From: Bacteroidota bacterium
GTDB taxonomy: Bacteria; Bacteroidota; Ignavibacteria; Ignavibacteriales; Ignavibacteriaceae
Direction of reading: 5' to 3'
Assembly: GCA_020161395.1 (NCBI GenBank)
Contig: JAIUOE010000007.1
Coordinates: 62,001 to 126,000, forward strand
Length of the DNA stretch: 64,000 bases
Positions 1 through 64,000 of this stretch are shown piece by piece. A program made the position numbers and the translations under genes. Under the pieces are notes generated by a model that searched no databases, was not told the DNA's origin, and saw nothing but the letters and a program-made list of their open reading frames with translations. Positions within the stretch are counted from its first letter, which is position 1; the number at the start of each line of letters is the position of its first letter.

Positions 1-42
1 GTTATTTGCAAGAACCCAAAGCATAAACAACGACAAGGATAG
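1..42 (+). CDS. rpmJ: 50S ribosomal protein L36, 3' end (partial)
   Basis: The first 13 codons read VICKNPKHKQRQG and then stop at 40-42. This is the conserved C-terminus of L36, a very small protein of the large ribosomal subunit. The Cys and the His in CKNPKH are two of the ligands of its usual zinc site; the other ligands lie outside the window. It lies 24 bases before rpsM, the normal order at the end of the spc operon. The 5' end is cut by the window edge. Confidence 0.88.
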   Translation, partial: VICKNPKHKQRQG

Positions 43-66
43 AAATTTTTTTAAGGAGAAATTTAA

Positions 67-450
67 TTGGCACGTATAGCTGGTGTAGATTTACCAAAGA
101 ATAAGAAGATTTATTACGGCCTGCAGTACATTTTTGGTATAGGTCCGTCAATAGCTGACGAGATACTGCAAAAAGCAGAAATCGACCCTGACAGAAAAGT
201 CGGTTCACTTACAGAAGATGAAGTAGGTAACATTAGATCCGTTATTCAGGCAGATTTTAAGGTTGAAGGTGCGCTGCGCTCTGAAGTTCAGCTCAACATC
301 AAACGCTTAATAGATATCGGTACTTACAGAGGTTTGAGGCACAGAAGAGGTCTTCCTGCAAGAGGACAAAGAACCAGAACCAATTCCCGTACGAGAAAAG
401 GCAAGAGAAAAACGGTTGCAGGCAAGAAAAAAGCTGCTGCTAAGAAGTAA
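67..450 (+). CDS. rpsM: 30S ribosomal protein S13
   Basis: 127 residues, normal length for S13, a head protein of the small subunit that contacts the P-site tRNA and the large subunit (bridges B1a/B1b). The start [10 protein letters not shown] and the conserved basic block [18 protein letters not shown] near residues 88-107 identify it; the Lys/Ala-rich tail follows. The start is UUG at 67, chosen because the family N-terminus begins exactly there and an AAGGAG ribosome-binding site lies at 53-58. It is the first complete gene in the rpmJ-rpsM-rpsK-rpsD-rpoA-rplQ operon. Confidence 0.97.
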
Positions 451-472
451 TTGAAAATCGGAGGATTATTAA

Positions 473-859
473 TTGGCTAAAACTACCAAAAAAGTTAAGA
501 AAAAACATGTAGTCGATGCGAACGGCATCGCTCATATAAAAGCATCCTTCAATAATGTGTTGGTCACTCTGACTGATATATACGGGAACACCATTTCATG
601 GTCGACCGCAGGAAGGAACAGTTTCAAAGGTTCGCGCAAGAATACACCATTCGCCGCGCAGGTTACCAGTGAAGCTGCAGCCAAAGAAGCCTATGACATG
701 GGCTTGAGAAGAGTAGAAGTAAGAGTAAAGGGCCCCGGTGCAGGTAGAGAATCTGCTATAAGAGCTTTAGTAAATGTTGGTTTCGAGATCACATCGATTA
801 AAGATATTACACCGATACCACACAACGGTTGCAGGCCACCCAAAAGACGAAGAGTTTAA
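473..859 (+). CDS. rpsK: 30S ribosomal protein S11
   Basis: 128 residues, the usual size for S11, which sits on the platform of the small subunit near the E site. The core [17 protein letters not shown] and the invariant end [10 protein letters not shown] are present. Start is UUG at 473 with a GGAGG site at 460-464, so both S13 and S11 of this operon begin with UUG. It follows rpsM by 22 bases and precedes rpsD by 23 bases. Confidence 0.97.
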
Positions 860-882
860 TTTTATTATTGGAGAGTTATTAA

Positions 883-1509
883 ATGGCAAGATACACCGGT
901 TCGGTTTGTAAATTGTGTAGAAGGGAGAAGCAAAAGCTTTTCTTGAAAGGGAGCAAATGCTTCTCTGAAAAGTGTCCGTTGGAAAAGAAAAACTACCCTC
1001 CGGGTCAGCACGGCACCTCAAGAAAATCCAAAGTTTCCGAGTATGGTATTCAGTTAAGAGAAAAACAGAAAATCAAAAGAATTTATGGTGTCCTCGAAAC
1101 CCAGTTTAGAAACCTTTTCGAAAAGGCTTCGAGACAAAAAGGTATTACAGGTACCAACATGCTTCAGCTTCTTGAAAGAAGGCTGGATAATGTGGTTTTC
1201 AGATTGGGTTTTGCTCCTTCGCGTAAGGCTGCCCGTCAGCTCGTTCGCCACAGACACATCCTTATAAACGGATTTATCGTTGATATTCCTTCTTATACCC
1301 TGATGCCGGGTGATGTGATCAAGGTAAAAGACAAGAGCAAACAGTTGGACATCGTCCACAATTCTCTAAAGAGAGTAAAAGACAATGTGCATCCATGGTT
1401 AACAGTGGACAAAGCAACCCTGAGCGGTACTTTTGTTAATGTTCCCGAAAGAGAAGACATACAACTTAATGTGAACGAACAGTTCGTTGTAGAGTTGTAC
1501 TCTAAATAA
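883..1509 (+). CDS. rpsD: 30S ribosomal protein S4, zinc-motif form
   Basis: 208 residues. S4 nucleates assembly of the small subunit by binding 16S rRNA. The N-terminus holds a complete four-cysteine zinc motif (Cys9, Cys12, Cys26, Cys31), so this is the C+ paralogue type rather than the zinc-free form. The S4 RNA-binding domain runs from about residue 98 to 160, with [20 protein letters not shown] at its start. AUG start with a GGAG site. It lies between rpsK and rpoA as in most bacteria; S4 often represses this operon in other bacteria, but no leader is visible here to test that. Confidence 0.97.
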
Positions 1510-1535
1510 CAAAAAAGAAATTTTTAGAGGTTTAA

Positions 1536-2531
1536 ATGAGTGGATCATATCTAAAAATACCGGAAGCTGTAATTTGCGAAGAGTCATCGTACAGCAATAC
1601 TTTTGGCAGGTTTTTCCTGCAGCCGCTTGAGAGAGGCTACGGTGTAACCGTTGGAAACTCTCTTAGAAGAATATTGATTTCTTCACTGCCGGGTGCAGCG
1701 TTTACAGCAGTAAAGTTTGGTGGAGTACTTCATGAATTCAGTACAATCCCCGGTGTTGTAGAAGATGTAACTGAAATTATCCTTAATCTGAAGCAGGTCA
1801 GATTAAAGTTATTGAATAAAAAACCGGCAAAGATCGAGTTTACGGTTCAGGGACCGAAAGTGATAACAGCCGCAGACATTCAAAAATATACCGCAGATCT
1901 GGAAGTGTTAAATCCTGAATTGCACATTGCAACGCTGCAGGAAAATGCAAAGTTCGAGATTGAACTTCGTGTTGGCAAAGGTAAAGGATATGTTCCGGCT
2001 GTGGAAAACAAGTCAGCCGAATATCCCCTTGGCACTATTGCAATCGACTCAATTTATTCGCCAATCGTTAATGCCACATACGAGATTGAAAATGTCCGTA
2101 TCGGTGACAGAAACGATTATGAAAAATTGATCATGAATGTTGCAACCGATGGATCGATAACACCGGATGACGCTTTAACACAAGCAGCTAAAATAATGAG
2201 AGATCACTTGCAGCTCTTTATCAACTTTGATATTGAACAGGAAGAGAGCCATGAAGAAGTGAAGAAGGATTCCGAAAGAGAAAGAATCAAGAAAATACTT
2301 CTTACCAATGTGGATGATCTTGAATTAAGTGTGCGCGCTCATAATTGCCTTAAAGCTGCGAACATCAAAACCATCTCTGATCTTGTGGCAAAAGACGAAG
2401 CTGAAATGTTGAAATTCAGAAATTTCGGCAGAAAGTCACTCGCAGAATTGATGGAAATCGTTGAAACTCTGGGCTTGGAGTTCGGAATGAATATCGACGA
2501 TTATATTAAAGAAGACAGCAGTTCAAACTAA
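1536..2531 (+). CDS. rpoA: DNA-directed RNA polymerase subunit alpha
   Basis: 331 residues, full length. The N-terminal assembly domain (about 1-230) includes FGRFFLQPLERGYGVTVGNS and the conserved GNSLRR segment; the C-terminal domain (about 250-320) has the two helix-hairpin-helix stretches, around LSVRAHNCLKAANI and FGRKSLAEL, that contact UP-element DNA and activators. It follows rpsD by 26 bases with a TTAGAGG site before the AUG. Standard member of the alpha operon. Confidence 0.98.
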   Translation: MSGSYLKIPEAVICEESSYSNTFGRFFLQPLERGYGVTVGNSLRRILISSLPGAAFTAVKFGGVLHEFSTIPGVVEDVTEIILNLKQVRLKLLNKKPAKIEFTVQGPKVITAADIQKYTADLEVLNPELHIATLQENAKFEIELRVGKGKGYVPAVENKSAEYPLGTIAIDSIYSPIVNATYEIENVRIGDRNDYEKLIMNVATDGSITPDDALTQAAKIMRDHLQLFINFDIEQEESHEEVKKDSERERIKKILLTNVDDLELSVRAHNCLKAANIKTISDLVAKDEAEMLKFRNFGRKSLAELMEIVETLGLEFGMNIDDYIKEDSSSN

Positions 2532-2551
2532 TCCGGATGAAGGTTTAAGAA

Positions 2552-3010
2552 ATGAGACATCAAGTTAAAGGCAGAAAATTAAAAAGAACTCACAGCCATA
2601 GAAATGCGTTGTTGAAAAATCTTGCAGCATCCCTCTTCTTGCACAAGAGGATCGAGACCACTATCGCTAAAGCAAAGGAATTAAGATCTTTTGCTGAACC
2701 TCTTATCACAAGAGCCCGCAAGGGAACCCTTCACGATATGAGAATAGTGATGAGCGCTCTCAGACATAAAGAAGCTGCCAAGGAGCTTTTCAATAATGTG
2801 GTTCCTGCCGTGGGCGATAGAAAAGGTGGTTATACCCGCATCGTTAGAACTGCAGTAAGACTTGGTGATGCCGCACAGATGGCTATCATCGAGCTGGTTG
2901 ACTATAACGAAGCAGCAAACCAGATGGCTCAGCAGAGACAGGAAGCCCGTGAAGCTGCTGCTGCCACCAAAAAAGAAAAGGAAGCTGAAAAAGCATCAGC
3001 GGAGTCTTGA
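2552..3010 (+). CDS. rplQ: 50S ribosomal protein L17
   Basis: 152 residues. L17 lies near the peptide exit tunnel of the large subunit. The first 115 residues match the family, with the start MRHQVKGRKLKRTHSHRNAL and the GGYTRIVRT segment. The tail of about 35 residues is Ala/Glu/Lys-rich and longer than the minimal bacterial form, as often seen in Bacteroidetes/Chlorobi. Last gene of the operon, with a strong terminator starting 23 bases after the stop. Confidence 0.96.
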   Translation: MRHQVKGRKLKRTHSHRNALLKNLAASLFLHKRIETTIAKAKELRSFAEPLITRARKGTLHDMRIVMSALRHKEAAKELFNNVVPAVGDRKGGYTRIVRTAVRLGDAAQMAIIELVDYNEAANQMAQQRQEAREAAAATKKEKEAEKASAES

Positions 3011-3033
3011 TCTTTTTCCTAAATTATTTTACA

Positions 3034-3066
3034 AGAGTAATCCGGGTTCGGATTACTCTTTTTTTA
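3034..3066 (+). terminator. Intrinsic terminator of the ribosomal protein/rpoA operon
   Basis: A perfect 11-bp stem (3034-3044 with 3049-3059) closes a 4-base GGTT loop and is followed by a run of seven T (3060-3066). The run ends only one base before the engB start codon at 3068, so the terminator and the engB translation start nearly touch. Confidence 0.93.
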
Positions 3067-3067
3067 T

Positions 3068-3652
3068 ATGTTTGAATCAGTACAATTTACCGGATCATAC
3101 AACGATATCTCAAGCCTTAAAGAGAGGCTGCCCGAGATAGTTATAGCCGGAAGGTCAAATGCAGGAAAGTCTTCCTTCATTAACCATCTGACCGGTAAAC
3201 CGGGACTTGCACGAGTCAGTTCGACTCCGGGGAAGACCCAGACGCTGAACTATATCAAAATAGATAATTCCTTCTATTTTGTCGATCTCCCCGGCTACGG
3301 ATATGCAAAGGTGAGTAAAAAAGAGCGGGATGCGTGGGGAAGGTTCATTCTAAAGTTTTTCAATGAATCCGACATGATCAAACTTGTAATCCATCTGGTC
3401 GACAGCAGGGTCACAAAAAGTGAGCATGATATCGATTTTCACAATTTCTGCAAGAGCCTGAATGCAGCTTATGTCATACTTTTGACCAAGACCGACAAAC
3501 TGAATCAGAGCGAACTGAGCCGGTCGATGAAGCAGGTATCAGAGACTTTCCCCGGACTAAAAATGGGAGAGAGCATTTTCCCCTACACAATTAAGTCGGG
3601 AAAATTCAAAAAAAATATTATTTCAGCAATAAAAGATCATCTGAACAGATAA
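3068..3652 (+). CDS. engB: Ribosome biogenesis GTP-binding protein EngB/YsxC
   Basis: 194 residues, normal for this small GTPase, which takes part in late assembly of the 50S subunit. G1 is GRSNAGKSSF (about 28-37), G3 is DLPGYGYAKV, G4 is TKTDK, and a TSSTPGKTQ-like G2 (SSTPGKTQTLN) is present. The AUG at 3068 comes directly after the U-tract of the rplQ terminator and has no Shine-Dalgarno site, so expression needs read-through or a promoter inside rplQ. Confidence 0.95.
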   Translation: MFESVQFTGSYNDISSLKERLPEIVIAGRSNAGKSSFINHLTGKPGLARVSSTPGKTQTLNYIKIDNSFYFVDLPGYGYAKVSKKERDAWGRFILKFFNESDMIKLVIHLVDSRVTKSEHDIDFHNFCKSLNAAYVILLTKTDKLNQSELSRSMKQVSETFPGLKMGESIFPYTIKSGKFKKNIISAIKDHLNR

Positions 3653-3722
3653 AAATAATCTAAAATTTGATTATCTCATCGATCAGGATTATTTTTGAAG
3701 GTCAAAGAGTTTTATAATTTCG

Positions 3723-5603
3723 ATGAATAAAAAACCGCTCATAAAAATAGCCTTGATCGCACTCGCTCCGGTGCTTTTTTTGTTACTGTTCATTATTGGT
3801 GATACAGTTACCAGAATAGTAATGGGCGTAATACTGGTTGTAAACCTTCTCCTTCTTTTTGCCGTGTTAAAAAAGGAAAAGGAACAGAAAACCTTTGATC
3901 AGATTCTTAACGACACTCCTAAACAGGAGCCTGAAATCGATGATTTTGACGGTGGAGCGGTAAAAGTCACGGGCGTTTATAAACCCGATGCACCCAAAAA
4001 AGAATCGGCTTTCAAGCAAAATACTGCTACCGTAAAAGACCCCCCAAAAAGATCCAATATCATTACACTCAGTGATGAAGAACCAACGGATATCAGCGAA
4101 AAATATTTTGAAATAACCAATGAAGCTGCTCCGGGGGTGGAGAACAACAAGGCAACGATCAGCTTTTTTCTTGATAAAACGATTAAACTGATTCGTGAGA
4201 ATCTTCTTTCACACTCTGCCGTCTTCTTCTGGCTGAATCCTGCCACCCGAAAACTGAATCCTGCTGCTTATGTAGTCGGAGTCAACGATTTCAGGGCGAT
4301 GTCGATCCCGGTGGAGAGCGATCTTTTAAGTCAGGTGGTTAGCTACGAAAAGCCTGTTTATCTCAACGGAATAAAAGATGAAGATGAGCAGAACCTCATA
4401 AAATACTACAATTCGAAACATGGCATCAGGAGTTTTGCAGCGGTGCCTGTGTTTTTCGACCGTAAAATTATTGCTGTTCTGGCAATAGATTCGAAGGACC
4501 CCGAAGCTTTTGGAACTGAAACACTGTTCGCACTTGGAAGGTATGTCAGAATAATTACTCACATGCTCTCAATTGTTCAAACAGGATTTCTCGAAGGTCT
4601 CGCTGAAAAAAGACTGAAAGTGTTAAATGCCATAATCGACCAGTTGCTGGTATCCACTTCTGTGGATGATATTCTTGCGGTATTCGAGCAAAGGTTGCGT
4701 GAACTAATACCGGCAAAGGTGATTTACTTCCTCGATTTTTCCGGTTACTCGAAAACCCTGAAAATATCGCGGGTGTTCAGTACCGATGGAGTTCCCCATT
4801 TTGTTGAAGGAACTGAAGTTGAAATTTCAAATACCCTGGCGGGAATACAACTCTCGAATCAGGGACCTTTGTACTATAAAAACCTTGGTGAAGAAGAGAT
4901 TCCCCGCTTTTCAATAAACGAGGAAAAGGCTGAACAAGGGTCTTTTTTTACGGTTCCTTTGAATGTGAACGGGCAGTTACTCGGTATCCTTTGTTTGGAA
5001 TCTCCCGAGAATAATGCCTTTACATCTGCCGAGACACGATTTGTAGCCAGGATCAACTCTTTGCTATCTTATGTGTTCTATAACCATTCCCTGCAGATGA
5101 TGTTACGGAATGATGTGTTGTATGACGCCGAAACTAAAACTCTCAATAAAAAATTCTTTATGGAGAGAGTGGATCAAGACCTCTACAGAATTCAGCAGTT
5201 CAAGCTTCCGGGGTCACTCGCGCTCATTGCTGTGGATAAATTTCCGGAGCAAATGGAGCTTTTCGGAGGCGATATTTCCTCCAAACCATTGATAAGGCTC
5301 TCTGAATTCATCAAACTTGATGTGAATCAAACATCAGTAATAGGTAAACTTGACAAAGATGTCTTTGGAGTTTTCTTTTTTGGAAAAGACGCCAAGACAT
5401 CATTTATGTGGGCTGAAAGGCTTAAAACAAAAGTTGCAAAGCAGTCTGCATCAACACCGGGAGCATCCGGCGGATTTACAATTTCTATCGGGATAGCACC
5501 GGCAGACAACAAAAACAGTTTCGAGGAAATTTTCCAGCCTGCTCTTCTGGCTCTCCAAAAGGCACAGGATGGGAATGGCGGAAAAGTTTGCTCTTCAATT
5601 TAG
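3723..5603 (+). CDS. Membrane protein with two GAF-like domains and a degenerate GGDEF domain
   Basis: 626 residues. Two membrane helices lie at about 7-26 and 30-50. A charged linker follows, then two GAF-like sensor regions (about 155-290 and 300-455; for example FAAVPVFFDRKIIAVLAIDS and GSFFTVPLNVNGQLLGILCLES). The last 155 residues look like a diguanylate cyclase fold: YDAETKTLNKKFF resembles the usual start and FTISIGIAPAD the usual end. The catalytic GGDEF signature is replaced by LDKDVFG, so cyclase activity is unlikely; it may bind a nucleotide or signal by contact. Its stop codon overlaps the ribosome-binding site of deoB. Confidence 0.75.
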   Translation: MNKKPLIKIALIALAPVLFLLLFIIGDTVTRIVMGVILVVNLLLLFAVLKKEKEQKTFDQILNDTPKQEPEIDDFDGGAVKVTGVYKPDAPKKESAFKQNTATVKDPPKRSNIITLSDEEPTDISEKYFEITNEAAPGVENNKATISFFLDKTIKLIRENLLSHSAVFFWLNPATRKLNPAAYVVGVNDFRAMSIPVESDLLSQVVSYEKPVYLNGIKDEDEQNLIKYYNSKHGIRSFAAVPVFFDRKIIAVLAIDSKDPEAFGTETLFALGRYVRIITHMLSIVQTGFLEGLAEKRLKVLNAIIDQLLVSTSVDDILAVFEQRLRELIPAKVIYFLDFSGYSKTLKISRVFSTDGVPHFVEGTEVEISNTLAGIQLSNQGPLYYKNLGEEEIPRFSINEEKAEQGSFFTVPLNVNGQLLGILCLESPENNAFTSAETRFVARINSLLSYVFYNHSLQMMLRNDVLYDAETKTLNKKFFMERVDQDLYRIQQFKLPGSLALIAVDKFPEQMELFGGDISSKPLIRLSEFIKLDVNQTSVIGKLDKDVFGVFFFGKDAKTSFMWAERLKTKVAKQSASTPGASGGFTISIGIAPADNKNSFEEIFQPALLALQKAQDGNGGKVCSSI

Positions 5604-5612
5604 GAGACAGAG

Positions 5613-6791
5613 ATCAGAAATTTTATCTTTATAGTGCTTGATGGAGTTGGTATCGGTGAATTACCCGATGCTCCCAACTACAATGACCAGGGGAGCAACA
5701 CCCTGATAAATACAGCTTTAAAAAACGGCGGATTGAACATCCCGAATCTCCGCTCACTCGGACTGGGCAATATTGCTCCGGTACCCGGTGGTGCTCCCGC
5801 CGGTGCTCCCGTGGGAGCATTTGGAAAGATGCTTGAAGTCTCTAAAGGGAAGGACTCCACATCGGGACACTGGGAACTCGCCGGGATCATCTGTCCGAAG
5901 GATTTCGATTATTTCCATGGTGGATTTCCGCCTGAGATAGTGAATCATTTCCTTGATGCCACAGGATGCAAGGGAATCCTTGGTAATAAAGCTGCATCCG
6001 GTACCGAAATTATAAAAGAGCTGGGTGAGGAGCACATTAGAACCGGATACCCGATTGTCTATACTTCAGCCGATTCGGTATTTCAAATTGCTGCTCATGA
6101 GGAGCATTTCGGATTGCAGAGATTGTATGAAATATGTGAGATATCACGAAATGAAGTGCTGAAAGACTATTTTGTTGGCAGGGTTATTGCCCGCCCGTTT
6201 GTCGGAGAATCTGCGGAAACATTCAAAAGGACAACCAACAGAAGAGATTATTCCCTCGATCCTCCGGCAGAGACAATGCTGGATCATCTGATGAAAAATG
6301 GAATAAAAACCACAGGAATCGGAAAAATCGGAGACCTTTACAACGAGAGAGGTCTGGCTGAAATAATACACACGAAATCCAACGATGAAGGATGTGCTGC
6401 AACTCTTAGAGCCATGAAAGAAAACAACAACAGTTTTATAATGACCAATCTCGTGGATTTTGATGTCTATTATGGTCACAGACTCGATCCTGCAGGTTTT
6501 GCAAAAGCGCTTGAAGATTTCGACCGGTTTCTTCCTGAAATTTTGACAAACATGGATGAATCGGATATTTTGCTTTTGACTGCCGATCACGGAAACGACC
6601 CGACAGTTACATCGACCGATCATACAAGGGAATATGTTCCTGTGATCATTACCGGAAAAGGAGTGATACCCGGTGAGCTGGGTGTCAGAACTACTTTCGC
6701 AGATGCAGGGAAGACTGTTTTGGACTGGTTCGGAATCGATGCTCCGATAGCCGGTACGAGTTTTTTACCCGGCAGAGGAACGAACGGTTAG
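5613..6791 (+). CDS. deoB: Phosphopentomutase
   Basis: Interconverts (deoxy)ribose 1-phosphate and 5-phosphate, linking nucleoside phosphorolysis to central sugar phosphates; alkaline-phosphatase-fold metalloenzyme. Family marks are LDGVGIGELPDAPNYNDQGS, the phosphate-accepting Thr in KDSTSGHWE, and the metal motifs TADHGNDPT and DHTREYVPV. No AUG, GUG or UUG gives a complete N-terminus: GUG at 5634 would cut off the first beta strand. In-frame codons upstream read IRNFIFIV, typical of the family, and begin at AUC 5613, 6 bases after an AGGAG site (5602-5606). I therefore place the start at AUC 5613, with GUG 5634 as the alternative. The stop of the upstream gene overlaps this AGGAG. Confidence 0.9.
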   Translation: MRNFIFIVLDGVGIGELPDAPNYNDQGSNTLINTALKNGGLNIPNLRSLGLGNIAPVPGGAPAGAPVGAFGKMLEVSKGKDSTSGHWELAGIICPKDFDYFHGGFPPEIVNHFLDATGCKGILGNKAASGTEIIKELGEEHIRTGYPIVYTSADSVFQIAAHEEHFGLQRLYEICEISRNEVLKDYFVGRVIARPFVGESAETFKRTTNRRDYSLDPPAETMLDHLMKNGIKTTGIGKIGDLYNERGLAEIIHTKSNDEGCAATLRAMKENNNSFIMTNLVDFDVYYGHRLDPAGFAKALEDFDRFLPEILTNMDESDILLLTADHGNDPTVTSTDHTREYVPVIITGKGVIPGELGVRTTFADAGKTVLDWFGIDAPIAGTSFLPGRGTNG

Positions 6792-6892
6792 TCGTTTCGT
6801 CTAAACTGTTTGAACCGGTTGCGGGCAGGAATTAAAATCCCGCAAAAATTGTTACATAAGACAACCTGTAAAACCCGAAATTCGAGGTTAAA

Positions 6893-7162
6893 TTGATTAT
6901 TGGAAGAGTAATTGGAACGATCTGGTCAACGAAAAAAGATGAGAACCTCGTTGGAGCAAAATTTTTGATCGTCCGTGAGCTTGATTTGGAATTAAAAGAC
7001 AAAACGAATTTTGTAATAGCCGTTGACAGCGTAGGAGCCGGAGAAGGTGAAGTGGTGCTTGTGGCAACCGGAAGCAGTGCCCGACAGACCAATATAACAA
7101 AGAACAAACCGGTTGATGCTGTAATAATGGCAATAATCGACAAACTCGATAAGACGGATTAG
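6893..7162 (+). CDS. Microcompartment vertex protein, EutN/CcmL family (first copy)
   Basis: 89 residues. This family forms pentamers that cap the vertices of bacterial microcompartments. The fold marks are all present: GRVIGTIWSTKKDENLVGAK at the N-terminus, the core VAVDSVGAG-type segment (IAVDSVGAGEGEVVLVATGS), SSARQT and the C-terminal VDAVIMAIID. Start UUG at 6893 with GAGG at 6884-6887. The stop is immediately followed by the start of a second copy. No hexameric shell gene is in the window, so other shell parts must be encoded elsewhere. Confidence 0.93.
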   Translation: MIIGRVIGTIWSTKKDENLVGAKFLIVRELDLELKDKTNFVIAVDSVGAGEGEVVLVATGSSARQTNITKNKPVDAVIMAIIDKLDKTD

Positions 7163-7438
7163 ATGTTCCTCGCAAAAGTGATCGGAAATTTGTGGGCTAC
7201 CAGAAAGTATGAGAGTCTTGAAGGCTCCTCTTTTAGAATTATTCAGCCGATTAATGCAGATCACCAAAAAACAGGAAGCCCGATTATTGCAGTTGATACT
7301 GTTGGTGCAGGTCCCGGTGAAGTTGTGGTATATATTACCGCTTCTGAGGCAGTAATACCTCTTCCGGTTGACATGGCACCTGTGGATGCGTCAATTGTGG
7401 CAATAGTTGACTCATTATACACGAATAAGAATTTATAA
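7163..7438 (+). CDS. Microcompartment vertex protein, EutN/CcmL family (second copy)
   Basis: 91 residues, directly abutting the first copy (AUG at 7163 follows the stop at 7160-7162). Same fold marks: AKVIGNLWATRKYESLEGSS, IIAVDTVGAGPGEVVVYITA and VDASIVAIVDSL. It differs from the first copy in the SSAR loop (replaced by SEAVIPLP), so the two are diverged paralogues rather than a recent duplication. Two pentamer types may occupy different vertices or form a mixed cap; this is inference. rpoD follows closely. Confidence 0.92.
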   Translation: MFLAKVIGNLWATRKYESLEGSSFRIIQPINADHQKTGSPIIAVDTVGAGPGEVVVYITASEAVIPLPVDMAPVDASIVAIVDSLYTNKNL

Positions 7439-7474
7439 CTTTTGATTAACCTTTAAAAAAGAGAGGTGGTATCG

Positions 7475-8332
7475 GTGAGAATTACGAAGCAATATACGAA
7501 CCGTGAGAGCCAGTCGCTTGATAAATATTTACAAGAGATAGGCAAAGTAGATTTGCTTACTCCTGATCAGGAAATAGAACTTGCCATCCGTATCAAAAAC
7601 GGAGACCAGAACGCATTGGAAACCCTTACAAAAGCCAACTTAAGGTTCGTTGTATCGGTTGCTAAACAATATCAAAACCAGGGATTGTCGTTAGGTGATC
7701 TTATCAACGAGGGAAACCTTGGCTTGATAAAGGCAGCAAGAAGATTCGATGAGACCCGAGGATTCAAGTTTATTTCGTATGCTGTGTGGTGGATTCGTCA
7801 GTCGATCCTTCAGGCACTCGCTGAGCAGTCGAGAATCGTGAGACTTCCTCTGAACAGAGTGGGAGCCCTTAACAAAATCACAAAGGCATACAGCCAGCTC
7901 GAGCAGGAGTACGAGAGAGAGCCAAGAGCTTCCGAGATTGCCATAGAAGTGGACATGGATGTCAATGAAGTGGCAGATACGCTTAAAATTTCCGGAAGAC
8001 ATGTCTCTGTAGATGCACCTTTTGCACAGGGTGAAGACAACAGACTCCTTGATGTATTGCAGAACGACCAGCATCCGCAGCCTGACTATACTCTGATGTC
8101 TGAATCTCTCAAAAAAGAGATCAGCAGGGCGCTTTCTGCACTCACCGAAAGAGAAGCGGAAGTTATCAGGCTCTATTTTGGCTTGAACAAAGAACACTCT
8201 CTCACTCTTGAAGAGATCGGAGAGAAATTCAGTCTGACTCGTGAGCGGGTAAGGCAGATCAAAGAAAAAGCCATCAGGCGTTTACAAAGGAACCCGAAAA
8301 CAAAAAATTTAAAGGCTTATCTTGGTGCGTAG
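7475..8332 (+). CDS. rpoD: Primary RNA polymerase sigma factor RpoD/SigA, short Bacteroidetes/Chlorobi form
   Basis: About 285 residues. Region 1.2 ([19 protein letters not shown]), region 2 ([40 protein letters not shown]), region 3 and the region 4.2 helix-turn-helix ([20 protein letters not shown]) are intact; region 1.1 and the long non-conserved region are missing, as in primary sigma factors of this group. I choose GUG at 7475 because GAGAGGTGG at 7461-7469 lies 5 bases upstream; GUG at 7466 lies inside that site. It follows the vertex protein genes by about 36 bases, so it may be co-transcribed with them. Confidence 0.95.
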
Positions 8333-9044
8333 CTTGCGCTTATTCCTCTTATTATTAACAGCCGGCGGGGTACTCTTCCTGACCGGCTGTTCTGGTTTAT
8401 CTTCTGCTCCCGGAAGGGGGAAAGATGTCGAAGTGAACAAACCTTCCGGCAATCCGGTACAGGATGCCTCAAAAAGAAATGCTGATACAATTGTCACCAG
8501 CCCTCTTCCCGATAACAATGAAAATAAACGGGTCCCCGATAAAACTGACCCGCAATCCGACGACACATACTATTATCTTCCTGAGAATGAAAATATCTCC
8601 ATGGAAGAAATTATTATGCACAATGTGGAAAACCTGTCGGAGAAACAGAAGCAGAACAGCGACAAGCTGATAATGAATATTATCAAATATTTCGGCACTC
8701 CGTATGTTTGGGGTGGAAATACCCGTAACGGGCTCGACTGTTCTGGTTTTACGAAACTGGTGTTTCAGGAGGCATTTGGTCTTTCCCTTTTCCGGGTTGC
8801 CCGCGATCAGTTCACTCAGGGAGAAGCCATCCCGGCTCTCGAAGACTTACAGCTTGGTGACCTCGTGTTTTTCGATACCCGTCCCTCTTCCAGGCCCGGA
8901 CATGTAGGCATCTACCTCGGCAACCGTCTTTTTGCCCACGCCAGCACAAAGCAGGGCGTTATAGTCTCTTCATTTGATACCAAGTACTACAATGACAAGT
9001 TCATGGGAGGAAGAAGATTTAAAGAGTTGTTTGAGTCGGAGTAA
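8325..9044 (+). CDS. NlpC/P60 cell-wall peptidase, lipoprotein
   Basis: About 239 residues. A lipoprotein signal with lipobox LTGC ends near residue 23. After a Pro/Asp/Asn-rich linker the C-terminal NlpC/P60 domain (about 105-235) carries the catalytic Cys in DCSGF (about residue 139), His in PGHVGIY (about 193) and the third polar residue in FAHAS (about 205). Such enzymes cut peptide stems of peptidoglycan, typically gamma-D-Glu-diaminopimelate bonds. It overlaps the end of rpoD by 8 bases, starting at GUG 8325 (UUG 8322 is also possible), which implies translational coupling. Confidence 0.9.
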
Positions 9045-9300
9045 AAATCTTTCTTGGAATAAACATATTACAATCATCTATATCGCAATGTGGACTCATC
9101 CTTGAACCGCTAAAGAAATAATTAACCTCACTTTCCCATCTCTCCTTTATTTCCGGCTTTTATTGATCTAAAGCACAGGAACAACATTTGTGCTGACAAA
9201 TACACCTCCCGAGGCTCCTGCATTTTATATTAAACCATGAAATTAAATTTTTTGTCATAAAAATGAACTTAAAAAAATGTTAAAAATAATGGAGAATAAA

Positions 9301-10233
9301 ATGTTAAAATCATTCACTAAAAGAGTGTTGTTCCTTTTCACACTCATCGTGATTGCGGGAATGACAGGTTGCAAGAGCAGCGACAACCCGGTTCAACCGA
9401 CAGATGTAAATGTTGAGGCAATGCAGAGTATCGCTTCAGAGGACAGTACAGTACTGAATTTTGAAGCCAACTGGCAGGATGATATTTCCGGCGAAGTGGC
9501 AAAAACGGCTTCGGGCTGGGTCACTTTGGATGTAAAGAGAAAAATCAATTCTGTTACAAGAAGTTTTCAGATTCGTGTAGTTGGGGATTCCGCTCTGGGT
9601 ATTGCGACCTTTACCTTTAACAACACTCTTGTTATCAGAGCAAAGAAAGACAGTAACAGCACCACGGACACAACTCTTCGGAAAAATTACACTGCTGTAG
9701 TGAAGAGAAACCTGGTGTTCGAGAAGGTTAACAGCTCCAACAATCCAAGAAACAACTGGAAGCTCGTTGCATGGTCTGCGGTACAGGGCGGAACAGCAGC
9801 CAGCATCTCAAAAATTCAGTCGCTTCAGATTACAGCCCCCGGGATTGTCCCGATCGATGTAACCTCACCGAACAATCTTTATCTTGCCCGCGGAATTGCC
9901 AGATTCAAACAGTTGCCCGTTTTCGACAAAAATTCGGAGGTCACCCTGACGCTTAAGGTGCTCTCGACCACAGATGACCCGGACTATGTGATTCTGAACT
10001 ACGGGGCAGACAACAGAGGAATCAACAAAAACAAACAGGTTTTTCAGTTGGTCTCAACTGTTTCAAGCGGCACAAGCTACATCAAAACCTATCGTGCAGT
10101 AATGAACACAACCAACTATGCAGGTTATTTCCACATGGTGATGGATGTGCTCACAAAGAAAGCTGTTGCGGATGATTCCACACCTGTCGAGAGTGATGTA
10201 TGGTCACTGCCATATGGTGTGAAGAACCTTTAA
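9301..10233 (+). CDS. Lipoprotein of unknown function
   Basis: About 310 residues. AUG 9301 is preferred over upstream in-frame AUGs because GGAG lies 6-9 bases before it. The signal MLKSFTKRVLFLFTLIVIAG ends in lipobox MTGC, followed by KSSDNPVQP. The mature part is rich in beta strands and polar residues and is probably exposed at the outer membrane. No known family was recognised. It stands alone between a 256-base gap and a terminator shared with the convergent tlpA-like gene. Confidence 0.8.
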   Translation: MLKSFTKRVLFLFTLIVIAGMTGCKSSDNPVQPTDVNVEAMQSIASEDSTVLNFEANWQDDISGEVAKTASGWVTLDVKRKINSVTRSFQIRVVGDSALGIATFTFNNTLVIRAKKDSNSTTDTTLRKNYTAVVKRNLVFEKVNSSNNPRNNWKLVAWSAVQGGTAASISKIQSLQITAPGIVPIDVTSPNNLYLARGIARFKQLPVFDKNSEVTLTLKVLSTTDDPDYVILNYGADNRGINKNKQVFQLVSTVSSGTSYIKTYRAVMNTTNYAGYFHMVMDVLTKKAVADDSTPVESDVWSLPYGVKNL

Positions 10234-10275
10234 ATATCCTGCTCAACACAACTTCGAAAAGAGAATAATGTAGAT

Positions 10276-10310
10276 AAAAAAGGCTGCTCAAACCGGGCAG
10301 CCTTTTTTTT
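10276..10310. terminator. Bidirectional intrinsic terminator
   Basis: The arms AAAAAAGGCTGC (10276-10287) and GCAGCCTTTTTT (10297-10308) pair around a 9-base loop, with A-runs on one side and T-runs on the other. It lies between two convergent genes and can end transcripts from both strands. Confidence 0.9.
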
Positions 10311-10325
10311 GTTTGAGATACTAAT

Positions 10326-12218
10326 CTATTTCGCCATTTCAATCATCATATCGAGCTCTTTGAGCAACAATTCCTCATTGTCTTCAAAGCCGATCGATTC
10401 AAATTTTACTCTGCCGGTTTTGCTGATTATGAATTTTGTGGGTATTCCCGACACTTCGAAATCGGTGATTACTTTATCTTTTTCGTCCATCACGACATGG
10501 AAGGGGTAGTTGTTCTTTGTGATAAAATCGGAGGCATTTTTCTTTTTGTCCTTCACATTTTCCCATGCATTCACAAAGAGGAAAACGACATCAGGATTTG
10601 AAGCGTATTTTTCAACCGCTTTTTTCATTACCGGGAATGAGGCGAGACAGGGACCGCACCATGTAGCCCAAAAATCGAGAATGACGGTCTTGCCTTTTAG
10701 TTTTGAGAGTGTCACTTCCTGACCGTTCAAATCAAGCAGGGTGAAATCGGAAGCAGGGTAGTCGAGCAACTCTTTTTTGAGCTTACCGGAAATAACTTCG
10801 TCAGCCTTTTTGTTTAGTGTTGTCATCAAATCTTTTAGTCCGTTCTCTCCACCATTCTCAGCAATATAAAATGCAGTCAGCAGGCTGTCGAGTTTTGGAT
10901 TCGATTTAGCTTCCGCTTTCAGATTTTTCGCGATTTCAAGGGCATCTTTCCTTTTTCCTGAGCCGGCAAGAGCATCCAGATATTCGGGGATAACCGACAT
11001 ATCCTCCATTTTTGATGCTTCTACTGCAAGTTTAAACATCTCAAGAGCATCGGCACTTTTACCGAGTTTTTTGAACGCCAGACCTCTGGTGTATGCAATC
11101 ATCGCCAGAGTGGAATTTAGTCCATCCCTGTAGGATGATTCGGATGTTGAGAGAGGTTTGTTTTTAAACTCTTGTTGCTCCTTAACCGTCTTGTCAAAAG
11201 CCACTTTGCTGATAGCCAGCGACAGATCAGGTTTTGCATCCTTTTCATTCAGATATTTTTTTGCAAATTTGTTGTAGAAAAACGCAGAAGGCTCAAAACC
11301 TGATGAAACAATCTCTTTTTCCACTTTCGCCCATTCGAGGTCTTTGGAGAAAGCATTAAGGTATGCATCGGTAACAGCAGTTGCAAACTTGCTTTCAGGC
11401 ATCTCTTTCAGAAACTGTAATACAAGCTGTTTTTGGGTTTTTAAGTCAGCTTCCTTCCTTATTTTCTGCACTCTTGCCTGAACAACGAGGTCATTTTTGG
11501 GAAATTTCGAAGAGAGAATCTCCCTGTATTTTGTGGCGGTTTCTGCATCCTTTAATATTTCATGACCTCTGACAAGGGCGACAAGGTGCAGTTCATCGAG
11601 GTCTTTTTGTGTCGAGAATTCTGCCATGTCCATTCTTACCAGACTGTCGGAAATGTCGGCTTTAACCCTTCTCAGGAGACTGACATAAACAGGATAGTAT
11701 TGAACTTTCAAACCGGGATTTAAAACAAAATCGTTGTTTATGAGTTTGAAAAGCTCATTGTTTTTCAGACTCATTTCAGCCAGATCCCCGAAATTCCTCA
11801 TAAAATCCACATACGCTGCATCGGAACCCTTCACTTCATCGCCGTTCTTTTCGTAGAGTGGAATCCGGAATCCTCTTTTTTCATTGTTTTCGAGTGATTT
11901 AGATCCTTTAAAGACGACAACAAGTGATTTGGTACCCGACTCGGATTTGAATTTTCCTCTGTATGAACTGCCGTCTTTGGTCATCACCACTTCCTTGGCT
12001 ACGGGTTCCTTTGATGAGTGTTCGAAAATGAGGAGTGTAATGGAGGCCTCTTTTTCGACATGACTTCCGCTCGCATCAAATGTTACGGTTACTTCTCCAC
12101 CTGCGACAGGTTTCGATGGTTCGTATGAGAAATTGGTTGAGACCGGTCTGTTTGTTGTGCATGACAATGTAAGAACAAAACTTAACAAAGCCGGTAACAG
12201 GATAAATTTGAATTTCAT
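10326..12218 (-). CDS. TlpA/ResA-like thiol-disulfide lipoprotein with a long helical repeat region
   Basis: 630 residues. The signal MKFKFILLPALLSFVLTLSC ends in a lipobox with Cys near residue 20. Residues about 30-120 look like a beta-sandwich, and about 125-480 are helical and TPR-like (for example AYTRGLAFKKLGKSADALEMF). The C-terminal 150 residues are a thioredoxin-fold domain: LNGQEVTLSKLKGKTVILDF, then active site WCGPC (Cys521/Cys524), then GIPTKFIISKTG with the cis-Pro. Likely reduces or rearranges disulfides outside the cytoplasm. AUG start with GGAG upstream. Such long TlpA fusions are frequent in Bacteroidetes. Confidence 0.87.
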   Translation of the reverse strand: MKFKFILLPALLSFVLTLSCTTNRPVSTNFSYEPSKPVAGGEVTVTFDASGSHVEKEASITLLIFEHSSKEPVAKEVVMTKDGSSYRGKFKSESGTKSLVVVFKGSKSLENNEKRGFRIPLYEKNGDEVKGSDAAYVDFMRNFGDLAEMSLKNNELFKLINNDFVLNPGLKVQYYPVYVSLLRRVKADISDSLVRMDMAEFSTQKDLDELHLVALVRGHEILKDAETATKYREILSSKFPKNDLVVQARVQKIRKEADLKTQKQLVLQFLKEMPESKFATAVTDAYLNAFSKDLEWAKVEKEIVSSGFEPSAFFYNKFAKKYLNEKDAKPDLSLAISKVAFDKTVKEQQEFKNKPLSTSESSYRDGLNSTLAMIAYTRGLAFKKLGKSADALEMFKLAVEASKMEDMSVIPEYLDALAGSGKRKDALEIAKNLKAEAKSNPKLDSLLTAFYIAENGGENGLKDLMTTLNKKADEVISGKLKKELLDYPASDFTLLDLNGQEVTLSKLKGKTVILDFWATWCGPCLASFPVMKKAVEKYASNPDVVFLFVNAWENVKDKKKNASDFITKNNYPFHVVMDEKDKVITDFEVSGIPTKFIISKTGRVKFESIGFEDNEELLLKELDMMIEMAK

Positions 12219-12292
12219 TGAATCTCCAAAAAATGATCTTTAAAATTAATACTTAATGATGGAAAAATCGTGGTATAAATTGGTTGTTAAAC

Positions 12293-12319
12293 CGCAAAGG
12301 ACGCAAAGAACGCAAAGAG
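12293..12319 (+). repeat. Three tandem 9-bp units (CGCAAAGRR)
   Basis: CGCAAAGGA (12293-12301), CGCAAAGAA (12302-12310) and CGCAAAGAG (12311-12319) follow each other without a gap. Similar CGCAAAG-type intergenic repeats are, from memory, scattered in many bacterial genomes; whether this one recurs in this genome cannot be seen from one window. Confidence 0.8.
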
Positions 12320-12412
12320 GGGTAATAGTTATTAATTTTGATTTATTAGTTATAAATTCTGTAAACTTAGTTCAGGACGAGACAAATAATACCTAATCCC
12401 TGATACCTAAGA

Positions 12413-12545
12413 ATGAGCCCTTGTGGCGACATGTGGGTAGAAGTATGAGATCAGAGGTTTGATGTATGAGCCCTTCGGGCGACATATGGGTAGAAGTATG
12501 AAGTCAGAAGTTTGAAGCCCTTCGGGCGAAATGTGGGTAGAGGAA
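12413..12545 (+). repeat. Three imperfect direct repeats of about 50 bp
   Basis: The motif GAGCCCTTCGGGCGACAT, followed by GGGTAGAAGTATGA and TCAGAAGTTTGA, occurs about three times: units begin near 12413, 12466 and 12514. The CCC anchor lies at 12418, 12471 and 12518, giving periods of 53 and 47. The third unit is cut short after GGGTAGAGG. CCCTTCGGG in units 2 and 3 can form a small hairpin with a TTC-type loop. Confidence 0.8.
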
Positions 12546-12621
12546 GGAGATAATTAATCAGTAAAACGGTAAATTGAACCGCTGATTTTTATTTTTTGTA
12601 ACAACCGGAATCACCCCCAAA

Positions 12622-14352
12622 TTGAACTTCGAAATCCTATATCATCTTGATGCCGATCAGGTAGCATATACTGTGCTGGATGTGGAGACTACTGGGCTTG
12701 ACCCGCGGCAGGAGAAGATTATCGAATTTGCCGGGTACAGGGTTGAGAAGGGGGAGATTGTCGACAGTTTTTCGACTTTTTTGAATCCGCAGCGGAGGCT
12801 TGACCCTTACATAACCATGTTCACTGGTATCAGGGATGAAGATCTGGCGGGTGCACCTTTGTTTGAAAATATTGCATCGAAGTTGATGGAGTTTCTGTCG
12901 GAGTCGGTGATAGTGGGACATAACATTCAGTTTGATGTGAAGTTTTTGGAGGTGGAATTTCTGAATGCAGGGTATGAGAAATTTAATCCCGTAACTTTTT
13001 GTACTCTAAGGGCTGCCAGAAGGCTGTTTCCTCAATTAAAATCGAAAAAGCTGGAATCGGTGAGAGATCATCTGCACATTCCTCCGGGGGTAACTCACAG
13101 GGCGTATTCCGACGCAATAGCAACTGCAGGCATCTTTATAGAGGTAAAGAAAAAACTTGAGCGACAATTTCAACTCTCCACTTTAAAAGATATCCTTGGC
13201 TTTCAGTATATACCTCCACGGGACATTGCCAGAAAATTTCCTCAGACGCTTTCCGAAACAGAATTTGACATCCCGGCGATTCCGGATCTTCCGGGAAATT
13301 ACTGGTTTGTTGATTCCTCTGAAACGGTAATTTATATCGGTAAATCAAAGTCACTTCGTAAAAGGCTGTCCTCCCACCTGATGGACAATGCTGCGGGAAA
13401 GAGCAAACTCATTTTGGGAAGTGCGACCATATTGCGGTATGAAACCACTTCAACCGAGGTGATGGCTCTGGTAAAAGAGGCTCAACTCATCAAAAAGACA
13501 AAGCCGAAACACAACATCCAGCTTACGAACTACGGGAATAAATATTTTATTCGTGTTTCTCTGAGGCACCCCTATCCAAGACTTGAGCTTGTGAACAAGT
13601 TTGAACTTGACGGAAATGACTACTTCGGTTTGTTTGGTACGAGGAAAAAAGCAGAAGAAGTGATGGAAATTGCAGAGAAATCTTTTCGGTTGCGTACATG
13701 TGACCAGAAGGAGTTTTCCAAATCGAGAGCCTGTTTTATGGCGACAATTGACCGGTGTGTTGTTCCCTGCGAAAAGGATAATTATGGTGAATACAGAGAA
13801 GAACTTCAGAAATTTTATGATTTTATGTCGGGCAGGAAGAGTGATCTGCTTTCAGAGTTGATACAAAGGATGTCCGCATTTTCTGCAGAGCTGAAGTTCG
13901 AACAGGCAGCAGAGGTAAAGAAAATTGTGGATTTGCTTCTGCAGCAGGTTCATAAATCATCTTTGTTGCGGGAGCCGGTAAATAAAGCCAATGTGTGGAT
14001 ATCTGTTTCGGGAGACGGGGGAGTAATGGATCACTTCCTTTTGCTTCAGGGGAAAGTATATATCCGGAATTTTTCTTCAGGCGGTTATGATAATTTCGAA
14101 AATGCCCTTGATGACTGGTTTGAAGGAAATGAAAGACTTGATTTGCAACCAACCGATGAAGACTATGAAAGAATGAGAATTATTCTTAACTGGGCAGCAC
14201 AAAACCGTGACCGGGTAAAGATTTACTATCTTACTGAATATCAAACAAAGATTCAGCTTTTCAAAAAAATGTCAACTGTCGCATTGAGGCAACCGGAATA
14301 CCGGGAAATATCGGGAGAGATTGACATTACGAGGTTAAATCTTAATATATGA
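12622..14352 (+). CDS. DnaQ-like 3'-5' exonuclease fused to a UvrC/Cho-type GIY-YIG nuclease
   Basis: 576 residues. The N-terminal exonuclease (about 15-180) has ExoI VLDVETTGLDP, ExoII GHNIQFDVKFLE and ExoIII HRAYSDAIATA, so it is of DEDDh type. Residues about 220-310 form a GIY-YIG domain (PGNYWFVDSSETVIYIGKSK, then LRKRLSSHL) like the N-terminal nuclease of UvrC, which makes the 3' incision in excision repair. A Cys-containing segment (CFMATIDRCVVPC) and a UVR-like pair of helices (ELKFEQAAEVKKIVDLL) follow. The RNase H-like 5'-incision half of UvrC is missing. Start UUG at 12622. Similar fusions are known in Mycobacterium. Probably a repair accessory nuclease. Confidence 0.88.
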   Translation: MNFEILYHLDADQVAYTVLDVETTGLDPRQEKIIEFAGYRVEKGEIVDSFSTFLNPQRRLDPYITMFTGIRDEDLAGAPLFENIASKLMEFLSESVIVGHNIQFDVKFLEVEFLNAGYEKFNPVTFCTLRAARRLFPQLKSKKLESVRDHLHIPPGVTHRAYSDAIATAGIFIEVKKKLERQFQLSTLKDILGFQYIPPRDIARKFPQTLSETEFDIPAIPDLPGNYWFVDSSETVIYIGKSKSLRKRLSSHLMDNAAGKSKLILGSATILRYETTSTEVMALVKEAQLIKKTKPKHNIQLTNYGNKYFIRVSLRHPYPRLELVNKFELDGNDYFGLFGTRKKAEEVMEIAEKSFRLRTCDQKEFSKSRACFMATIDRCVVPCEKDNYGEYREELQKFYDFMSGRKSDLLSELIQRMSAFSAELKFEQAAEVKKIVDLLLQQVHKSSLLREPVNKANVWISVSGDGGVMDHFLLLQGKVYIRNFSSGGYDNFENALDDWFEGNERLDLQPTDEDYERMRIILNWAAQNRDRVKIYYLTEYQTKIQLFKKMSTVALRQPEYREISGEIDITRLNLNI

Positions 14353-14360
14353 TTTACAGA

Positions 14361-15107
14361 TCAGGAGATAACTGTTTTCAGATTTTTGAAACCGGTACGG
14401 CTGACAGGGAGCTCACTGCCATTCTTCAAAATTACCCTGTAGTTCTCATTTCCGTCGTTTAAAACTTTTTCGAGAAATGACAGATTGAGAATAATCGATC
14501 TGTGAATTCTCGAAAAAACCTTCCCGTCGAGTTTCTCCTCCAGATTTCTAAGTGTCCCCTTTTTCAGGAATTTTTTATTTTTGGTGTGGATGGCGACATA
14601 ATCATCCATCGCCTCGAAAAACAGGATGTCCTCAACCTTAATAATCACGAAATCGCCTTTGTCTTTCACCGAAATGGTGGAAATGAATGGAGCGGTATCC
14701 TTCCTGAGATTTTCAAGTGATGCAGCGTAGTCGGAATTTATGTTTTTGACGGCGATTCGTGAAATCAGTTTATTGACAGCATCGATAAACCTCTCGTATT
14801 CAACAGGTTTCATGAGGTAATCGACGGCATTTTTCTCGAATGCTTTTACGGCAAATTCATCGTATGCGGTTACAAAGATGATAAAAGGGGGGTTATCGAG
14901 CAGTTCGAGCAGACCGAGTCCTGATATGCCGGGCATCTGGATGTCGAGAAAAACAACATCCGGCTGCAATTCATTAATCAGAGACAGGGCTTCCATACCA
15001 TTACGAGCCTCACCGGTAACTTCCACAATCCCCGAGTCGATGCAATATTTTTTGACAAGCGACCTTGCGAGGGATTCATCATCGACAACAAGAGCTTTTA
15101 ATTTCAT
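14361..15107 (-). CDS. LytR/AlgR-family response regulator (receiver + LytTR)
   Basis: 248 residues. The receiver domain (1-120) has the acidic pair VVDDE, the phospho-acceptor Asp55 in FLDIQMPG and Lys in YLMKPVEYE. The C-terminal LytTR DNA-binding domain (about 145-248) includes VEDILFFEAMDDYVAIHT and FSRIHRSIILNLSF. It overlaps the start of its kinase partner by 4 bases (15104-15107), so the two are translationally coupled. Target genes cannot be told from the window. Confidence 0.93.
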   Translation of the reverse strand: MKLKALVVDDESLARSLVKKYCIDSGIVEVTGEARNGMEALSLINELQPDVVFLDIQMPGISGLGLLELLDNPPFIIFVTAYDEFAVKAFEKNAVDYLMKPVEYERFIDAVNKLISRIAVKNINSDYAASLENLRKDTAPFISTISVKDKGDFVIIKVEDILFFEAMDDYVAIHTKNKKFLKKGTLRNLEEKLDGKVFSRIHRSIILNLSFLEKVLNDGNENYRVILKNGSELPVSRTGFKNLKTVIS

Positions 15108-16141
15108 CTGTTCTCCACGGGAATCAGAATTGTAGCTGTATATGAATTTTCTTTTTTCAAGACTGTGAATGAGCCGTTATCCCGGAAGTGGAGTCTGATT
15201 CTGTCCCGTACATTTTGCAGCCCTACACCCAATCCGGTTTTTTTTGCAGCCTGGACACCGTCAAGTCCGTTTCGGATCTCAATTTTTAACATTTCATCGA
15301 TTAATTCAGCATTTATATCTATCTCAACCGGAACAGTTGAAGGTTGAACACCATGTTTGATGGCGTTTTCAAGAACCGGCACGAGAATATAAGAGGGGAC
15401 CGGCACCATTTCAGAATCTTTTGAAGTCGATATTTTAACTATCATTTTATCATCAAACCTGACCTGTTCGATGTCGAGGTAGCGCTTAATATTTTCGATT
15501 TCCTCATGAAGTGGTATCAGTTCCCTGTCGTGTGATGCGAGAGCAAGTCTGATAAATCCGGCGAGTTTTTCCGTCATCACCACCGAAAGTTTGGGATCGA
15601 TGTGTGTCAGAGCCGAGATCGAGTTCAGGCTGTTGAAAATGAAGTGGGGGTTGATCTGGAGCTTCATCATGTTCAATTCGGATTCGAGAAGTTTAGTTTT
15701 CAGTGCTTCCTGATTTTTGATGTTTTCAATATTTTTGAAGTAAGCCTGAATAAGATAGATGAAAGCAGTGAAAGTAAAGTAGAGGATCAGTCCAATAAAG
15801 AAGCGGGTGATAAAATTCTTCTGGAAGAAAGACTGATAAGCGGCATCACTGATCAGAAGGTTGAAAATAATCAGTTTGGAAGCAATCACCCAGAAAACGG
15901 AGACGATTATACCGGCAATCAGGTGAATCACGATAAATTTTATAAGCCCGTCGAGTTCAAATTTCACGAATCGACAGAGTTGCAGCAGTCCGCCTGAAAA
16001 ACCGGTCAGAAGCATTGTCGAGATAACGGAATCGGTTATTGCCTGAAGGACAGTAATTCCGGTTGTATAATGGAGGTAAAGGGTGGAGACTGCAGCGAGT
16101 GTGATCAGCAGTATTATAATATTCAGGGCTTTTTTTGTCAA
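15104..16141 (-). CDS. LytS/YehU-type sensor histidine kinase
   Basis: 345 residues, start UUG at 16141. Four membrane helices occupy about residues 1-135, without a large outside loop. The His_kinase domain carries the phospho-acceptor His in LQINPHFIFNSLNSISAL, and the ATPase domain has LVPVLENAIKHG (N box) and GLGVGLQNVRDRI (G box). First gene of a two-gene operon with the LytTR regulator. The signal is unknown; short-loop kinases of this type often sense membrane or small-metabolite cues. Confidence 0.93.
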   Translation of the reverse strand: MTKKALNIIILLITLAAVSTLYLHYTTGITVLQAITDSVISTMLLTGFSGGLLQLCRFVKFELDGLIKFIVIHLIAGIIVSVFWVIASKLIIFNLLISDAAYQSFFQKNFITRFFIGLILYFTFTAFIYLIQAYFKNIENIKNQEALKTKLLESELNMMKLQINPHFIFNSLNSISALTHIDPKLSVVMTEKLAGFIRLALASHDRELIPLHEEIENIKRYLDIEQVRFDDKMIVKISTSKDSEMVPVPSYILVPVLENAIKHGVQPSTVPVEIDINAELIDEMLKIEIRNGLDGVQAAKKTGLGVGLQNVRDRIRLHFRDNGSFTVLKKENSYTATILIPVENR

Positions 16142-16205
16142 ATTCTTTCAGCCGGATTAAATAAATTGAACTCGTGAAATATAACTAAAAACGGGAGTTT
16201 TTCTG

Positions 16206-16242
16206 AAAAACAAAAAGAGGCTGCCTTTACGGGACAACCTCT
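16206..16242 (-). terminator. Intrinsic terminator of the LiaF-like gene
   Basis: Read on the minus strand, AGAGGTTGTCC (from 16242) pairs with GGCAGCCTCT down to 16216 with two G-U pairs around a short CGTAAA loop, then a T-rich tract (complement of 16206-16216). It lies 33 bases after the stop of the minus-strand gene. Confidence 0.8.
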
Positions 16243-16274
16243 TCTGCAATCAAACAACAATTCAAACCAACAAT

Positions 16275-17003
16275 TTAGAAAACTTTCATTTCTCCACCAC
16301 CGAAAAGGACAAGTCCCTTGATGATGAGGGTTTTGTTCTCATCAACATCGTCCATTTTCGAATAGTTATATTTTTTGCTGGAGAAACCACCAAAAAGTGA
16401 AACGACATCAATTTTTACATTCCAGTTACTTGGCACTGTAAGGTCGCATCCGCCAAATATGACAAAGAGATCGAGGACATTTTCGCCGTCGGAGAGTTCA
16501 CAGTCACGCATAAATAACTCGGAGCCGCCAAAAATAATTGTTATATTTCCGCCCCGGAAGTTTTTGCTGTTGATTATCCTTTTGCTTCCGCCGAAGACCG
16601 ATACCTCCTCTATAACATCATATTCCGAGGTATACTGTTTTTTGTAGTCATCAGTGCCGCCACCGAGTTCAGCTTCCCTTTGTTTCTCGACATGCCGGTA
16701 GATTATGTAGAAGCCGAGAGCGAGCAGCATGACCGGGACGATAAAATCCGAGTAGTCAAGATTGAAACTTTTGATCACTATACCTGCGGAACCGAGACCC
16801 ATCAGGAGCCATGAAAGTGATTTTCTGCGTGAGTTCACGAAGAGAATAATTCCGATGACCAGAACGATGGTCGGAAGTGAAAAGAGGATATCGTTGATTC
16901 GGTAGCTTATGATATCCACCTCTTTGAGGAAGTAGAGGATACCGAGCACTATGAGCCCGACACCGATAAAAACCCGGGCTGTTTGTGATTGAACTTTAGC
17001 CAT
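16275..17003 (-). CDS. LiaF-like membrane protein with C-terminal beta-repeat domain
   Basis: 242 residues from the AUG at 17003, preferred over an upstream UUG near 17042 because AAGGAGA lies just before it. Four membrane helices (about 10-100) are grouped as in LiaF/DUF5668 proteins. The C-terminal 110 residues show the repeated FGGSK, FGGSELFM, FGGCDLTV, FGGFSS, FGGGEMKV pattern of the LiaF/YvqF-type beta-solenoid. In Firmicutes LiaF inhibits the LiaRS envelope-stress pair. The neighbouring LytS/LytR pair could be its partner, but that is inference. Confidence 0.82.
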   Translation of the reverse strand: MAKVQSQTARVFIGVGLIVLGILYFLKEVDIISYRINDILFSLPTIVLVIGIILFVNSRRKSLSWLLMGLGSAGIVIKSFNLDYSDFIVPVMLLALGFYIIYRHVEKQREAELGGGTDDYKKQYTSEYDVIEEVSVFGGSKRIINSKNFRGGNITIIFGGSELFMRDCELSDGENVLDLFVIFGGCDLTVPSNWNVKIDVVSLFGGFSSKKYNYSKMDDVDENKTLIIKGLVLFGGGEMKVF

Positions 17004-17391
17004 GACAGTTCTCCTTCTGTTGTTCGTTTGGATAATTCTCAAAATTTTCTATGGGATATTAGGGATAAATTGAAAGAGGACAAAAGGAAAATCGGTGAAG
17101 CGGTGGAAGAAGTCGGTGAAAGGGGATTCACAAAAAAAATATCTTTCGATTTTGCATCAAAATCAAAAGTGGGAAAAATTTAATTTGTTTAAGTCCCCGA
17201 AGAGGGTTAATTTTCGATACCAAAATCTGCCGGCTGACAGATAAATGATTCCCTGCCGCCCGAGTCGCAAAGTGACAGAGGCACCAATTCATAACGATTT
17301 TTTAAAGATTAGCATTCACTAACCTCGCGGGAATTTTTTTAAACTTTTTTATACGATTAGTTCAACTAATTAACAGGATTTATTTTTATTT
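17004..17391. promoter_or_regulatory. Divergent intergenic region upstream of nrdJ with palindromic elements
   Basis: 388 bases between the divergent LiaF-like gene and nrdJ. Visible: a near-perfect 16-bp palindrome TCTGCCGGCTGACAGA at 17226-17241 inside a locally GC-rich stretch (about 17226-17284); a GATTAG-TTCA-CTAA element at 17307-17322; and a related one at 17355-17369 that is part of a perfect 7-bp inverted repeat with one central base (17356-17370), 21 bases before the nrdJ AUG. These are candidate operators. No cobalamin riboswitch box was found. Confidence 0.5.
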
Positions 17392-20300
17392 ATGAAGATT
17401 TCACGACTGTTTACCAAAAATGAAACAGATGTACAAAATTTAATTGAATATGTACCACGCAATTCGGAAATACGCAATCCTGACGGGAAAATGATATTTT
17501 CGATGCAGAACATACTGGTGCCTTCAACCTGGTCGCAGGTTGCTGTTGACATTCTCGCACAGAAGTATTTTAGAAAAGCCGGAGTGCCGAAACTGCTCAG
17601 GAAAGTTGAGGATGCCGGGGTTCCTGAATGGTTGTTGCCATCAGAACCTGATACTGATAATCTTGCGAAATTGCCCCAAAATGAAAGATTTACATCTGAA
17701 TCAGACAGTCGTCAGGTATTTCACAGACTTGCAGGAAACTGGACTTACTGGGCATGGAAAGCCGGCTACTTTAAGACAGAAGAGGACGCAAAGACCTACT
17801 ACGACGAGATGTTCTACATGCTCGCAACCCAGATGGCTGCACCCAATTCACCACAATGGTTCAATACCGGATTAAACTGGGCTTACGGAATTACAGGACC
17901 CTCACAGGGACACTTCTATGTGGATTATCAGACCGGTCAGCTTGTTTCCTCCGATGATGCATATACTCATCCGCAACCGCACGCATGCTTCATACAGTCC
18001 ATCAGTGACGATCTTGTAAACGATGGCGGAATCATGGACTTATGGGTTCGTGAAGCCCGTCTGTTCAAATACGGATCGGGAACCGGCACAAATTTCAGTC
18101 AGATTCGCGGATCAGAAGAACCACTCAGCGGAGGCGGCAGGTCTTCAGGTCTGATGTCGTTTCTGAAGATAGGTGACAGGTCGGCGGGAGCGATAAAATC
18201 AGGCGGTACCACCCGCAGAGCTGCCAAGATGGTGTGTCTCGATCTCGATCACCCTGACATCGAAGAATTTGTAAACTGGAAGGTTATCGAAGAGCAAAAA
18301 GTTGCATCGCTGGTTACCGGTTCAAAGCTGAACAACCTTCACCTCAACAACATAATGAAAGCCTGCTACGCAGAGCATCCTGAGAATGACAGATTTAATC
18401 CGAAATTAAACATTAAGTTGCAGAGAGCTGTAATTGAGGCTAAAAAGGCTCTTATTCCGAATAATTATATTGAGAGAGTGATACAACTCGCTAAGCTCGG
18501 TTACAAATCGATAGAATTCCCGATTTACGATACCGACTGGAATTCGGAAGCCTACACAACCGTTTCAGGACAGAATTCGAACAACTCAATCAGAGTAACC
18601 AACGAATTCATGACTTCCGTTCTTGAAGACGGTCCATGGAACCTCTACTGGAGAGTTGAGAAAAAGAAAGCCAAAAAGGAAAACAGGAAACCAAAGCCGT
18701 CAAAAGTGCTTAAAGCCAGAGAGCTGTGGGAAGACATTTCGTTTGCTGCATGGAACTGTGCCGATCCGGGTTTGCAATTCCACACAACAATTAACGAATG
18801 GCACACCTGTCCCGAGGATGGAGAGATAAACGCTTCCAATCCCTGCAGTGAGTATATGTTTCTCGATGACACAGCATGTAACCTGGCGTCATTGAACCTG
18901 TTGAGATTTTACAATCCTGAAACAAATAAATTTAACATAAAAGCATACAGACATGCTGCCCGTTTGTGGACAATCACGCTTGAAACAAGTGTGTTGATGG
19001 CGCAATTTCCGAGCAAGGAAATAGCTCAGCTTAGTTACGAGTTTAGAACACTGGGACTTGGTTACGCCAATCTCGGAGCGCTGTTAATGCAGCAGGGTAT
19101 CCCTTACGACAGTGAGGAAGCTGTCGCCATTACTGGTGCCTTGACTGCAATTATGCATTTCAGCGCCTATGCCACCAGTGCTGAAATGGCAAAGGGATTT
19201 GGTCCATTTGTAAAATATGAGAAGAACAAGGATCACATGCTCCGGGTGATGAGAAATCATCGCCGTGCCGCCTACAATGTACCTGTCGAGGAATATGAAG
19301 GATTGACAATAAAACCGATGGGAATCGACCCGACGAAGTGCCCTTCCGATCTTCTTGAAGCTGCTAGAGAGGATGCTGACCGTGCCCTTGACCTCGGTAC
19401 AAAACATGGTTTCAGAAATGCTCAGGTTACAGTAATAGCTCCAACAGGTACTATCGGAATGTTGATGGACTGTGATACAACGGGCGTTGAACCTGATTTT
19501 GCATTAGTGAAATTCAAAAAACTCGCCGGCGGCGGATACTTTAAGATTATCAACCAGTCGGTACCCCCGGCACTCAAGAAACTTGGCTACAACGAGCATC
19601 AAATCGATGAGATCATCAAGTATGCAGTCGGTGCAGGATCTCTGACAGGATGTCCTTATATCAATGCAGAATCGCTGAAATCGAAAGGATTCACCGATGA
19701 GACCATCTCGATTATCGAGAAACAGATGCCGTCGGTCTTTGACATTTCCTTTGCATTCAACAAATACACCCTGGGTGTTGATTTCCTGAAGAAGCTTGGA
19801 GTGACCGAAGAGGAGATGGATTCTATGGATTTCAATCTTCTGCGGAAACTTGGTTTTTCAAGACAGGAAATCTCATCCGCAAACGATTACATCTGCGGTA
19901 CGATGACCGTTGAGGGTGCTCCCTATCTGAAATTCGAACACTATCCCGTTTTCGACACCGCGAACAAATGCGGCAAAAAAGGAACGAGATTCCTGAAAGC
20001 GATGGCACACATCAAAATGATGGCTGCGGCTCAACCGTTCATCTCGGGTGCCATTTCAAAAACCATCAATCTGCCTTACCACTCGACAGTTGATGATGTG
20101 AAAGATGCCTATATGCAATCGTGGAACCTCTGTTTGAAGGCAAATGCTCTCTACAGAGACGGATCGAAGCTTTCACAGCCGCTCAATTCACTTATTGACG
20201 ATGACTTCCAGGAAATTTACGAATCTCACGAAGAAAACAACATCGTAAAGGTCGCTGAACGAATTATTCACCGTTACATCGCAAAAAGAAGAAGACTTCC

Positions 20301-20970
20301 CGATCGCAGAAAAGGATACACCCAAAAGGCAAAGATTAACGGGCAATCGCTCTATATCAGAACGGGTGAGTATGACAACGGACAGATTGGAGAGATATTT
20401 ATAGATATGCACCGTGAGGGAGCCACTGTAAGAAGCCTCCTGAACAGTTTCGCCATAGCAATTTCACTTGGCTTGCAACATGGTGTACCCCTCGAAGAGT
20501 TTGTGGATGCCTTTGTTTTCACAAGATTCGAACCATCAGGAGTTGTCACAGGAAACCAGAGGATCAAGTTCTCAACCTCGGTGATTGATTACATCTTCCG
20601 TGAACTGGCAGTTACTTATCTGAACAGATATGATCTTGCACATGTCAGTGCAGATGATCTCCTTTCATCAACCAAGGTAAGCAAGGCTAACGAGGATTTT
20701 GAGAGTGAGGAACTTGTCAGCGAGAGCATTTATGAGCTCGAACCAAGGGATTCCCCCGGCTACAGTTCAAAACTTGCAACCTCAGAAACGAAGGACACTA
20801 CTTCAAAATTTCTGAACAAACAGTCGACAGCCATTAAGCATCAGGTTCAAAGAGCCATTGAAAAAGGTTATACCGGGGACATTTGCACCGAATGTAACAG
20901 CATGACTATGGTAAGAAACGGAACCTGTCTGAAGTGCATGACCTGCGGATCAACAAGCGGATGCAGCTAA
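17392..20970 (+). CDS. nrdJ: Adenosylcobalamin-dependent (class II) ribonucleotide reductase
   Basis: 1192 residues. Reduces ribonucleotides to deoxyribonucleotides using a radical made from vitamin B12 coenzyme, with or without oxygen. Core marks: [19 protein letters not shown], the radical-site [10 protein letters not shown] (about 480-490), and [20 protein letters not shown] (about 683-702). After about residue 1120 a tail carries four Cys in CTECNS and [13 protein letters not shown], used to re-reduce the active site and probably to bind zinc. Insertions around 310-440 are usual for the long form. AUG start. An 8-bp repeat array and a terminator follow. Confidence 0.96.
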
Positions 20971-21010
20971 TGCAATAATGCAATAATGCAGTAATCCAAT
21001 AATGCAGTAA
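20971..21010 (+). repeat. Tandem 8-bp array, five units, after nrdJ
   Basis: The 40 bases after the nrdJ stop are five octamers: TGCAATAA twice, TGCAGTAA, TCCAATAA, TGCAGTAA. Each contains TAA; because 8 is not a multiple of 3, the array places stops in all three forward frames. Confidence 0.9.
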
Positions 21011-21015
21011 TATTT

Positions 21016-21049
21016 GGCTCCGGAGATTTTGTTTTCGGAGCCTTTTTTT
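21016..21049 (+). terminator. Intrinsic terminator of nrdJ
   Basis: GGCTCCG (21016-21022) pairs with CGGAGCC (21036-21042), followed by seven T. It sits between two blocks of the same 8-bp repeat. On the minus strand no T-run follows, so it serves nrdJ only. Confidence 0.88.
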
Positions 21050-21051
21050 AA

Positions 21052-21083
21052 TGCAGCAATGCAATAATCCAATAATTCAGTAG
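21052..21083 (+). repeat. Second block of the 8-bp array, four units
   Basis: TGCAGCAA, TGCAATAA, TCCAATAA and TTCAGTAG continue the same octamer type found before the terminator. The block ends 17 bases before the last codons of the convergent response regulator. Confidence 0.8.
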
Positions 21084-21100
21084 TGGGGGCCGATCAGGTT

Positions 21101-21781
21101 TTACGGGACAAATTTATAGCCGGCGGAGTGGATCGTAACAAAGTGTTTTGGATTTGAGGGGTCGTCCTCGAACTTTTTTCTTAGGGAAAGAATAAAATTG
21201 TCAATTGTCCGGGTGGTCGGAAAACTGTCGTAACCCCAAACTTCATCCAGCAGTTTGTTGCGGGAGAAAATCTCGTTAGGGTGTTCGAAGAAGAATTTTA
21301 TAAGTTTATACTCGATGGGTGAGAGGGGGAAAACCGCACCGTGTTTGCTCAAAGTCATCTCTTTGTCATTCAATATCAGGTCGTCTGAATGATTGGATTG
21401 GATTTGCGGGGATCTGTTTCCTGTCCTTCTTAAAACTGCTTTAATTCTTGCAAGAAGATCATTGATACTAAAAGGTTTGGTGATGTAGTCATCGGCTCCA
21501 ATATCGAATGCCAGTACTTTGGTGACCTCGTCATTTTTACTGGTGAGCATTATAACGGGGATGTCGGAATTTTTCGCACGGAGCTCTCTGCAAACTTCGA
21601 TACCGTTCATTGTCGGGAGCATCTGATCGAGCAGAATCAGATCACAGTCTCTTTTAATCGCCATACTCAAACCTTCTTTGCCATCTCTTGCCGTTGAAAT
21701 TTCATAATGTTCAGATTCAAGTATGTCGGTCAGGCTAAGGCTGATCGCGGGGTCATCTTCAATCAGGAGAATTTTCTTCAT
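21101..21781 (-). CDS. OmpR/PhoB-family response regulator
   Basis: 226 residues. The receiver (1-120) has IEDD, phospho-acceptor Asp52 in LLDQMLP, Thr in VIMLTSK and Lys in YITKPFS. The C-terminal winged helix (about 130-225) ends with RTIDNFILSLRKKFEDDP and GYKFVP. It overlaps the upstream kinase gene by 23 bases, so both are made together. PhoB-like in layout, but no phosphate genes are adjacent apart from a secreted nucleotidase about 2.5 kb away. Confidence 0.94.
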   Translation of the reverse strand: MKKILLIEDDPAISLSLTDILESEHYEISTARDGKEGLSMAIKRDCDLILLDQMLPTMNGIEVCRELRAKNSDIPVIMLTSKNDEVTKVLAFDIGADDYITKPFSINDLLARIKAVLRRTGNRSPQIQSNHSDDLILNDKEMTLSKHGAVFPLSPIEYKLIKFFFEHPNEIFSRNKLLDEVWGYDSFPTTRTIDNFILSLRKKFEDDPSNPKHFVTIHSAGYKFVP

Positions 21782-24182
21782 AACATTCCTTAAAAAACAG
21801 TTTAATAATTGTTCCTTCGCCGGGCTTGCTTGTCACTTCGATTTTTCCCTGATGAGCATCGACGATATTTTTCACGATTGTTAGTCCAAGCCCTGTCCCG
21901 GGGATTTTTTTTGCTGTTGAGACGCCCGTCCGGTAAAAAGGATTAAAAATTTCTTTTATTTCACCTTCTTCCATCCCGATGCCGAAATCCCTGACAGTTA
22001 TACAAGCTTCGCTGCCTGATGAAACCAGTGATACATCAATCAAATTATTGGGTTTCCCAAACTTCAATGCATTCGAAAATAGATTAATCAGACACTCCAC
22101 CAGGGCATCATGGTTTCCGTTAATCCTGATTTTCCTTTCGGAAATCGAAGTATTTAACTTAAACCCTTCACTTTTTATCTGATACTTCATCAAGTCGAGA
22201 GAGTTTTGTAATGAATCATTAAGTATCAGAGGTGCCATTACAAACTGTTTAACACCCCTTTCCATTTGAGAAAAATGGAGCACATTGTCAATCAGTCTGG
22301 TAAGCCGTTCGGTTTCTCCGGTAATAACATCGAGATAATGGTTTACCTTATCCTCAGGGATGTTTTTCTTCCTTCTCATTTGTTGGGCAAGGAGATTGAT
22401 GGAGGTCAGAGGGGTCTTCAGATCATGGGAGACAGAGGAGACAAAAAGGGATTTTTGTTCGTTAAGTTCGGCGAGTTTCTCGGCTTCAAGCTCTTTTCTG
22501 ATCAAAGATTCCTTCAGGGATGCAGCTTCGATGGCATCGATTGCTGACTTTGCGAGTGTTTCTATAAAATCGATGTCATCCCTCGAAGTTTTAAATTCCG
22601 ATTTTTTCTCCCCGAGCAACACGACAGCATGAAAGTTTGCAGTGTGCGCATTTTCATTAATGATCACTTTTACTTCATCACCAAACGGCAGCGGACTTAT
22701 ATCTTCGAAGTTAATGCCCTGTTCCAAAGCATCCCTGCGGGCATAGATTTTTTCTTCAAGTCGCACATTTTCGGGAAATGTGAATTGGGAGTCACTATTT
22801 TGATAGAGCAGGCGCGGGGAGGAGTTTTCCTGCAGCAACGAAATCGCAAAAAATTTATAAGGGATGTTCTTCACGATAAAATCCCCAAGACAAATTCCGA
22901 TCTCCTTGACCGTGATTGCCGATTCCAGGAGATTACGGAATTGCACCACCATTTCCTTGAAGTTATAGTGCACCATGAAAAAATTTTTATTCACCACCAC
23001 TTGCACCCTGGTCTTAAGCGGCTGAAAGAAGAATGCCAGTATAAGGGTTGTGACAGTGGCAAATTCGAGTTCAAAATCCCTGGTGATATAGGTGGAAACC
23101 AGGAAGAGTAATACAAAATAAATCGCTGAGAGAATTGAAACAACTGAAGTGTAGACTATACTTCTATTTAAAATAAGCTGAATATCCAGGAAATGGTATT
23201 TAACTATTGAGATGGTAAAGCAGACAGGAATTGAGAGCATCAGCATTGAAACGACCGACTCGGGGATAATTCCACTCCCGGTTAACCCCTGAGGGATTAC
23301 CCAAAGCAATACAAAAGCGAAAGGACCGATAAAATATCCGGTAATCAGCCAGAGAAGCCGCTGTTTATCTTCCCGGGTAGTCGATTTCCTGTAAGAATTT
23401 ATAAAAATCGATGTTGAGGCGATCACGAGCACCACAGTCGCAGTTCTGCTGATGTTAAACCAGTCGATGTAGGCGGAAAGGGTTTCCTGGGTCAGGGAAG
23501 TTTTAACCGAGAGATATGAAATAAAATTGCCGAAAGAAACCGCAAAAGCGAAGAAATAGAGCAGAAAAAGGAGATATCCCGGGTCCTTCATTCTGTTCGC
23601 CGGATAAACCAGTGCGAAGTGAATAAAAAATACCGGAGTAACGACATAAGAGAGGTGGAAAATTGCTCTTGTTACATCAGCCAAAAGGGGAATGTCAACC
23701 TTCGCAGATCCCCATGTTGTAATCACAATTGCTGCAACTCCGAAACAGCATAAAAAGAAGAGTTGAGCGTGCAGGTTTCCGGGCTTTTTAATCACCACGA
23801 AATTGCCGATAAGAATGAAGATGAGTGCGATAATTACCTGAACGACAACATGAAACAGAGAATAGAACGGCACCAGAATATAGTTTTTAGTGGTGATTTT
23901 ATCTCCGGTGAGAAGAAAAAGAGAAATGTGGTCACCCGGTTTGAAAAAGTCGCAAATAATTTCAACTTCCTCTCTCTCGTGAACAGAGATACTGTTAACA
24001 GCAAGAACTGTGGTTGTCTTTTCGAAAGCCGGGTCTGCAATGACCAATTTCTCTGTTTCGTTTACAAGGGAAACGGGAAGATCAGCCTTTGAAAGCATTT
24101 GCTTTGTTGCCGGTATAAAGAAAGAAAGGACGAGCAGTTGGGCAAAGATACCTGCCACGAAGAGAGTCCTGTTACCAGTCAT
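21759..24182 (-). CDS. Multi-TM sensor histidine kinase
   Basis: 807 residues. TM1 (about 7-25) is followed by an outside loop to about residue 105, then about seven membrane helices to about 360. A cytosolic GAF-like region (about 395-545) leads to the HisKA helix pair with the phospho-acceptor His in SSVSHDLKTPLTSINLL, and then the ATPase domain with NLFSNALKFGK (N), DFGIGMEEGE (G1) and GTGLGLTIVK (G2). The GAF-like part may read an internal signal in addition to the membrane part. Paired with the response regulator downstream by a 23-base overlap. Confidence 0.9.
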   Translation of the reverse strand: MTGNRTLFVAGIFAQLLVLSFFIPATKQMLSKADLPVSLVNETEKLVIADPAFEKTTTVLAVNSISVHEREEVEIICDFFKPGDHISLFLLTGDKITTKNYILVPFYSLFHVVVQVIIALIFILIGNFVVIKKPGNLHAQLFFLCCFGVAAIVITTWGSAKVDIPLLADVTRAIFHLSYVVTPVFFIHFALVYPANRMKDPGYLLFLLYFFAFAVSFGNFISYLSVKTSLTQETLSAYIDWFNISRTATVVLVIASTSIFINSYRKSTTREDKQRLLWLITGYFIGPFAFVLLWVIPQGLTGSGIIPESVVSMLMLSIPVCFTISIVKYHFLDIQLILNRSIVYTSVVSILSAIYFVLLFLVSTYITRDFELEFATVTTLILAFFFQPLKTRVQVVVNKNFFMVHYNFKEMVVQFRNLLESAITVKEIGICLGDFIVKNIPYKFFAISLLQENSSPRLLYQNSDSQFTFPENVRLEEKIYARRDALEQGINFEDISPLPFGDEVKVIINENAHTANFHAVVLLGEKKSEFKTSRDDIDFIETLAKSAIDAIEAASLKESLIRKELEAEKLAELNEQKSLFVSSVSHDLKTPLTSINLLAQQMRRKKNIPEDKVNHYLDVITGETERLTRLIDNVLHFSQMERGVKQFVMAPLILNDSLQNSLDLMKYQIKSEGFKLNTSISERKIRINGNHDALVECLINLFSNALKFGKPNNLIDVSLVSSGSEACITVRDFGIGMEEGEIKEIFNPFYRTGVSTAKKIPGTGLGLTIVKNIVDAHQGKIEVTSKPGEGTIIKLFFKECYEENSPD

Positions 24183-24252
24183 TAAAGTCTCGATTAAGTC
24201 ATTCCCAAATTATATTTTTTTCCTTTAAAAGTCAATTCCTGCCGAAAATATA

Positions 24253-24288
24253 TTTTTGGTTCCCGATCCCTGCACCGGGAATCAAAAA
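24253..24288. other. 13-bp hairpin between the kinase and nucleotidase genes
   Basis: TTTTTGGTTCCCG (24253-24265) pairs with CGGGAATCAAAAA (24276-24288) with one G-U pair around a 10-base loop. It lies 13 bases beyond the stop of the minus-strand nucleotidase gene. The T-run forms part of the stem, so it may work as its terminator, but it is not a textbook one. Confidence 0.5.
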
Positions 24289-24300
24289 GACTCAAAGGAC

Positions 24301-26181
24301 CTACTTCACCAAAATCATTTTTTTAGATTGGACAAAAGATCCCGCAGACAATCTGTAGATGTAAATTCCACTCGGAAGGTTTTTGGCGTCAAAGGTGACC
24401 TTGTGCTCACCTGCACCCTGTAACTCGTTTACCAGTTCCGTTACCTCTTCTCCGATAGAGTTAAATACTTTCAGGTTCACAGTTGAGGTTACAGGGAGCA
24501 TATATGTAATAGTGGTCGAGGGATTGAAAGGGTTCGGGTAGTTTTGCAGGAGTCTAAATTTCTCAGGGAGGAAACTGTCACCCGTTGATTCCTCGCTCAT
24601 CGCGTTACCCGACACGGGATTAATTACCCCCTGGGATATTACATATTCGGTCAAAGCCTGAAATTCTGTCAGTTCAGAATAAAGTGTATCAACATCAAAA
24701 GGTATCATGAATAAATTCTGCATTGCCATTAAGAGGAACTCATTCATGACCAGGTTATATGACTGAGATGGATCGATTGGTTGTCCGTTAACCGTAATCG
24801 ATGTAATTCTGGATCCCGGAGGATTTTGTACATTCATTCCGAACGACAGTCCTGCGGTTTGAGGTACAAACTCATCGTCGGTTGCTATCATGCTGACAAC
24901 ATTCTCCATCGCGTACCAAAGATTCGCACCTGAGATATTGATTTTTGCAAGCCTGAACCCAAGATTATTGACGGGGTTGGCGCCGTATCCTATGCATCTG
25001 AAAAGGTCTGCGGGAACGATGGGTCCTGCCTGAATCGGTTGCGAAGTGGAACCACCAACAGTAATTGCGATATCAGCTCCTGTTTTCCATTTAAAGGCAG
25101 TGGTCACAAGATTACCGACGGCTGTATTATGGTGGGTTGAAGTATCGGTCAGATTAGTATCAATTTCACTAAAATATCCGGAAGCCACACCAACCTGGGT
25201 TCTGAACATGGGCCCGTAAACCTGTTCCAGTTGAGAAATAAGAGTATCGATTACTGCCTTGGTTACCGGTTCTTCCGGTATATTCTCATCCAGTGGAATC
25301 AACTGAAAAAGTGGAGGTTGAACCGATCCCTGACTGACAACCACATTGATTTTTCCAACATAACGCAGGAAGGCATCTGCCTGGAATGCGTAGGTCTTGC
25401 CGCCGGTAAAAAGATTCACAATCTCCACTGGTGCATCAAGTTTAAGGTGGTCGTGACTCGAGATAACAATATCGACACCGGGTACCATCGCAAACAGTTG
25501 TTTGTCGATATTAAGTCCAAGATGTGAGAGGCAGATGATAATTTCGCAGCCCGCATCTTTTAATGCCGTAATCTGAGTCATCGCACAGGCAGCCAGCGCC
25601 GAGTCGGATTCAATAATTTTGACATAACCGGGTTGAGAAAAGTAGTTTGCACTTGGCGTAGTCAGTCCGAAGATCCCGACTCTTAATCCGCCATATTCCT
25701 TTATGGCATAGCCTTTTATATAGTTATCCAATCCTGTGTTGGTCTCATGGGGGAATTGAACATTACTTGAGATGATTGAAAATGGTGCCCCCTGTGGAAA
25801 AGCAGTTGCAAAAATATTAAACAGGTTATCGGGACCGAGATCGAATTCGTGGTTACCAACCACCATTGCATCCAACCCTAAAGCTCCCATTAGCTGAAGT
25901 TCCGGTACACCAAAAAACAGTGAAAAGAAAGGGTCACCTATAAAGGCATCGCCACCATGCAGCGTAAGAACATTTGTTTCGGTCATTTTTGTCATCCCGA
26001 TAACAGAGGCAGCTCTGGCGATCCCGCCAATTTTGCCTGACAAGTCAGGATTTCTTGGTGCCTGCGGGGCGAGGTTCGTATGGGTATCATTAACAAACAG
26101 AATTGTAAGGCTGTCTGTAGCGAATGAGAAATTAAAAAGTCCTCCAAGGAGGGCAACTACTAAAAATGTGCGTGCTTTCAT
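24301..26181 (-). CDS. Secreted 5'-nucleotidase/cyclic phosphodiesterase-like metallophosphatase with type IX sorting domain
   Basis: 626 residues from AUG 26181 (GGAG upstream; an in-frame start at 26229 would bury the signal peptide). Signal MKARTFLVVALLGGLFNFSFA. The metallophosphatase domain has VNDTHTN, GGDAFIGDP, GNHEFD, SHLGLN and SSHDH, the five metal motifs of UshA/CpdB enzymes. The nucleotide-binding C domain (about 335-520) follows, with GNLVTTAFKWKTGADIAI. The last 80 residues are a sorting domain with LLQNYPNPFNPSTTI and an end in KKMILVK, implying export by type IX secretion. Likely releases phosphate and nucleosides from outside nucleotides. Confidence 0.92.
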   Translation of the reverse strand: MKARTFLVVALLGGLFNFSFATDSLTILFVNDTHTNLAPQAPRNPDLSGKIGGIARAASVIGMTKMTETNVLTLHGGDAFIGDPFFSLFFGVPELQLMGALGLDAMVVGNHEFDLGPDNLFNIFATAFPQGAPFSIISSNVQFPHETNTGLDNYIKGYAIKEYGGLRVGIFGLTTPSANYFSQPGYVKIIESDSALAACAMTQITALKDAGCEIIICLSHLGLNIDKQLFAMVPGVDIVISSHDHLKLDAPVEIVNLFTGGKTYAFQADAFLRYVGKINVVVSQGSVQPPLFQLIPLDENIPEEPVTKAVIDTLISQLEQVYGPMFRTQVGVASGYFSEIDTNLTDTSTHHNTAVGNLVTTAFKWKTGADIAITVGGSTSQPIQAGPIVPADLFRCIGYGANPVNNLGFRLAKINISGANLWYAMENVVSMIATDDEFVPQTAGLSFGMNVQNPPGSRITSITVNGQPIDPSQSYNLVMNEFLLMAMQNLFMIPFDVDTLYSELTEFQALTEYVISQGVINPVSGNAMSEESTGDSFLPEKFRLLQNYPNPFNPSTTITYMLPVTSTVNLKVFNSIGEEVTELVNELQGAGEHKVTFDAKNLPSGIYIYRLSAGSFVQSKKMILVK

Positions 26182-26248
26182 TGGGATAATCTCCGTTTTT
26201 GTTTGGGTCAAAATTAATTTGTACCGCAAAAGGAGATGTCACCGGAGA

Positions 26249-26286
26249 GTAAAGAGATTGTAAAAACTGAATGGCAATCTCTTTAC
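26249..26286. promoter_or_regulatory. 12-bp perfect inverted repeat in a divergent promoter region
   Basis: GTAAAGAGATTG (26249-26260) and CAATCTCTTTAC (26275-26286) are exact inverse copies separated by 14 bases. The region lies between the divergent nucleotidase and radical SAM genes, so a terminator role is unlikely and an operator or leader hairpin is more probable. TTGACA followed 5 bases later by GTGACA occurs just beyond (about 26293-26310). Confidence 0.55.
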
Positions 26287-26359
26287 ATCTTTTTGACAAG
26301 TTTGTGACAACAATTCAGAGGACATCACTTAATTTGCCATTGTCAATTGTGGAGTTTTT

Positions 26360-27619
26360 ATGAAATCATCGCAAATAATCCCGGACCGGCAATATCTTCT
26401 GGAAATCATCAGGATGTATGCCGGTATGTTGATAAAGCGGGATTCTTCGAGTATCCGGAATGCAGTGGGAAAATCGCTGTCGATAAGGGTAATAAGTGCG
26501 AACTACAAACTCAGAAAAAAACTCCACTTCAGTAAAATGATCCTGCACAACGGCAAATTTTATTCATCACTTGCCGTTCCCGGTATTCCTTCTGAAGCGT
26601 ATGCAAATTCGGTGAGAAACGGAGTTTTTAATCTCCTTGATGAACGAATAAACAAACCGCGTCAGATTGATACTGCCCTCCTTGCGATAACCTCGAACTG
26701 CCCTTTGAACTGCAGTCATTGCTATGAAAAGGCGAACATAAACAGCTACATTTCGCTTACTAATGATGACTGGGTGAGAACTGTCAGGTTGCTTCAGGAA
26801 CACGGTTGTGGAGTAATCGTGCTAACCGGTGGAGAACCGCTGAGTGATTTTGAGCGATTGCTCACAATTCTCAAGAGTGGTGATAAAAATCTCTCCGATT
26901 TTCACATCCATACCTCCGGAATGACCGTGACAGAAGAGAAAGTTGTTCAGTTAAAGGAGGCGGGACTGACAGCGGCAGGAGTTGGAATTGATCATTATGA
27001 TGAATCAAAAAATGACAGGCTTCGGGGAAAGGGTTCCTGGAAAAGTGCTCTGAAAGCGATTGATCTTTTTGTAAGGCATGACATCCTCACCTATGTGAAT
27101 TTTTGCGCTCTGAAGGAGATTGCAAACGAGTCCGGATTGATGAAATATGCAGAATTTGTCAGGGACAGGGGAGTTGCTCTGATTGAACTATTGGAACCAA
27201 GAGAATGTGGAGGTTTCAAGGGGGATCCTTCTGTGCTGTTGGGGAGTGGTGAGAAATCCGCACTTCTGGATTTTATGAAAAAAATTAATCTCGATAAAGA
27301 TTATCTGGATTATCCCGTTATCTACTATCTTGCCCACCTTGAAGGGAAGGAAGGGCTGGGTTGCCTCATGGGAGGCATTTCACATTTCTATATTGATTCC
27401 GCCGGGAATATCAACCCTTGTGTTTTTATGCCCGTGACCTTCGGTAATATTCTAAAGGAGGATATTCGCGTCATCCTGTCGAGGATGAGAGAGAATATCC
27501 CTTACCCGCTAAAGACCGATTGCCCTGCGATTGCGATTTCAAAAGAGGTTGCAGCAGACGAATCCCACCCTGTTCCATTCGAAAGAGTTGCCGGTAAATT
27601 CAAGGAGCTCTTCCGTTAG
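26360..27619 (+). CDS. Radical SAM protein with SPASM-like C-terminus
   Basis: 419 residues. AUG with GGAG 9 bases upstream. The first 100 residues are a mixed N-terminal domain. The radical SAM core begins with ITSNCPLNCSHCYEKA, where Cys114, Cys118 and Cys121 would bind the 4Fe-4S cluster and SAM; VLTGGEPLSDF is the glycine-rich SAM motif. The C-terminal part (about 330-400) has Cys in GLGCLMGG, INPCVFMP and KTDCPAI with FGNILKED, resembling a shortened SPASM/twitch domain that binds a second cluster. Such enzymes often modify peptides or proteins. The substrate is unknown; no small precursor ORF was seen next to it. It precedes three envelope protein genes. Confidence 0.85.
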   Translation: MKSSQIIPDRQYLLEIIRMYAGMLIKRDSSSIRNAVGKSLSIRVISANYKLRKKLHFSKMILHNGKFYSSLAVPGIPSEAYANSVRNGVFNLLDERINKPRQIDTALLAITSNCPLNCSHCYEKANINSYISLTNDDWVRTVRLLQEHGCGVIVLTGGEPLSDFERLLTILKSGDKNLSDFHIHTSGMTVTEEKVVQLKEAGLTAAGVGIDHYDESKNDRLRGKGSWKSALKAIDLFVRHDILTYVNFCALKEIANESGLMKYAEFVRDRGVALIELLEPRECGGFKGDPSVLLGSGEKSALLDFMKKINLDKDYLDYPVIYYLAHLEGKEGLGCLMGGISHFYIDSAGNINPCVFMPVTFGNILKEDIRVILSRMRENIPYPLKTDCPAIAISKEVAADESHPVPFERVAGKFKELFR

Positions 27620-27635
27620 CATCGAAAGGTGCAAA

Positions 27636-28028
27636 ATGAATAATAAGACGATCACAACTGCAATCCTTATAGTTATTTATGCATTCCAGCTCACCGGATG
27701 TTCCATCTATTCCACATCTGTTATCTCAGATTACAAAAAAATCAAAGGGAATGGTCTGCTGATTTACAGCGTGAAAACCAAATCGGGGAAGGAGCTAAAA
27801 TTTGACAAGGCAGGCGGAAGATTGGTTGATTCACTTTGTATAATAAAAGGGGTGACAGAAAATAAAGACACAGTTAATATAGCTGCTGACAGCACAGCCA
27901 CACTCCTTGTAAAAGAGTATGACCAGGTTGCTTCATATCTGGTAAATATAGCAGGGGCAGGCGCATTGGTTGTGATAGCAATTTTGATAATAAATCCCCC
28001 TGTTTCGATGCCTTCTGTGTTCAAGTAG
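27636..28028 (+). CDS. Small lipoprotein of unknown function
   Basis: 130 residues from AUG 27636 (AAAGGTG upstream; the longer reading frame overlaps the radical SAM gene and lacks a signal). Signal MNNKTITTAILIVIYAFQLT with lipobox LTGC. The mature part is a short beta-rich module (about 35-105, with KKIKGNGLLIYSVKTKSGKE) and a hydrophobic C-terminal segment (about 106-124). It resembles the first part of the next gene product in layout: lipid anchor, small beta module, then a membrane segment. No known family recognised. Confidence 0.75.
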   Translation: MNNKTITTAILIVIYAFQLTGCSIYSTSVISDYKKIKGNGLLIYSVKTKSGKELKFDKAGGRLVDSLCIIKGVTENKDTVNIAADSTATLLVKEYDQVASYLVNIAGAGALVVIAILIINPPVSMPSVFK

Positions 28029-28054
28029 TTCCAATTATTAAAGTGAGGCTTAAA

Positions 28055-29779
28055 ATGTTTCGGAAAATTTTTATTTCATTACTGATGGTCACTACCACAC
28101 ATTATTTTCTTGGATGTGCTGTGTATAACCCCGGGAAGGAATTTGATGTCGTAAAACTTGAGGGGAAAGATACAAAAATCACCAAAGTTGTGATGCCCGA
28201 TGGTTTTACATACTCGTTCAAAAAAAATGGTGCAACGGTGGTTTTAAAGGGTGCCGGTGTTTCCGGAGTAAACATGGAAGGGAAACCTGTGTTTTTCCTT
28301 GCTGAACAAATAAAAGAGGTTTACCGGACAGACCCTCCTGCTACCTTCACGATTGAACAAATCAAGGCGGATACAAGCATTTTATTGTCGGGCCTTCAGT
28401 TGAAAAACGGTTCAAAGATGATTTTCGGTAAAGGGTTTGGGCAATACAGGAATGCAAACCTTTTAATAAAGGGTTTTAGTGATGCCGACAGTCTGGTAGA
28501 GATACAGGCTCTTGATGCTTTGTATGTGACGGTCGAAAAATTTGACGGACTTATGTCGCTGGTGGCCACTGTGGGACTTATTGCCGCAACCGGACTTGTC
28601 ATAATATTGATTGCCCTGGCGGCGAAAAAGTCGTGTCCATTTATCTACTCGTTTGACGGAGAAAAATATGTATTCGATGCCGAACCTTTGGGAGGAGCAA
28701 TTTCGAAGGCGTTCGAGAGAACGGACTATACAAAACTCGAAAATCTCAAAGAGGTGGATGGCAAATATAAACTTAAGATAACCAATGAAGTTTATGAGAC
28801 GGAATACATCGATGAGATGAGCCTTGTTGCGGTGGATCACCCTGAGCACACCATCGCGGTAATGAATAATGACGGTGAGGTTTTCGCGCTTCAGGAGGGA
28901 GAAAAAATCAGCTATGCGAATGATGAAAAAGGGAATGATCTGAAACCGTTTTTGATCGAGGATGACATGATCACATGGCAGACCAAAATGCCTTTCAAAG
29001 ACAACACTGTGACGAAGCACAAGATAAAATTTGGGTTTAAGAAGAGACCAGGTGCCCGAAAAGCGTGGCTGGTCTATAATGTAGGAACTACGCACTGGGG
29101 TTCGACGATGATTTCCGAGATGCTTGAACTTCAGGGAAAGAATCTTGATGAGCATTACCGGAATCTTGACAAAAAAGGAGAGTACTTAAAAACCACAATG
29201 AGTTTTCTTCAGCGGGAGGAACTGTATGAGATGAATTTGCTGATGAAGGAAAACGGTGAGTGGGCAAGCAAAGGCATTTTACAGGGTGGGGGTCCGTTCA
29301 GGACAGAGAATAGAGTCCTTGAACTTGATTTGTCGAAGGTGAGCGGAGAGATGGTTGAGTTTGAAGTAAATCCACCCATTGGATTCTGGACACTTGATAA
29401 TTTCTCACTCTGTTTCGATGAGCCGGGATCAACAAAAGCCACAGAATTGAAGGTGGCAAAGACTGTCACTCATGATGGAAAGGATGTTTCATCCATTGTC
29501 AGTAAGAGTGATGAGACATATCATCAAATGCCGACTACGGGTGACTGGTTTGCCGCAGAGTATGATGCACCGAAGTTAAAATCCGGAATGGCAAGATCGG
29601 TGTTTATGAAAACAAAAGGCTGGTATAAGATCGACATGCCGGCATTGGATAAAGATCCTGATTTGTTGACACTCTTTAAGTTGGTGAGCAAACCGGGTGA
29701 AGTAATAAAATTCTCAAATGAAAGGTACCAGAAATGGATACTCTCAGTAGAAAAACAGACAGAGCAGGTTACTCAGTAA
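28055..29779 (+). CDS. Large lipoprotein of unknown function with internal membrane segment
   Basis: About 574 residues from AUG 28055 (GTGAGG just upstream; GUG 28043 is less likely). Signal MFRKIFISLLMVTTTHYFLG, then Cys. Two short beta modules of similar pattern (about 35-95 and 105-165) precede a hydrophobic segment (about 172-192). Then comes KKSCPFIYSFDGEKYVFDAE and a region of about 380 residues with alternating beta and polar stretches. The Cys-Pro-Phe-[IV]-Y...DG.KYVFD pattern recurs, from memory, in unannotated envelope proteins of this phylum. It follows the small lipoprotein by 26 bases and overlaps the next gene by 46 bases. Confidence 0.75.
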   Translation: MFRKIFISLLMVTTTHYFLGCAVYNPGKEFDVVKLEGKDTKITKVVMPDGFTYSFKKNGATVVLKGAGVSGVNMEGKPVFFLAEQIKEVYRTDPPATFTIEQIKADTSILLSGLQLKNGSKMIFGKGFGQYRNANLLIKGFSDADSLVEIQALDALYVTVEKFDGLMSLVATVGLIAATGLVIILIALAAKKSCPFIYSFDGEKYVFDAEPLGGAISKAFERTDYTKLENLKEVDGKYKLKITNEVYETEYIDEMSLVAVDHPEHTIAVMNNDGEVFALQEGEKISYANDEKGNDLKPFLIEDDMITWQTKMPFKDNTVTKHKIKFGFKKRPGARKAWLVYNVGTTHWGSTMISEMLELQGKNLDEHYRNLDKKGEYLKTTMSFLQREELYEMNLLMKENGEWASKGILQGGGPFRTENRVLELDLSKVSGEMVEFEVNPPIGFWTLDNFSLCFDEPGSTKATELKVAKTVTHDGKDVSSIVSKSDETYHQMPTTGDWFAAEYDAPKLKSGMARSVFMKTKGWYKIDMPALDKDPDLLTLFKLVSKPGEVIKFSNERYQKWILSVEKQTEQVTQ

Positions 29780-30915
29780 TAAACCGGACGGTGTTCTTTT
29801 TCGTTTTACTGACTTTGCTCATTCCGGCACAGGAGGTGAAGGATTATTCAAGTTATCAGAACAATTTCGCTTTCGATCCCGTGATAATGGTTGACAGGAA
29901 TGGTGTCCTTTCAAGAGGTCTCTTTCTCGATCTCGAAGGGGATTCTCTGAAACTGCTGCTCAACTCAAAGATTCAGAAAGTTGCAATCAGTTCGATAAAA
30001 TTACTCAAGATTGACTCGAAACAGACAAACAGGGATAACATGCTGAGTCTTGGCATAGCGGGTGCGTTTGCATGTCAACTTTTGTTGAAGAAACCGGACT
30101 GGCAGTCCGACAGGTTTATTCAATCTGACGGGTTGTGGGCTCACATGCTGGTAGGGGCTCTTGGAGCTGTTGCCGGCGGGCTTGTTGGAATCGGGATAGA
30201 CATGGCGAACAGTGACAAGGAACTTGAGTACGATTTGGAGAATCCAAAGGATGTACAGAAGATGAGACACGATATTCTCAGAGCTTCTGAAGAAACGAGT
30301 CTCAACTTCCACTATGAAATTGCCAAGGTGTATGCGAGATCCGATCCGGCCCAAAGGCAGGGGACAGGGAATTACTACAGTTATGATGATATAACCCTGA
30401 ATGTTTTCAGAAGTGTGAGGCTGACATACGATATTAATGAGAAAATAGATGCAGGAGTGGCAATTTATTCAGCAGCAGAACCAAATCTTAAATACTCGTA
30501 TGGTTCGCAAAACACATATGGAAATGAAGAGATGTCTAATCGTGTTTACGGATACTATGCAACAGCATTCTACAATCCATTTCCCGATGAGCCAAAAAAG
30601 AGAATAAAGGTGAAAGCGGGAGCTGGGGCAGGCTTTGCAGCAATCGACTATACAATTGCAAGAAGCAAAAGCGTCTATGATCCAGTAAAATATACCACTA
30701 CTGTAACAAGTGAGTCGGCATCCCTGAATAAAACCGTCTTCAGCGGATTTCTTGCTGTTGATCTCAGGGCTTATCCATCATCAAAAGTATCAATCGCTTT
30801 GACAGGCGACTATATCTGGATCCCTGAAAAAACCATCCCGTCGAATTTACCGGGTGAAAGCGGCAAGTCATTCAGTAATTTCAGTCTTGGTCTAAGTTTG
30901 GGATTACATTTTTAG
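29734..30915 (+). CDS. Envelope protein of unknown function, probable outer-membrane beta-barrel
   Basis: 393 residues from AUG 29734, which overlaps the previous gene by 46 bases; GUG 29791 is an alternative. The signal-like hydrophobic stretch is VFFFVLLTLLIPAQ. Residues about 45-95 form a small beta module (VLSRGLFLDLEGDSLKLLLN, then IQKVAISSIKLLKID). A Gly/Ala-rich hydrophobic stretch follows (about 140-160). The C-terminal 200 residues alternate polar and hydrophobic residues with many Tyr and Gly, and end in FSLGLSLGLHF with a terminal Phe, as in outer-membrane barrels. No family recognised. Last gene of the cluster that starts with the radical SAM gene. Confidence 0.7.
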   Translation: MDTLSRKTDRAGYSVINRTVFFFVLLTLLIPAQEVKDYSSYQNNFAFDPVIMVDRNGVLSRGLFLDLEGDSLKLLLNSKIQKVAISSIKLLKIDSKQTNRDNMLSLGIAGAFACQLLLKKPDWQSDRFIQSDGLWAHMLVGALGAVAGGLVGIGIDMANSDKELEYDLENPKDVQKMRHDILRASEETSLNFHYEIAKVYARSDPAQRQGTGNYYSYDDITLNVFRSVRLTYDINEKIDAGVAIYSAAEPNLKYSYGSQNTYGNEEMSNRVYGYYATAFYNPFPDEPKKRIKVKAGAGAGFAAIDYTIARSKSVYDPVKYTTTVTSESASLNKTVFSGFLAVDLRAYPSSKVSIALTGDYIWIPEKTIPSNLPGESGKSFSNFSLGLSLGLHF

Positions 30916-30994
30916 ATCCGGTAAAGTTGACGAAATTAAACTAATTGTTTATAAATTGCATTTATCTTTAAGTCAATTATAAACGAACGGAAAA

Positions 30995-32260
30995 ATGTTT
31001 TCAATTTTGTTGTCAATCCTGCTGGTATTTTTGATTGGAGCAGTAGTAACTCTTGCCGAGGCTGTACTTCTTGCAAATCCGGGTGAAGACTGGGTTACAG
31101 AAGATGATGAAAATGCGGGGATGGTGGAAAGATTCAAGGGATCTGCCGAAAATATCTACGAAACCGCCGAGATAGTGAGATATGCAGTCTTTGCTGTGGG
31201 TTTGATAATTATAGAAAGTTTCCTTATCGACTGGCTTCACGATGTAGGCATCGATTTGAAAGGCTATGGCTGGTGGGTTCCTGTGCTTTTTTCTGCGGTT
31301 CCTGTGGCATCACTTTTTTGGCTTTTTTCAGTTTACATTCCGCGGGGTTTTGGTGAAAAATTCGCCGGAAAGTTGTCCCCTCTGGTTTATTATGTACTAA
31401 TCATTCTCGATATCACCGGAAAAGTATTTACTAAAACTTTGAAATATATAGCAGGGCTTTTTCTGAAACCCTTCAATGCCATTCCCAACTATTCTGTAAC
31501 ACTTGTCTCGGAAGAACATATAAAAAGGCTTCTTGATGCCGGACTGAAGAAGGGGGAGCTTGATGAAGAGGAACATGAAATCCTGGAAAATGTGCTGGAA
31601 TTTAACGATTTGACAGCATACGATGTTATGATTCCGAGGACTGAAATGGCAGCCGTGGAGCTGACAGGCGACCCTGAGACAGATTTTAAGGAAATAATAA
31701 GAACCGGCTACAATTCAGTCCCCATTTTTGAAGATTCGCTCGATAATATTACCGGCATCGTGAATGTAAAAGACCTTATGCGATATTACATTGTGAACAA
31801 CGACTATGAGATAAAAAGGGCAATCCGTCCACCCCATTTTGTTCCCGAGACCAAATTTATTTCCGAGATTTTAAAAGAGATGCAATTAAAGGGTATCAGG
31901 GCTGCGATAGTTGCAGACGAGTATGGCGGTACTGAGGGGATAATAAAACTTGAGGATATTCTCGGTGAGATTGTCGGCGATATAACCTATACAACCGAAG
32001 GGGAGCCAGCCGAGATAACATCCTTGCCGGACGAATCATTTCTGGTACTTGGTAACATGAGCATTACCGATTTGAACGATCACCTCGAAACGGAATTTCC
32101 GGAGTCGGATGAATACAGTACATTTGCCGGATTCGTTTCTGACATTACCGGAAAAATACTTAACCCCGGTGACAAGGTTGAGTATAATGAATACACCATC
32201 GAACTGACCAAACGGGTCAAAAATAAAATGGCAGAATTCAGGTTGGTCAGAAACCGTTAG
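30995..32260 (+). CDS. CNNM/CorC-family membrane protein with CBS domains (hemolysin family)
   Basis: 421 residues. The N-terminal DUF21/CNNM membrane domain (about 1-160) has about four helices but a shortened first part. A CBS pair (about 205-330) includes YDVMIPRTEMAAVEL, TGYNSVPIFEDSLDNITGIV and AAIVADEYGGTEGIIKLEDI. The C-terminal CorC_HlyC domain runs from about 340 to 420. Relatives bind adenosine nucleotides and are linked to magnesium or cobalt export and resistance. The hemolysin name is historical. Its end overlaps the convergent hybrid kinase gene by 14 bases. Confidence 0.9.
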   Translation: MFSILLSILLVFLIGAVVTLAEAVLLANPGEDWVTEDDENAGMVERFKGSAENIYETAEIVRYAVFAVGLIIIESFLIDWLHDVGIDLKGYGWWVPVLFSAVPVASLFWLFSVYIPRGFGEKFAGKLSPLVYYVLIILDITGKVFTKTLKYIAGLFLKPFNAIPNYSVTLVSEEHIKRLLDAGLKKGELDEEEHEILENVLEFNDLTAYDVMIPRTEMAAVELTGDPETDFKEIIRTGYNSVPIFEDSLDNITGIVNVKDLMRYYIVNNDYEIKRAIRPPHFVPETKFISEILKEMQLKGIRAAIVADEYGGTEGIIKLEDILGEIVGDITYTTEGEPAEITSLPDESFLVLGNMSITDLNDHLETEFPESDEYSTFAGFVSDITGKILNPGDKVEYNEYTIELTKRVKNKMAEFRLVRNR

Positions 32261-34205
32261 GAAACACTGACTTTATAAGATTAAGCAGTTCATCCTTCCT
32301 GAATGGTTTTGCAAGATAATGGCTGCAACCCTCTTCAAGGAAAGTCTCCTTGTCGCCGGCAAGGGCAAGGGCGGTAAGAGCTACTACTGGAGCCTCTTTA
32401 TATTCACTCATCTCCCTTAATCGTCTTGTCACCTCTATTCCCGAGATTCCGGGTCCCAGATTGATATCCATCAAAAAGCCGTCATATTGCTTTTCCTGAG
32501 CCATTTTAAGGGCAATTTCGCCCGATGATGCACAATCGATGTCGCAACGATTACGGAGGAAAAGAGTAATCAGGTCCTGATTCATCGGTTCATCCTCCAC
32601 ATAAAGCAGGCGTGGAAGTGCCGTTCTTATTACATTATCTCCGGGTACCGGAGTTGATTTACCGGGTGACGATTCATGGGGGAGATTCTGATCGACTGAT
32701 TCTTCCGATACCGGGAATTTTAATGTAAAGACAGAACCGCTTCCGAAGGTGCTGGAAACGGATATTTTACCGTTCATTATTTCAGTAAACTTTTTCGAGA
32801 TAGTGAGCCCGAGTCCGAGGCCCTGGAACCCCCTGTTCAGCCCTTCGCTTGCCTGACGGAACTCGTCCCAAATTATCTCAAGTTCCTCCTCTTTTATGCC
32901 AATCCCGGTATCGATGACACTTACAGAAACCCATGAGGAATCGTCCATTTTTTCATTCTCAATTTTTATGGAGATCTCGCCTTTGTTCGTAAATTTGAAG
33001 GCATTGTCGAGGAGGTGGAGAAGAATTTCCTCGAACAGGTGATCATCAATAAGAACCGATGTGTCGCCCGCGTTACAGATCAGAGTAAACCGCAGGGATT
33101 TTTCAGTCGCAACACTTTTATTGGATGTAAAAACTCTCTCTGCGAGCAATTTCAGGTCGCATTTCTTTAGTTCCAGTTTCTGAATGCTGTTCTCGATCTT
33201 GGAGAGATCGAGAATGGAATTGAGAGTGTTTCCCAGTCTTTTTCCCGAGGAGTAGATTTTATCGATCAGCGTCTGCTGGTAGTCGGATAATCTCTCCTGT
33301 TTCAACAGTTCTGCATAACCTACAATACCTGTGAGGGGAGTTCTGATTTCGTGGCTCATATTCGCAAGAAATGAGGATTTTATTTTGCTGATCTCTTCAG
33401 CTTTAAGTTTTGCTGCAAGAATTGCCTCCTCGTATCGTTTTCTATCAGTAATATCAAAAGCAACGAGGACGAAACCTTTAAGTCTGTTGCCGTTTTCGAA
33501 CAGAGGTGAACCCGAGATCACCACAGGCAATTTTTCCCCGTTTTTCTTCACCATTTCCATTTCAGTTTTCGGGAAAAACGGCTTGCCGTCTTCCACAAGG
33601 TGATTTTTCCAACCGGCAAAGAAATCGAAATCGAACAGCCGGTTGAGCTTCATCGATTTAAGTTCAGTTTCGGAATATCCCAGAATTTGTACTGCAGAAG
33701 TATTCACATTTGTAATGGCGGAATCCATATCGATGACTATCAAAGAATCGTTTATCGAGCTGAGGACACTCTCGAGGTAATTCTTCGATTTCTCGAGTTC
33801 AATCTTTTCGAGAAGTTCATATCTCTTTTTGTCGAGATCGAGGAAAATTCTCACTTTGGTTGTGAGGAAGAACGGGTTAAAGGGTTTTGTAACAAAATCC
33901 ACCGCACCCGACTCATATCCCTTAAATACATGATACTCATCAGAATAGACGGCAGAGAGAAAAATTACAGGCAGACTTGCTGTTTTCTCTTCACCTCTGA
34001 TATACTCAACGAGTTCATATCCGTCCATTCCCGGCATTTGAACATCCACTATCGCGAGTGCAAATTCGTGATTTAAAATTGCGATGAGAGCATCATTTCC
34101 GCTTCTGGCTCTTATTATTGTAACATCCAGCTCATGGAGCACCTTTTCGAGTGAAATTAAATTGGACTCGATATCATCAACAATAAGGATTTTTTGTTTA
34201 TACAT
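32247..34205 (-). CDS. Hybrid histidine kinase: REC-PAS-HisKA-HATPase-REC
   Basis: 652 residues with no membrane segment. Receiver 1 (1-120) has VDD and phospho-acceptor Asp54 in AIVDVQMPGMDG. A PAS domain (about 145-260) includes INDSLIVIDMDSAITNVN. HisKA carries His in LANMSHEIRTPLTGIVGY; the ATPase domain has LLDNAFKFTNKG, VIDTGIGIKEEE and GLGLGLTISKK. The C-terminal receiver (about 525-650) has YVEDEPMNQD and FLMDINLGPGISG. Last gene of the leftward operon; it could be driven by the upstream membrane kinase through receiver 1. Confidence 0.92.
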   Translation of the reverse strand: MYKQKILIVDDIESNLISLEKVLHELDVTIIRARSGNDALIAILNHEFALAIVDVQMPGMDGYELVEYIRGEEKTASLPVIFLSAVYSDEYHVFKGYESGAVDFVTKPFNPFFLTTKVRIFLDLDKKRYELLEKIELEKSKNYLESVLSSINDSLIVIDMDSAITNVNTSAVQILGYSETELKSMKLNRLFDFDFFAGWKNHLVEDGKPFFPKTEMEMVKKNGEKLPVVISGSPLFENGNRLKGFVLVAFDITDRKRYEEAILAAKLKAEEISKIKSSFLANMSHEIRTPLTGIVGYAELLKQERLSDYQQTLIDKIYSSGKRLGNTLNSILDLSKIENSIQKLELKKCDLKLLAERVFTSNKSVATEKSLRFTLICNAGDTSVLIDDHLFEEILLHLLDNAFKFTNKGEISIKIENEKMDDSSWVSVSVIDTGIGIKEEELEIIWDEFRQASEGLNRGFQGLGLGLTISKKFTEIMNGKISVSSTFGSGSVFTLKFPVSEESVDQNLPHESSPGKSTPVPGDNVIRTALPRLLYVEDEPMNQDLITLFLRNRCDIDCASSGEIALKMAQEKQYDGFLMDINLGPGISGIEVTRRLREMSEYKEAPVVALTALALAGDKETFLEEGCSHYLAKPFRKDELLNLIKSVFPNGF

Positions 34206-34226
34206 GTTTCTGCCTGAACAATTTTT

Positions 34227-34811
34227 TTAGTTTTCTGATTTATTTTTTTCCATAATAAATAGTGCGATTTCATCGATTGTGAGGATAAAATCGACTGCTC
34301 CGGTCTCAATAGCAGCCTGTGGCATCAGGGCAAACTCTGCGGTTTCGGGGTTTTGTGCCAGTGTGATCCCGCCCGCTTCCTTAATCTCCTTAATGCCTTT
34401 TGCACCATCATCATTCGCACCTGAAAGGATAATCCCCAGGGAATTCTCTCCATAAACCCAGGCGGCACTCTCGAATAGTACATCAATCGAGGGCCTGGAG
34501 TACTTCACTTTTTCGTCGGTTGAGAGTGATACTGTTGCATCGCTCTCCAAGAGCATATGATAATTTGGAGGCGCCACGATCACCAGACCGGGTGAAATTA
34601 TCATTTTATCTTCAGCTTCAACCACCGGTAACACAGATCTTTTCCCAAGAATATCGGAAAGGAGACTCTCCTGATACGGGCTTGTATGTTGCACAATCAG
34701 CATCGGAATGTTGAATTTCGCAGGCAGTTTAGACAGGAGCGAAATCAGTGCATTAAGCCCTCCTGCTGAAGCGCCAATCACGATTATACTTGAAAAAGTC
34801 CGAATTTTCAA
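34227..34811 (-). CDS. CheB-type methylesterase, catalytic domain only
   Basis: 194 residues from UUG 34811, 11 bases after the cheR stop. The longer reading frame to 35015 lies inside cheR and is not believed. The catalytic triad is visible: Ser15 in GASAGGLNAL, His42 in VQHTSP and Asp in GANDDGAKG. The usual N-terminal receiver is absent, so activity would not be set by direct phosphorylation of this protein. In chemotaxis CheB removes methyl groups (or deamidates Gln) on receptors, but no receptor gene is in the window. Confidence 0.9.
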   Translation of the reverse strand: MKIRTFSSIIVIGASAGGLNALISLLSKLPAKFNIPMLIVQHTSPYQESLLSDILGKRSVLPVVEAEDKMIISPGLVIVAPPNYHMLLESDATVSLSTDEKVKYSRPSIDVLFESAAWVYGENSLGIILSGANDDGAKGIKEIKEAGGITLAQNPETAEFALMPQAAIETGAVDFILTIDEIALFIMEKNKSEN

Positions 34812-34822
34812 AGGTTGTCTCT

Positions 34823-35659
34823 TTAAGTGATATATCGTTTTTGAAAAATTCTTTCCTTGTCCTGCACGACAACGAACTGATTCGCCACCGAGCTGAAAGT
34901 GATTGACTCCTTTGTGCCGAGGCAGAGAAAACCACCAGGAATGAGGCTTTCCGCCAGGAGCTCGAGTGCCCTGTCCTGCAAATCCTTGTTGAAGTAAATC
35001 AGCACATTGCGACAAAAAATCAGGTGCATTTCACCAAAACTTCTGTCAAGAACGAGATTGTGATTCGCGAAAGTAATATTCTTTTTAAGTTCTTTAGTAA
35101 AAGTGATCGAATCATATTTAGCGGAGTAATATTCCGAAAATGAATGAGCGCCTCCGGCATCCTGATACGATTTGATGCACTGTTTCATGTTATCAATTTT
35201 GTAAATACCGTTTTTTGCCGTTTCAAGTGCGGAATCGTTGAAGTCTGTTGCAAAAACAGTGCAACGGTCGTAGATTCCTGCTTCTTTCAAAAGTATGGCG
35301 GTGGAATAAACCTCTTCCCCTGTTGCACAACCTGCGTGCCATATTTTGACATACGGGTGAGTTTCCAAAAACGGGAACACCTTCTCGATCAGTTTGGCAT
35401 AGACAAAGGGGTCTCGAAACATTTCCGTAACAGTAATTGAAAAATGATGTACAAGATCTAAAAAAAGATCCGGCTGGTGGAGAATTTTTGGAATCACCTC
35501 CGAGATATTCTGGAGACCAAGATGGGACATAAACAGCCTTGCCCTTCTGAGGAGGGATGAGCGTGCATAGTCTCTGAAGTCATAACCATATCTTCGGTAT
35601 ATCGCCTCGAGAAGGAGGTTTAATTCGATGTTTTCCAGTTCTGATTTATTGAACATCAA
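34823..35659 (-). CDS. CheR-type protein glutamate methyltransferase
   Basis: 278 residues, full length for the catalytic part: an N-terminal helical domain (about 1-75, including RYGYDFRDYARSSLLRRA) and a SAM-binding domain with IWHAGCATGEEVYSTAILL, VFATDFND and LIFCRNVLIYF. CheR adds methyl groups to receptor glutamates. No C-terminal pentapeptide-binding insertion was recognised. It lies between the giant kinase and CheB, with 17 and 11 base gaps, in one leftward operon. Confidence 0.93.
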   Translation of the reverse strand: MMFNKSELENIELNLLLEAIYRRYGYDFRDYARSSLLRRARLFMSHLGLQNISEVIPKILHQPDLFLDLVHHFSITVTEMFRDPFVYAKLIEKVFPFLETHPYVKIWHAGCATGEEVYSTAILLKEAGIYDRCTVFATDFNDSALETAKNGIYKIDNMKQCIKSYQDAGGAHSFSEYYSAKYDSITFTKELKKNITFANHNLVLDRSFGEMHLIFCRNVLIYFNKDLQDRALELLAESLIPGGFLCLGTKESITFSSVANQFVVVQDKERIFQKRYIT

Positions 35660-35676
35660 TGCTTTCCACGGAAAAT

Positions 35677-38600
35677 TTATCTGTATAACCAGACTCTCAT
35701 TATTGAAAAGAGTCTTTCTATATCAACGGGTTTGGGAAGATAGTCGCTTGCACCGGCAGCAATGCAGTCCTGATAATCTTTTTTCATGGCTTTAGCCGTA
35801 ACTGCAATAATCGGGATGTCGTAGAATTCTTCCTTTTCCCTGATCCTTCTGATTGTTTCGTATCCGTCCATCTCGGGCATCATTATATCCATAATTACGA
35901 GATCAATATCCGGTTCGGAGGAGATAATCTCGATGGCTTTTCTGCCATTTTCAGCCTTCAGAATATTCATGCCTTTGTCGGAGAGAAGTTTTGACAGAGC
36001 AAAAACATTCCTCATGTCGTCGTCCACTATCAATACTTTTTTTCCTCTGAAGAGCTGGTCGGTTTCATGCAGGTCGAGGATCATTCTCTTTTTGTTTTCG
36101 GGCATTTTGTTTACAAGTCTGTGCAGAAAGAGAGAAGTTTCATCGAGCAGTCTTTCTTCGGAACGGACTCCTTTGATGATAATGGAATCAGCATAATTTC
36201 GAAGTTCGGCATCCTCTTCCTTGGAGAGGTCCCTTCCCGTATAAACAATTACCGGAGGAAGATTAGATTCGAACTGTTCCAGTGACTGGAGGAGCTCGAA
36301 GCCTGTCATGTCGGGCAACCCAAGGTCGAGAATCATCAAATCAAAGTGACCGTCGGCGAGCAGTTCGATTGCCTCACTCCCGGTTTCCACCGTTGAAATC
36401 TTTACATCCGAGTCGCCGATAAGTCTGGAGATGCTTCTTTGAAGATTTATGTCATCTTCAATAAGAAGGATGTCCTTCACTTTTTTATTGGAGAATTCCT
36501 CTAGCCGTGTAATCGCATCATCAATATCTTCTTTTGCAACCGGTTTGGCGAGATAACCAATGGCTCCCTTGTTCAGAGCTTCCCTTACGGTATTGGCACC
36601 GCTTACTATATGTACAGGGATGTGCCGGGTTTTCGAGGATTCTTTCAGCCGGGTCAGAATATCGATACCATTGATATCGGGGAGACCCAGGTCGAGGAGG
36701 ATAGCCATGGGCAGAAATCTCAGTGCCAGTTCCAGACCTTCATAACCCGTAAGTGCAACTATTGCCTTAAGATTTTTCTCTTTACATTCCTTAAGCAAAA
36801 GTTTAGCGAAGTCCGGGTCATCCTCAATAATTAAAACGACCTTGTCCTTTTCCGTGATATCTTTTCTGTCGTCGTTTACCGAAATTTTATGCGGTTTTTC
36901 AACTTTAACCGGGGGAATAACAACTTCTTCGGGCTCCTTCGGCTTCGGCAAAGTCACTGGCTCGGCGGCAATTTTGGGAGTATTCAGTCCCGGGAACTTG
37001 AGAGGAAGGAAGAGTGTGAAAGAGGAGCCGGTGCCGGGGATACTCTCGACCTGGATTTCGCCACCGAGGATATGTGAAAGCTCTCTGGAAATCGAGAGAC
37101 CGAGTCCGGTGCCGCCAAACTCGCGTGATGTTCCGCCATCAGCCTGCTGGAATGCCTCAAATATTACTTTTTGCTTTTCGAGCGGGATGCCGATACCGGT
37201 GTCGGCAACAGTGATGGCAACACATTCATTTCTGTTCAATCCGCTTCGGAAGAGATTATCTGAAGCCTTTGGCATGTCGATTCTGACAGTGACCTTCCCG
37301 GTTTTGGTGAATTTTATCGCATTCGAGATCAGGTTCTTTAGAATTTGTTCCAGTCGTTGCTTGTCAGTTTCGATTGAATCGGGTATGTGCTCGCCGATGG
37401 AGAGATCAAATTCCAGTCCTTTATGAGCCGCAGAATGTTTGAAAGTTGACTCAACATTTCTTCGTATAATTTCAACCGGGACCTTCTCAATATGGAGTTC
37501 CATCTTGCCGGCTTCAATTTTTGAAAGGTCGAGGATCTCATTAATGAGATTGAGGAGGTCAGAACCGCTTCTGTAAATCACTTCAGCCGATTCCACCTCA
37601 TCTTCAGTGAGGTTGCCCTTTTTATTGTCACCGAGCATTTTTGACAGTATAAGAAGACTGTTGAGGGGGGTTCTCAGTTCGTGGGACATATTTGCCAGGA
37701 ATTCTGATTTGTATTTACTGGCGATCGCGAGTTCCTCGGCTTTTATTTCAAGTTCCTCTCTTGCTAATTGAATATCTGCTTTCTGTTTCTGCAGGGATTC
37801 GTTTTTCTCTTCGAGTTCTTCATTTATTACTTCGAGTTCTTCCTGTTGCGATTTCAGTCTTTCCTCGGAAAATTTCAGGGCGGTTGTCTGCTCTTCTAGT
37901 TCCTCATTGGCAGCACGGAGTTCTTCCTGCTGCACTTCGAGTTTCTCGTTCGAGCTTCTTAATTCCTCCTGTTGCACCTGAAGTTCCTCTGCGAGTTGTT
38001 GAGTCTTCATAAGGAGATCCGTCAGCGATTCTCTCGATTTGGAGGAATTGACAGCGGCTCCTATAATGGCAGAAGTACTTAACAGGAACTCGATCTCCCG
38101 GGTGGAAAATATTCCATATTTCCCAAGTTCGACTATGCCGTAAAGTTTTTCTGCATAAACAAGGGGGAAGAGGAAAATTTCACTCGGCAGCGATTTTCCC
38201 GTGGCAGATGAGATAAAGAAATGGCTGTCTTTAACATTCCTGACATGAAGATGGCGGCGTGAAGCGGCACATTCCCCGGTGAGACCTTCTTTGAATTTAA
38301 CCGTATTATTAGCCCGTTCGACATCGCTGATAGCGAAACCTCCTGCCAGCGTAAGGTATTCCTCATCGCTGTCAGTCACATAGAAAGCACAGATAAATGC
38401 ACCGGTGTATTCACTAAGAAAAGCAGAAACCTTGTCGGCAAGTTCCGTAACTTTTGGTTCACCTCTTAAAGTATCGTTGAGACTGTTTATTCCGGATTTT
38501 TGCCAGTTCTGAATTTCAGCTTTGGCAGTATAGTCACCAAGCGAGTCGGACACCTGATTAATTATCCTGGCAAGCGATCCCAGTTCATCCTTCGAATCGT

Positions 38601-39300
38601 AGTCGATTTTGGAGTAAAATTCCCCCTGCTCAATCAGTTTGACTTTTTTACTTATCAGATCGACCGGTTTCCTGATCCCTCTTGTTATCAGGTACCCCGT
38701 GATACCGCTTGCAAGCATAAGGAGAAGAAGAAAAAAATAAGTCAATACCTTGGTATCCTCTTTCACCACCTCCGAATTTTCGTAGAAGGCTTTTGCTTTG
38801 TTGTTTGCAAAATTCAGGACATCCTTCAACTCGATTTCAAATAATTTTACCAGTTCTTCCCGTGCGACGAGCAGTTTTTTCGCACGGGCGACATCATCGG
38901 ATTCAATGGCGGTTATGAGTTGAAAACGGCTTTCAGCAAGTTTTGAATATGCATACTCAAGATCATCCAGGTCTTGTTTGTCACCGAGGTATCTCTCTTT
39001 TAAAACCGGAAAATATGAAAGAATACGGTGATTGGATGAATCAATTTCGGCAATCAGGGAGTCGTGACTTTCCGGGAAAATTACCATTTTATTCAGGATC
39101 CTTCGCATTCTCTCTGATTCAATGTTTATCATCTTGATTGTATTTGTAACTGTAAAAGGGTGTCTGTAGAGGAGAGTTGTCTGGTCTGAGAGAATATTAA
39201 TGTTGTAAATGGAAACAACAAGTGAACAGAGGATCAGAGAGATTACTATAGAGAATCCAGTTGCCAGGCGGGCACCGATTTTAAAGTCACGGAACTTCAT
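35677..39300 (-). CDS. Giant membrane hybrid histidine kinase with three receivers
   Basis: 1207 residues. TM1 at about 12-33 and TM2 at about 185-205 flank an outside helical sensor (four-helix-bundle type). A HAMP domain (about 205-260) is followed by a GAF-like region (about 280-425), and then a coiled coil (about 425-545) with repeated QQEEL motifs. HisKA has His in LANMSHELRTPLNSLLIL; the ATPase domain has LISNAIKFTKTG, VADTGIGIPLEK and GTGLGLSISRE. Three receivers follow, with Asp in LLDLGLPDING, LILDLGLPDMTG and VIMDIMMPEMDG. First gene of the operon with cheR, cheB and a second hybrid kinase. Confidence 0.93.
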   Translation of the reverse strand: MKFRDFKIGARLATGFSIVISLILCSLVVSIYNINILSDQTTLLYRHPFTVTNTIKMINIESERMRRILNKMVIFPESHDSLIAEIDSSNHRILSYFPVLKERYLGDKQDLDDLEYAYSKLAESRFQLITAIESDDVARAKKLLVAREELVKLFEIELKDVLNFANNKAKAFYENSEVVKEDTKVLTYFFLLLLMLASGITGYLITRGIRKPVDLISKKVKLIEQGEFYSKIDYDSKDELGSLARIINQVSDSLGDYTAKAEIQNWQKSGINSLNDTLRGEPKVTELADKVSAFLSEYTGAFICAFYVTDSDEEYLTLAGGFAISDVERANNTVKFKEGLTGECAASRRHLHVRNVKDSHFFISSATGKSLPSEIFLFPLVYAEKLYGIVELGKYGIFSTREIEFLLSTSAIIGAAVNSSKSRESLTDLLMKTQQLAEELQVQQEELRSSNEKLEVQQEELRAANEELEEQTTALKFSEERLKSQQEELEVINEELEEKNESLQKQKADIQLAREELEIKAEELAIASKYKSEFLANMSHELRTPLNSLLILSKMLGDNKKGNLTEDEVESAEVIYRSGSDLLNLINEILDLSKIEAGKMELHIEKVPVEIIRRNVESTFKHSAAHKGLEFDLSIGEHIPDSIETDKQRLEQILKNLISNAIKFTKTGKVTVRIDMPKASDNLFRSGLNRNECVAITVADTGIGIPLEKQKVIFEAFQQADGGTSREFGGTGLGLSISRELSHILGGEIQVESIPGTGSSFTLFLPLKFPGLNTPKIAAEPVTLPKPKEPEEVVIPPVKVEKPHKISVNDDRKDITEKDKVVLIIEDDPDFAKLLLKECKEKNLKAIVALTGYEGLELALRFLPMAILLDLGLPDINGIDILTRLKESSKTRHIPVHIVSGANTVREALNKGAIGYLAKPVAKEDIDDAITRLEEFSNKKVKDILLIEDDINLQRSISRLIGDSDVKISTVETGSEAIELLADGHFDLMILDLGLPDMTGFELLQSLEQFESNLPPVIVYTGRDLSKEEDAELRNYADSIIIKGVRSEERLLDETSLFLHRLVNKMPENKKRMILDLHETDQLFRGKKVLIVDDDMRNVFALSKLLSDKGMNILKAENGRKAIEIISSEPDIDLVIMDIMMPEMDGYETIRRIREKEEFYDIPIIAVTAKAMKKDYQDCIAAGASDYLPKPVDIERLFSIMRVWLYR

Positions 39301-39475
39301 GTTTTTGTCCTGTGTGTAGATTGGAAAGTGACCAACAATAATAATTAATAATTTTCACAAATGCAACAGAAATATGATTTTAGATATCATTACCGGATGG
39401 TTTTTTGCAGAATCATCTGCATACGGTGAAATGCTTTTTAACCTGCGAAAATTAATGCTGGAGAAAGATAGTATA

Positions 39476-39507
39476 TTTGTTAAAATCCTTTAAAATTGCT
39501 ATATTTG
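39476..39507 (+). promoter_or_regulatory. Candidate promoter of the rimP-nusA-infB operon
   Basis: TTTG (39476-39479) and TATATTTG (39500-39507) are 20 bases apart and match the TTTG / TAnnTTTG promoter pattern described for Bacteroidetes. A second TATATTTG lies at 39472-39479. The predicted start would be around 39514, just before the hairpin at 39521. Confidence 0.5.
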
Positions 39508-39520
39508 TAATCTGATTATT

Positions 39521-39549
39521 CGCCCTACGGACACAGGGCGTTTTTTTTT
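39521..39549 (+). terminator. Terminator-like hairpin in the rimP leader (possible attenuator)
   Basis: CGCCCT (39521-39526) pairs with AGGGCG (39535-39540) around an 8-base loop and is followed by nine T. It ends 11 bases before the rimP AUG. Since the genes upstream run leftward, the only plus-strand transcript it could end is the rimP leader itself, which points to attenuation. Confidence 0.7.
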
Positions 39550-39560
39550 AGAAAGCAATT

Positions 39561-40013
39561 ATGATTGACGCAATCAACAGAATAAAAGAGATATGCCTTC
39601 AGACAGTTGAAGAGCACGGGATGCTTTTCATAGATTTTGTAATGAAGGGTGAAGGCAAGGTAAAAGTTGTCGAATTGTACATCGACGGGGAAGAGGGTGT
39701 GACTGCTGACATTTGTGCAGCCGTCAGCCGGGACATCAGCAAGATAATCGATGAGGAAGACCTTTTTGAGGGACCTGTCAGGTTTGATGTTTCATCACCG
39801 GGGGTCAACAGACCACTGGTGCATTTGAAACAGTATAAAAAGCACACCGGCAGGGAATTCGAGGTAACCTACTCGGAAGGTGAAGAGAAAAAGAAAATAA
39901 AAGGGAAACTGCTTCAGGTTGAAGATGACCTTTTAACATTTGAATTAAACAAAGAATCACGAATTATTGGTTTTCAGAATGTTCTGAGTGCCAAGGTTAA
40001 AGTAAGTTTTTAG
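39561..40013 (+). CDS. rimP: Ribosome maturation factor RimP
   Basis: 150 residues, normal size. Needed for maturation of the 30S subunit. Family marks are FIDFVMKGEGKVKVVELYID, the central VSRDISKIIDEEDLFEG and DVSSPGVNRPL; the C-terminal SH3-like part starts near residue 88. The AUG at 39561 has only a weak AGAAAG site. It precedes nusA by 13 bases, the classic rimP-nusA-infB order. Confidence 0.95.
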   Translation: MIDAINRIKEICLQTVEEHGMLFIDFVMKGEGKVKVVELYIDGEEGVTADICAAVSRDISKIIDEEDLFEGPVRFDVSSPGVNRPLVHLKQYKKHTGREFEVTYSEGEEKKKIKGKLLQVEDDLLTFELNKESRIIGFQNVLSAKVKVSF

Positions 40014-40026
40014 TGGAGGAAGAGAA

Positions 40027-41268
40027 ATGAACGCAGACATAGTTGAATCGTTTGCGGCGATGGTGAGAGAAAAAGGAGTGGACAAGGATGTGCTTCATGG
40101 AATAATTGAAGACATCTTCGGATTGCTTGTTCGTAAAAAATATGGTGAAGAAGCAAACTACTCCGTAGTTGTTAACATGGACAGAGGCGACATCGAAATA
40201 TTTCTTGTGAGAGAAATAGTCGAAGAAGTCGAGAATCCTGAAAAACAGATCAGTCTCGAAGAAGTGAACAGACTTGGTAATGAGGATGAGCTTGATGTAG
40301 GTGATGAGTATGTGGAGCAGTTAAAGCTGGCAACCTTCGGGCGCAGACTCATAAATCTTGCCAAGCAGAATCTTAACCAAAGGATTCGTGAAATCGAGAA
40401 AGAGATCATCCTGAACGAGTACAAAAGACTCGTGGGTGAGATCGTCATCGGCGACATTTATCAAATCCGCAAGAATGATGTTCTTGTAAACCACAACAAA
40501 AATGAACTTATGCTTCCCCGTGAAGAACAGATTCCTCACGAGAGATATTACAAAGGCAACACAATCAGAGCGATTGTGAAAGAGGTCAGAAGAGGGAAGA
40601 GCGGACCTGAAATTATCATTTCCCGTGCCGATACTGAACTCCTCAGAAGACTTATTGAACTTGAAGTGCCTGAAGTTTACGATGGAATAATCGAATTGAG
40701 AAGAATCGCCCGTCAGGCGGGTGAGAGAGCTAAAGTGGCTGTTGAATCGATGGACAAGAGGGTTGACCCTGTCGGTGCGTGTGTCGGTATGAAGGGTGTA
40801 AGAATTCATTCGATCATAAAAGAGCTTGCCGGCGAGAATATCGATGTTTTTGCATATTCTGATGATCCTGTTATCATGATCCAGAGAGCACTGGCACCCG
40901 GGAAACTGAAATCGATTGAGCTCGATGAAGTAAACAAAAACGCTGTGATTTTTGCTGAAGCATCACAGGCGGCGATGATAGTTGGAAGAAATGGAGTGAA
41001 TATCAGACTTGCTATGCAGGTGACCGGATACAACATCGACTTCCACCGGATTGAAAAAGACATTGAAGATTATGAAGATGGAGTGGAACTTATTGAGTGC
41101 AAGCGTGAGCTTGGTGCCGAAGTTTACGAAACTCTTATAAACAACCGGCTTGATACTGTAAAAGATGCAATAAAAGCCGGAAAAGAAAAACTGCTTGAGA
41201 TTTTTGAGGATGATGAGGAACAAGTTGACAGAATTTTGGACATCCTCAAAAACAGAATGCAGGATTAG
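40027..41268 (+). CDS. nusA: Transcription termination/antitermination factor NusA
   Basis: 413 residues. N-terminal RNA-polymerase-binding domain (about 1-125), S1 domain (about 130-205, with GEIVIGDIYQIRKNDVLVNH), then KH1 and KH2 (about 205-355, with DPVGACVGMKGVRIHSIIKE and AMIVGRNGVNIRLAMQ). A Glu/Asp-rich tail of about 50 residues replaces the two acidic repeats of the E. coli form. AUG with GGAGGAAGAG upstream. In other bacteria NusA represses its own operon by acting on leader terminators, which fits the hairpin upstream of rimP. Confidence 0.96.
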   Translation: MNADIVESFAAMVREKGVDKDVLHGIIEDIFGLLVRKKYGEEANYSVVVNMDRGDIEIFLVREIVEEVENPEKQISLEEVNRLGNEDELDVGDEYVEQLKLATFGRRLINLAKQNLNQRIREIEKEIILNEYKRLVGEIVIGDIYQIRKNDVLVNHNKNELMLPREEQIPHERYYKGNTIRAIVKEVRRGKSGPEIIISRADTELLRRLIELEVPEVYDGIIELRRIARQAGERAKVAVESMDKRVDPVGACVGMKGVRIHSIIKELAGENIDVFAYSDDPVIMIQRALAPGKLKSIELDEVNKNAVIFAEASQAAMIVGRNGVNIRLAMQVTGYNIDFHRIEKDIEDYEDGVELIECKRELGAEVYETLINNRLDTVKDAIKAGKEKLLEIFEDDEEQVDRILDILKNRMQD

Positions 41269-41288
41269 AAAGATAGGATCACAGATAG

Positions 41289-44057
41289 ATGTCTGAACCA
41301 AAAGAGCAAAAGATTAGAATTCACAATTTTGCGTCGCAGTTCAATGTATCTGCACAGGCTATTGTTGAGTATCTCAAGAAAAAAGGATACGATGTAAAGA
41401 CCATCAACACTCCTCTGACTCCCGTGATGCTCGAGGATGTGAAGGTGCAGTTTAAAAAAGATATTGAACGGGCTGAAAAACATTACACAAAACTGGAAGA
41501 GTTCAACAGAAAACTCTCCGGCGTAAGCGATAAACCTCCGGTAAAAGAAGAGGTGCCTGCCCCTGTTGAGGAAGTTGTCAAAACAGAAACAGTCGAAGTG
41601 CCTCCTGTGAAAGAGGAAGTTGTGGTCCCCGAACCTGTTGTCGTTGAATCTGTGACACCTGCTCCCGTGGTAACGGTTGCGCAGGAAGCTGAAGTGAAGG
41701 AGGAGGAAAAACCACCTGTTGCACCTCCTGCAACAGTAACTGAACCTGTTCAGGTGAAACCTGTTGAGGAAGTTGTAGTTGAAGAACGGGTATCTCCTGA
41801 AATAGAAGCTCTGATAAAACCCGATGAGCCTGAAGAAACGGAGCCAACACCCGAAAAACCAGCCGAAGACAAGGGAATCCCCCCCAGAAAATACAGTTTC
41901 GATCCCCGTACCGGAAAGCAGATGGGTCTTAAAATTCTCGGAAGATTCGAGGCTGAGACACCTAAACCGAAGAAGGAAGAACCAAAGCCCGAATCGATCG
42001 TAAGGACGGAAGAAAAACCGGCTGTCGAGTCGTCAGAGGATGCGGAAAAGAAAAAAGCCAAGAAGAAAAAGAAAAACAAATCTAAAAAGAGGGAACAGGT
42101 TATAGAAGAAACCGAAACGGTTAAGAAAAAAGCCAAAGTAAAGAAATTGGAGATCGATCAGAAAGAAGTTCTGGAATCGATCAGAAAAACCATGCTTACC
42201 ACAGAAGACTCTGTAATTTCCAACAGAGCCTCGATGCGTAAAAGAAAACGCAAAGAGAGAATGGAAGCACAGGAAAGACTCGATGAGCAGCGCAGGATAG
42301 ATGAACAAATTATCAGAGTAAATCAGTTTATGTCTGTCTCTGAACTTGCAAATGTTATGGGTGTAAGTGTCGGAGAGGTAATCTCGAAGTGTATCGCACT
42401 TGGTCTTATGGTTTCGATAAATCAGAGGATTGAGCTTGACACCATCACACTTGTTGCCGATGAGTTCGGGTTCGAAGTTGAGGTGGAACAGGAATATACA
42501 AACGATGTTCTTGAGGATATCGGAGACAGTGAAGAAGAACTTGAACCAAGATCCCCCGTGGTAACGATCATGGGACATGTGGATCACGGTAAAACCTCCC
42601 TTCTCGATTATATAAGAAGTTCGAATGTGGTAGCCGGCGAGTCGGGTGGTATCACCCAGCACATCGGTGCCTACAAAGTTGAAGTTAACGAAGGCCAGTA
42701 TATAACATTTCTGGATACACCCGGTCACGAAGCGTTCACCGCGATGCGTGCCCGTGGAGCTCAGGTAACTGACATTGTAATTCTGATTGTAGCCGCAGAT
42801 GATGCGGTAATGCCCCAAACAGTGGAAGCTATTTCGCATGCTCAGGCTGCAAATGTTCCGATAATCGTTGCTATCAACAAGATTGACAAGCCGGGTGCAA
42901 ATATTGAAAAGATAAAGCAACAGCTTGCCGACCGTAATGTGCTCGTTGAAGAATGGGGCGGAAGATATCAAAGTGTTGAAATTTCTGCCAAACAAGGTTT
43001 GCATATCGATGCACTTCTTGAAAAAGTACTCCTTGAAGCTGAAGTGCTCGACCTTAAAGCCAATCCGAACCGCGAGGCAAGAGGCGTTGTAATCGAGTCG
43101 CAGCTTGACAAAGGCCGAGGTGTCACCGCAACAGTTCTTATTCAAAAAGGAACACTGAGACAGGGAGATATCTTTGTCTGCGGTAACCAGCACGGTCGCG
43201 TAAGAGCGATGTTTGATGAGAGAAACAAGAAAATGAATGAAGCCCCGCCTTCTTCACCCGTACTCGTACTCGGATTTGAAGGTGCTCCACAGGCAGGTGA
43301 TCAGTTTATTGTAGTGGATACTGAAAGAACAGCCCGTGAGATCGCTATAAGAAGACAGCAGTTGAAGAGAGAACTCGACAGCAAGCAGGTTCATCATATC
43401 ACTCTGGATGAGATCTCGAGACAGATTTCAATCGGTGGTGTAAGTGAACTCCCAATCATCGTAAAAGGTGATGTGGATGGATCAGTGGAAGCTGTTTCCG
43501 ACTCGCTTATGAAACTTTCCACAGAAGAAGTAAAAGTAAGAGTTATTCACAAAGGTGTCGGTGCGATTTCTGAAAGCGATGTTCTTCTTGCAAATGCATC
43601 AAATGCCATCATTATCGGTTTCCATGTGAGACCTCATATGAACGCAAGAAAGCTTGCGGAGACTCAAAAAGTCGATATAAGAATTTATAACATCATCTAC
43701 GACGCCATCAACGAAGTGAAACAGGCTCTCGAAGGAATGCTCTCACCAATACTTTCCGAAGAAATTACCTCTTCAGTGGAAGTAAGGGATACATTCAAGG
43801 TGCCGAAAATCGGAACTGTTGCAGGTTGCTATGTCATCGAAGGTAAAATTACCCGAAACGACAGAATCCGTGTGATCAGAGACGGACTTGTGATCTTTAC
43901 TGGCGAGATTTCCTCACTCAAGAGATTCAAGGATGATGTAAAAGAAGTGGATACCAACTATGAGTGCGGTATCAGTGTTCAGAATTTCAATGACATAAAG
44001 ACCGGCGACATAATCGAAGGCTTCAAAGTTGTTGAAACCAAGAAAAAACTCGAATAA
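41289..44057 (+). CDS. infB: Translation initiation factor IF-2
   Basis: 922 residues. The first 400 are a short N-terminal motif (IRIHNFASQFNVSAQAIVEY) and a long Val/Glu/Pro/Lys-rich linker with many VPAPVEEVV-like stretches. An IF2_N module lies near 345-395. The GTPase core starts near residue 423: G1 GHVDHGKTSLL, G2 GGITQHIGAY, G3 DTPGHEAFTAM, G4 NKID, G5 SAKQG; domains II-IV follow. It brings the initiator tRNA to the 30S subunit. Lies 20 bases after nusA. Confidence 0.97.
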   Translation: MSEPKEQKIRIHNFASQFNVSAQAIVEYLKKKGYDVKTINTPLTPVMLEDVKVQFKKDIERAEKHYTKLEEFNRKLSGVSDKPPVKEEVPAPVEEVVKTETVEVPPVKEEVVVPEPVVVESVTPAPVVTVAQEAEVKEEEKPPVAPPATVTEPVQVKPVEEVVVEERVSPEIEALIKPDEPEETEPTPEKPAEDKGIPPRKYSFDPRTGKQMGLKILGRFEAETPKPKKEEPKPESIVRTEEKPAVESSEDAEKKKAKKKKKNKSKKREQVIEETETVKKKAKVKKLEIDQKEVLESIRKTMLTTEDSVISNRASMRKRKRKERMEAQERLDEQRRIDEQIIRVNQFMSVSELANVMGVSVGEVISKCIALGLMVSINQRIELDTITLVADEFGFEVEVEQEYTNDVLEDIGDSEEELEPRSPVVTIMGHVDHGKTSLLDYIRSSNVVAGESGGITQHIGAYKVEVNEGQYITFLDTPGHEAFTAMRARGAQVTDIVILIVAADDAVMPQTVEAISHAQAANVPIIVAINKIDKPGANIEKIKQQLADRNVLVEEWGGRYQSVEISAKQGLHIDALLEKVLLEAEVLDLKANPNREARGVVIESQLDKGRGVTATVLIQKGTLRQGDIFVCGNQHGRVRAMFDERNKKMNEAPPSSPVLVLGFEGAPQAGDQFIVVDTERTAREIAIRRQQLKRELDSKQVHHITLDEISRQISIGGVSELPIIVKGDVDGSVEAVSDSLMKLSTEEVKVRVIHKGVGAISESDVLLANASNAIIIGFHVRPHMNARKLAETQKVDIRIYNIIYDAINEVKQALEGMLSPILSEEITSSVEVRDTFKVPKIGTVAGCYVIEGKITRNDRIRVIRDGLVIFTGEISSLKRFKDDVKEVDTNYECGISVQNFNDIKTGDIIEGFKVVETKKKLE

Positions 44058-44092
44058 TTTATTGATCTGTAAGACGGAATCGAGGTACTGAG

Positions 44093-44464
44093 ATGGGACA
44101 CAGAGTTGCACGACTTGAGAGTCAGATAAAAGATGAATTGAGCATGATTATGCTCCTCAGGTATCATGACAGGGAATTTGGACTGATAACCATTACGGCT
44201 GTAAAGCTTAGTCCCGATCTCAAGGTGGCAAAGGTATATTTTTCGGTGTTCGATAAAGAACAGAGGAAGAATGCCCTCGAAAAGATAACCGCGGAGATAC
44301 CTTCAATAAGACATGAACTTGCTTCTAAAATAAGAGTGAGATTCATGCCTGAATTAAGGTTTTTCGTGGACGATACTTCCGACTATGTTGAAAAGATCGA
44401 GGGACTTCTAAAACAGATACACAAGAATGATAACCAGACCGGTAACGAGTTACAAGGAAATTGA
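44093..44464 (+). CDS. rbfA: Ribosome-binding factor A
   Basis: 123 residues. KH-fold protein needed for 16S rRNA 5'-end maturation and cold adaptation. RVARLESQIKDELSMIM and VAKVYFSVF are family segments; the C-terminus has LRFFVDDTSDYVEKI. AUG at 44093, 35 bases after infB. Its last 38 bases overlap the truB reading frame. Confidence 0.93.
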   Translation: MGHRVARLESQIKDELSMIMLLRYHDREFGLITITAVKLSPDLKVAKVYFSVFDKEQRKNALEKITAEIPSIRHELASKIRVRFMPELRFFVDDTSDYVEKIEGLLKQIHKNDNQTGNELQGN

Positions 44465-45140
44465 TTTCTCTGCCGGTCAGACTATACTGATTGATAAACC
44501 GTTGGGGATCACATCATTCGATGTGATCTACAGACTGAGGCGGGTGCTTCATCTTAAAAAGATTGGACATGCCGGCACTCTCGACCCAAAGGCTACAGGT
44601 CTTCTGATAATATGTACAGGGAAATCGACCCGTAAAATTGAGAGTTACATGGGTCTTGTGAAGGAATATACCGGAACAATTGTGCTGGGTGAACAGACTC
44701 CTTCGATGGACACCGAAACCGAGGTGCACATCAGAAATGAAAGCTCGCACATCAAGATCGATGACATACTCAGGGTTGCTGCCGGGCTTACCGGTGAGAT
44801 TGATCAACTGCCTCCAATGTATTCCGCAGTAAGCAAAAACGGGCAACGGCTCTATACTCTCGCCAGAAAAGGTGAAACAATAGAGAGGGAAACCCGCCGG
44901 GTAACGGTTGAGGAATTTGAGATAACTTCCTGGGAGCATCCTGTGGTCTCTTTTCGTGTGGTTTGCTCAAAAGGTACATATATCAGGGTTTTGGCACATG
45001 ACATGGGTGAAAAACTCGGTTGTGGGGCTTACCTGTCGTCCTTAAGAAGGACAGCGATCGGTGAATTCAGAGTGGAAGATGCGGTTACTATTGAATCGTT
45101 CAGAGAGATATTCAATGCAGATACAAGAGATGTGAGCTGA
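44427..45140 (+). CDS. truB: tRNA pseudouridine-55 synthase
   Basis: 237 residues. Makes pseudouridine at position 55 in the T loop of tRNAs. Catalytic Asp53 lies in GHAGTLDPKATGLL; also LIDKPLGITS, PPMYSAVSKNGQRLYTLARKG and CSKGTYIRVLAHDMG. The usual C-terminal PUA extension is short or missing. The AUG at 44427 lies inside rbfA (38-base overlap); no in-frame start after it fits before the conserved IDKP segment. The stop overlaps the ribF AUG by one base. Confidence 0.95.
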   Translation: MITRPVTSYKEIDFSAGQTILIDKPLGITSFDVIYRLRRVLHLKKIGHAGTLDPKATGLLIICTGKSTRKIESYMGLVKEYTGTIVLGEQTPSMDTETEVHIRNESSHIKIDDILRVAAGLTGEIDQLPPMYSAVSKNGQRLYTLARKGETIERETRRVTVEEFEITSWEHPVVSFRVVCSKGTYIRVLAHDMGEKLGCGAYLSSLRRTAIGEFRVEDAVTIESFREIFNADTRDVS

Positions 45141-46072
45141 TGAAAATTTATCGTGACCTCAGCGAAGTTCCAAAGTCAGACAAGACAGTGCTGACCATAG
45201 GCACTTTTGATGGCGTTCACAAGGGTCATCAACTGCTTCTCGATATTTTAATGACGAATGCCAAAAAGTCAGGCTGCAGGTCGCTTCTGATTACCTTCGA
45301 CCCGCACCCGAGGCAGGTGGTTTTCAAAGGTGGTGACATTAAATTGCTCACAACCACAAGTGAAAAATTGCGTATTTTTGAGAACCTCGGAATTGATGAA
45401 GTTTTTATCATCAATTTTACACTCGATTTTTCGGAGCTGGACGCAGATTCCTTCTTCACAAAGTTTATATTAAATGGCACCGGAATAGAAGAAATAATTG
45501 TCGGATACGATCACCGTTTCGGAAAAGGGAGAAGCGGTGACGAAAATTTCATTAGAAAGTTAGCAGATAAAACCGGATTTAAAGTAACATATGTTGAGGC
45601 TGTAATGCAAAATCAGACCAATATCAGCAGCACGCAAGTAAGAAAACTCCTCGCCGAAGGCAATGTAAAAGGAGCTGCGGAACTGCTGGGACGCGAATAT
45701 GAGATATTTGGAGAGGTTGTTCACGGTGACAAAAGAGGCAGAGAGCTCGGATATCCGACGGCTAATCTTGAGTGCGACTCCGAGAACAAGTTGCTTCCCG
45801 CCAACGGCGTTTACGCTGTAATGGTGGAAGTGGAAGAAAAAATTTACAAAGGCGTTTTGAATGTTGGAAGAAGACCGACATTCAACCTGAAGGACCTTGC
45901 TGTTGAAGTTCATCTGATTGAATTTCCGGGCCACGACCTATACGGAAAGACACTTCGCGTGAAATTCATCGACCGTATCAGAGGAGAGATGAGGTTTATT
46001 ACAAAACAGGACCTCGCAAACCAGATAGACAAGGACAAAAATTCCGCTGTCGAAGTTTTAAAAAGTTTATAA
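45140..46072 (+). CDS. ribF: Bifunctional riboflavin kinase/FAD synthetase
   Basis: 310 residues. Converts riboflavin to FMN and FMN to FAD. The N-terminal nucleotidyltransferase has TIGTFDGVHKGHQLLL, YDHRFGKGRSGD and ISSTQVRKLLAEG. The C-terminal kinase has GDKRGRELGYPTANL, NGVYAV and the NVGRRPTF segment with catalytic VEVHLIEF. It starts one base inside the truB stop (TGATG), so translation is coupled. truB-ribF-rpsO-pnp is a common bacterial order. Confidence 0.96.
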   Translation: MKIYRDLSEVPKSDKTVLTIGTFDGVHKGHQLLLDILMTNAKKSGCRSLLITFDPHPRQVVFKGGDIKLLTTTSEKLRIFENLGIDEVFIINFTLDFSELDADSFFTKFILNGTGIEEIIVGYDHRFGKGRSGDENFIRKLADKTGFKVTYVEAVMQNQTNISSTQVRKLLAEGNVKGAAELLGREYEIFGEVVHGDKRGRELGYPTANLECDSENKLLPANGVYAVMVEVEEKIYKGVLNVGRRPTFNLKDLAVEVHLIEFPGHDLYGKTLRVKFIDRIRGEMRFITKQDLANQIDKDKNSAVEVLKSL

Positions 46073-46138
46073 ACATTTAATTAATTGGCTCCGGTTGTTT
46101 CTGGGGTCGAATCGAACAAACAAAAACAGGAAAACACA

Positions 46139-46402
46139 ATGACTAATCAAGAAAAACTTGAGATAATCAAAAAGTATGGTGAAAACGAAAAAGATTCAGG
46201 GAAGACCGAAGTGCAGATAGCACTTTTGACAAAGAGAATCAATGACCTGACCGCTCATTTTCAGGCACATGCAAAGGATCACCACTCGAGAAGAGGGCTT
46301 CTTATGCTGGTAGGCAAGAGAAGAAGATTGCTCGACTATCTTATCGCAAAAGACATCAACAGATACAGAGCAATCATAAAAGAATTGAATATTAGAAAGT
46401 AA
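46139..46402 (+). CDS. rpsO: 30S ribosomal protein S15
   Basis: 87 residues from AUG 46139, the normal size; a longer UUG-initiated reading at 46085 would add 18 non-family residues. Conserved segments: [41 protein letters not shown]15 binds 16S rRNA and bridges to the large subunit. It lies 66 bases after ribF and 10 before pnp. Confidence 0.96.
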
Positions 46403-46412
46403 GGCTTAAATA

Positions 46413-48527
46413 ATGATATACACAAAAGAAGTTGAAATAGGCGGAAAAGTACTAAGCTTTGAAACCGGAAGATTTGCCCGTCAGGCAGCCGGTTCAGTGA
46501 TGGTCAGATATGGCGATACGATGGTATTGGTCGCCGCCGTGGCTTCTCCCAAAGCACCTGAAGGGATCGATTTTTTCCCTCTTCAGGTTGAATACAGGGA
46601 AAAACTTGCCTCAGTAGGAAAATTCCCGGGTGGATTTTTCAAGAGAGAAGGAAAGCCATCGGAAAAAGAGGTACTGACATCAAGACTTATCGACCGTCCT
46701 ATCAGACCTCTGTTTGATGACAGCTACAGAAATGAGACACAGATCGTAGCAACCACACATTCGTTTGATAAAGAAAACGATCCCGATGTAATTGCTATCG
46801 TTGGTGCTTCAGCCGCCCTTGCAGTATCGAATATTCCTTTTCTTGGTCCTATCGCAGGAGTAAGAGTCGGAAGAGTAAACGGCGAGTTTGTGGTTAATCC
46901 AACATTCGAACAGGTTGAACAGAGTGACATCGAGCTGATTGTAGCAGGAACAGACGACTCGATTATGATGGTGGAAGGCGAAGCTTCGGAAGTATCTGAA
47001 GAAGTGATGCTCGAAGCATTGAAATTTGCTCAGGAGCAGATCAGGAAAATTGTAACTGCCATCTCCGAACTTGCTGCCGAGTGCGGCAAACCAAAGATGG
47101 TCGTAACACCAAAGGAAATTGATCAGACACTTCTTGAAGAAGTAAAAGCCCTTGCATATGACAAACTTAAATCTGCAATCTACACTGTCATGGCAAAACA
47201 GGAAAGAAGTGATGCTTTCGATGCAATTTTTGCAGAGACAAACGAAGCGCTCGCTGAAAAATATCCAGAGCAGGAAAAAACAATAAATACATTTCTGCAC
47301 GATTTCCAGTATGAACTGATTCGCAAATGTATTCTTGATGAGAATCTTCGCCTTGACGGCAGAAAAACACACGAGATCAGACCAATCACTGTCGATCTCG
47401 GCATACTTCCCCGCACTCACGCTTCTGCACTCTTCACAAGAGGAGAAACACAGAGTCTTACAACACTTACCCTTGGATCAAAAAATGATCAGCAGACCAT
47501 CGACGGTTTGCTGGATGAGACTGTGAAGAGATTTAATCTTCACTACAATTTCCCTCCATTTTCAGTTGGTGAAGTTGGAAGATACTCAGGCGTTGGCAGA
47601 AGAGAAGTGGGACATGGAAACCTTGCTGAAAGATCACTCAAAAGAATGATCCCTGCTGAAAAGGATTTCCCGTATGCACTCCGTCTCGTAAGTGATATTC
47701 TTGAGTCAAACGGTTCATCATCCATGGCAACAGTTTGTGCCGGATCGCTCGCCCTCATGGATGGCGGTGTTCCTGTAAAAAAAGCGGTTGCAGGAATTGC
47801 GATGGGCTTGATAAAAGAAGGTGATCAGTTTGCCGTCCTTTCCGACATTCTCGGTAACGAGGATCATTTTGGCGATATGGATTTCAAAGTTGCAGGTACT
47901 GATGAAGGTATCACCGGATTTCAGATGGACATCAAGATAAAGGGTGTTTCGTTTGAAGTAATGGAGATAGCTCTTAGACAGGCAAAACAGGGAAGACTTC
48001 ATATCCTCGGAATAATGAACAGTGCAATATCAGCACCAAGACCGGAACTTTGTTCCTTTGCCCCAACTCTTGCCACACTTCAGATTCCTACTGAACTTAT
48101 CGGTTCGATCATAGGACCCGGTGGAAAGACAATTCAGGGCATGCAGAAAGAATTCGGAGTTGATATTTCGATAGATGATGACGGAACAATCCAGATTGCA
48201 GGTCCAAATGCAGAGTCAGCCAACGGTGCAGCTACAAGAATAAGACTGATGACCACTCAACCGGTTGTAGGCGAAGTTTACGACGGTGTCGTAACCAAAC
48301 TCATGGAATTCGGTGCGCTGGTGGAAATTCTCCCCGGTAAGTCAGGACTCGTGCACATATCCGAAATAGATATGAAAAAAGTGCATAAAGTTACCGACTA
48401 CTTCAAAGAAGGCGATAAAGTTAAGGTAAAACTTCTTCGCATTGAGGGCGGGAAATACAGTCTGAGCCGCAAAGCTCTTCTTAAGGAAGCAGCCGCAACT
48501 GCAGAAGTTAAACATAACGAAGAATAA
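46413..48527 (+). CDS. pnp: Polyribonucleotide nucleotidyltransferase (PNPase)
   Basis: 704 residues. Phosphorolytic 3'-5' exoribonuclease of RNA decay. Two RNase PH domains (about 1-215 and 315-545; GGFFKREGKPSEKEVLTSRL, LFTRGETQSLTTLTLGS, and the GSSSMATVCAGSLALMDGG active-site region) flank a helical linker. KH (about 555-610, ELIGSIIGPGGKTIQGMQKE) and S1 (about 620-690, GKSGLVHISEID) follow. Downstream of rpsO as usual. A hairpin follows, then rng, another RNA-decay gene. Confidence 0.97.
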   Translation: MIYTKEVEIGGKVLSFETGRFARQAAGSVMVRYGDTMVLVAAVASPKAPEGIDFFPLQVEYREKLASVGKFPGGFFKREGKPSEKEVLTSRLIDRPIRPLFDDSYRNETQIVATTHSFDKENDPDVIAIVGASAALAVSNIPFLGPIAGVRVGRVNGEFVVNPTFEQVEQSDIELIVAGTDDSIMMVEGEASEVSEEVMLEALKFAQEQIRKIVTAISELAAECGKPKMVVTPKEIDQTLLEEVKALAYDKLKSAIYTVMAKQERSDAFDAIFAETNEALAEKYPEQEKTINTFLHDFQYELIRKCILDENLRLDGRKTHEIRPITVDLGILPRTHASALFTRGETQSLTTLTLGSKNDQQTIDGLLDETVKRFNLHYNFPPFSVGEVGRYSGVGRREVGHGNLAERSLKRMIPAEKDFPYALRLVSDILESNGSSSMATVCAGSLALMDGGVPVKKAVAGIAMGLIKEGDQFAVLSDILGNEDHFGDMDFKVAGTDEGITGFQMDIKIKGVSFEVMEIALRQAKQGRLHILGIMNSAISAPRPELCSFAPTLATLQIPTELIGSIIGPGGKTIQGMQKEFGVDISIDDDGTIQIAGPNAESANGAATRIRLMTTQPVVGEVYDGVVTKLMEFGALVEILPGKSGLVHISEIDMKKVHKVTDYFKEGDKVKVKLLRIEGGKYSLSRKALLKEAAATAEVKHNEE

Positions 48528-48534
48528 ATTTATT

Positions 48535-48561
48535 GGATGTCCCCTGAAGAAGGGGACATCC
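48535..48561 (+). other. Perfect 10-bp hairpin without U-tract between pnp and rng
   Basis: GGATGTCCCC (48535-48544) pairs exactly with GGGGACATCC (48552-48561) around TGAAGAA. No T-run follows, unlike the other terminators in the window, so it may protect the pnp mRNA 3' end or be a processing site rather than end transcription. Confidence 0.75.
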
Positions 48562-48732
48562 TCATCAATCACCAAGTTTTGAAAAGAATGATCGAGTTTC
48601 TCGGAAACTTCATCTTAATGTTTTATTACCTTGAACCCGAACCCAAAAGGCTCGCGGGTGGCGTACATCTAAGTGGAATTGGAATATTTGCAGTAGTTCA
48701 AAACCTGTTAAATACAAAGAGTTTAACTACCT

Positions 48733-50301
48733 ATGTTAAAAGAAATTATTATAAATTCATCGAACACACAGACCCGTGTGGCGATAACGGAAGACGGGAA
48801 ATTAGTAGATTTCTTCGTCGATTACTCCGAAAACCGGAGGATGGTTGGAGATGTGTATCTTGGCAAAGTAGCCAGGGTACTTCCCGGCATTAAAGCAGCA
48901 TTCATTGACATCGGCATGAAGCACGATGGTTTTCTCCACTTTTCAGATATTGGAGAGAAAACCAAGGAACTTCAGGCAATGATTGATGAAGAGGATGATG
49001 AAGACGATAATGTGGCACGGGTTGCCGCAGACGAAGAGAATGCCATCGTCCAGACAAAATTCATAAATGGTGTCCCCATCTTGCAGAAGGGGGAACCAAT
49101 CCTTGTGCAAATCACAAAAGAGCCCGTAGTCAATAAAGGCGTGCGGGTGAGTTCGGCTATTTCAATACCGGGCAGATTTTGTGTTCTCCTCCCTTACGAC
49201 AACAAGATCGGTGTTTCGAAAAAGATTACGGACTTCCGCGAAAGAAAGCGCCTTCGTATTATTGCGAAGAGTCTTCTTCCCCAGAATTACGGTTTGATCA
49301 TCAGAACTGTTGCCCGCGGTCAGGCGGAAGAGCAGATTAAAGATGACTTGAGAAGCCTCTTGAAACTTTGGAAAAAGATTCAGGAAAAGGCGAGAAGTGG
49401 AACCCCCCCTGCCATTATTTATCAGGATGTCTCGACCACTTCAAGTGTCATCAGGGATCTTTTCACCTCTGACATCTCAAAAGTGTACATCGACAACAAA
49501 AAAGTATTCAAAGAGATTAAAGATTACATTGCAGTCTCGCAGCCTGAGTTACTCGACAAAGTTGAACAGGTCCGATCAGAGGAACCGATCTTCGAAGCTT
49601 TCAAGGTTGAGGAGCAGATAAAAGAACTTTTCGCTAGAAAAGTGGCAATGAAGAGTGGCGGACATATCGTAATCGAGCATACGGAAGCGATGGTTGTAAT
49701 CGATGTAAACAGCGGAAAATATGCAGCCAGCAAGGATCAGGAGTTGAACTCCCTGAAAACCGATCTGGAAGCAGCCCGCGAAATTGCGCATCAGTTGCGT
49801 TTAAGGGATATAGGCGGTTTGATCGTTATCGACTTTATCGATCTCGAGGATGAAAAGAACAGAAAGAAAGTTTACGATGAGCTCAAGAAAGAGTTCAGAA
49901 GAGACCGCGCGAAGGTATCCATTCTCCCTATGTCCGACTTTGGCCTTGTTCAGATAACCAGACAGAGGGTAAGACAGAACATCATGCAGGCTCTAACCGA
50001 GACTTGTCCCGTTTGCATGGGAACAGGCTTGCTGACGAAGAAGTCGCACCTCATTCATGAAATTGATGAATGGCTCGGTAAATACAGAACCGAGGCACCA
50101 CATCGTTCGATTATTATTAAATGCCATCCATTCGTAGCGCAGAAACTCAAGGAAGGGTTCCCGAGTACACTCGCAAAGATGCAGATGAGATACATGCTTA
50201 GAATCAGAATTGAAGAGGATAATGCATTCAATTCAGATCAGTTCAAAGTTATTGCCCGTAAAACCAAACAGGATTTAACAGGGATTATAACAGATTTGTG
50301 A
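48733..50301 (+). CDS. rng: Ribonuclease G/E family endoribonuclease
   Basis: 522 residues, the short RNase G size without the RNase E scaffold tail. An S1 domain (about 35-125) contains an acidic insertion (DEEDDEDDN around residue 89-97). The catalytic Mg-binding Asp residues lie in VVIDVNSGKYAA and GGLIVIDFIDLED, with the zinc-link Cys pair in CPVCMGTG. Works in rRNA maturation and mRNA decay. AUG start with no clear ribosome-binding site. Follows pnp with a 205-base gap that holds a hairpin and an AATATTTG promoter-like box at 48683-48690. Confidence 0.95.
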   Translation: MLKEIIINSSNTQTRVAITEDGKLVDFFVDYSENRRMVGDVYLGKVARVLPGIKAAFIDIGMKHDGFLHFSDIGEKTKELQAMIDEEDDEDDNVARVAADEENAIVQTKFINGVPILQKGEPILVQITKEPVVNKGVRVSSAISIPGRFCVLLPYDNKIGVSKKITDFRERKRLRIIAKSLLPQNYGLIIRTVARGQAEEQIKDDLRSLLKLWKKIQEKARSGTPPAIIYQDVSTTSSVIRDLFTSDISKVYIDNKKVFKEIKDYIAVSQPELLDKVEQVRSEEPIFEAFKVEEQIKELFARKVAMKSGGHIVIEHTEAMVVIDVNSGKYAASKDQELNSLKTDLEAAREIAHQLRLRDIGGLIVIDFIDLEDEKNRKKVYDELKKEFRRDRAKVSILPMSDFGLVQITRQRVRQNIMQALTETCPVCMGTGLLTKKSHLIHEIDEWLGKYRTEAPHRSIIIKCHPFVAQKLKEGFPSTLAKMQMRYMLRIRIEEDNAFNSDQFKVIARKTKQDLTGIITDL

Positions 50302-50326
50302 TTTCCGGTTCCTCAATTTAGTATGA

Positions 50327-50360
50327 ATTGAGAGAAAGAAATTTTATATTTATAGATTTG
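50327..50360 (+). promoter_or_regulatory. Candidate promoter of gcvT
   Basis: ATTG (50327-50330) and TAGATTTG (50353-50360) are 22 bases apart and fit the TTTG / TAnnTTTG pattern, with the second box an exact match. The gcvT GUG is 30 bases further on. Confidence 0.4.
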
Positions 50361-50389
50361 AAAAACGAAATTATAAGTACAGGTAAATC

Positions 50390-51472
50390 GTGAAAAAGAC
50401 CAGACTTTATTCAGAACATGTGAAACATGGTGCCAAATTGGTTGAATTCGCCGGCTACAGCATGCCGATTCAGTATGAATCGATAATTGCCGAGCACAAG
50501 GCGGTAAGAAACAGCGTGGGGCTCTTTGATGTGAGTCACATGGGCGAAGTAATTATCGAAGGTGATGCTGCATTTGAATATGTACAGAACCTTACGATAA
50601 ATGATGTATCCACACTCTTCCCGGGCAGAGTTCAGTATTCTGCAATGTGTTATGAGGATGGCGGTATCGTGGATGACCTGCTTGTTTACAAGCTTGATCA
50701 GAAAAAGTTCATGCTTGTTATCAATGCATCAAACATTGAAAAAGATATTGAATGGATGCACAGGAACAATACTCATGGAGTGAGCATTAAAGATGTAAGC
50801 GATGAGTTTACTCTTATTGCTGTTCAAGGTCCATATTCCAAAAAAGTGGTTGAAGCGGTATTTGGCATCAAAATCGATATCGAGTATTACCACTTCACTT
50901 ATGGTGAGTTTGCGGGAGAGAAAGTTTTGATTTCGAGAACCGGTTATACGGGTGAACTTGGATACGAACTTTACTTCACAGGGGATGAAGAGATGGCATG
51001 CAAGTTGTGGGATGCTTTGATGAAACACGGCAATGATTATTTTATCAAACCGTGCGGACTTGGATCCCGCGATTCTCTCAGACTTGAGATGGGTTTTTGT
51101 CTTTACGGTAACGATATTGATGCGACTACAAATCCACTCGAAGCGGGTTTGGGCTGGATCACCAAACTGAAAAAAGAGAAGTTTACCGGTAAAGATTCTC
51201 TTCTGAAAATAAAAGAAGACGGTCTAAAGAGAAAACTTACACCCCTTGTTTGTCTCACAAAATCATTTCCGAGACACGGTTATGAAGTAATGGCAGGCGA
51301 TACAGTTGTTGGTAATCTGACAAGCGGGACAGTAAGTCCTGTGCTCGATCAAGGAATTGCTCTTGCGTACATAGATGTAAATTACTTAAATTCTGACAGC
51401 AGACTTGAGATGATGGTTAGAGGGAACAGAATCCCTGTAAGCGTTACAAAGCTGCCCTTCATAAAGAAATAG
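50390..51472 (+). CDS. gcvT: Aminomethyltransferase (glycine cleavage T-protein)
   Basis: 360 residues. Transfers the aminomethyl carbon from lipoylated H-protein to tetrahydrofolate, giving methylene-THF and ammonia. Marks: HGAKLVEFAGYSMPIQYES, VGLFDVSHMGE, YSAMCYEDGGIVDDLLVYKL, SRTGYTGELGYELYF and CGLGSRDSLRLEMGFCLYGND. Start GUG at 50390 with AGGTAAATC upstream. The other glycine cleavage genes are not in the window. It begins a run with comB and ftsK, with gaps of 11 bases. Confidence 0.95.
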   Translation: MKKTRLYSEHVKHGAKLVEFAGYSMPIQYESIIAEHKAVRNSVGLFDVSHMGEVIIEGDAAFEYVQNLTINDVSTLFPGRVQYSAMCYEDGGIVDDLLVYKLDQKKFMLVINASNIEKDIEWMHRNNTHGVSIKDVSDEFTLIAVQGPYSKKVVEAVFGIKIDIEYYHFTYGEFAGEKVLISRTGYTGELGYELYFTGDEEMACKLWDALMKHGNDYFIKPCGLGSRDSLRLEMGFCLYGNDIDATTNPLEAGLGWITKLKKEKFTGKDSLLKIKEDGLKRKLTPLVCLTKSFPRHGYEVMAGDTVVGNLTSGTVSPVLDQGIALAYIDVNYLNSDSRLEMMVRGNRIPVSVTKLPFIKK

Positions 51473-51483
51473 ACAGGGTTAAG

Positions 51484-52230
51484 ATGCGAATTAATACTAT
51501 ATTGACTCCGTTAATGGTGGAAGAGCTGTATTTTGCCGGAAGGATAGCTGTCGTGATTGATGTACTGAGAGCGACAACAACAATCACCACGGCTATCATG
51601 AATGGTGCGAAAGAGATTGTGCCGGTGGGCTCACTTGATTTCAGTAAGATAGCATCCGCAAGTTCTTTTGGCGGAAGGACCATGAGGGGTGGTGAAAAGA
51701 ATTCGAAGAAGATCGAGGGATTTGACCTCGGGAACTCACCATTTGAATATGTCGAAACCGTCGTAAAAGGGAAATCAATTGTCTTTTTTACAACGAACGG
51801 TTCCAAAGCCATCGTAAAAACCAAGTATGGAAGTGGTACCCTGATCTGTTCATTCCTTAATGTTTCAAAAGTTGCGGAAGTGCTTGTGAACCTTGGGAAA
51901 GAGTATGACATAGTTTGCTCGGGCAGACATGGAGATTTCAGTCTGGAAGATACTGTTTGTGCCGGAATGCTGATAAGTGAATTGCTCAAATTAAAAAATG
52001 ATCTAACACTTTCAGATGCTTCAAAAGTCGCATTGGATCTTTACGAGAAGTACGGTTCCGATCTGCGGTCTCTCTTTGGAGTAAGCGAGCACGGCAAAAT
52101 TCTTGAGACAGAAGGGTTTATTGAAGACCTTGAATACTGTGCACAGACCAACATTACCGACATCGTTCCTGTATTTGAGAATTCTTCGATTAAACTTTAT
52201 GACCCTGCACATCATTTAACAAATAACTGA
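51484..52230 (+). CDS. ComB-family phosphatase (2-phosphosulfolactate phosphatase-like)
   Basis: 248 residues. The fold marks VVIDVLRATTTITTAIMNGA, TNGSKAI, CSGRHGDFSLEDTVCAGML and ALDLYEKYG match the ComB family, whose first known member removes phosphate from 2-phosphosulfolactate in coenzyme M biosynthesis. Many bacteria without coenzyme M carry ComB homologues of uncertain role, and nothing nearby suggests sulfolactate metabolism. Sits tightly between gcvT and ftsK (11-base gaps). Confidence 0.87.
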   Translation: MRINTILTPLMVEELYFAGRIAVVIDVLRATTTITTAIMNGAKEIVPVGSLDFSKIASASSFGGRTMRGGEKNSKKIEGFDLGNSPFEYVETVVKGKSIVFFTTNGSKAIVKTKYGSGTLICSFLNVSKVAEVLVNLGKEYDIVCSGRHGDFSLEDTVCAGMLISELLKLKNDLTLSDASKVALDLYEKYGSDLRSLFGVSEHGKILETEGFIEDLEYCAQTNITDIVPVFENSSIKLYDPAHHLTNN

Positions 52231-52241
52231 TCCGGCACAGG

Positions 52242-54617
52242 ATGAGCGGAAAAACGAAAAAAGACAGCGGCAGAACTTATTTTGAGTTATCGCAGGAGAA
52301 GAAGAAAAGGCTGTTGGGTCTTTTCATCATTTCGTTTTCCGTTCTCCTTTTTCTGAGCATCCTTTCATTTTCTCCCGCGGATGATCCGCAGGTCAGAAAT
52401 GCATCGGTGAAGGCACTCCCCACAAAAAACTGGCTGGGAATAGCCGGAGCCTACATTGCCCTTTTCTTTGTCAAATCAGCATTCGGATATTTCTCCCTCG
52501 TCATCCCTGTAATCACCGGGATGTGGGGCTTTGTGCTGTTTAAAAAAGTTGATATTCGCAGACTGATTTACATTACCAATTTTCTTTTAAGTTCGGCTTT
52601 TATTCTCGCATCATTCTGGGGAACGGTTTATGCACTCGGTGGTATTGTCGAGGATACTGCGGTTATTCTTGCAGGCGGGCTTGGGAAGACCATGGGCGGA
52701 CTCGCATATCAGTTTCTCGGAGGCATCGGGTCGGTCACACTTTTTGTAGTTCTTATGGTCACGGTACTGGTCATTACTTTTGATTTAAAGATTGACAGGT
52801 TTTTTGTATTTCTTGCCGACAAGGGAAAAGATGCATTCGAATCGGGTGTGAATAAAGTGAAGGAAAAATCGGAGAAGGTTTCTTCACAGAGAGAGGAGAG
52901 GAAATCGTCTCTCGAAAAAAGTCAGGATAAAATCAGCAAAGTGATCAAAGGGGAGAAATCGGAAAAACCACCCGTTTTTGCCGATGAACTTGAATTCGAA
53001 CAGATTATCCCCGAACCGGTTCAACCGGTCAGACCGAAGCCTGTTTTTACCACTTCCGTCAAAACAAATCCCGATATTGTACCTCCACCCCCAAAAGTTG
53101 AGAGAGCTGTTCCTGAAGCAAGATTTTCGACAGATGATTATAGCATCCCTGACGGTGATTTTCTCATTAAGGCTGATGACTCGGGTCATTATGCCGAGGA
53201 GGCGGAGCTCGAGAGTAAAAAAATAAGATTAAAAGAAAAGCTCGCACTCTTTGACATTGAGATTGAAAAAATAGATACCACTGCAGGACCTGTGGTTACG
53301 CTGTTTGAAATTGTCCCTGCTCCCGGGGTGAAGATCAGCAAAATTCTGTCATTGGAAAATGATATCGCTTTGGCGCTTGCGGCAAAAGGAATAAGAATTA
53401 TTGCTCCGATGCCGGGCAGGGGTACCATTGGTGTTGAAATTCCTAACGATAATCCATCTATTGTGCTCGCCGGTTCGGTTTTACCAGATCTTAAGAACAG
53501 CAAATGTTCCTTGCCGATAGCCCTTGGAAAGTCGATTTCGGGACAGACTTTTGTGGATGACCTTGCACGGGTGCCCCACCTTTTGATTGCAGGAGCCACG
53601 GGATCGGGAAAATCGGTTGGTGTAAATATGATTATTGCATCGCTCCTTTTTTCAAAGTATCCATCCGAAGTGAAGTTTGCTATTATTGATCCAAAGAAGG
53701 TTGAGCTTTCTGTCTATGAGACATTAAAGCACCACTTCCTCGTAAAATCTCCCGATATCAGTGAGTATATAGTTTCATCGCCTCAGAGTGCGGTAATTTT
53801 GCTTAAATCTGTTGTGCTTGAAATGGAGCTCCGTTACGACAAGCTTTCGAATATCGGAGTGAGGAATATAGTTGACTATAACAACAAGATAAAGACAGGC
53901 ACTATCAAACCAAAAGGGGATGATGATGCCTTGCTCCACAGGTTTATGCCTTACATAGTGGTTGTGATTGACGAGTTGGCGGACCTTATGATTACAGCAG
54001 GCAAGGATGTGGAAGAACCGATTGCCAGACTTGCTCAGATGGCAAGAGCGGTTGGAATCCACCTTGTAGTTGCAACTCAGAGGCCTTCTGTTGATGTAAT
54101 CACAGGTGTTATTAAAGCGAATTTCCCCGCAAGAATTGCATATCAGACCGCCCAAAGAACCGATTCGCGTACCATTCTTGATATGAACGGTGCCGAACAG
54201 TTGCTCGGAAGAGGTGACATGCTTTATTTGCCTCCCGGCACTCCAAAACCGATAAGAATCCAGAACGCCTACATCACCACTGATGAAATAGAAAAACTGA
54301 TCGAAGTGGTTTCAGAGCAGCCGTATCCTGATGAAATTTATGAATTGCCTTCGCTTATCGACAAAAAGGGAACTGATGCCGGAGCGTTGAATGATCTGGA
54401 TCCGCTCTTTACCGAGGCTGCACAATCTGTGGTTCGAAGTCAGCAGGGTTCTGTCTCTTTCCTTCAGCGGAAATTGAAGGTTGGATATGCAAGAGCTGCA
54501 AGAATAGTTGATCAGCTCGAAGCTGCAGGTATCGTTGGAGCAGGAGAGGGAAGCAAGGCAAGGGAAATACTGGTTGAATCAGATGATGAACTTGAAACAA
54601 TATTGCGGAATCTGTAG
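52242..54617 (+). CDS. ftsK: DNA translocase FtsK
   Basis: 791 residues. Four N-terminal membrane helices (about 25-185) anchor it at the septum; a charged linker (about 190-320) is shorter than in E. coli. The motor domain has Walker A GATGSGKSVGVNMI, Walker B VVVIDELADLMI, and the HLVVATQRPSVDVITGVIKA segment. The C-terminal winged helix (gamma) includes SFLQRKLKVGYARAARIVDQ and binds the polar chromosome sequences that steer it to dif. AUG start, 11 bases after comB. Confidence 0.97.
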   Translation: MSGKTKKDSGRTYFELSQEKKKRLLGLFIISFSVLLFLSILSFSPADDPQVRNASVKALPTKNWLGIAGAYIALFFVKSAFGYFSLVIPVITGMWGFVLFKKVDIRRLIYITNFLLSSAFILASFWGTVYALGGIVEDTAVILAGGLGKTMGGLAYQFLGGIGSVTLFVVLMVTVLVITFDLKIDRFFVFLADKGKDAFESGVNKVKEKSEKVSSQREERKSSLEKSQDKISKVIKGEKSEKPPVFADELEFEQIIPEPVQPVRPKPVFTTSVKTNPDIVPPPPKVERAVPEARFSTDDYSIPDGDFLIKADDSGHYAEEAELESKKIRLKEKLALFDIEIEKIDTTAGPVVTLFEIVPAPGVKISKILSLENDIALALAAKGIRIIAPMPGRGTIGVEIPNDNPSIVLAGSVLPDLKNSKCSLPIALGKSISGQTFVDDLARVPHLLIAGATGSGKSVGVNMIIASLLFSKYPSEVKFAIIDPKKVELSVYETLKHHFLVKSPDISEYIVSSPQSAVILLKSVVLEMELRYDKLSNIGVRNIVDYNNKIKTGTIKPKGDDDALLHRFMPYIVVVIDELADLMITAGKDVEEPIARLAQMARAVGIHLVVATQRPSVDVITGVIKANFPARIAYQTAQRTDSRTILDMNGAEQLLGRGDMLYLPPGTPKPIRIQNAYITTDEIEKLIEVVSEQPYPDEIYELPSLIDKKGTDAGALNDLDPLFTEAAQSVVRSQQGSVSFLQRKLKVGYARAARIVDQLEAAGIVGAGEGSKAREILVESDDELETILRNL

Positions 54618-54623
54618 TAAACC

Positions 54624-55232
54624 ATGAAAAAGGATATTTTTATGAAAAGCAAAATTTTTATTCTTGGCTGGGTGATTGCGGGCATGTTCATGCCTCTTGT
54701 TGCTCAGAATGCTACAATTCAGGCAATTCAAAAGAAATTCAACAGTCTTACCGACATTTCAGCATCATATCAGCAATACAGCGGTAAAACGCTTGTTGCC
54801 AAAGGTACCTTCTCCTATAAAAAAGAGAACAAGGTCAGACTGACATTTGGAAACAACCTGATAGTCAGTGACGGTAAAACGAACTGGAATCATGACAAAA
54901 AGCAGAACAAAGTGATCGTCACAAAAGTAGATAACAAAGCGGTTTCTCTTCTGAGTGTCAATAAATTGATTAACAACACTCCAGGTGACTGCGATCTGTC
55001 GGGATCGGGAAATACCGTTAAGATGACTCCCAAAAAAGGGAAGCAGCTTGGATTCAAATCGGTTGAGATAACAAAAGACGGGCAGGATCTGATTTCATCT
55101 ATAACTATTGAAGACAATTCAAAAGTTTTGATGAAAATAAATTTTTCAGGATATTCACTGAACAAAGGAATACCTGACAGTGATTTTACTTTCAAACCAT
55201 CCGGAGATATTAAAGTAGTTGACCTCCGCTAA
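54624..55232 (+). CDS. LolA-like outer-membrane lipoprotein carrier
   Basis: 202 residues. AUG 54624 or, with a shorter n-region, 54642. Signal peptide through FMPLVAQ. The mature part has the LolA pattern: an N-terminal helix (IQAIQKKFNSLTDISASYQQ), GTFSYKKENKVRLTF, then strands VSDGKTNWNHDKKQNKVIV and a C-terminal VVDLR. LolA carries lipoproteins across the periplasm. The following flippase-like gene overlaps it by 14 bases. Confidence 0.87.
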   Translation: MKKDIFMKSKIFILGWVIAGMFMPLVAQNATIQAIQKKFNSLTDISASYQQYSGKTLVAKGTFSYKKENKVRLTFGNNLIVSDGKTNWNHDKKQNKVIVTKVDNKAVSLLSVNKLINNTPGDCDLSGSGNTVKMTPKKGKQLGFKSVEITKDGQDLISSITIEDNSKVLMKINFSGYSLNKGIPDSDFTFKPSGDIKVVDLR

Positions 55233-56274
55233 GAAGAAATTCTTCTCACCCCGCGACATAATTGTATATGTGTTATCATTAGGGCTTGCTGCTCTCTTTT
55301 TATATTGGGCATTCAAAGGTGTTGATACCTCGCAATTATGGGGTTTTATAGAGGGAGCATCAATCTGGTGGATTGTGGCTCTTGTTGCTTTTCAGATGGC
55401 GGCTCACTGGTTCAGAGCTCTCAGATGGAAAGCCATTATGGAATCCCTGAAGCCTGATGTAAATTCGTTTAATCTTTTCGGAGCCGTTCTCATCGGATAC
55501 GGTCTGAATAATATAGTCCCAAGACTCGGAGAATTAGGCAGGGCAGTAGCTGCAGGAAAATCAGAGAATATGTCGAAAACCTCCATTCTCGGAACTGTAA
55601 TTGTGGAAAGAATAATCGATATTCTTCTTTTCGCATTTGCGGTTATTTTGAGCGGATGGATATACGAGGGAGATATTTACTCCGGTGAATTGAGCTGGCT
55701 TAAGTTGACCATTACACTTGGTACAGGTGGATTTCTTGCACTTATTGTGTTTGTTGTTCTCCTTATCAGGTACAAAGAGAGATTTTCAGAGTTTATCACT
55801 TCGTGGATCGGTAAATTTTCACCCAAAGTTTCCTTGAAACTCGAAGAGATTTTTCATAAGATGATAATCGGCTTTTCCTCTCTTAAGACCACAAAAAGCT
55901 ACATCAAGACGATAATCTACAGTGTTCTGATTATGCTCGGGTATGCCGCAACAAGCTGGGCAGGATTTCATGCACTTGGACTTGATACAAGTTATTCACT
56001 AGGGCTATCTGCTGCATGGATTATCATGAGTATCAGTTCGATAGGGGTAATAATTCCTACTCCTGGCGGCATAGGAAGCTATCACACCATAACTAAAACA
56101 GCAATGCTTATGCTCTACGGTTGCCCTGAGGCACTGGGTCTCGCCTATGCTACATTTCTGCATGGAGTTACATATATTCTCCATTTGCTGGCTGCAGTCA
56201 TATTTCTCATTTATTTCAAGTTTCGGCTTCCGGGCGTTCACACAGAGGATATAATAGATATTGAAGATGATTAA
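55219..56274 (+). CDS. Flippase-like integral membrane protein (UPF0104/LPG synthase TM type)
   Basis: 351 residues with about eight membrane helices. Marks of the AglD/YbhN/MprF-like membrane family: AAHWFRALRWKAIM, YGLNNIVPRLGELGRAVAAG, TVIVERIIDI and IIPTPGGIGSYH near residue 275. Members move or modify lipid-linked compounds; the exact substrate is unknown. Start UUG 55219, inside the end of the LolA-like gene (14-base overlap). The following gene overlaps by 14 bases as well. Confidence 0.88.
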   Translation: MTSAKKKFFSPRDIIVYVLSLGLAALFLYWAFKGVDTSQLWGFIEGASIWWIVALVAFQMAAHWFRALRWKAIMESLKPDVNSFNLFGAVLIGYGLNNIVPRLGELGRAVAAGKSENMSKTSILGTVIVERIIDILLFAFAVILSGWIYEGDIYSGELSWLKLTITLGTGGFLALIVFVVLLIRYKERFSEFITSWIGKFSPKVSLKLEEIFHKMIIGFSSLKTTKSYIKTIIYSVLIMLGYAATSWAGFHALGLDTSYSLGLSAAWIIMSISSIGVIIPTPGGIGSYHTITKTAMLMLYGCPEALGLAYATFLHGVTYILHLLAAVIFLIYFKFRLPGVHTEDIIDIEDD

Positions 56275-56914
56275 ATTTCCAATAAAACCGTTTGTTTTCT
56301 TTTTTCTTCTTACGACTGGTCTGTTTGCACAGTGGGAAGGAAGAGTCAGCATGGGGTTGAACATGACAAGTTCCGCCAACCTTCGTGATTATGTAAATGA
56401 AAATTTCGCCTCACCCGGTGATTACATGGCAGACATAAACTCCATGATCGAATTCTCAGGCGAAGCAGGATACAGTGCCGGGGATAAACTTCAACTTGCT
56501 GTCGAAGGGGCATACGCCTTCAATTCGTTTACGAATATTACCATGAACGGGAAATATGAATTGAATTACAAATTTATTTCTCCGACTGCCATGGCATACT
56601 ACATGATCAAGGGTGACGGATACAGCTTCAAACTGGGCGGTGGAGTCGGACCAAGATTCCTGGTCGTAAACGAGATAAAACCTTTTGTAGTGACCGGTCT
56701 GGACTATACTTCCACCGGATTCGGAGTGGTATTAAAAGGCTCGGGATCGACGGCTTTGTCAAAAACAGTTTTTGCATATATAGGTGCGGATGTAAGATAT
56801 GATGCCGGCGGAACTCCAAAAAACAACGGTAACAGTCTGAAACACCGCGGGAGCGATCTTTCGATCAATTCCCTATCGTTCGGGCTTAAATTAGGAATTT
56901 CTTTTACTTTTTAA
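56261..56914 (+). CDS. Small outer-membrane beta-barrel protein
   Basis: 217 residues. Signal MKMIKFPIKPFVFFFLLTTG to FAQ. The mature part has 8-10 amphipathic strands (for example LQLAVEGAYAFNSF, YSFKLGGGVGPRFLVV) and ends with LGISFTF, a terminal Phe typical of outer-membrane insertion. No enzyme motif. Overlaps the flippase-like gene by 14 bases and precedes uppP by 8 bases, so it belongs to an envelope operon. Confidence 0.82.
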   Translation: MKMIKFPIKPFVFFFLLTTGLFAQWEGRVSMGLNMTSSANLRDYVNENFASPGDYMADINSMIEFSGEAGYSAGDKLQLAVEGAYAFNSFTNITMNGKYELNYKFISPTAMAYYMIKGDGYSFKLGGGVGPRFLVVNEIKPFVVTGLDYTSTGFGVVLKGSGSTALSKTVFAYIGADVRYDAGGTPKNNGNSLKHRGSDLSINSLSFGLKLGISFTF

Positions 56915-56922
56915 GGAATTAA

Positions 56923-57771
56923 ATGTCAATTCTCGAAGCAATAATCCTTGGCATAGTACAGGGAATCACCGAATTTTTACCAATATCCTCAACTGCGCAC
57001 CTTACCATCACGGGTAAGATGCTCGGGTTGATAAACAATAATAAACCTGAAGAATGGACAGCGATCATTGCCATAATCCAGCTTGGAACACTCGCTTCAA
57101 TTCTGATATATTTTGCGAAAGATATATATAACATTGTCATAGAGTTCTTCAGGGATAACCTGGTACAGAGGAAAAGCTTCAAAGTGCAGTCGTTGAATGC
57201 AAGGCTTGGATGGCTCGTAATAATCGGAACACTTCCGGTCGTAATAATTGGTTTGGGCTTTAAGGATATTATTGAAGGAGCCCTCACCAAGAATCTTTAT
57301 GTTATTGCTACTTCCCTGATTGTTTTGGCGATTGTACTCTTTATTGCAGAGAAAACTGCGAAATTCAAAAAAGGGATTGAAGATGTCGGGATAAAAGAAG
57401 CCATCGTGGTTGGAATTGCACAGGCTTTGGCACTTATTCCGGGGTCATCCCGATCCGGCACAACAATAACCGCCGGACTTTTTATGGGTATGAACCGTGA
57501 AGCAGCAGCCCGTTTCTCTTTTCTGCTAAGCATTCCTGCCATACTGGCGAGTGGATTGCTCCAGCTAAAGGAAGGTCTGAAATTCCTGAACAACGATCAT
57601 TTATTTACCATAGGCGTGGCAACGGTGGTTTCGGGAATCAGCGGTTATCTTGCAATCGATTTCCTGCTAAAATTCCTGAAGAAAAACTCAACGAACCTTT
57701 TTATTGTTTACAGAATTGTAGCCGGTCTGATAATACTGGCACTTTTAGCTTCAAAAACAATTACACCATAA
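56923..57771 (+). CDS. uppP: Undecaprenyl-diphosphate phosphatase
   Basis: 282 residues, about eight membrane helices. Recycles the C55 lipid carrier of peptidoglycan and other glycans. The two catalytic repeats are present: GITEFLPISSTAHL near residue 14-27 and ALIPGSSRSGTTITAGLFMG near 168-187. Also called BacA, as overproduction gives bacitracin resistance in E. coli. AUG with AAGGAATT upstream. Confidence 0.96.
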   Translation: MSILEAIILGIVQGITEFLPISSTAHLTITGKMLGLINNNKPEEWTAIIAIIQLGTLASILIYFAKDIYNIVIEFFRDNLVQRKSFKVQSLNARLGWLVIIGTLPVVIIGLGFKDIIEGALTKNLYVIATSLIVLAIVLFIAEKTAKFKKGIEDVGIKEAIVVGIAQALALIPGSSRSGTTITAGLFMGMNREAAARFSFLLSIPAILASGLLQLKEGLKFLNNDHLFTIGVATVVSGISGYLAIDFLLKFLKKNSTNLFIVYRIVAGLIILALLASKTITP

Positions 57772-57782
57772 CGGAGAAGTGA

Positions 57783-58373
57783 ATGCGTAACCTTTTATTG
57801 GCAACTCTTTTTGTGCTTATCAGTTTTACGGGCTGTGCCCAAAAGAAAGAAAACACGGCTTCAGACAGACCTGTTTTTAATTATGACACCCTGACTGTTG
57901 CGGTAATGAAAACCAACATGGGTGTTATCGAGATACAACTGTATCCAAAAGAAGCTCCAAAAACAGTTGAAAACTTTACCACTCTGGCAACTCAGGGATA
58001 CTATAACGGTATCATTTTTCACCGTGTGATCGAGAATTTTATGATTCAGGGGGGTGATTCCACCGGTACCGGGATGGGCGGAAGATCGATATATGGCGGC
58101 GATTTCGGTGATGAGTTTGTAATGGGACTCGTTTTCGACAAACCCGGATTTCTCGCAATGGCGAACAGGGGTCCGAATACCAACACTTCACAGTTTTTCA
58201 TTACAACAGGCAAGACCGACTGGTTGAATTATAAACACACCATATTTGGTGAGGTAATCACCGGATACGATGTGGCTGAAAAAATCAGCAAAGTCAAGAA
58301 GGGCCCACAGGACAAACCCGTTGAGCCGGTTGTAATTCAAGAGATTAAAATAGAGAAAAGGAAGAAAAAATGA
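57783..58373 (+). CDS. Cyclophilin-type peptidyl-prolyl isomerase, lipoprotein
   Basis: 196 residues. Signal [18 protein letters not shown] with lipobox FTGC, so it acts outside the cytoplasm. The cyclophilin domain (about 40-190) has [39 protein letters not shown] and [12 protein letters not shown], including the catalytic Arg and Phe. The AUG has GGAG upstream. It overlaps the next, cytoplasmic cyclophilin gene by 4 bases. Confidence 0.94.
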
Positions 58374-58849
58374 GTAAAGTAACTGCAACCTTCAATACGA
58401 GCATGGGTTCTTTCGAAGTGGAATTGTATGCAGACAAGACACCAAAAACCGTGGAGAACTTCACCAGTCTGGCAAAAAAGGGATATTATGATGGTGTTAT
58501 ATTCCACAGAGTAATAGCAAATTTCATGATTCAGGGTGGTGACCCTACCGGTACAGGTCGTGGTGGTGAGAGCATCTGGGGACCGAAGTTCAAGGATGAA
58601 ATTGTAAAAGACCTCAGGCACACAGGACCCGGAATCCTCTCGATGGCGAATGCCGGTCCTAATACCAACGGCAGTCAGTTTTTTATAACACTTGTTCCGA
58701 CACCATGGCTCGATGGTAAACATACAGTTTTTGGTAAAGTGATCTCAGGAATGGATGTGGTTGAGGAAATTGGAAATACCGAAACATTCAAGCCTTTCGA
58801 CCGTCCCGTTACAGATGTGGTAATTAATTCGGTTACTGTCGTTGAGTAA
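58370..58849 (+). CDS. ppiB: Cytoplasmic cyclophilin-type peptidyl-prolyl isomerase
   Basis: 159 residues, no signal peptide. Isomerises X-Pro bonds in folding proteins. Active-site segments: [39 protein letters not shown] and [12 protein letters not shown]. The ATGA overlap with the lipoprotein paralogue suggests coupled translation, giving matching enzymes for the two sides of the membrane. holA overlaps its end by 8 bases. Confidence 0.95.
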
Positions 58850-59864
58850 AAAATTTCAGGCACCGTTAATTTCACTTGTTGCCCAGGATATCCGGGCAAA
58901 GAAATTAAAACCTGTTTATTTTTTTTACGGCAAAGACAGTTATGAAATTGAAAAAAGGACTCAGGCAATACGGAAATTCGTGGAGCCTGAGATTCCTTTT
59001 GAATTCGACATACAGATGTTTCAAGGGTCGTCAACCAGTGTAGACGAACTGCTTGACTTTTGTCAGTCATTCCCTCTTGCCGGCGACAGACGACTGGCGA
59101 TAGTGAAGAACTTCAATTCGCTGAAGTTTGACGGGCGGAAGTATAACTCACATCTGACAGGTTACTTTAAAAATCCGTCTCCTCACACAACACTTGTTAT
59201 GTTGTATGATGACGCTGCATTCCCCGATAAAGAGCCCTACAAGACTCTTGCTGAACTGAACTATGTGTTCGTGGCAAGGACACCCGATTTTGATGATCTT
59301 GTTGAATGGGTATCTGCAACTGCAAAGCTCTCTGGTAAACGGCTGGAGAAACACGATGCGGAATTGCTTGTCAGTCTGACCGGCGATGACAAACTGATGA
59401 TCGAGATGCAGCTCGAAAAACTGATCGAGTTTTCAGGAGAGTTCGATGAGATATCTGCAGATATGATAAAACGCTCGGTCGCCCCGACCAAGCAGTTCAC
59501 CATTTTCGATTTTATCGACAAGGTTTTGATAAAAGACAAACCTGCGGCACTCAGGCTTCTCGGCAAGATCCTGAATCAGGGGGAGCCAGCACTTCTTATC
59601 CTGTTTCACCTGAACCGTCAGTTTTCCACAATTCTTGCAATGAGGGAGTCACTCTCTGCGGGCAGGAACGATTTTGAGGCTGCGTCAGAGGCAGGCATTC
59701 AAAAATGGCAACTCGACAAGTTGAAACCGGCACTTAAAAAATTTTCGTTTAAGGATTTAAGCCTTGTCTATGCAGCACTTCTAAGGGCTGACATAGCCTT
59801 AAAAAGCAGTGATACTGATGAAAAAACGGTCCTCTTTACTGCACTAAACGAAATTTTAATTTAA
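58842..59864 (+). CDS. holA: DNA polymerase III subunit delta
   Basis: 340 residues. Part of the clamp loader that opens and loads the beta clamp. Marks: [20 protein letters not shown] near residue 23-42, [13 protein letters not shown], and the C-terminal helices with [15 protein letters not shown] and [20 protein letters not shown]. Start UUG at 58842, overlapping ppiB by 8 bases. Last gene of the run that began with the LolA-like gene. Confidence 0.92.
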
Positions 59865-59941
59865 AAATCTTTATCTTAATTCCGAAATATTCAAAATTTC
59901 TCCTCTGAAACATTTTCCTAACAAGTTGAGTATAAGATACA

Positions 59942-60529
59942 TTGAGCGACAAAAGGTTAAGAGATCAAACTGATGAAGAGTTGATTCTCGAATTCCAGAA
60001 GACAGGCGATACAGATATTTTTGAAGTGCTGGTTCAGCGCTACAAAAATCCGCTGTTCAACTTTGTGTTCCGTTTTTTAGGTGACAGAGATTCCACCGCA
60101 GATGTGGTTCAGGAGACTTTTATAAAGGTTTACAAGAACAAGGATTCTTACAAAACCTTTGCAAAATTCTCCACATGGATTTACACAATTGCCGGTAATC
60201 TCGCCAAGACAGAGCTTCAAAGGAGAAAGAGGAAGAATCAGGTTTCCATCAACTCATGGGGAGAGGATGAGGAAACAATGGAGCTTCCGGACGGCGGACC
60301 CCTGCCTGACAAGCTGGTCGATATGGGAATAAAGAACAAAATGATTCAGGAAGCTCTCTTAAAATTGCCCGAAGTCTATCGTGAGATGATAATTTTACGG
60401 GATATTCAGGAGTTGTCTTATGAAGAAATAGCCGAGGTGATGGATATCTCCATCGGAACGGTTAAATCGAGGATAAACAGAGGTCGTTCTCAGTTACAAG
60501 AGTTATTGAAAGATATTTTTAAGGAATGA
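59942..60529 (+). CDS. ECF-type RNA polymerase sigma factor
   Basis: 195 residues. Region 2 (about 20-90) has FNFVFRFLGDRDSTADVVQE, TFIKVYKNKDSY and TWIYTIAGNLAKTELQRRKR; region 4 (about 125-190) has LPEVYREMIILRDIQELSYE and the helix-turn-helix ISIGTVKSRINRGRSQL. Start UUG at 59942 without a strong ribosome-binding site. The next gene, 6 bases on, probably encodes its anti-sigma factor. The 77-base gap after holA may carry its own promoter. Confidence 0.94.
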   Translation: MSDKRLRDQTDEELILEFQKTGDTDIFEVLVQRYKNPLFNFVFRFLGDRDSTADVVQETFIKVYKNKDSYKTFAKFSTWIYTIAGNLAKTELQRRKRKNQVSINSWGEDEETMELPDGGPLPDKLVDMGIKNKMIQEALLKLPEVYREMIILRDIQELSYEEIAEVMDISIGTVKSRINRGRSQLQELLKDIFKE

Positions 60530-60535
60530 GTTTTT

Positions 60536-61213
60536 ATGGAGAACAACAACTTACTTAATGATGATGAGCAGTTCAAGGAACTGAGGCATCTTCTGAAGGA
60601 GATGCCGAAGCTTGATGCTCCTCCCGGATTTGAAGCGGATTTGATGCGAAAGATCAATTCCGAGAAATTCGCAGCGGCAAAACCCGGTTTGTGGGAAAGA
60701 ATAACAGCTTTTATAAAACCTGTACCATCTGCAGTGGCTGTCGGTGCAGTGGCAATAGTGGCAGTGGTTCTGCTCGTTAACCGGCCCGGTGATGAGATAA
60801 TGCCGAAAACTGATGCACCGGTTCCTCAGAATCAAACTGCAGCGACTGATTTTTCGAAGTCGGGGAGTAATCAGGATAAAAGTCCCGAATTTGAGAGCAA
60901 GGAGCAAAGAAAACCGGTTGAAAAGGCTACACCTCCACCACAGAAAGCCTATGCCTCCAACGATTACAAAAGCAACGAAACCAAAGATGGTGTGACTGCT
61001 GAAAGAGGCGGGGCATCCGATCAGCCCGCGATGACCAGTGCAGCGGTTCCAAACGGTGCAGTTGCCGTTGAAGCTAAACCGGAGAGCCTTAAAGCAAAAT
61101 CGAAATCCTTCCCCAAATCAGGAAATGTTACAGCGCTGCAGAGTGCAAATCAGATACAGAAGAAGCTTGATTCGCTGAAGAATCAAAACAGAGATACAAA
61201 TATCAAAAATTGA
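60536..61213 (+). CDS. Probable anti-sigma factor, single-pass membrane protein
   Basis: 225 residues. The first 55 residues are acidic and helical (DEQFKELRHLLKEMPKLDAP, then PGFEADLMRKI), as in cytosolic anti-sigma domains, but the H-C-C zinc motif of the ZAS type is absent. One membrane helix follows (about 66-84, SAVAVGAVAIVAVVLLV). The outside part is low-complexity, rich in Pro, Lys, Ala, Ser. Its place 6 bases after the sigma gene and the TM layout support the role; the partner function itself is inference. Confidence 0.72.
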   Translation: MENNNLLNDDEQFKELRHLLKEMPKLDAPPGFEADLMRKINSEKFAAAKPGLWERITAFIKPVPSAVAVGAVAIVAVVLLVNRPGDEIMPKTDAPVPQNQTAATDFSKSGSNQDKSPEFESKEQRKPVEKATPPPQKAYASNDYKSNETKDGVTAERGGASDQPAMTSAAVPNGAVAVEAKPESLKAKSKSFPKSGNVTALQSANQIQKKLDSLKNQNRDTNIKN

Positions 61214-61255
61214 TGGAGTTAGAGACCTAAAATTTTTACATATTGTGACAGAAAT

Positions 61256-61295
61256 CGCTTCATTTCAGTTTTTAAACCTGAAAGAAGCGTTTTTT
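61256..61295 (+). terminator. Intrinsic terminator of the sigma/anti-sigma operon
   Basis: CGCTTCATTTCAG (61256-61268) pairs with CTGAAAGAAGCG (61278-61289) with one bulged A around a 9-base loop, then six T. It starts 42 bases after the anti-sigma stop. Confidence 0.85.
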
Positions 61296-61305
61296 GTTTT
61301 AAAGG

Positions 61306-61337
61306 TTTGTTTTAATAATATATTGGTATTATATTGC
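61306..61337 (+). promoter_or_regulatory. Candidate promoter of the CxxCH secreted protein gene
   Basis: TTTG (61306-61309) and TATATTGC (61330-61337) are 20 bases apart, close to TTTG / TAnnTTTG with the last two bases off. It lies between the upstream terminator and the AUG at 61362, where a promoter must exist. Confidence 0.35.
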
Positions 61338-61361
61338 TCCTCAATTTAATCGGAGATTTTA

Positions 61362-62024
61362 ATGAAAAATGTAATATCACTCGGTGTGGTATTTTTAATA
61401 GCGGGTGCAATATTCTTTGAACTGGATTCACGCAGTTTCAGAGTTACTCAAATTCCCAACGGTTCCAAGTTTTCATGTGCAAACTGTCATGTTTCAGCTG
61501 CTGGCGGCGGAACCCGTAATCAGTTCGGTCAGACAATAGAGAATGCATTTTTAGTGAATGACAATGTAATGTGGGATGCCACACTCGCAAGTCTCGACAG
61601 TGACGGAGACGGTTTCAGTAACGGCGTTGAGTTACAAGACCCGAACGGCTCGTGGAGAACAGGTCAGGGTGATCCGGGTGTTTTTGCGAATGTTACCAAT
61701 CCGGGCGACCCTAACAGCAAACCGGCACCAAATGCCATAAAAGAACTGAACGGTACACCTGAAGGATTTGCACTTTTCAATAATTATCCGAATCCGTTCA
61801 ATCCTTCCACAAGGATCAGATACTCGGTGCCGGTTGCCGGAAATGTCAGTTTGAAGGTCTACTCTCTCAACGGCGAGACAGTCTTCTCGCTGGTTGATCA
61901 ATTTCAAGAGGCAGGCACATATGAAGTTGATTTTACAGCGGTTTCAGTTGCGAGCGGAGTTTATTTTTATAAGCTTGAATCAGCAGGAAATGTTCAGGTA
62001 AAAAAAATGAACCTGATGAAATAA
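61362..62024 (+). CDS. Secreted protein with one CxxCH haem motif, a calcium-loop motif and type IX sorting domain
   Basis: 220 residues. AUG with CGGAG upstream. N-terminal signal (MKNVISLGVVFLIAGAIFFE). A single c-type haem site CANCH lies near residue 39-43, followed by HVSAAGGGTRNQFGQ. Residues about 78-92 (DSDGDGFSNGVEL) match a calcium-binding EF-hand/thrombospondin-3-like loop. The last 85 residues are a sorting domain with FALFNNYPNPFNPSTRI and an end in VKKMNLMK. Likely surface-attached; an electron-transfer role is possible but not shown by sequence. Confidence 0.85.
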   Translation: MKNVISLGVVFLIAGAIFFELDSRSFRVTQIPNGSKFSCANCHVSAAGGGTRNQFGQTIENAFLVNDNVMWDATLASLDSDGDGFSNGVELQDPNGSWRTGQGDPGVFANVTNPGDPNSKPAPNAIKELNGTPEGFALFNNYPNPFNPSTRIRYSVPVAGNVSLKVYSLNGETVFSLVDQFQEAGTYEVDFTAVSVASGVYFYKLESAGNVQVKKMNLMK

Positions 62025-62043
62025 CTGCTTTTTTTAGAAATTT

Positions 62044-62086
62044 AAACAGGATGAGCAAAATTTGTTTTACTCATCCTGTTTTTTTT
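62044..62086. terminator. Bidirectional intrinsic terminator
   Basis: AAACAGGATGAG (62044-62055) pairs perfectly with CTCATCCTGTTT (62070-62081), followed by T to 62086. It lies between convergent genes and works in either direction (the A-run on the left gives T on the other strand). Confidence 0.88.
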
Positions 62087-62087
62087 G

Positions 62088-62567
62088 TTATTTCCTGTCG
62101 AGAAAAAGCCAGTAGATGTAGTCGGTCATTTCAGGTGTTCCACCAAGCTGGCGAAAACGGGATGCGTTCTGTCCTCTGTGGTAGTGGGAGTGCATGGCAA
62201 CCTGATTAATTGCCTCAAAAAATGAAAAGCCGTCACCTGCATCCTTGAACCATGGAATACGAACGACATTATTCATTTGTTCATCAGTCAGATTTGAGAC
62301 AAAAGAAAGAAGCTCCTTCCCGGTATTTTCACCGAGTTTTTTAAGGTCCTCCAATGTAAAGTCAGTTGATCTTTTCCTTTCAAGCGGTTTGCCCGTGAGA
62401 ATTTTAAGAAAAGCAAACTGAACAAAATGTATATGGAAAAGTCTTTCAGAAATTTCCTTGTCTTCGAATGACTCTGGTTTTCCTTCCATCATTTTCCAGT
62501 GTATAGCGTCAGCCCAGGCCATGTGTTTCATTAAATTTATGAGGTGTTGTTTCATCTTGTTTTTCAT
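62088..62567 (-). CDS. DinB-fold protein
   Basis: 159 residues. Four-helix bundle of the DinB/YfiT type with three metal-ligand His positions visible: His in HMAWAD-type first helix region, HIHFVQFAFL (about 48-57) and VAMHSHYHRGQ (about 124-134). Family members are metal-dependent, some acting as thiol-transferases; many have no known role. AUG start is MKNKMKQHL; AUG 5 codons in is also possible. Stands alone. Confidence 0.85.
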   Translation of the reverse strand: MKNKMKQHLINLMKHMAWADAIHWKMMEGKPESFEDKEISERLFHIHFVQFAFLKILTGKPLERKRSTDFTLEDLKKLGENTGKELLSFVSNLTDEQMNNVVRIPWFKDAGDGFSFFEAINQVAMHSHYHRGQNASRFRQLGGTPEMTDYIYWLFLDRK

Positions 62568-62697
62568 TAATGTGATAAAATGCCGGGACTAATTTAAGAA
62601 GAAATCAGGAATCTGTAAAGTAATACCGGAAAAGTATTAATTGTGTGTTGATTTTCCTGTAAGTAATTTGTACATCATTAATTAAAAGATTTCTTCG

Positions 62698-63780
62698 ATG
62701 AAAAATCTGTACAAATTTTTACTTCTCTTCTCGTTCTCCTCTCTCTTTTTCTCATTTGAGTCTGAAGCTCAGGCAGTTCGCAATCCCGTTCTTGAATACT
62801 GCACGGGGACATGGTGTCAGTATTGTCCCTGCGGTCATACAGTGATACATGATGTGATAATGCTGTACAATCCGAATACTGTGGTTTTGGCATATCACGG
62901 ACCAACAAATTCCAGTGATCCTTTCAGGGTGTTTGCGGGAAACACGATCATTTCAGCCATGGGTTTTTCGAGCTATCCGACAGGAATTGTGGACAGGCTA
63001 ACGGCTCCACAGAGTAGAGGTGCCTGGGCAGGACAGGTATCGAACCGCTCTTATGCCCCTCCAAAGGTAAGCATAGATGGATTCATCGGCTTCGAAAAGG
63101 ACAGCAATAAAATCCATGTGAGAATAGTGGTTAAGGCACTCGCAGCTATTGCTGAAATCCCTGTAATCAACTTTATTCTGACCGAGGACAAACTTGTTGC
63201 CACACAAACAGGAAGTGTGAGCGCCGGTTGTATAGGCGGGGCAGACTATATCCACGATAATGTTGTCCGCTCAATGTTGAATGGAGCACTCGGAAATGAA
63301 CTTGCGAAAAGCGGCTGGCAGATTGGCGATTCATCTGTAGTCGACACTTTTTATTATGTTCCTTCCAATGTCGCATCTGTGAACAATCTTTCGCTTAATG
63401 CTTTTGTTTATTCCAAGAAATCACCGTTGAATCAAAGTGAAATTCACCAGGCAAGGAAGTGGAAACTCTCCGACTACCCCGTGGATGTGAAGGATATTTC
63501 AAATCTGCCGGTTCCCAGTGAATACACCCTTGGACAGAACTATCCCAACCCGTTTAACCCCGGTACAAAGATATCGTTTTCCATTCCGAAGTCAGGATTT
63601 GTTTCGCTGAAGGTTTACGATCTGACGGGGAAAGAAGTGGCAAACATTCTATCAGGTGAACTAAACAGCGGGAATTATTCCGTTTCTTATGATGCTTCAG
63701 CTCTTCCTTCCGGTGTATATTTTTATCAGTTGCAGGCAGAAGGAGTGAAGATTAGTCGGAAAATGAGTCTTGTGAAGTAG
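62698..63780 (+). CDS. Omp28-like secreted protein with thioredoxin-like motif and type IX sorting domain
   Basis: 360 residues. Signal MKNLYKFLLLFSFSSLFFSF to EAQA. The mature N-terminus has LEYCTGTWCQYCPCG, which resembles the CxxC region of Omp28-family thioredoxin-fold proteins, with two extra Cys. VVLAYHGP and FSSYPTGIVDR (with a cis-Pro-like TGIVDR) support that fold. A beta domain follows (about 125-270), then the sorting domain from about 280 (GQNYPNPFNPGTKI) ending in RKMSLVK. Probably exported to the cell surface. Confidence 0.85.
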   Translation: MKNLYKFLLLFSFSSLFFSFESEAQAVRNPVLEYCTGTWCQYCPCGHTVIHDVIMLYNPNTVVLAYHGPTNSSDPFRVFAGNTIISAMGFSSYPTGIVDRLTAPQSRGAWAGQVSNRSYAPPKVSIDGFIGFEKDSNKIHVRIVVKALAAIAEIPVINFILTEDKLVATQTGSVSAGCIGGADYIHDNVVRSMLNGALGNELAKSGWQIGDSSVVDTFYYVPSNVASVNNLSLNAFVYSKKSPLNQSEIHQARKWKLSDYPVDVKDISNLPVPSEYTLGQNYPNPFNPGTKISFSIPKSGFVSLKVYDLTGKEVANILSGELNSGNYSVSYDASALPSGVYFYQLQAEGVKISRKMSLVK

Positions 63781-63804
63781 TAGAATTTTCAGAAAAGATA
63801 ATTC

Positions 63805-63839
63805 AAGCAGCAGCGGGATGAAACCGTTGCTGCTTTTTT
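63805..63839 (+). terminator. Intrinsic terminator of the Omp28-like gene
   Basis: AAGCAGCAGCGG (63805-63816) pairs with CCGTTGCTGCTT (63824-63835) with one G-U pair around GATGAAA, with a T-run to 63839. Confidence 0.88.
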
Positions 63840-63944
63840 GCTTACTTACCCCAAAATCAACAGACCGGTAAAGGTTACGGCGAATCCACTTTAATAACTA
63901 TCCTTAAATCCGTAGATTGCGGAGTTAAATTTTAAGGATTTCTA

Positions 63945-64000
63945 ATGACTAAACTTAATCTCGGTTGCGGGAAGGATATTCGTCCGGGTTATGTCAATCT
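63945..64000 (+). CDS. SAM-dependent methyltransferase, 5' end (partial)
   Basis: Eighteen complete codons and two bases of the next (MTKLNLGCGKDIRPGYVN) before the window ends. LGCGxxxxxGYVN is the SAM-binding start seen in class I methyltransferases near sugar or lipid modification genes. AUG at 63945, with AAGGATTTCTA upstream. Substrate unknown. Confidence 0.7.
   Translation, partial: MTKLNLGCGKDIRPGYVN

Follow-up and report, generated by a model that had tools for sequence, protein, structure and literature searches.

The deoB–pentamer locus

We analysed a 64,000-nucleotide stretch of one contig (C7), called the window throughout, and coordinates are positions in the whole of it unless another contig or locus is named. 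The window carries a phosphopentomutase gene, deoB (5613..6791, + strand; TIGR01696, 449.8 bits against a cut-off of 341), whose product converts deoxyribose-1-phosphate to deoxyribose-5-phosphate. A 101-base gap separates its stop codon from two genes for EutN/CcmL pentameric vertex proteins, BMC-P1 (6893..7162, +; 89 aa, TTG start; 109.5 bits) and BMC-P2 (7163..7438, +; 91 aa; 98.3 bits), both matched by PF03319 with a cut-off of 25 bits and identical to each other at 37 of 89 positions. The profile scores and the gap confirm the preliminary description, in which deoB was followed about 100 bases later by two diverged EutN/CcmL genes and then rpoD. The rpoD-like primary sigma factor gene (7466..8332, +), which probably has its true start at the GTG at 7475, is a neighbour outside the compartment; the gene for a GAF/GGDEF protein (3723..5603, +), a conserved neighbour upstream of deoB, is given for context only.

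The deoB reading frame likely starts at an ATC at 5613, which is preceded by AGGAG; the first common start codon in the frame is a GTG at 5634. In each of the four species of the genus that were sampled, deoB seems to begin with ATC after AGGAG, where the remaining relatives that were checked show ATG or TTG. The targeting tail that would be expected on DeoB is not there, and since the stop codon of the upstream gene (5601-5603) lies in the deoB frame, there is no room for one at the N-terminus. On a DeoB tree, the protein of the window genome forms a long branch.

Conservation of the arrangement

Among 146 genomes of the window's order, BMC-P genes are present in 119 and some BMC domain in 139. 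Phosphopentomutase and pentamer genes, which the preliminary description proposed to compare in related genomes, are indeed paired: deoB lies upstream of BMC-P on the same strand, at a distance of 44-1082 bases, in 98 of the 109 relatives for which a best pentamer place is listed, and in one further relative the two are 3.9 kb apart. The pairing spans three families and is not due to chance; its consistent absence from relatives with complete shells would have told against the original proposal and is not what the genomes show. In many relatives a gene of about 130-140 aa, PIN-domain-like by eye and absent from the window genome, sits between deoB and the pentamer genes (L012:1750-2139, L014, L019, L030, L130).

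The linkage is real and old, yet what it reflects is a housekeeping block. In BMC-P-free genomes of two families the order GGDEF-deoB-rpoD-NlpC/P60 is intact except for the pentamer pair, with rpoD directly after deoB, and because deoB and rpoD stay together after the pentamers are lost, linkage by itself proves little. Proximity to deoB is thereby weakened as functional proof, and the position of deoB may only mark where the pentamer pair sits within the block. DeoB is at most a candidate for the feeder enzyme that was tentatively suggested earlier, as it carries no tail and pentamer loss leaves the deoB-rpoD block as it was.

Dispersed shell genes

The window genome (4.07 Mb, 21 contigs, 100% complete) encodes three BMC-P, two BMC-H and one tandem BMC-T protein at four places, on contigs C7, C8, C2 and C3. 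The third pentamer gene is on C8, and the three pentamers are diverged, sharing 30-37 of 89 positions. C2 carries two adjacent BMC-H genes, coding for 93 and 220 aa. A tandem BMC-T of 184 aa on C3 is PduT-like (TIGR02526, 130 bits) and has genes for an RnfC/PduS-like protein, a semialdehyde-dehydrogenase-like protein and an SDR as neighbours. The whole-genome search thus places every BMC-H and BMC-T gene on C2 or C3, so that the window holds none, as had been noted from its sequence. The genes that had been proposed as further search targets, deoC, rpiB and aldehyde dehydrogenase, are in the genome as well; had it lacked BMC-H, the idea of a shell encoded elsewhere would have fallen, and it has the two on C2. 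What stands of the original proposal of a satellite locus is that it supplies caps to such a shell. A main locus to which it would be the satellite does not exist, since no place in the window genome holds BMC-H and BMC-P together. The majority of shell-bearing genomes retain three pentamers, two hexamers and BMC-T as open frames.

The BMC-H genes belong to a block of unrelated genes, RelA-YqgF-BMC-H-YbbR-tmk, and the longer of them, BMC-H2 (L008:9209-9868 in the window genome), sits between YqgF and YbbR wherever a stretch shows both of these genes. Its long tail has no Pfam match in the window genome's copy and ends in a conserved LNVHELRRLAR..FPIKGR.ISKANR motif, also observed in L322, L324-L328, L330-L333, L335 and L336. 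BMC-H2 with this long conserved tail is retained in several lineages that have neither pentamers nor the aldehyde dehydrogenase described below, from which it follows that at least one shell protein lives outside the organelle. In one stretch (L323, genome G086) a PduT-like BMC-T and PduS-like pair is present, and no pentamer gene or other BMC domain was found in that genome.

Tails on candidate cargo enzymes

Deoxyribose-phosphate aldolase (DeoC) of the window genome, encoded at 397.9 kb of C2, has 72 residues ahead of its core motif. A profile built from this extension (A1) was applied with a threshold of 100 bits because its scores are bimodal, at least 107 bits in one set of genomes and at most 28 in the rest. 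Of 89 genomes in which pentamers adjoin deoB, 87 have the extension, the exceptions being G067, where it is decayed, and G127; of 31 that do not have this arrangement, 3 have the extension (Fisher p ~1e-21, ignoring relatedness). Those three are assemblies of 78-87% completeness in which BMC-H genes are present. Nine further genomes, several of them split at contig ends or with a second BMC, encode both the extended DeoC and the dehydrogenase, and their pentamers were not found beside deoB.

Seven sampled genomes (G003, G014, G032, G053, G064, G100 and G140) lack the DeoC extension, have pentamers only away from deoB, and have neither a tailed dehydrogenase nor any copy of the AldDH described below. 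We read them as carrying another BMC type, because PduL occurs in G014, G032 and G140, because G003, G053 and G064 have 9-10 BMC domains each, and because G100 has 7 BMC domains and a dehydrogenase of only 28% identity on its pentamer contig. A search for other proteins with the extension, covering 80 named loci outside the 146 genomes, gave DeoC at all 80 kept loci; the record titles are Ignavibacteria, Ignavibacteriales, Melioribacteraceae or broad names such as Bacteroidetes.

An acetylating aldehyde dehydrogenase (AldDH; 525 aa, C13) resembles TIGR02518 and scores 615.9 bits, just under the cut-off of 620.1. Its C-terminus ends in a phi-x-x-phi-phi helix on a variable linker, e.g. ISEEEIQKIIKEFKK, with the pattern in 12 of 12 tails and clear amphipathicity in most. 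Nearly all genomes that bear the shell encode AldDH with an identity of at least 61%, and it is found in 84 of the 89 in which pentamers adjoin deoB; in G047, which also bears the shell, it is only a contig-end piece at 48%. The 21 genomes that have neither pentamers nor a DeoC tail all lack it. In DeoC, a pattern of this type is seen in 11 of 14 tails and not in the window genome's own helix, whose amphipathicity is not significant. Hydrophobic moments across whole DeoC tails give no signal, and an 11-residue window brings a gain mainly for AldDH. An AlphaFold model of the Stygiobacter DeoC has a confident barrel preceded by a low-confidence helix (residues 3-22) and linker, which suits a tethered tail without proving targeting; the solved DeoC structures align only from about residue 62-67 on, and none covers the extension.

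Ribose-5-phosphate isomerase B (RpiB), encoded on C4, carries an EutQ-like extension that matches the ethanolamine-utilisation model TIGR02536 (E 8e-6) and EutQ (E 2e-4). Where pentamers adjoin deoB, 88 of 99 genomes have the extended protein, with an open frame of roughly 209-256 aa, and G067 is the only one with just the short form. Where no shell of this kind was found, RpiB measures about 145-181 aa, except in G055, which keeps an extended copy and has no pentamers. Encapsulation peptides are short amphipathic helices, joined by a linker to one end of an enzyme, that bring cargo to the shell. In sum, the search for them that had been suggested yielded candidate tails on DeoC, RpiB and AldDH and none on DeoB, and these shell-tracking, targeting-like tails lend support to the earlier link to deoxyribose phosphate and to sugar phosphate utilisation (SPU).

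PduL, considered as an outlet for acetyl-CoA, was ruled out, as it is absent from the window genome; it was found in only 12 of the 146 genomes. We identified no alcohol dehydrogenase or phosphotransacylase partner.

Co-occurrence, linkage and loss

Lineages without pentamers also lack cargo tails, apart from the RpiB of G055 and the three incomplete assemblies. In G067 and G055 the shell and the tails are partly decayed together, and G055, G067 and G127 appear to be intermediates of organelle loss in which some shell or tail parts have decayed and others are kept. The co-occurrence of shell and tails is weakened by the relatedness of the genomes: on the DeoB tree the shell changes at least 6 times and the DeoC tail at least 7 times, and only 2 independent pairs fall on well-supported branches, which are too few for significance. 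DeoC without a tail persists in genomes that have lost the shell, so its chemistry can run uncompartmented.

Some genomes retain looser linkage. In 34 genomes the BMC-H pair and deoC share a strand and are separated by 8-21 kb, with housekeeping genes in the intervening sequence; the record of the cultured Stygiobacter electus 09-Me contains both this pair and a tailed DeoC. By the listed coordinates, RpiB, BMC-H and DeoC fall within 33 kb in G005 and G008, and in G023 and G080 AldDH follows BMC-P at a distance of about 7 kb downstream. In the window genome DeoC is 142 kb from BMC-H on C2, and RpiB and AldDH are on other contigs.

A proposed dispersed metabolosome

Taking the gene content, the scattered gene places, the tails and the co-occurrence of tails and shell as they stand in the sequences, we infer that the tails target cargo and that a shell assembles, and we propose a substrate and a route for NADH. 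The deoB locus would supply two of the three vertex proteins of a metabolosome whose genes are dispersed. Cytosolic DeoB would convert the products of nucleoside breakdown to deoxyribose-5-phosphate, which would enter a shell of BMC-H, the PduT-like BMC-T and the three pentamers. Since there is no PduL and a PduS/PduT-type pair is present, NADH would probably be reoxidised by electron export through the shell. We regard it as likely that such a metabolosome takes up DeoB-derived deoxyribose-5-phosphate and has the pentamer pair as two of its vertex proteins, and the tailed enzymes suggest deoxyribose, derived from DNA or nucleosides, as what the organelle breaks down.

For the role of DeoB there is an alternative, namely that the pentamer pair merely came to lie inside the old GGDEF-deoB-rpoD-NlpC block and that DeoB plays no part in the compartment. 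We put this at slightly less than an even chance, and it is compatible with all of the above save what is said of DeoB. The intact pentamer-free block and the missing DeoB tail speak for it, as does the location of the BMC-H genes, also within a block of unrelated function; against this, the product of DeoB is the substrate of DeoC, and the linkage has been retained across three families.

A different substrate is also conceivable, in that the EutM-, EutN-, EutE- and EutQ-like parts could form an ethanolamine-type compartment whose acetaldehyde comes from ethanolamine and not from deoxyribose phosphate. The best NCBIfam matches of the shell proteins and the dehydrogenase do bear EUT names, and a 2025 metaproteome study took a Melioribacteraceae EutM as a sign of ethanolamine use (PMC12583861). 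However, EutM and EutN are general names of basal shell proteins, the shell-tracking tails sit on DeoC and RpiB rather than on an ammonia-lyase, and the stretches read around shell and cargo genes contain no eut genes, which makes this reading improbable. We consider it very improbable that the shell proteins are relics or have been repurposed and no longer form an organelle. The persistence of BMC-H2 in lineages without pentamers and AldDH would fit such a history, but most shell-bearing genomes keep the complete shell set together as open frames, and lineages that lost the pentamers lost the cargo tails too. The shell protein in the metaproteome may itself belong to the deoxyribose compartment proposed here, in which case its expression may indicate the use of deoxyribose and not of ethanolamine.

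Comparison with known systems

DeoC (pfam01791) and RpiB (pfam02502) are the signature pair of SPU BMCs (Axen 2014, PMC4207490; Sutter 2021), which also have an aldehyde dehydrogenase and a PduS-like protein, and on the strength of this pair, linked to the shell here through its tails, we read the compartment as a dispersed SPU-type one. SPU BMCs encode shell and enzymes in one locus, whereas here nothing is co-located and the PduL phosphotransacylase is missing from the window genome; as the enzymes lie outside the shell loci, we do not file it as an SPU locus and call it SPU-like in function only. The deoB locus is one fragment of this dispersed, probably SPU-like compartment, an organelle of a known kind that is unusually arranged and for which the substrate is newly proposed. 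The HO BMC of Haliangium (PMC8217296) offers a parallel in that a pfam01791 enzyme is encoded remotely in some of its genomes and bears an N-terminal extension resembling an encapsulation peptide, although the HO type has a main shell locus and the window genome has none. As in the PduT/PduS pair of the propanediol compartment, the tandem BMC-T adjoins an RnfC/PduS-like flavo-iron-sulphur protein, but there is no diol dehydratase or PduL nearby, and the pair lies next to the semialdehyde-dehydrogenase-like gene and the SDR.

The arrangement matches the FRAG ("fragmented") types FRAG1-7 of Ignavibacteriae (Sutter et al. 2021, PMC8217296), which share unlinked shell genes, several BMC-P and no signature enzyme beside the shell, and whose substrate the catalogue does not name; FRAG compartments are also borne by Gemmatimonadetes and Planctomycetes. 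The window genome agrees with them in its shell genes, dispersed without a defined locus, and in its lineage, in which BMC-P is widespread. FRAG types have a triplet of BMC-P from different tree clades, and the three diverged BMC-P of the window genome may correspond to such a triplet. It differs in that cargo candidates can be named (DeoC, RpiB and acetylating AldDH), remotely encoded and with tails linked to the shell. Whether the Ignavibacterial FRAG compartment as a whole is a dispersed deoxynucleoside organelle of SPU type, in which PduS/PduT exports the electrons of NADH, cofactors are not recycled internally and, the organelle being assembled wholly from unlinked genes, cargo tails rather than an operon define the contents, is to us an evenly balanced question. 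The digestion of deoxyribose would be a new function for the FRAG type and gives a catalogued compartment that had no substrate one that can be tested, and enzyme tails that appear and disappear with the shell provide a way to find cargo that is unlinked from it.
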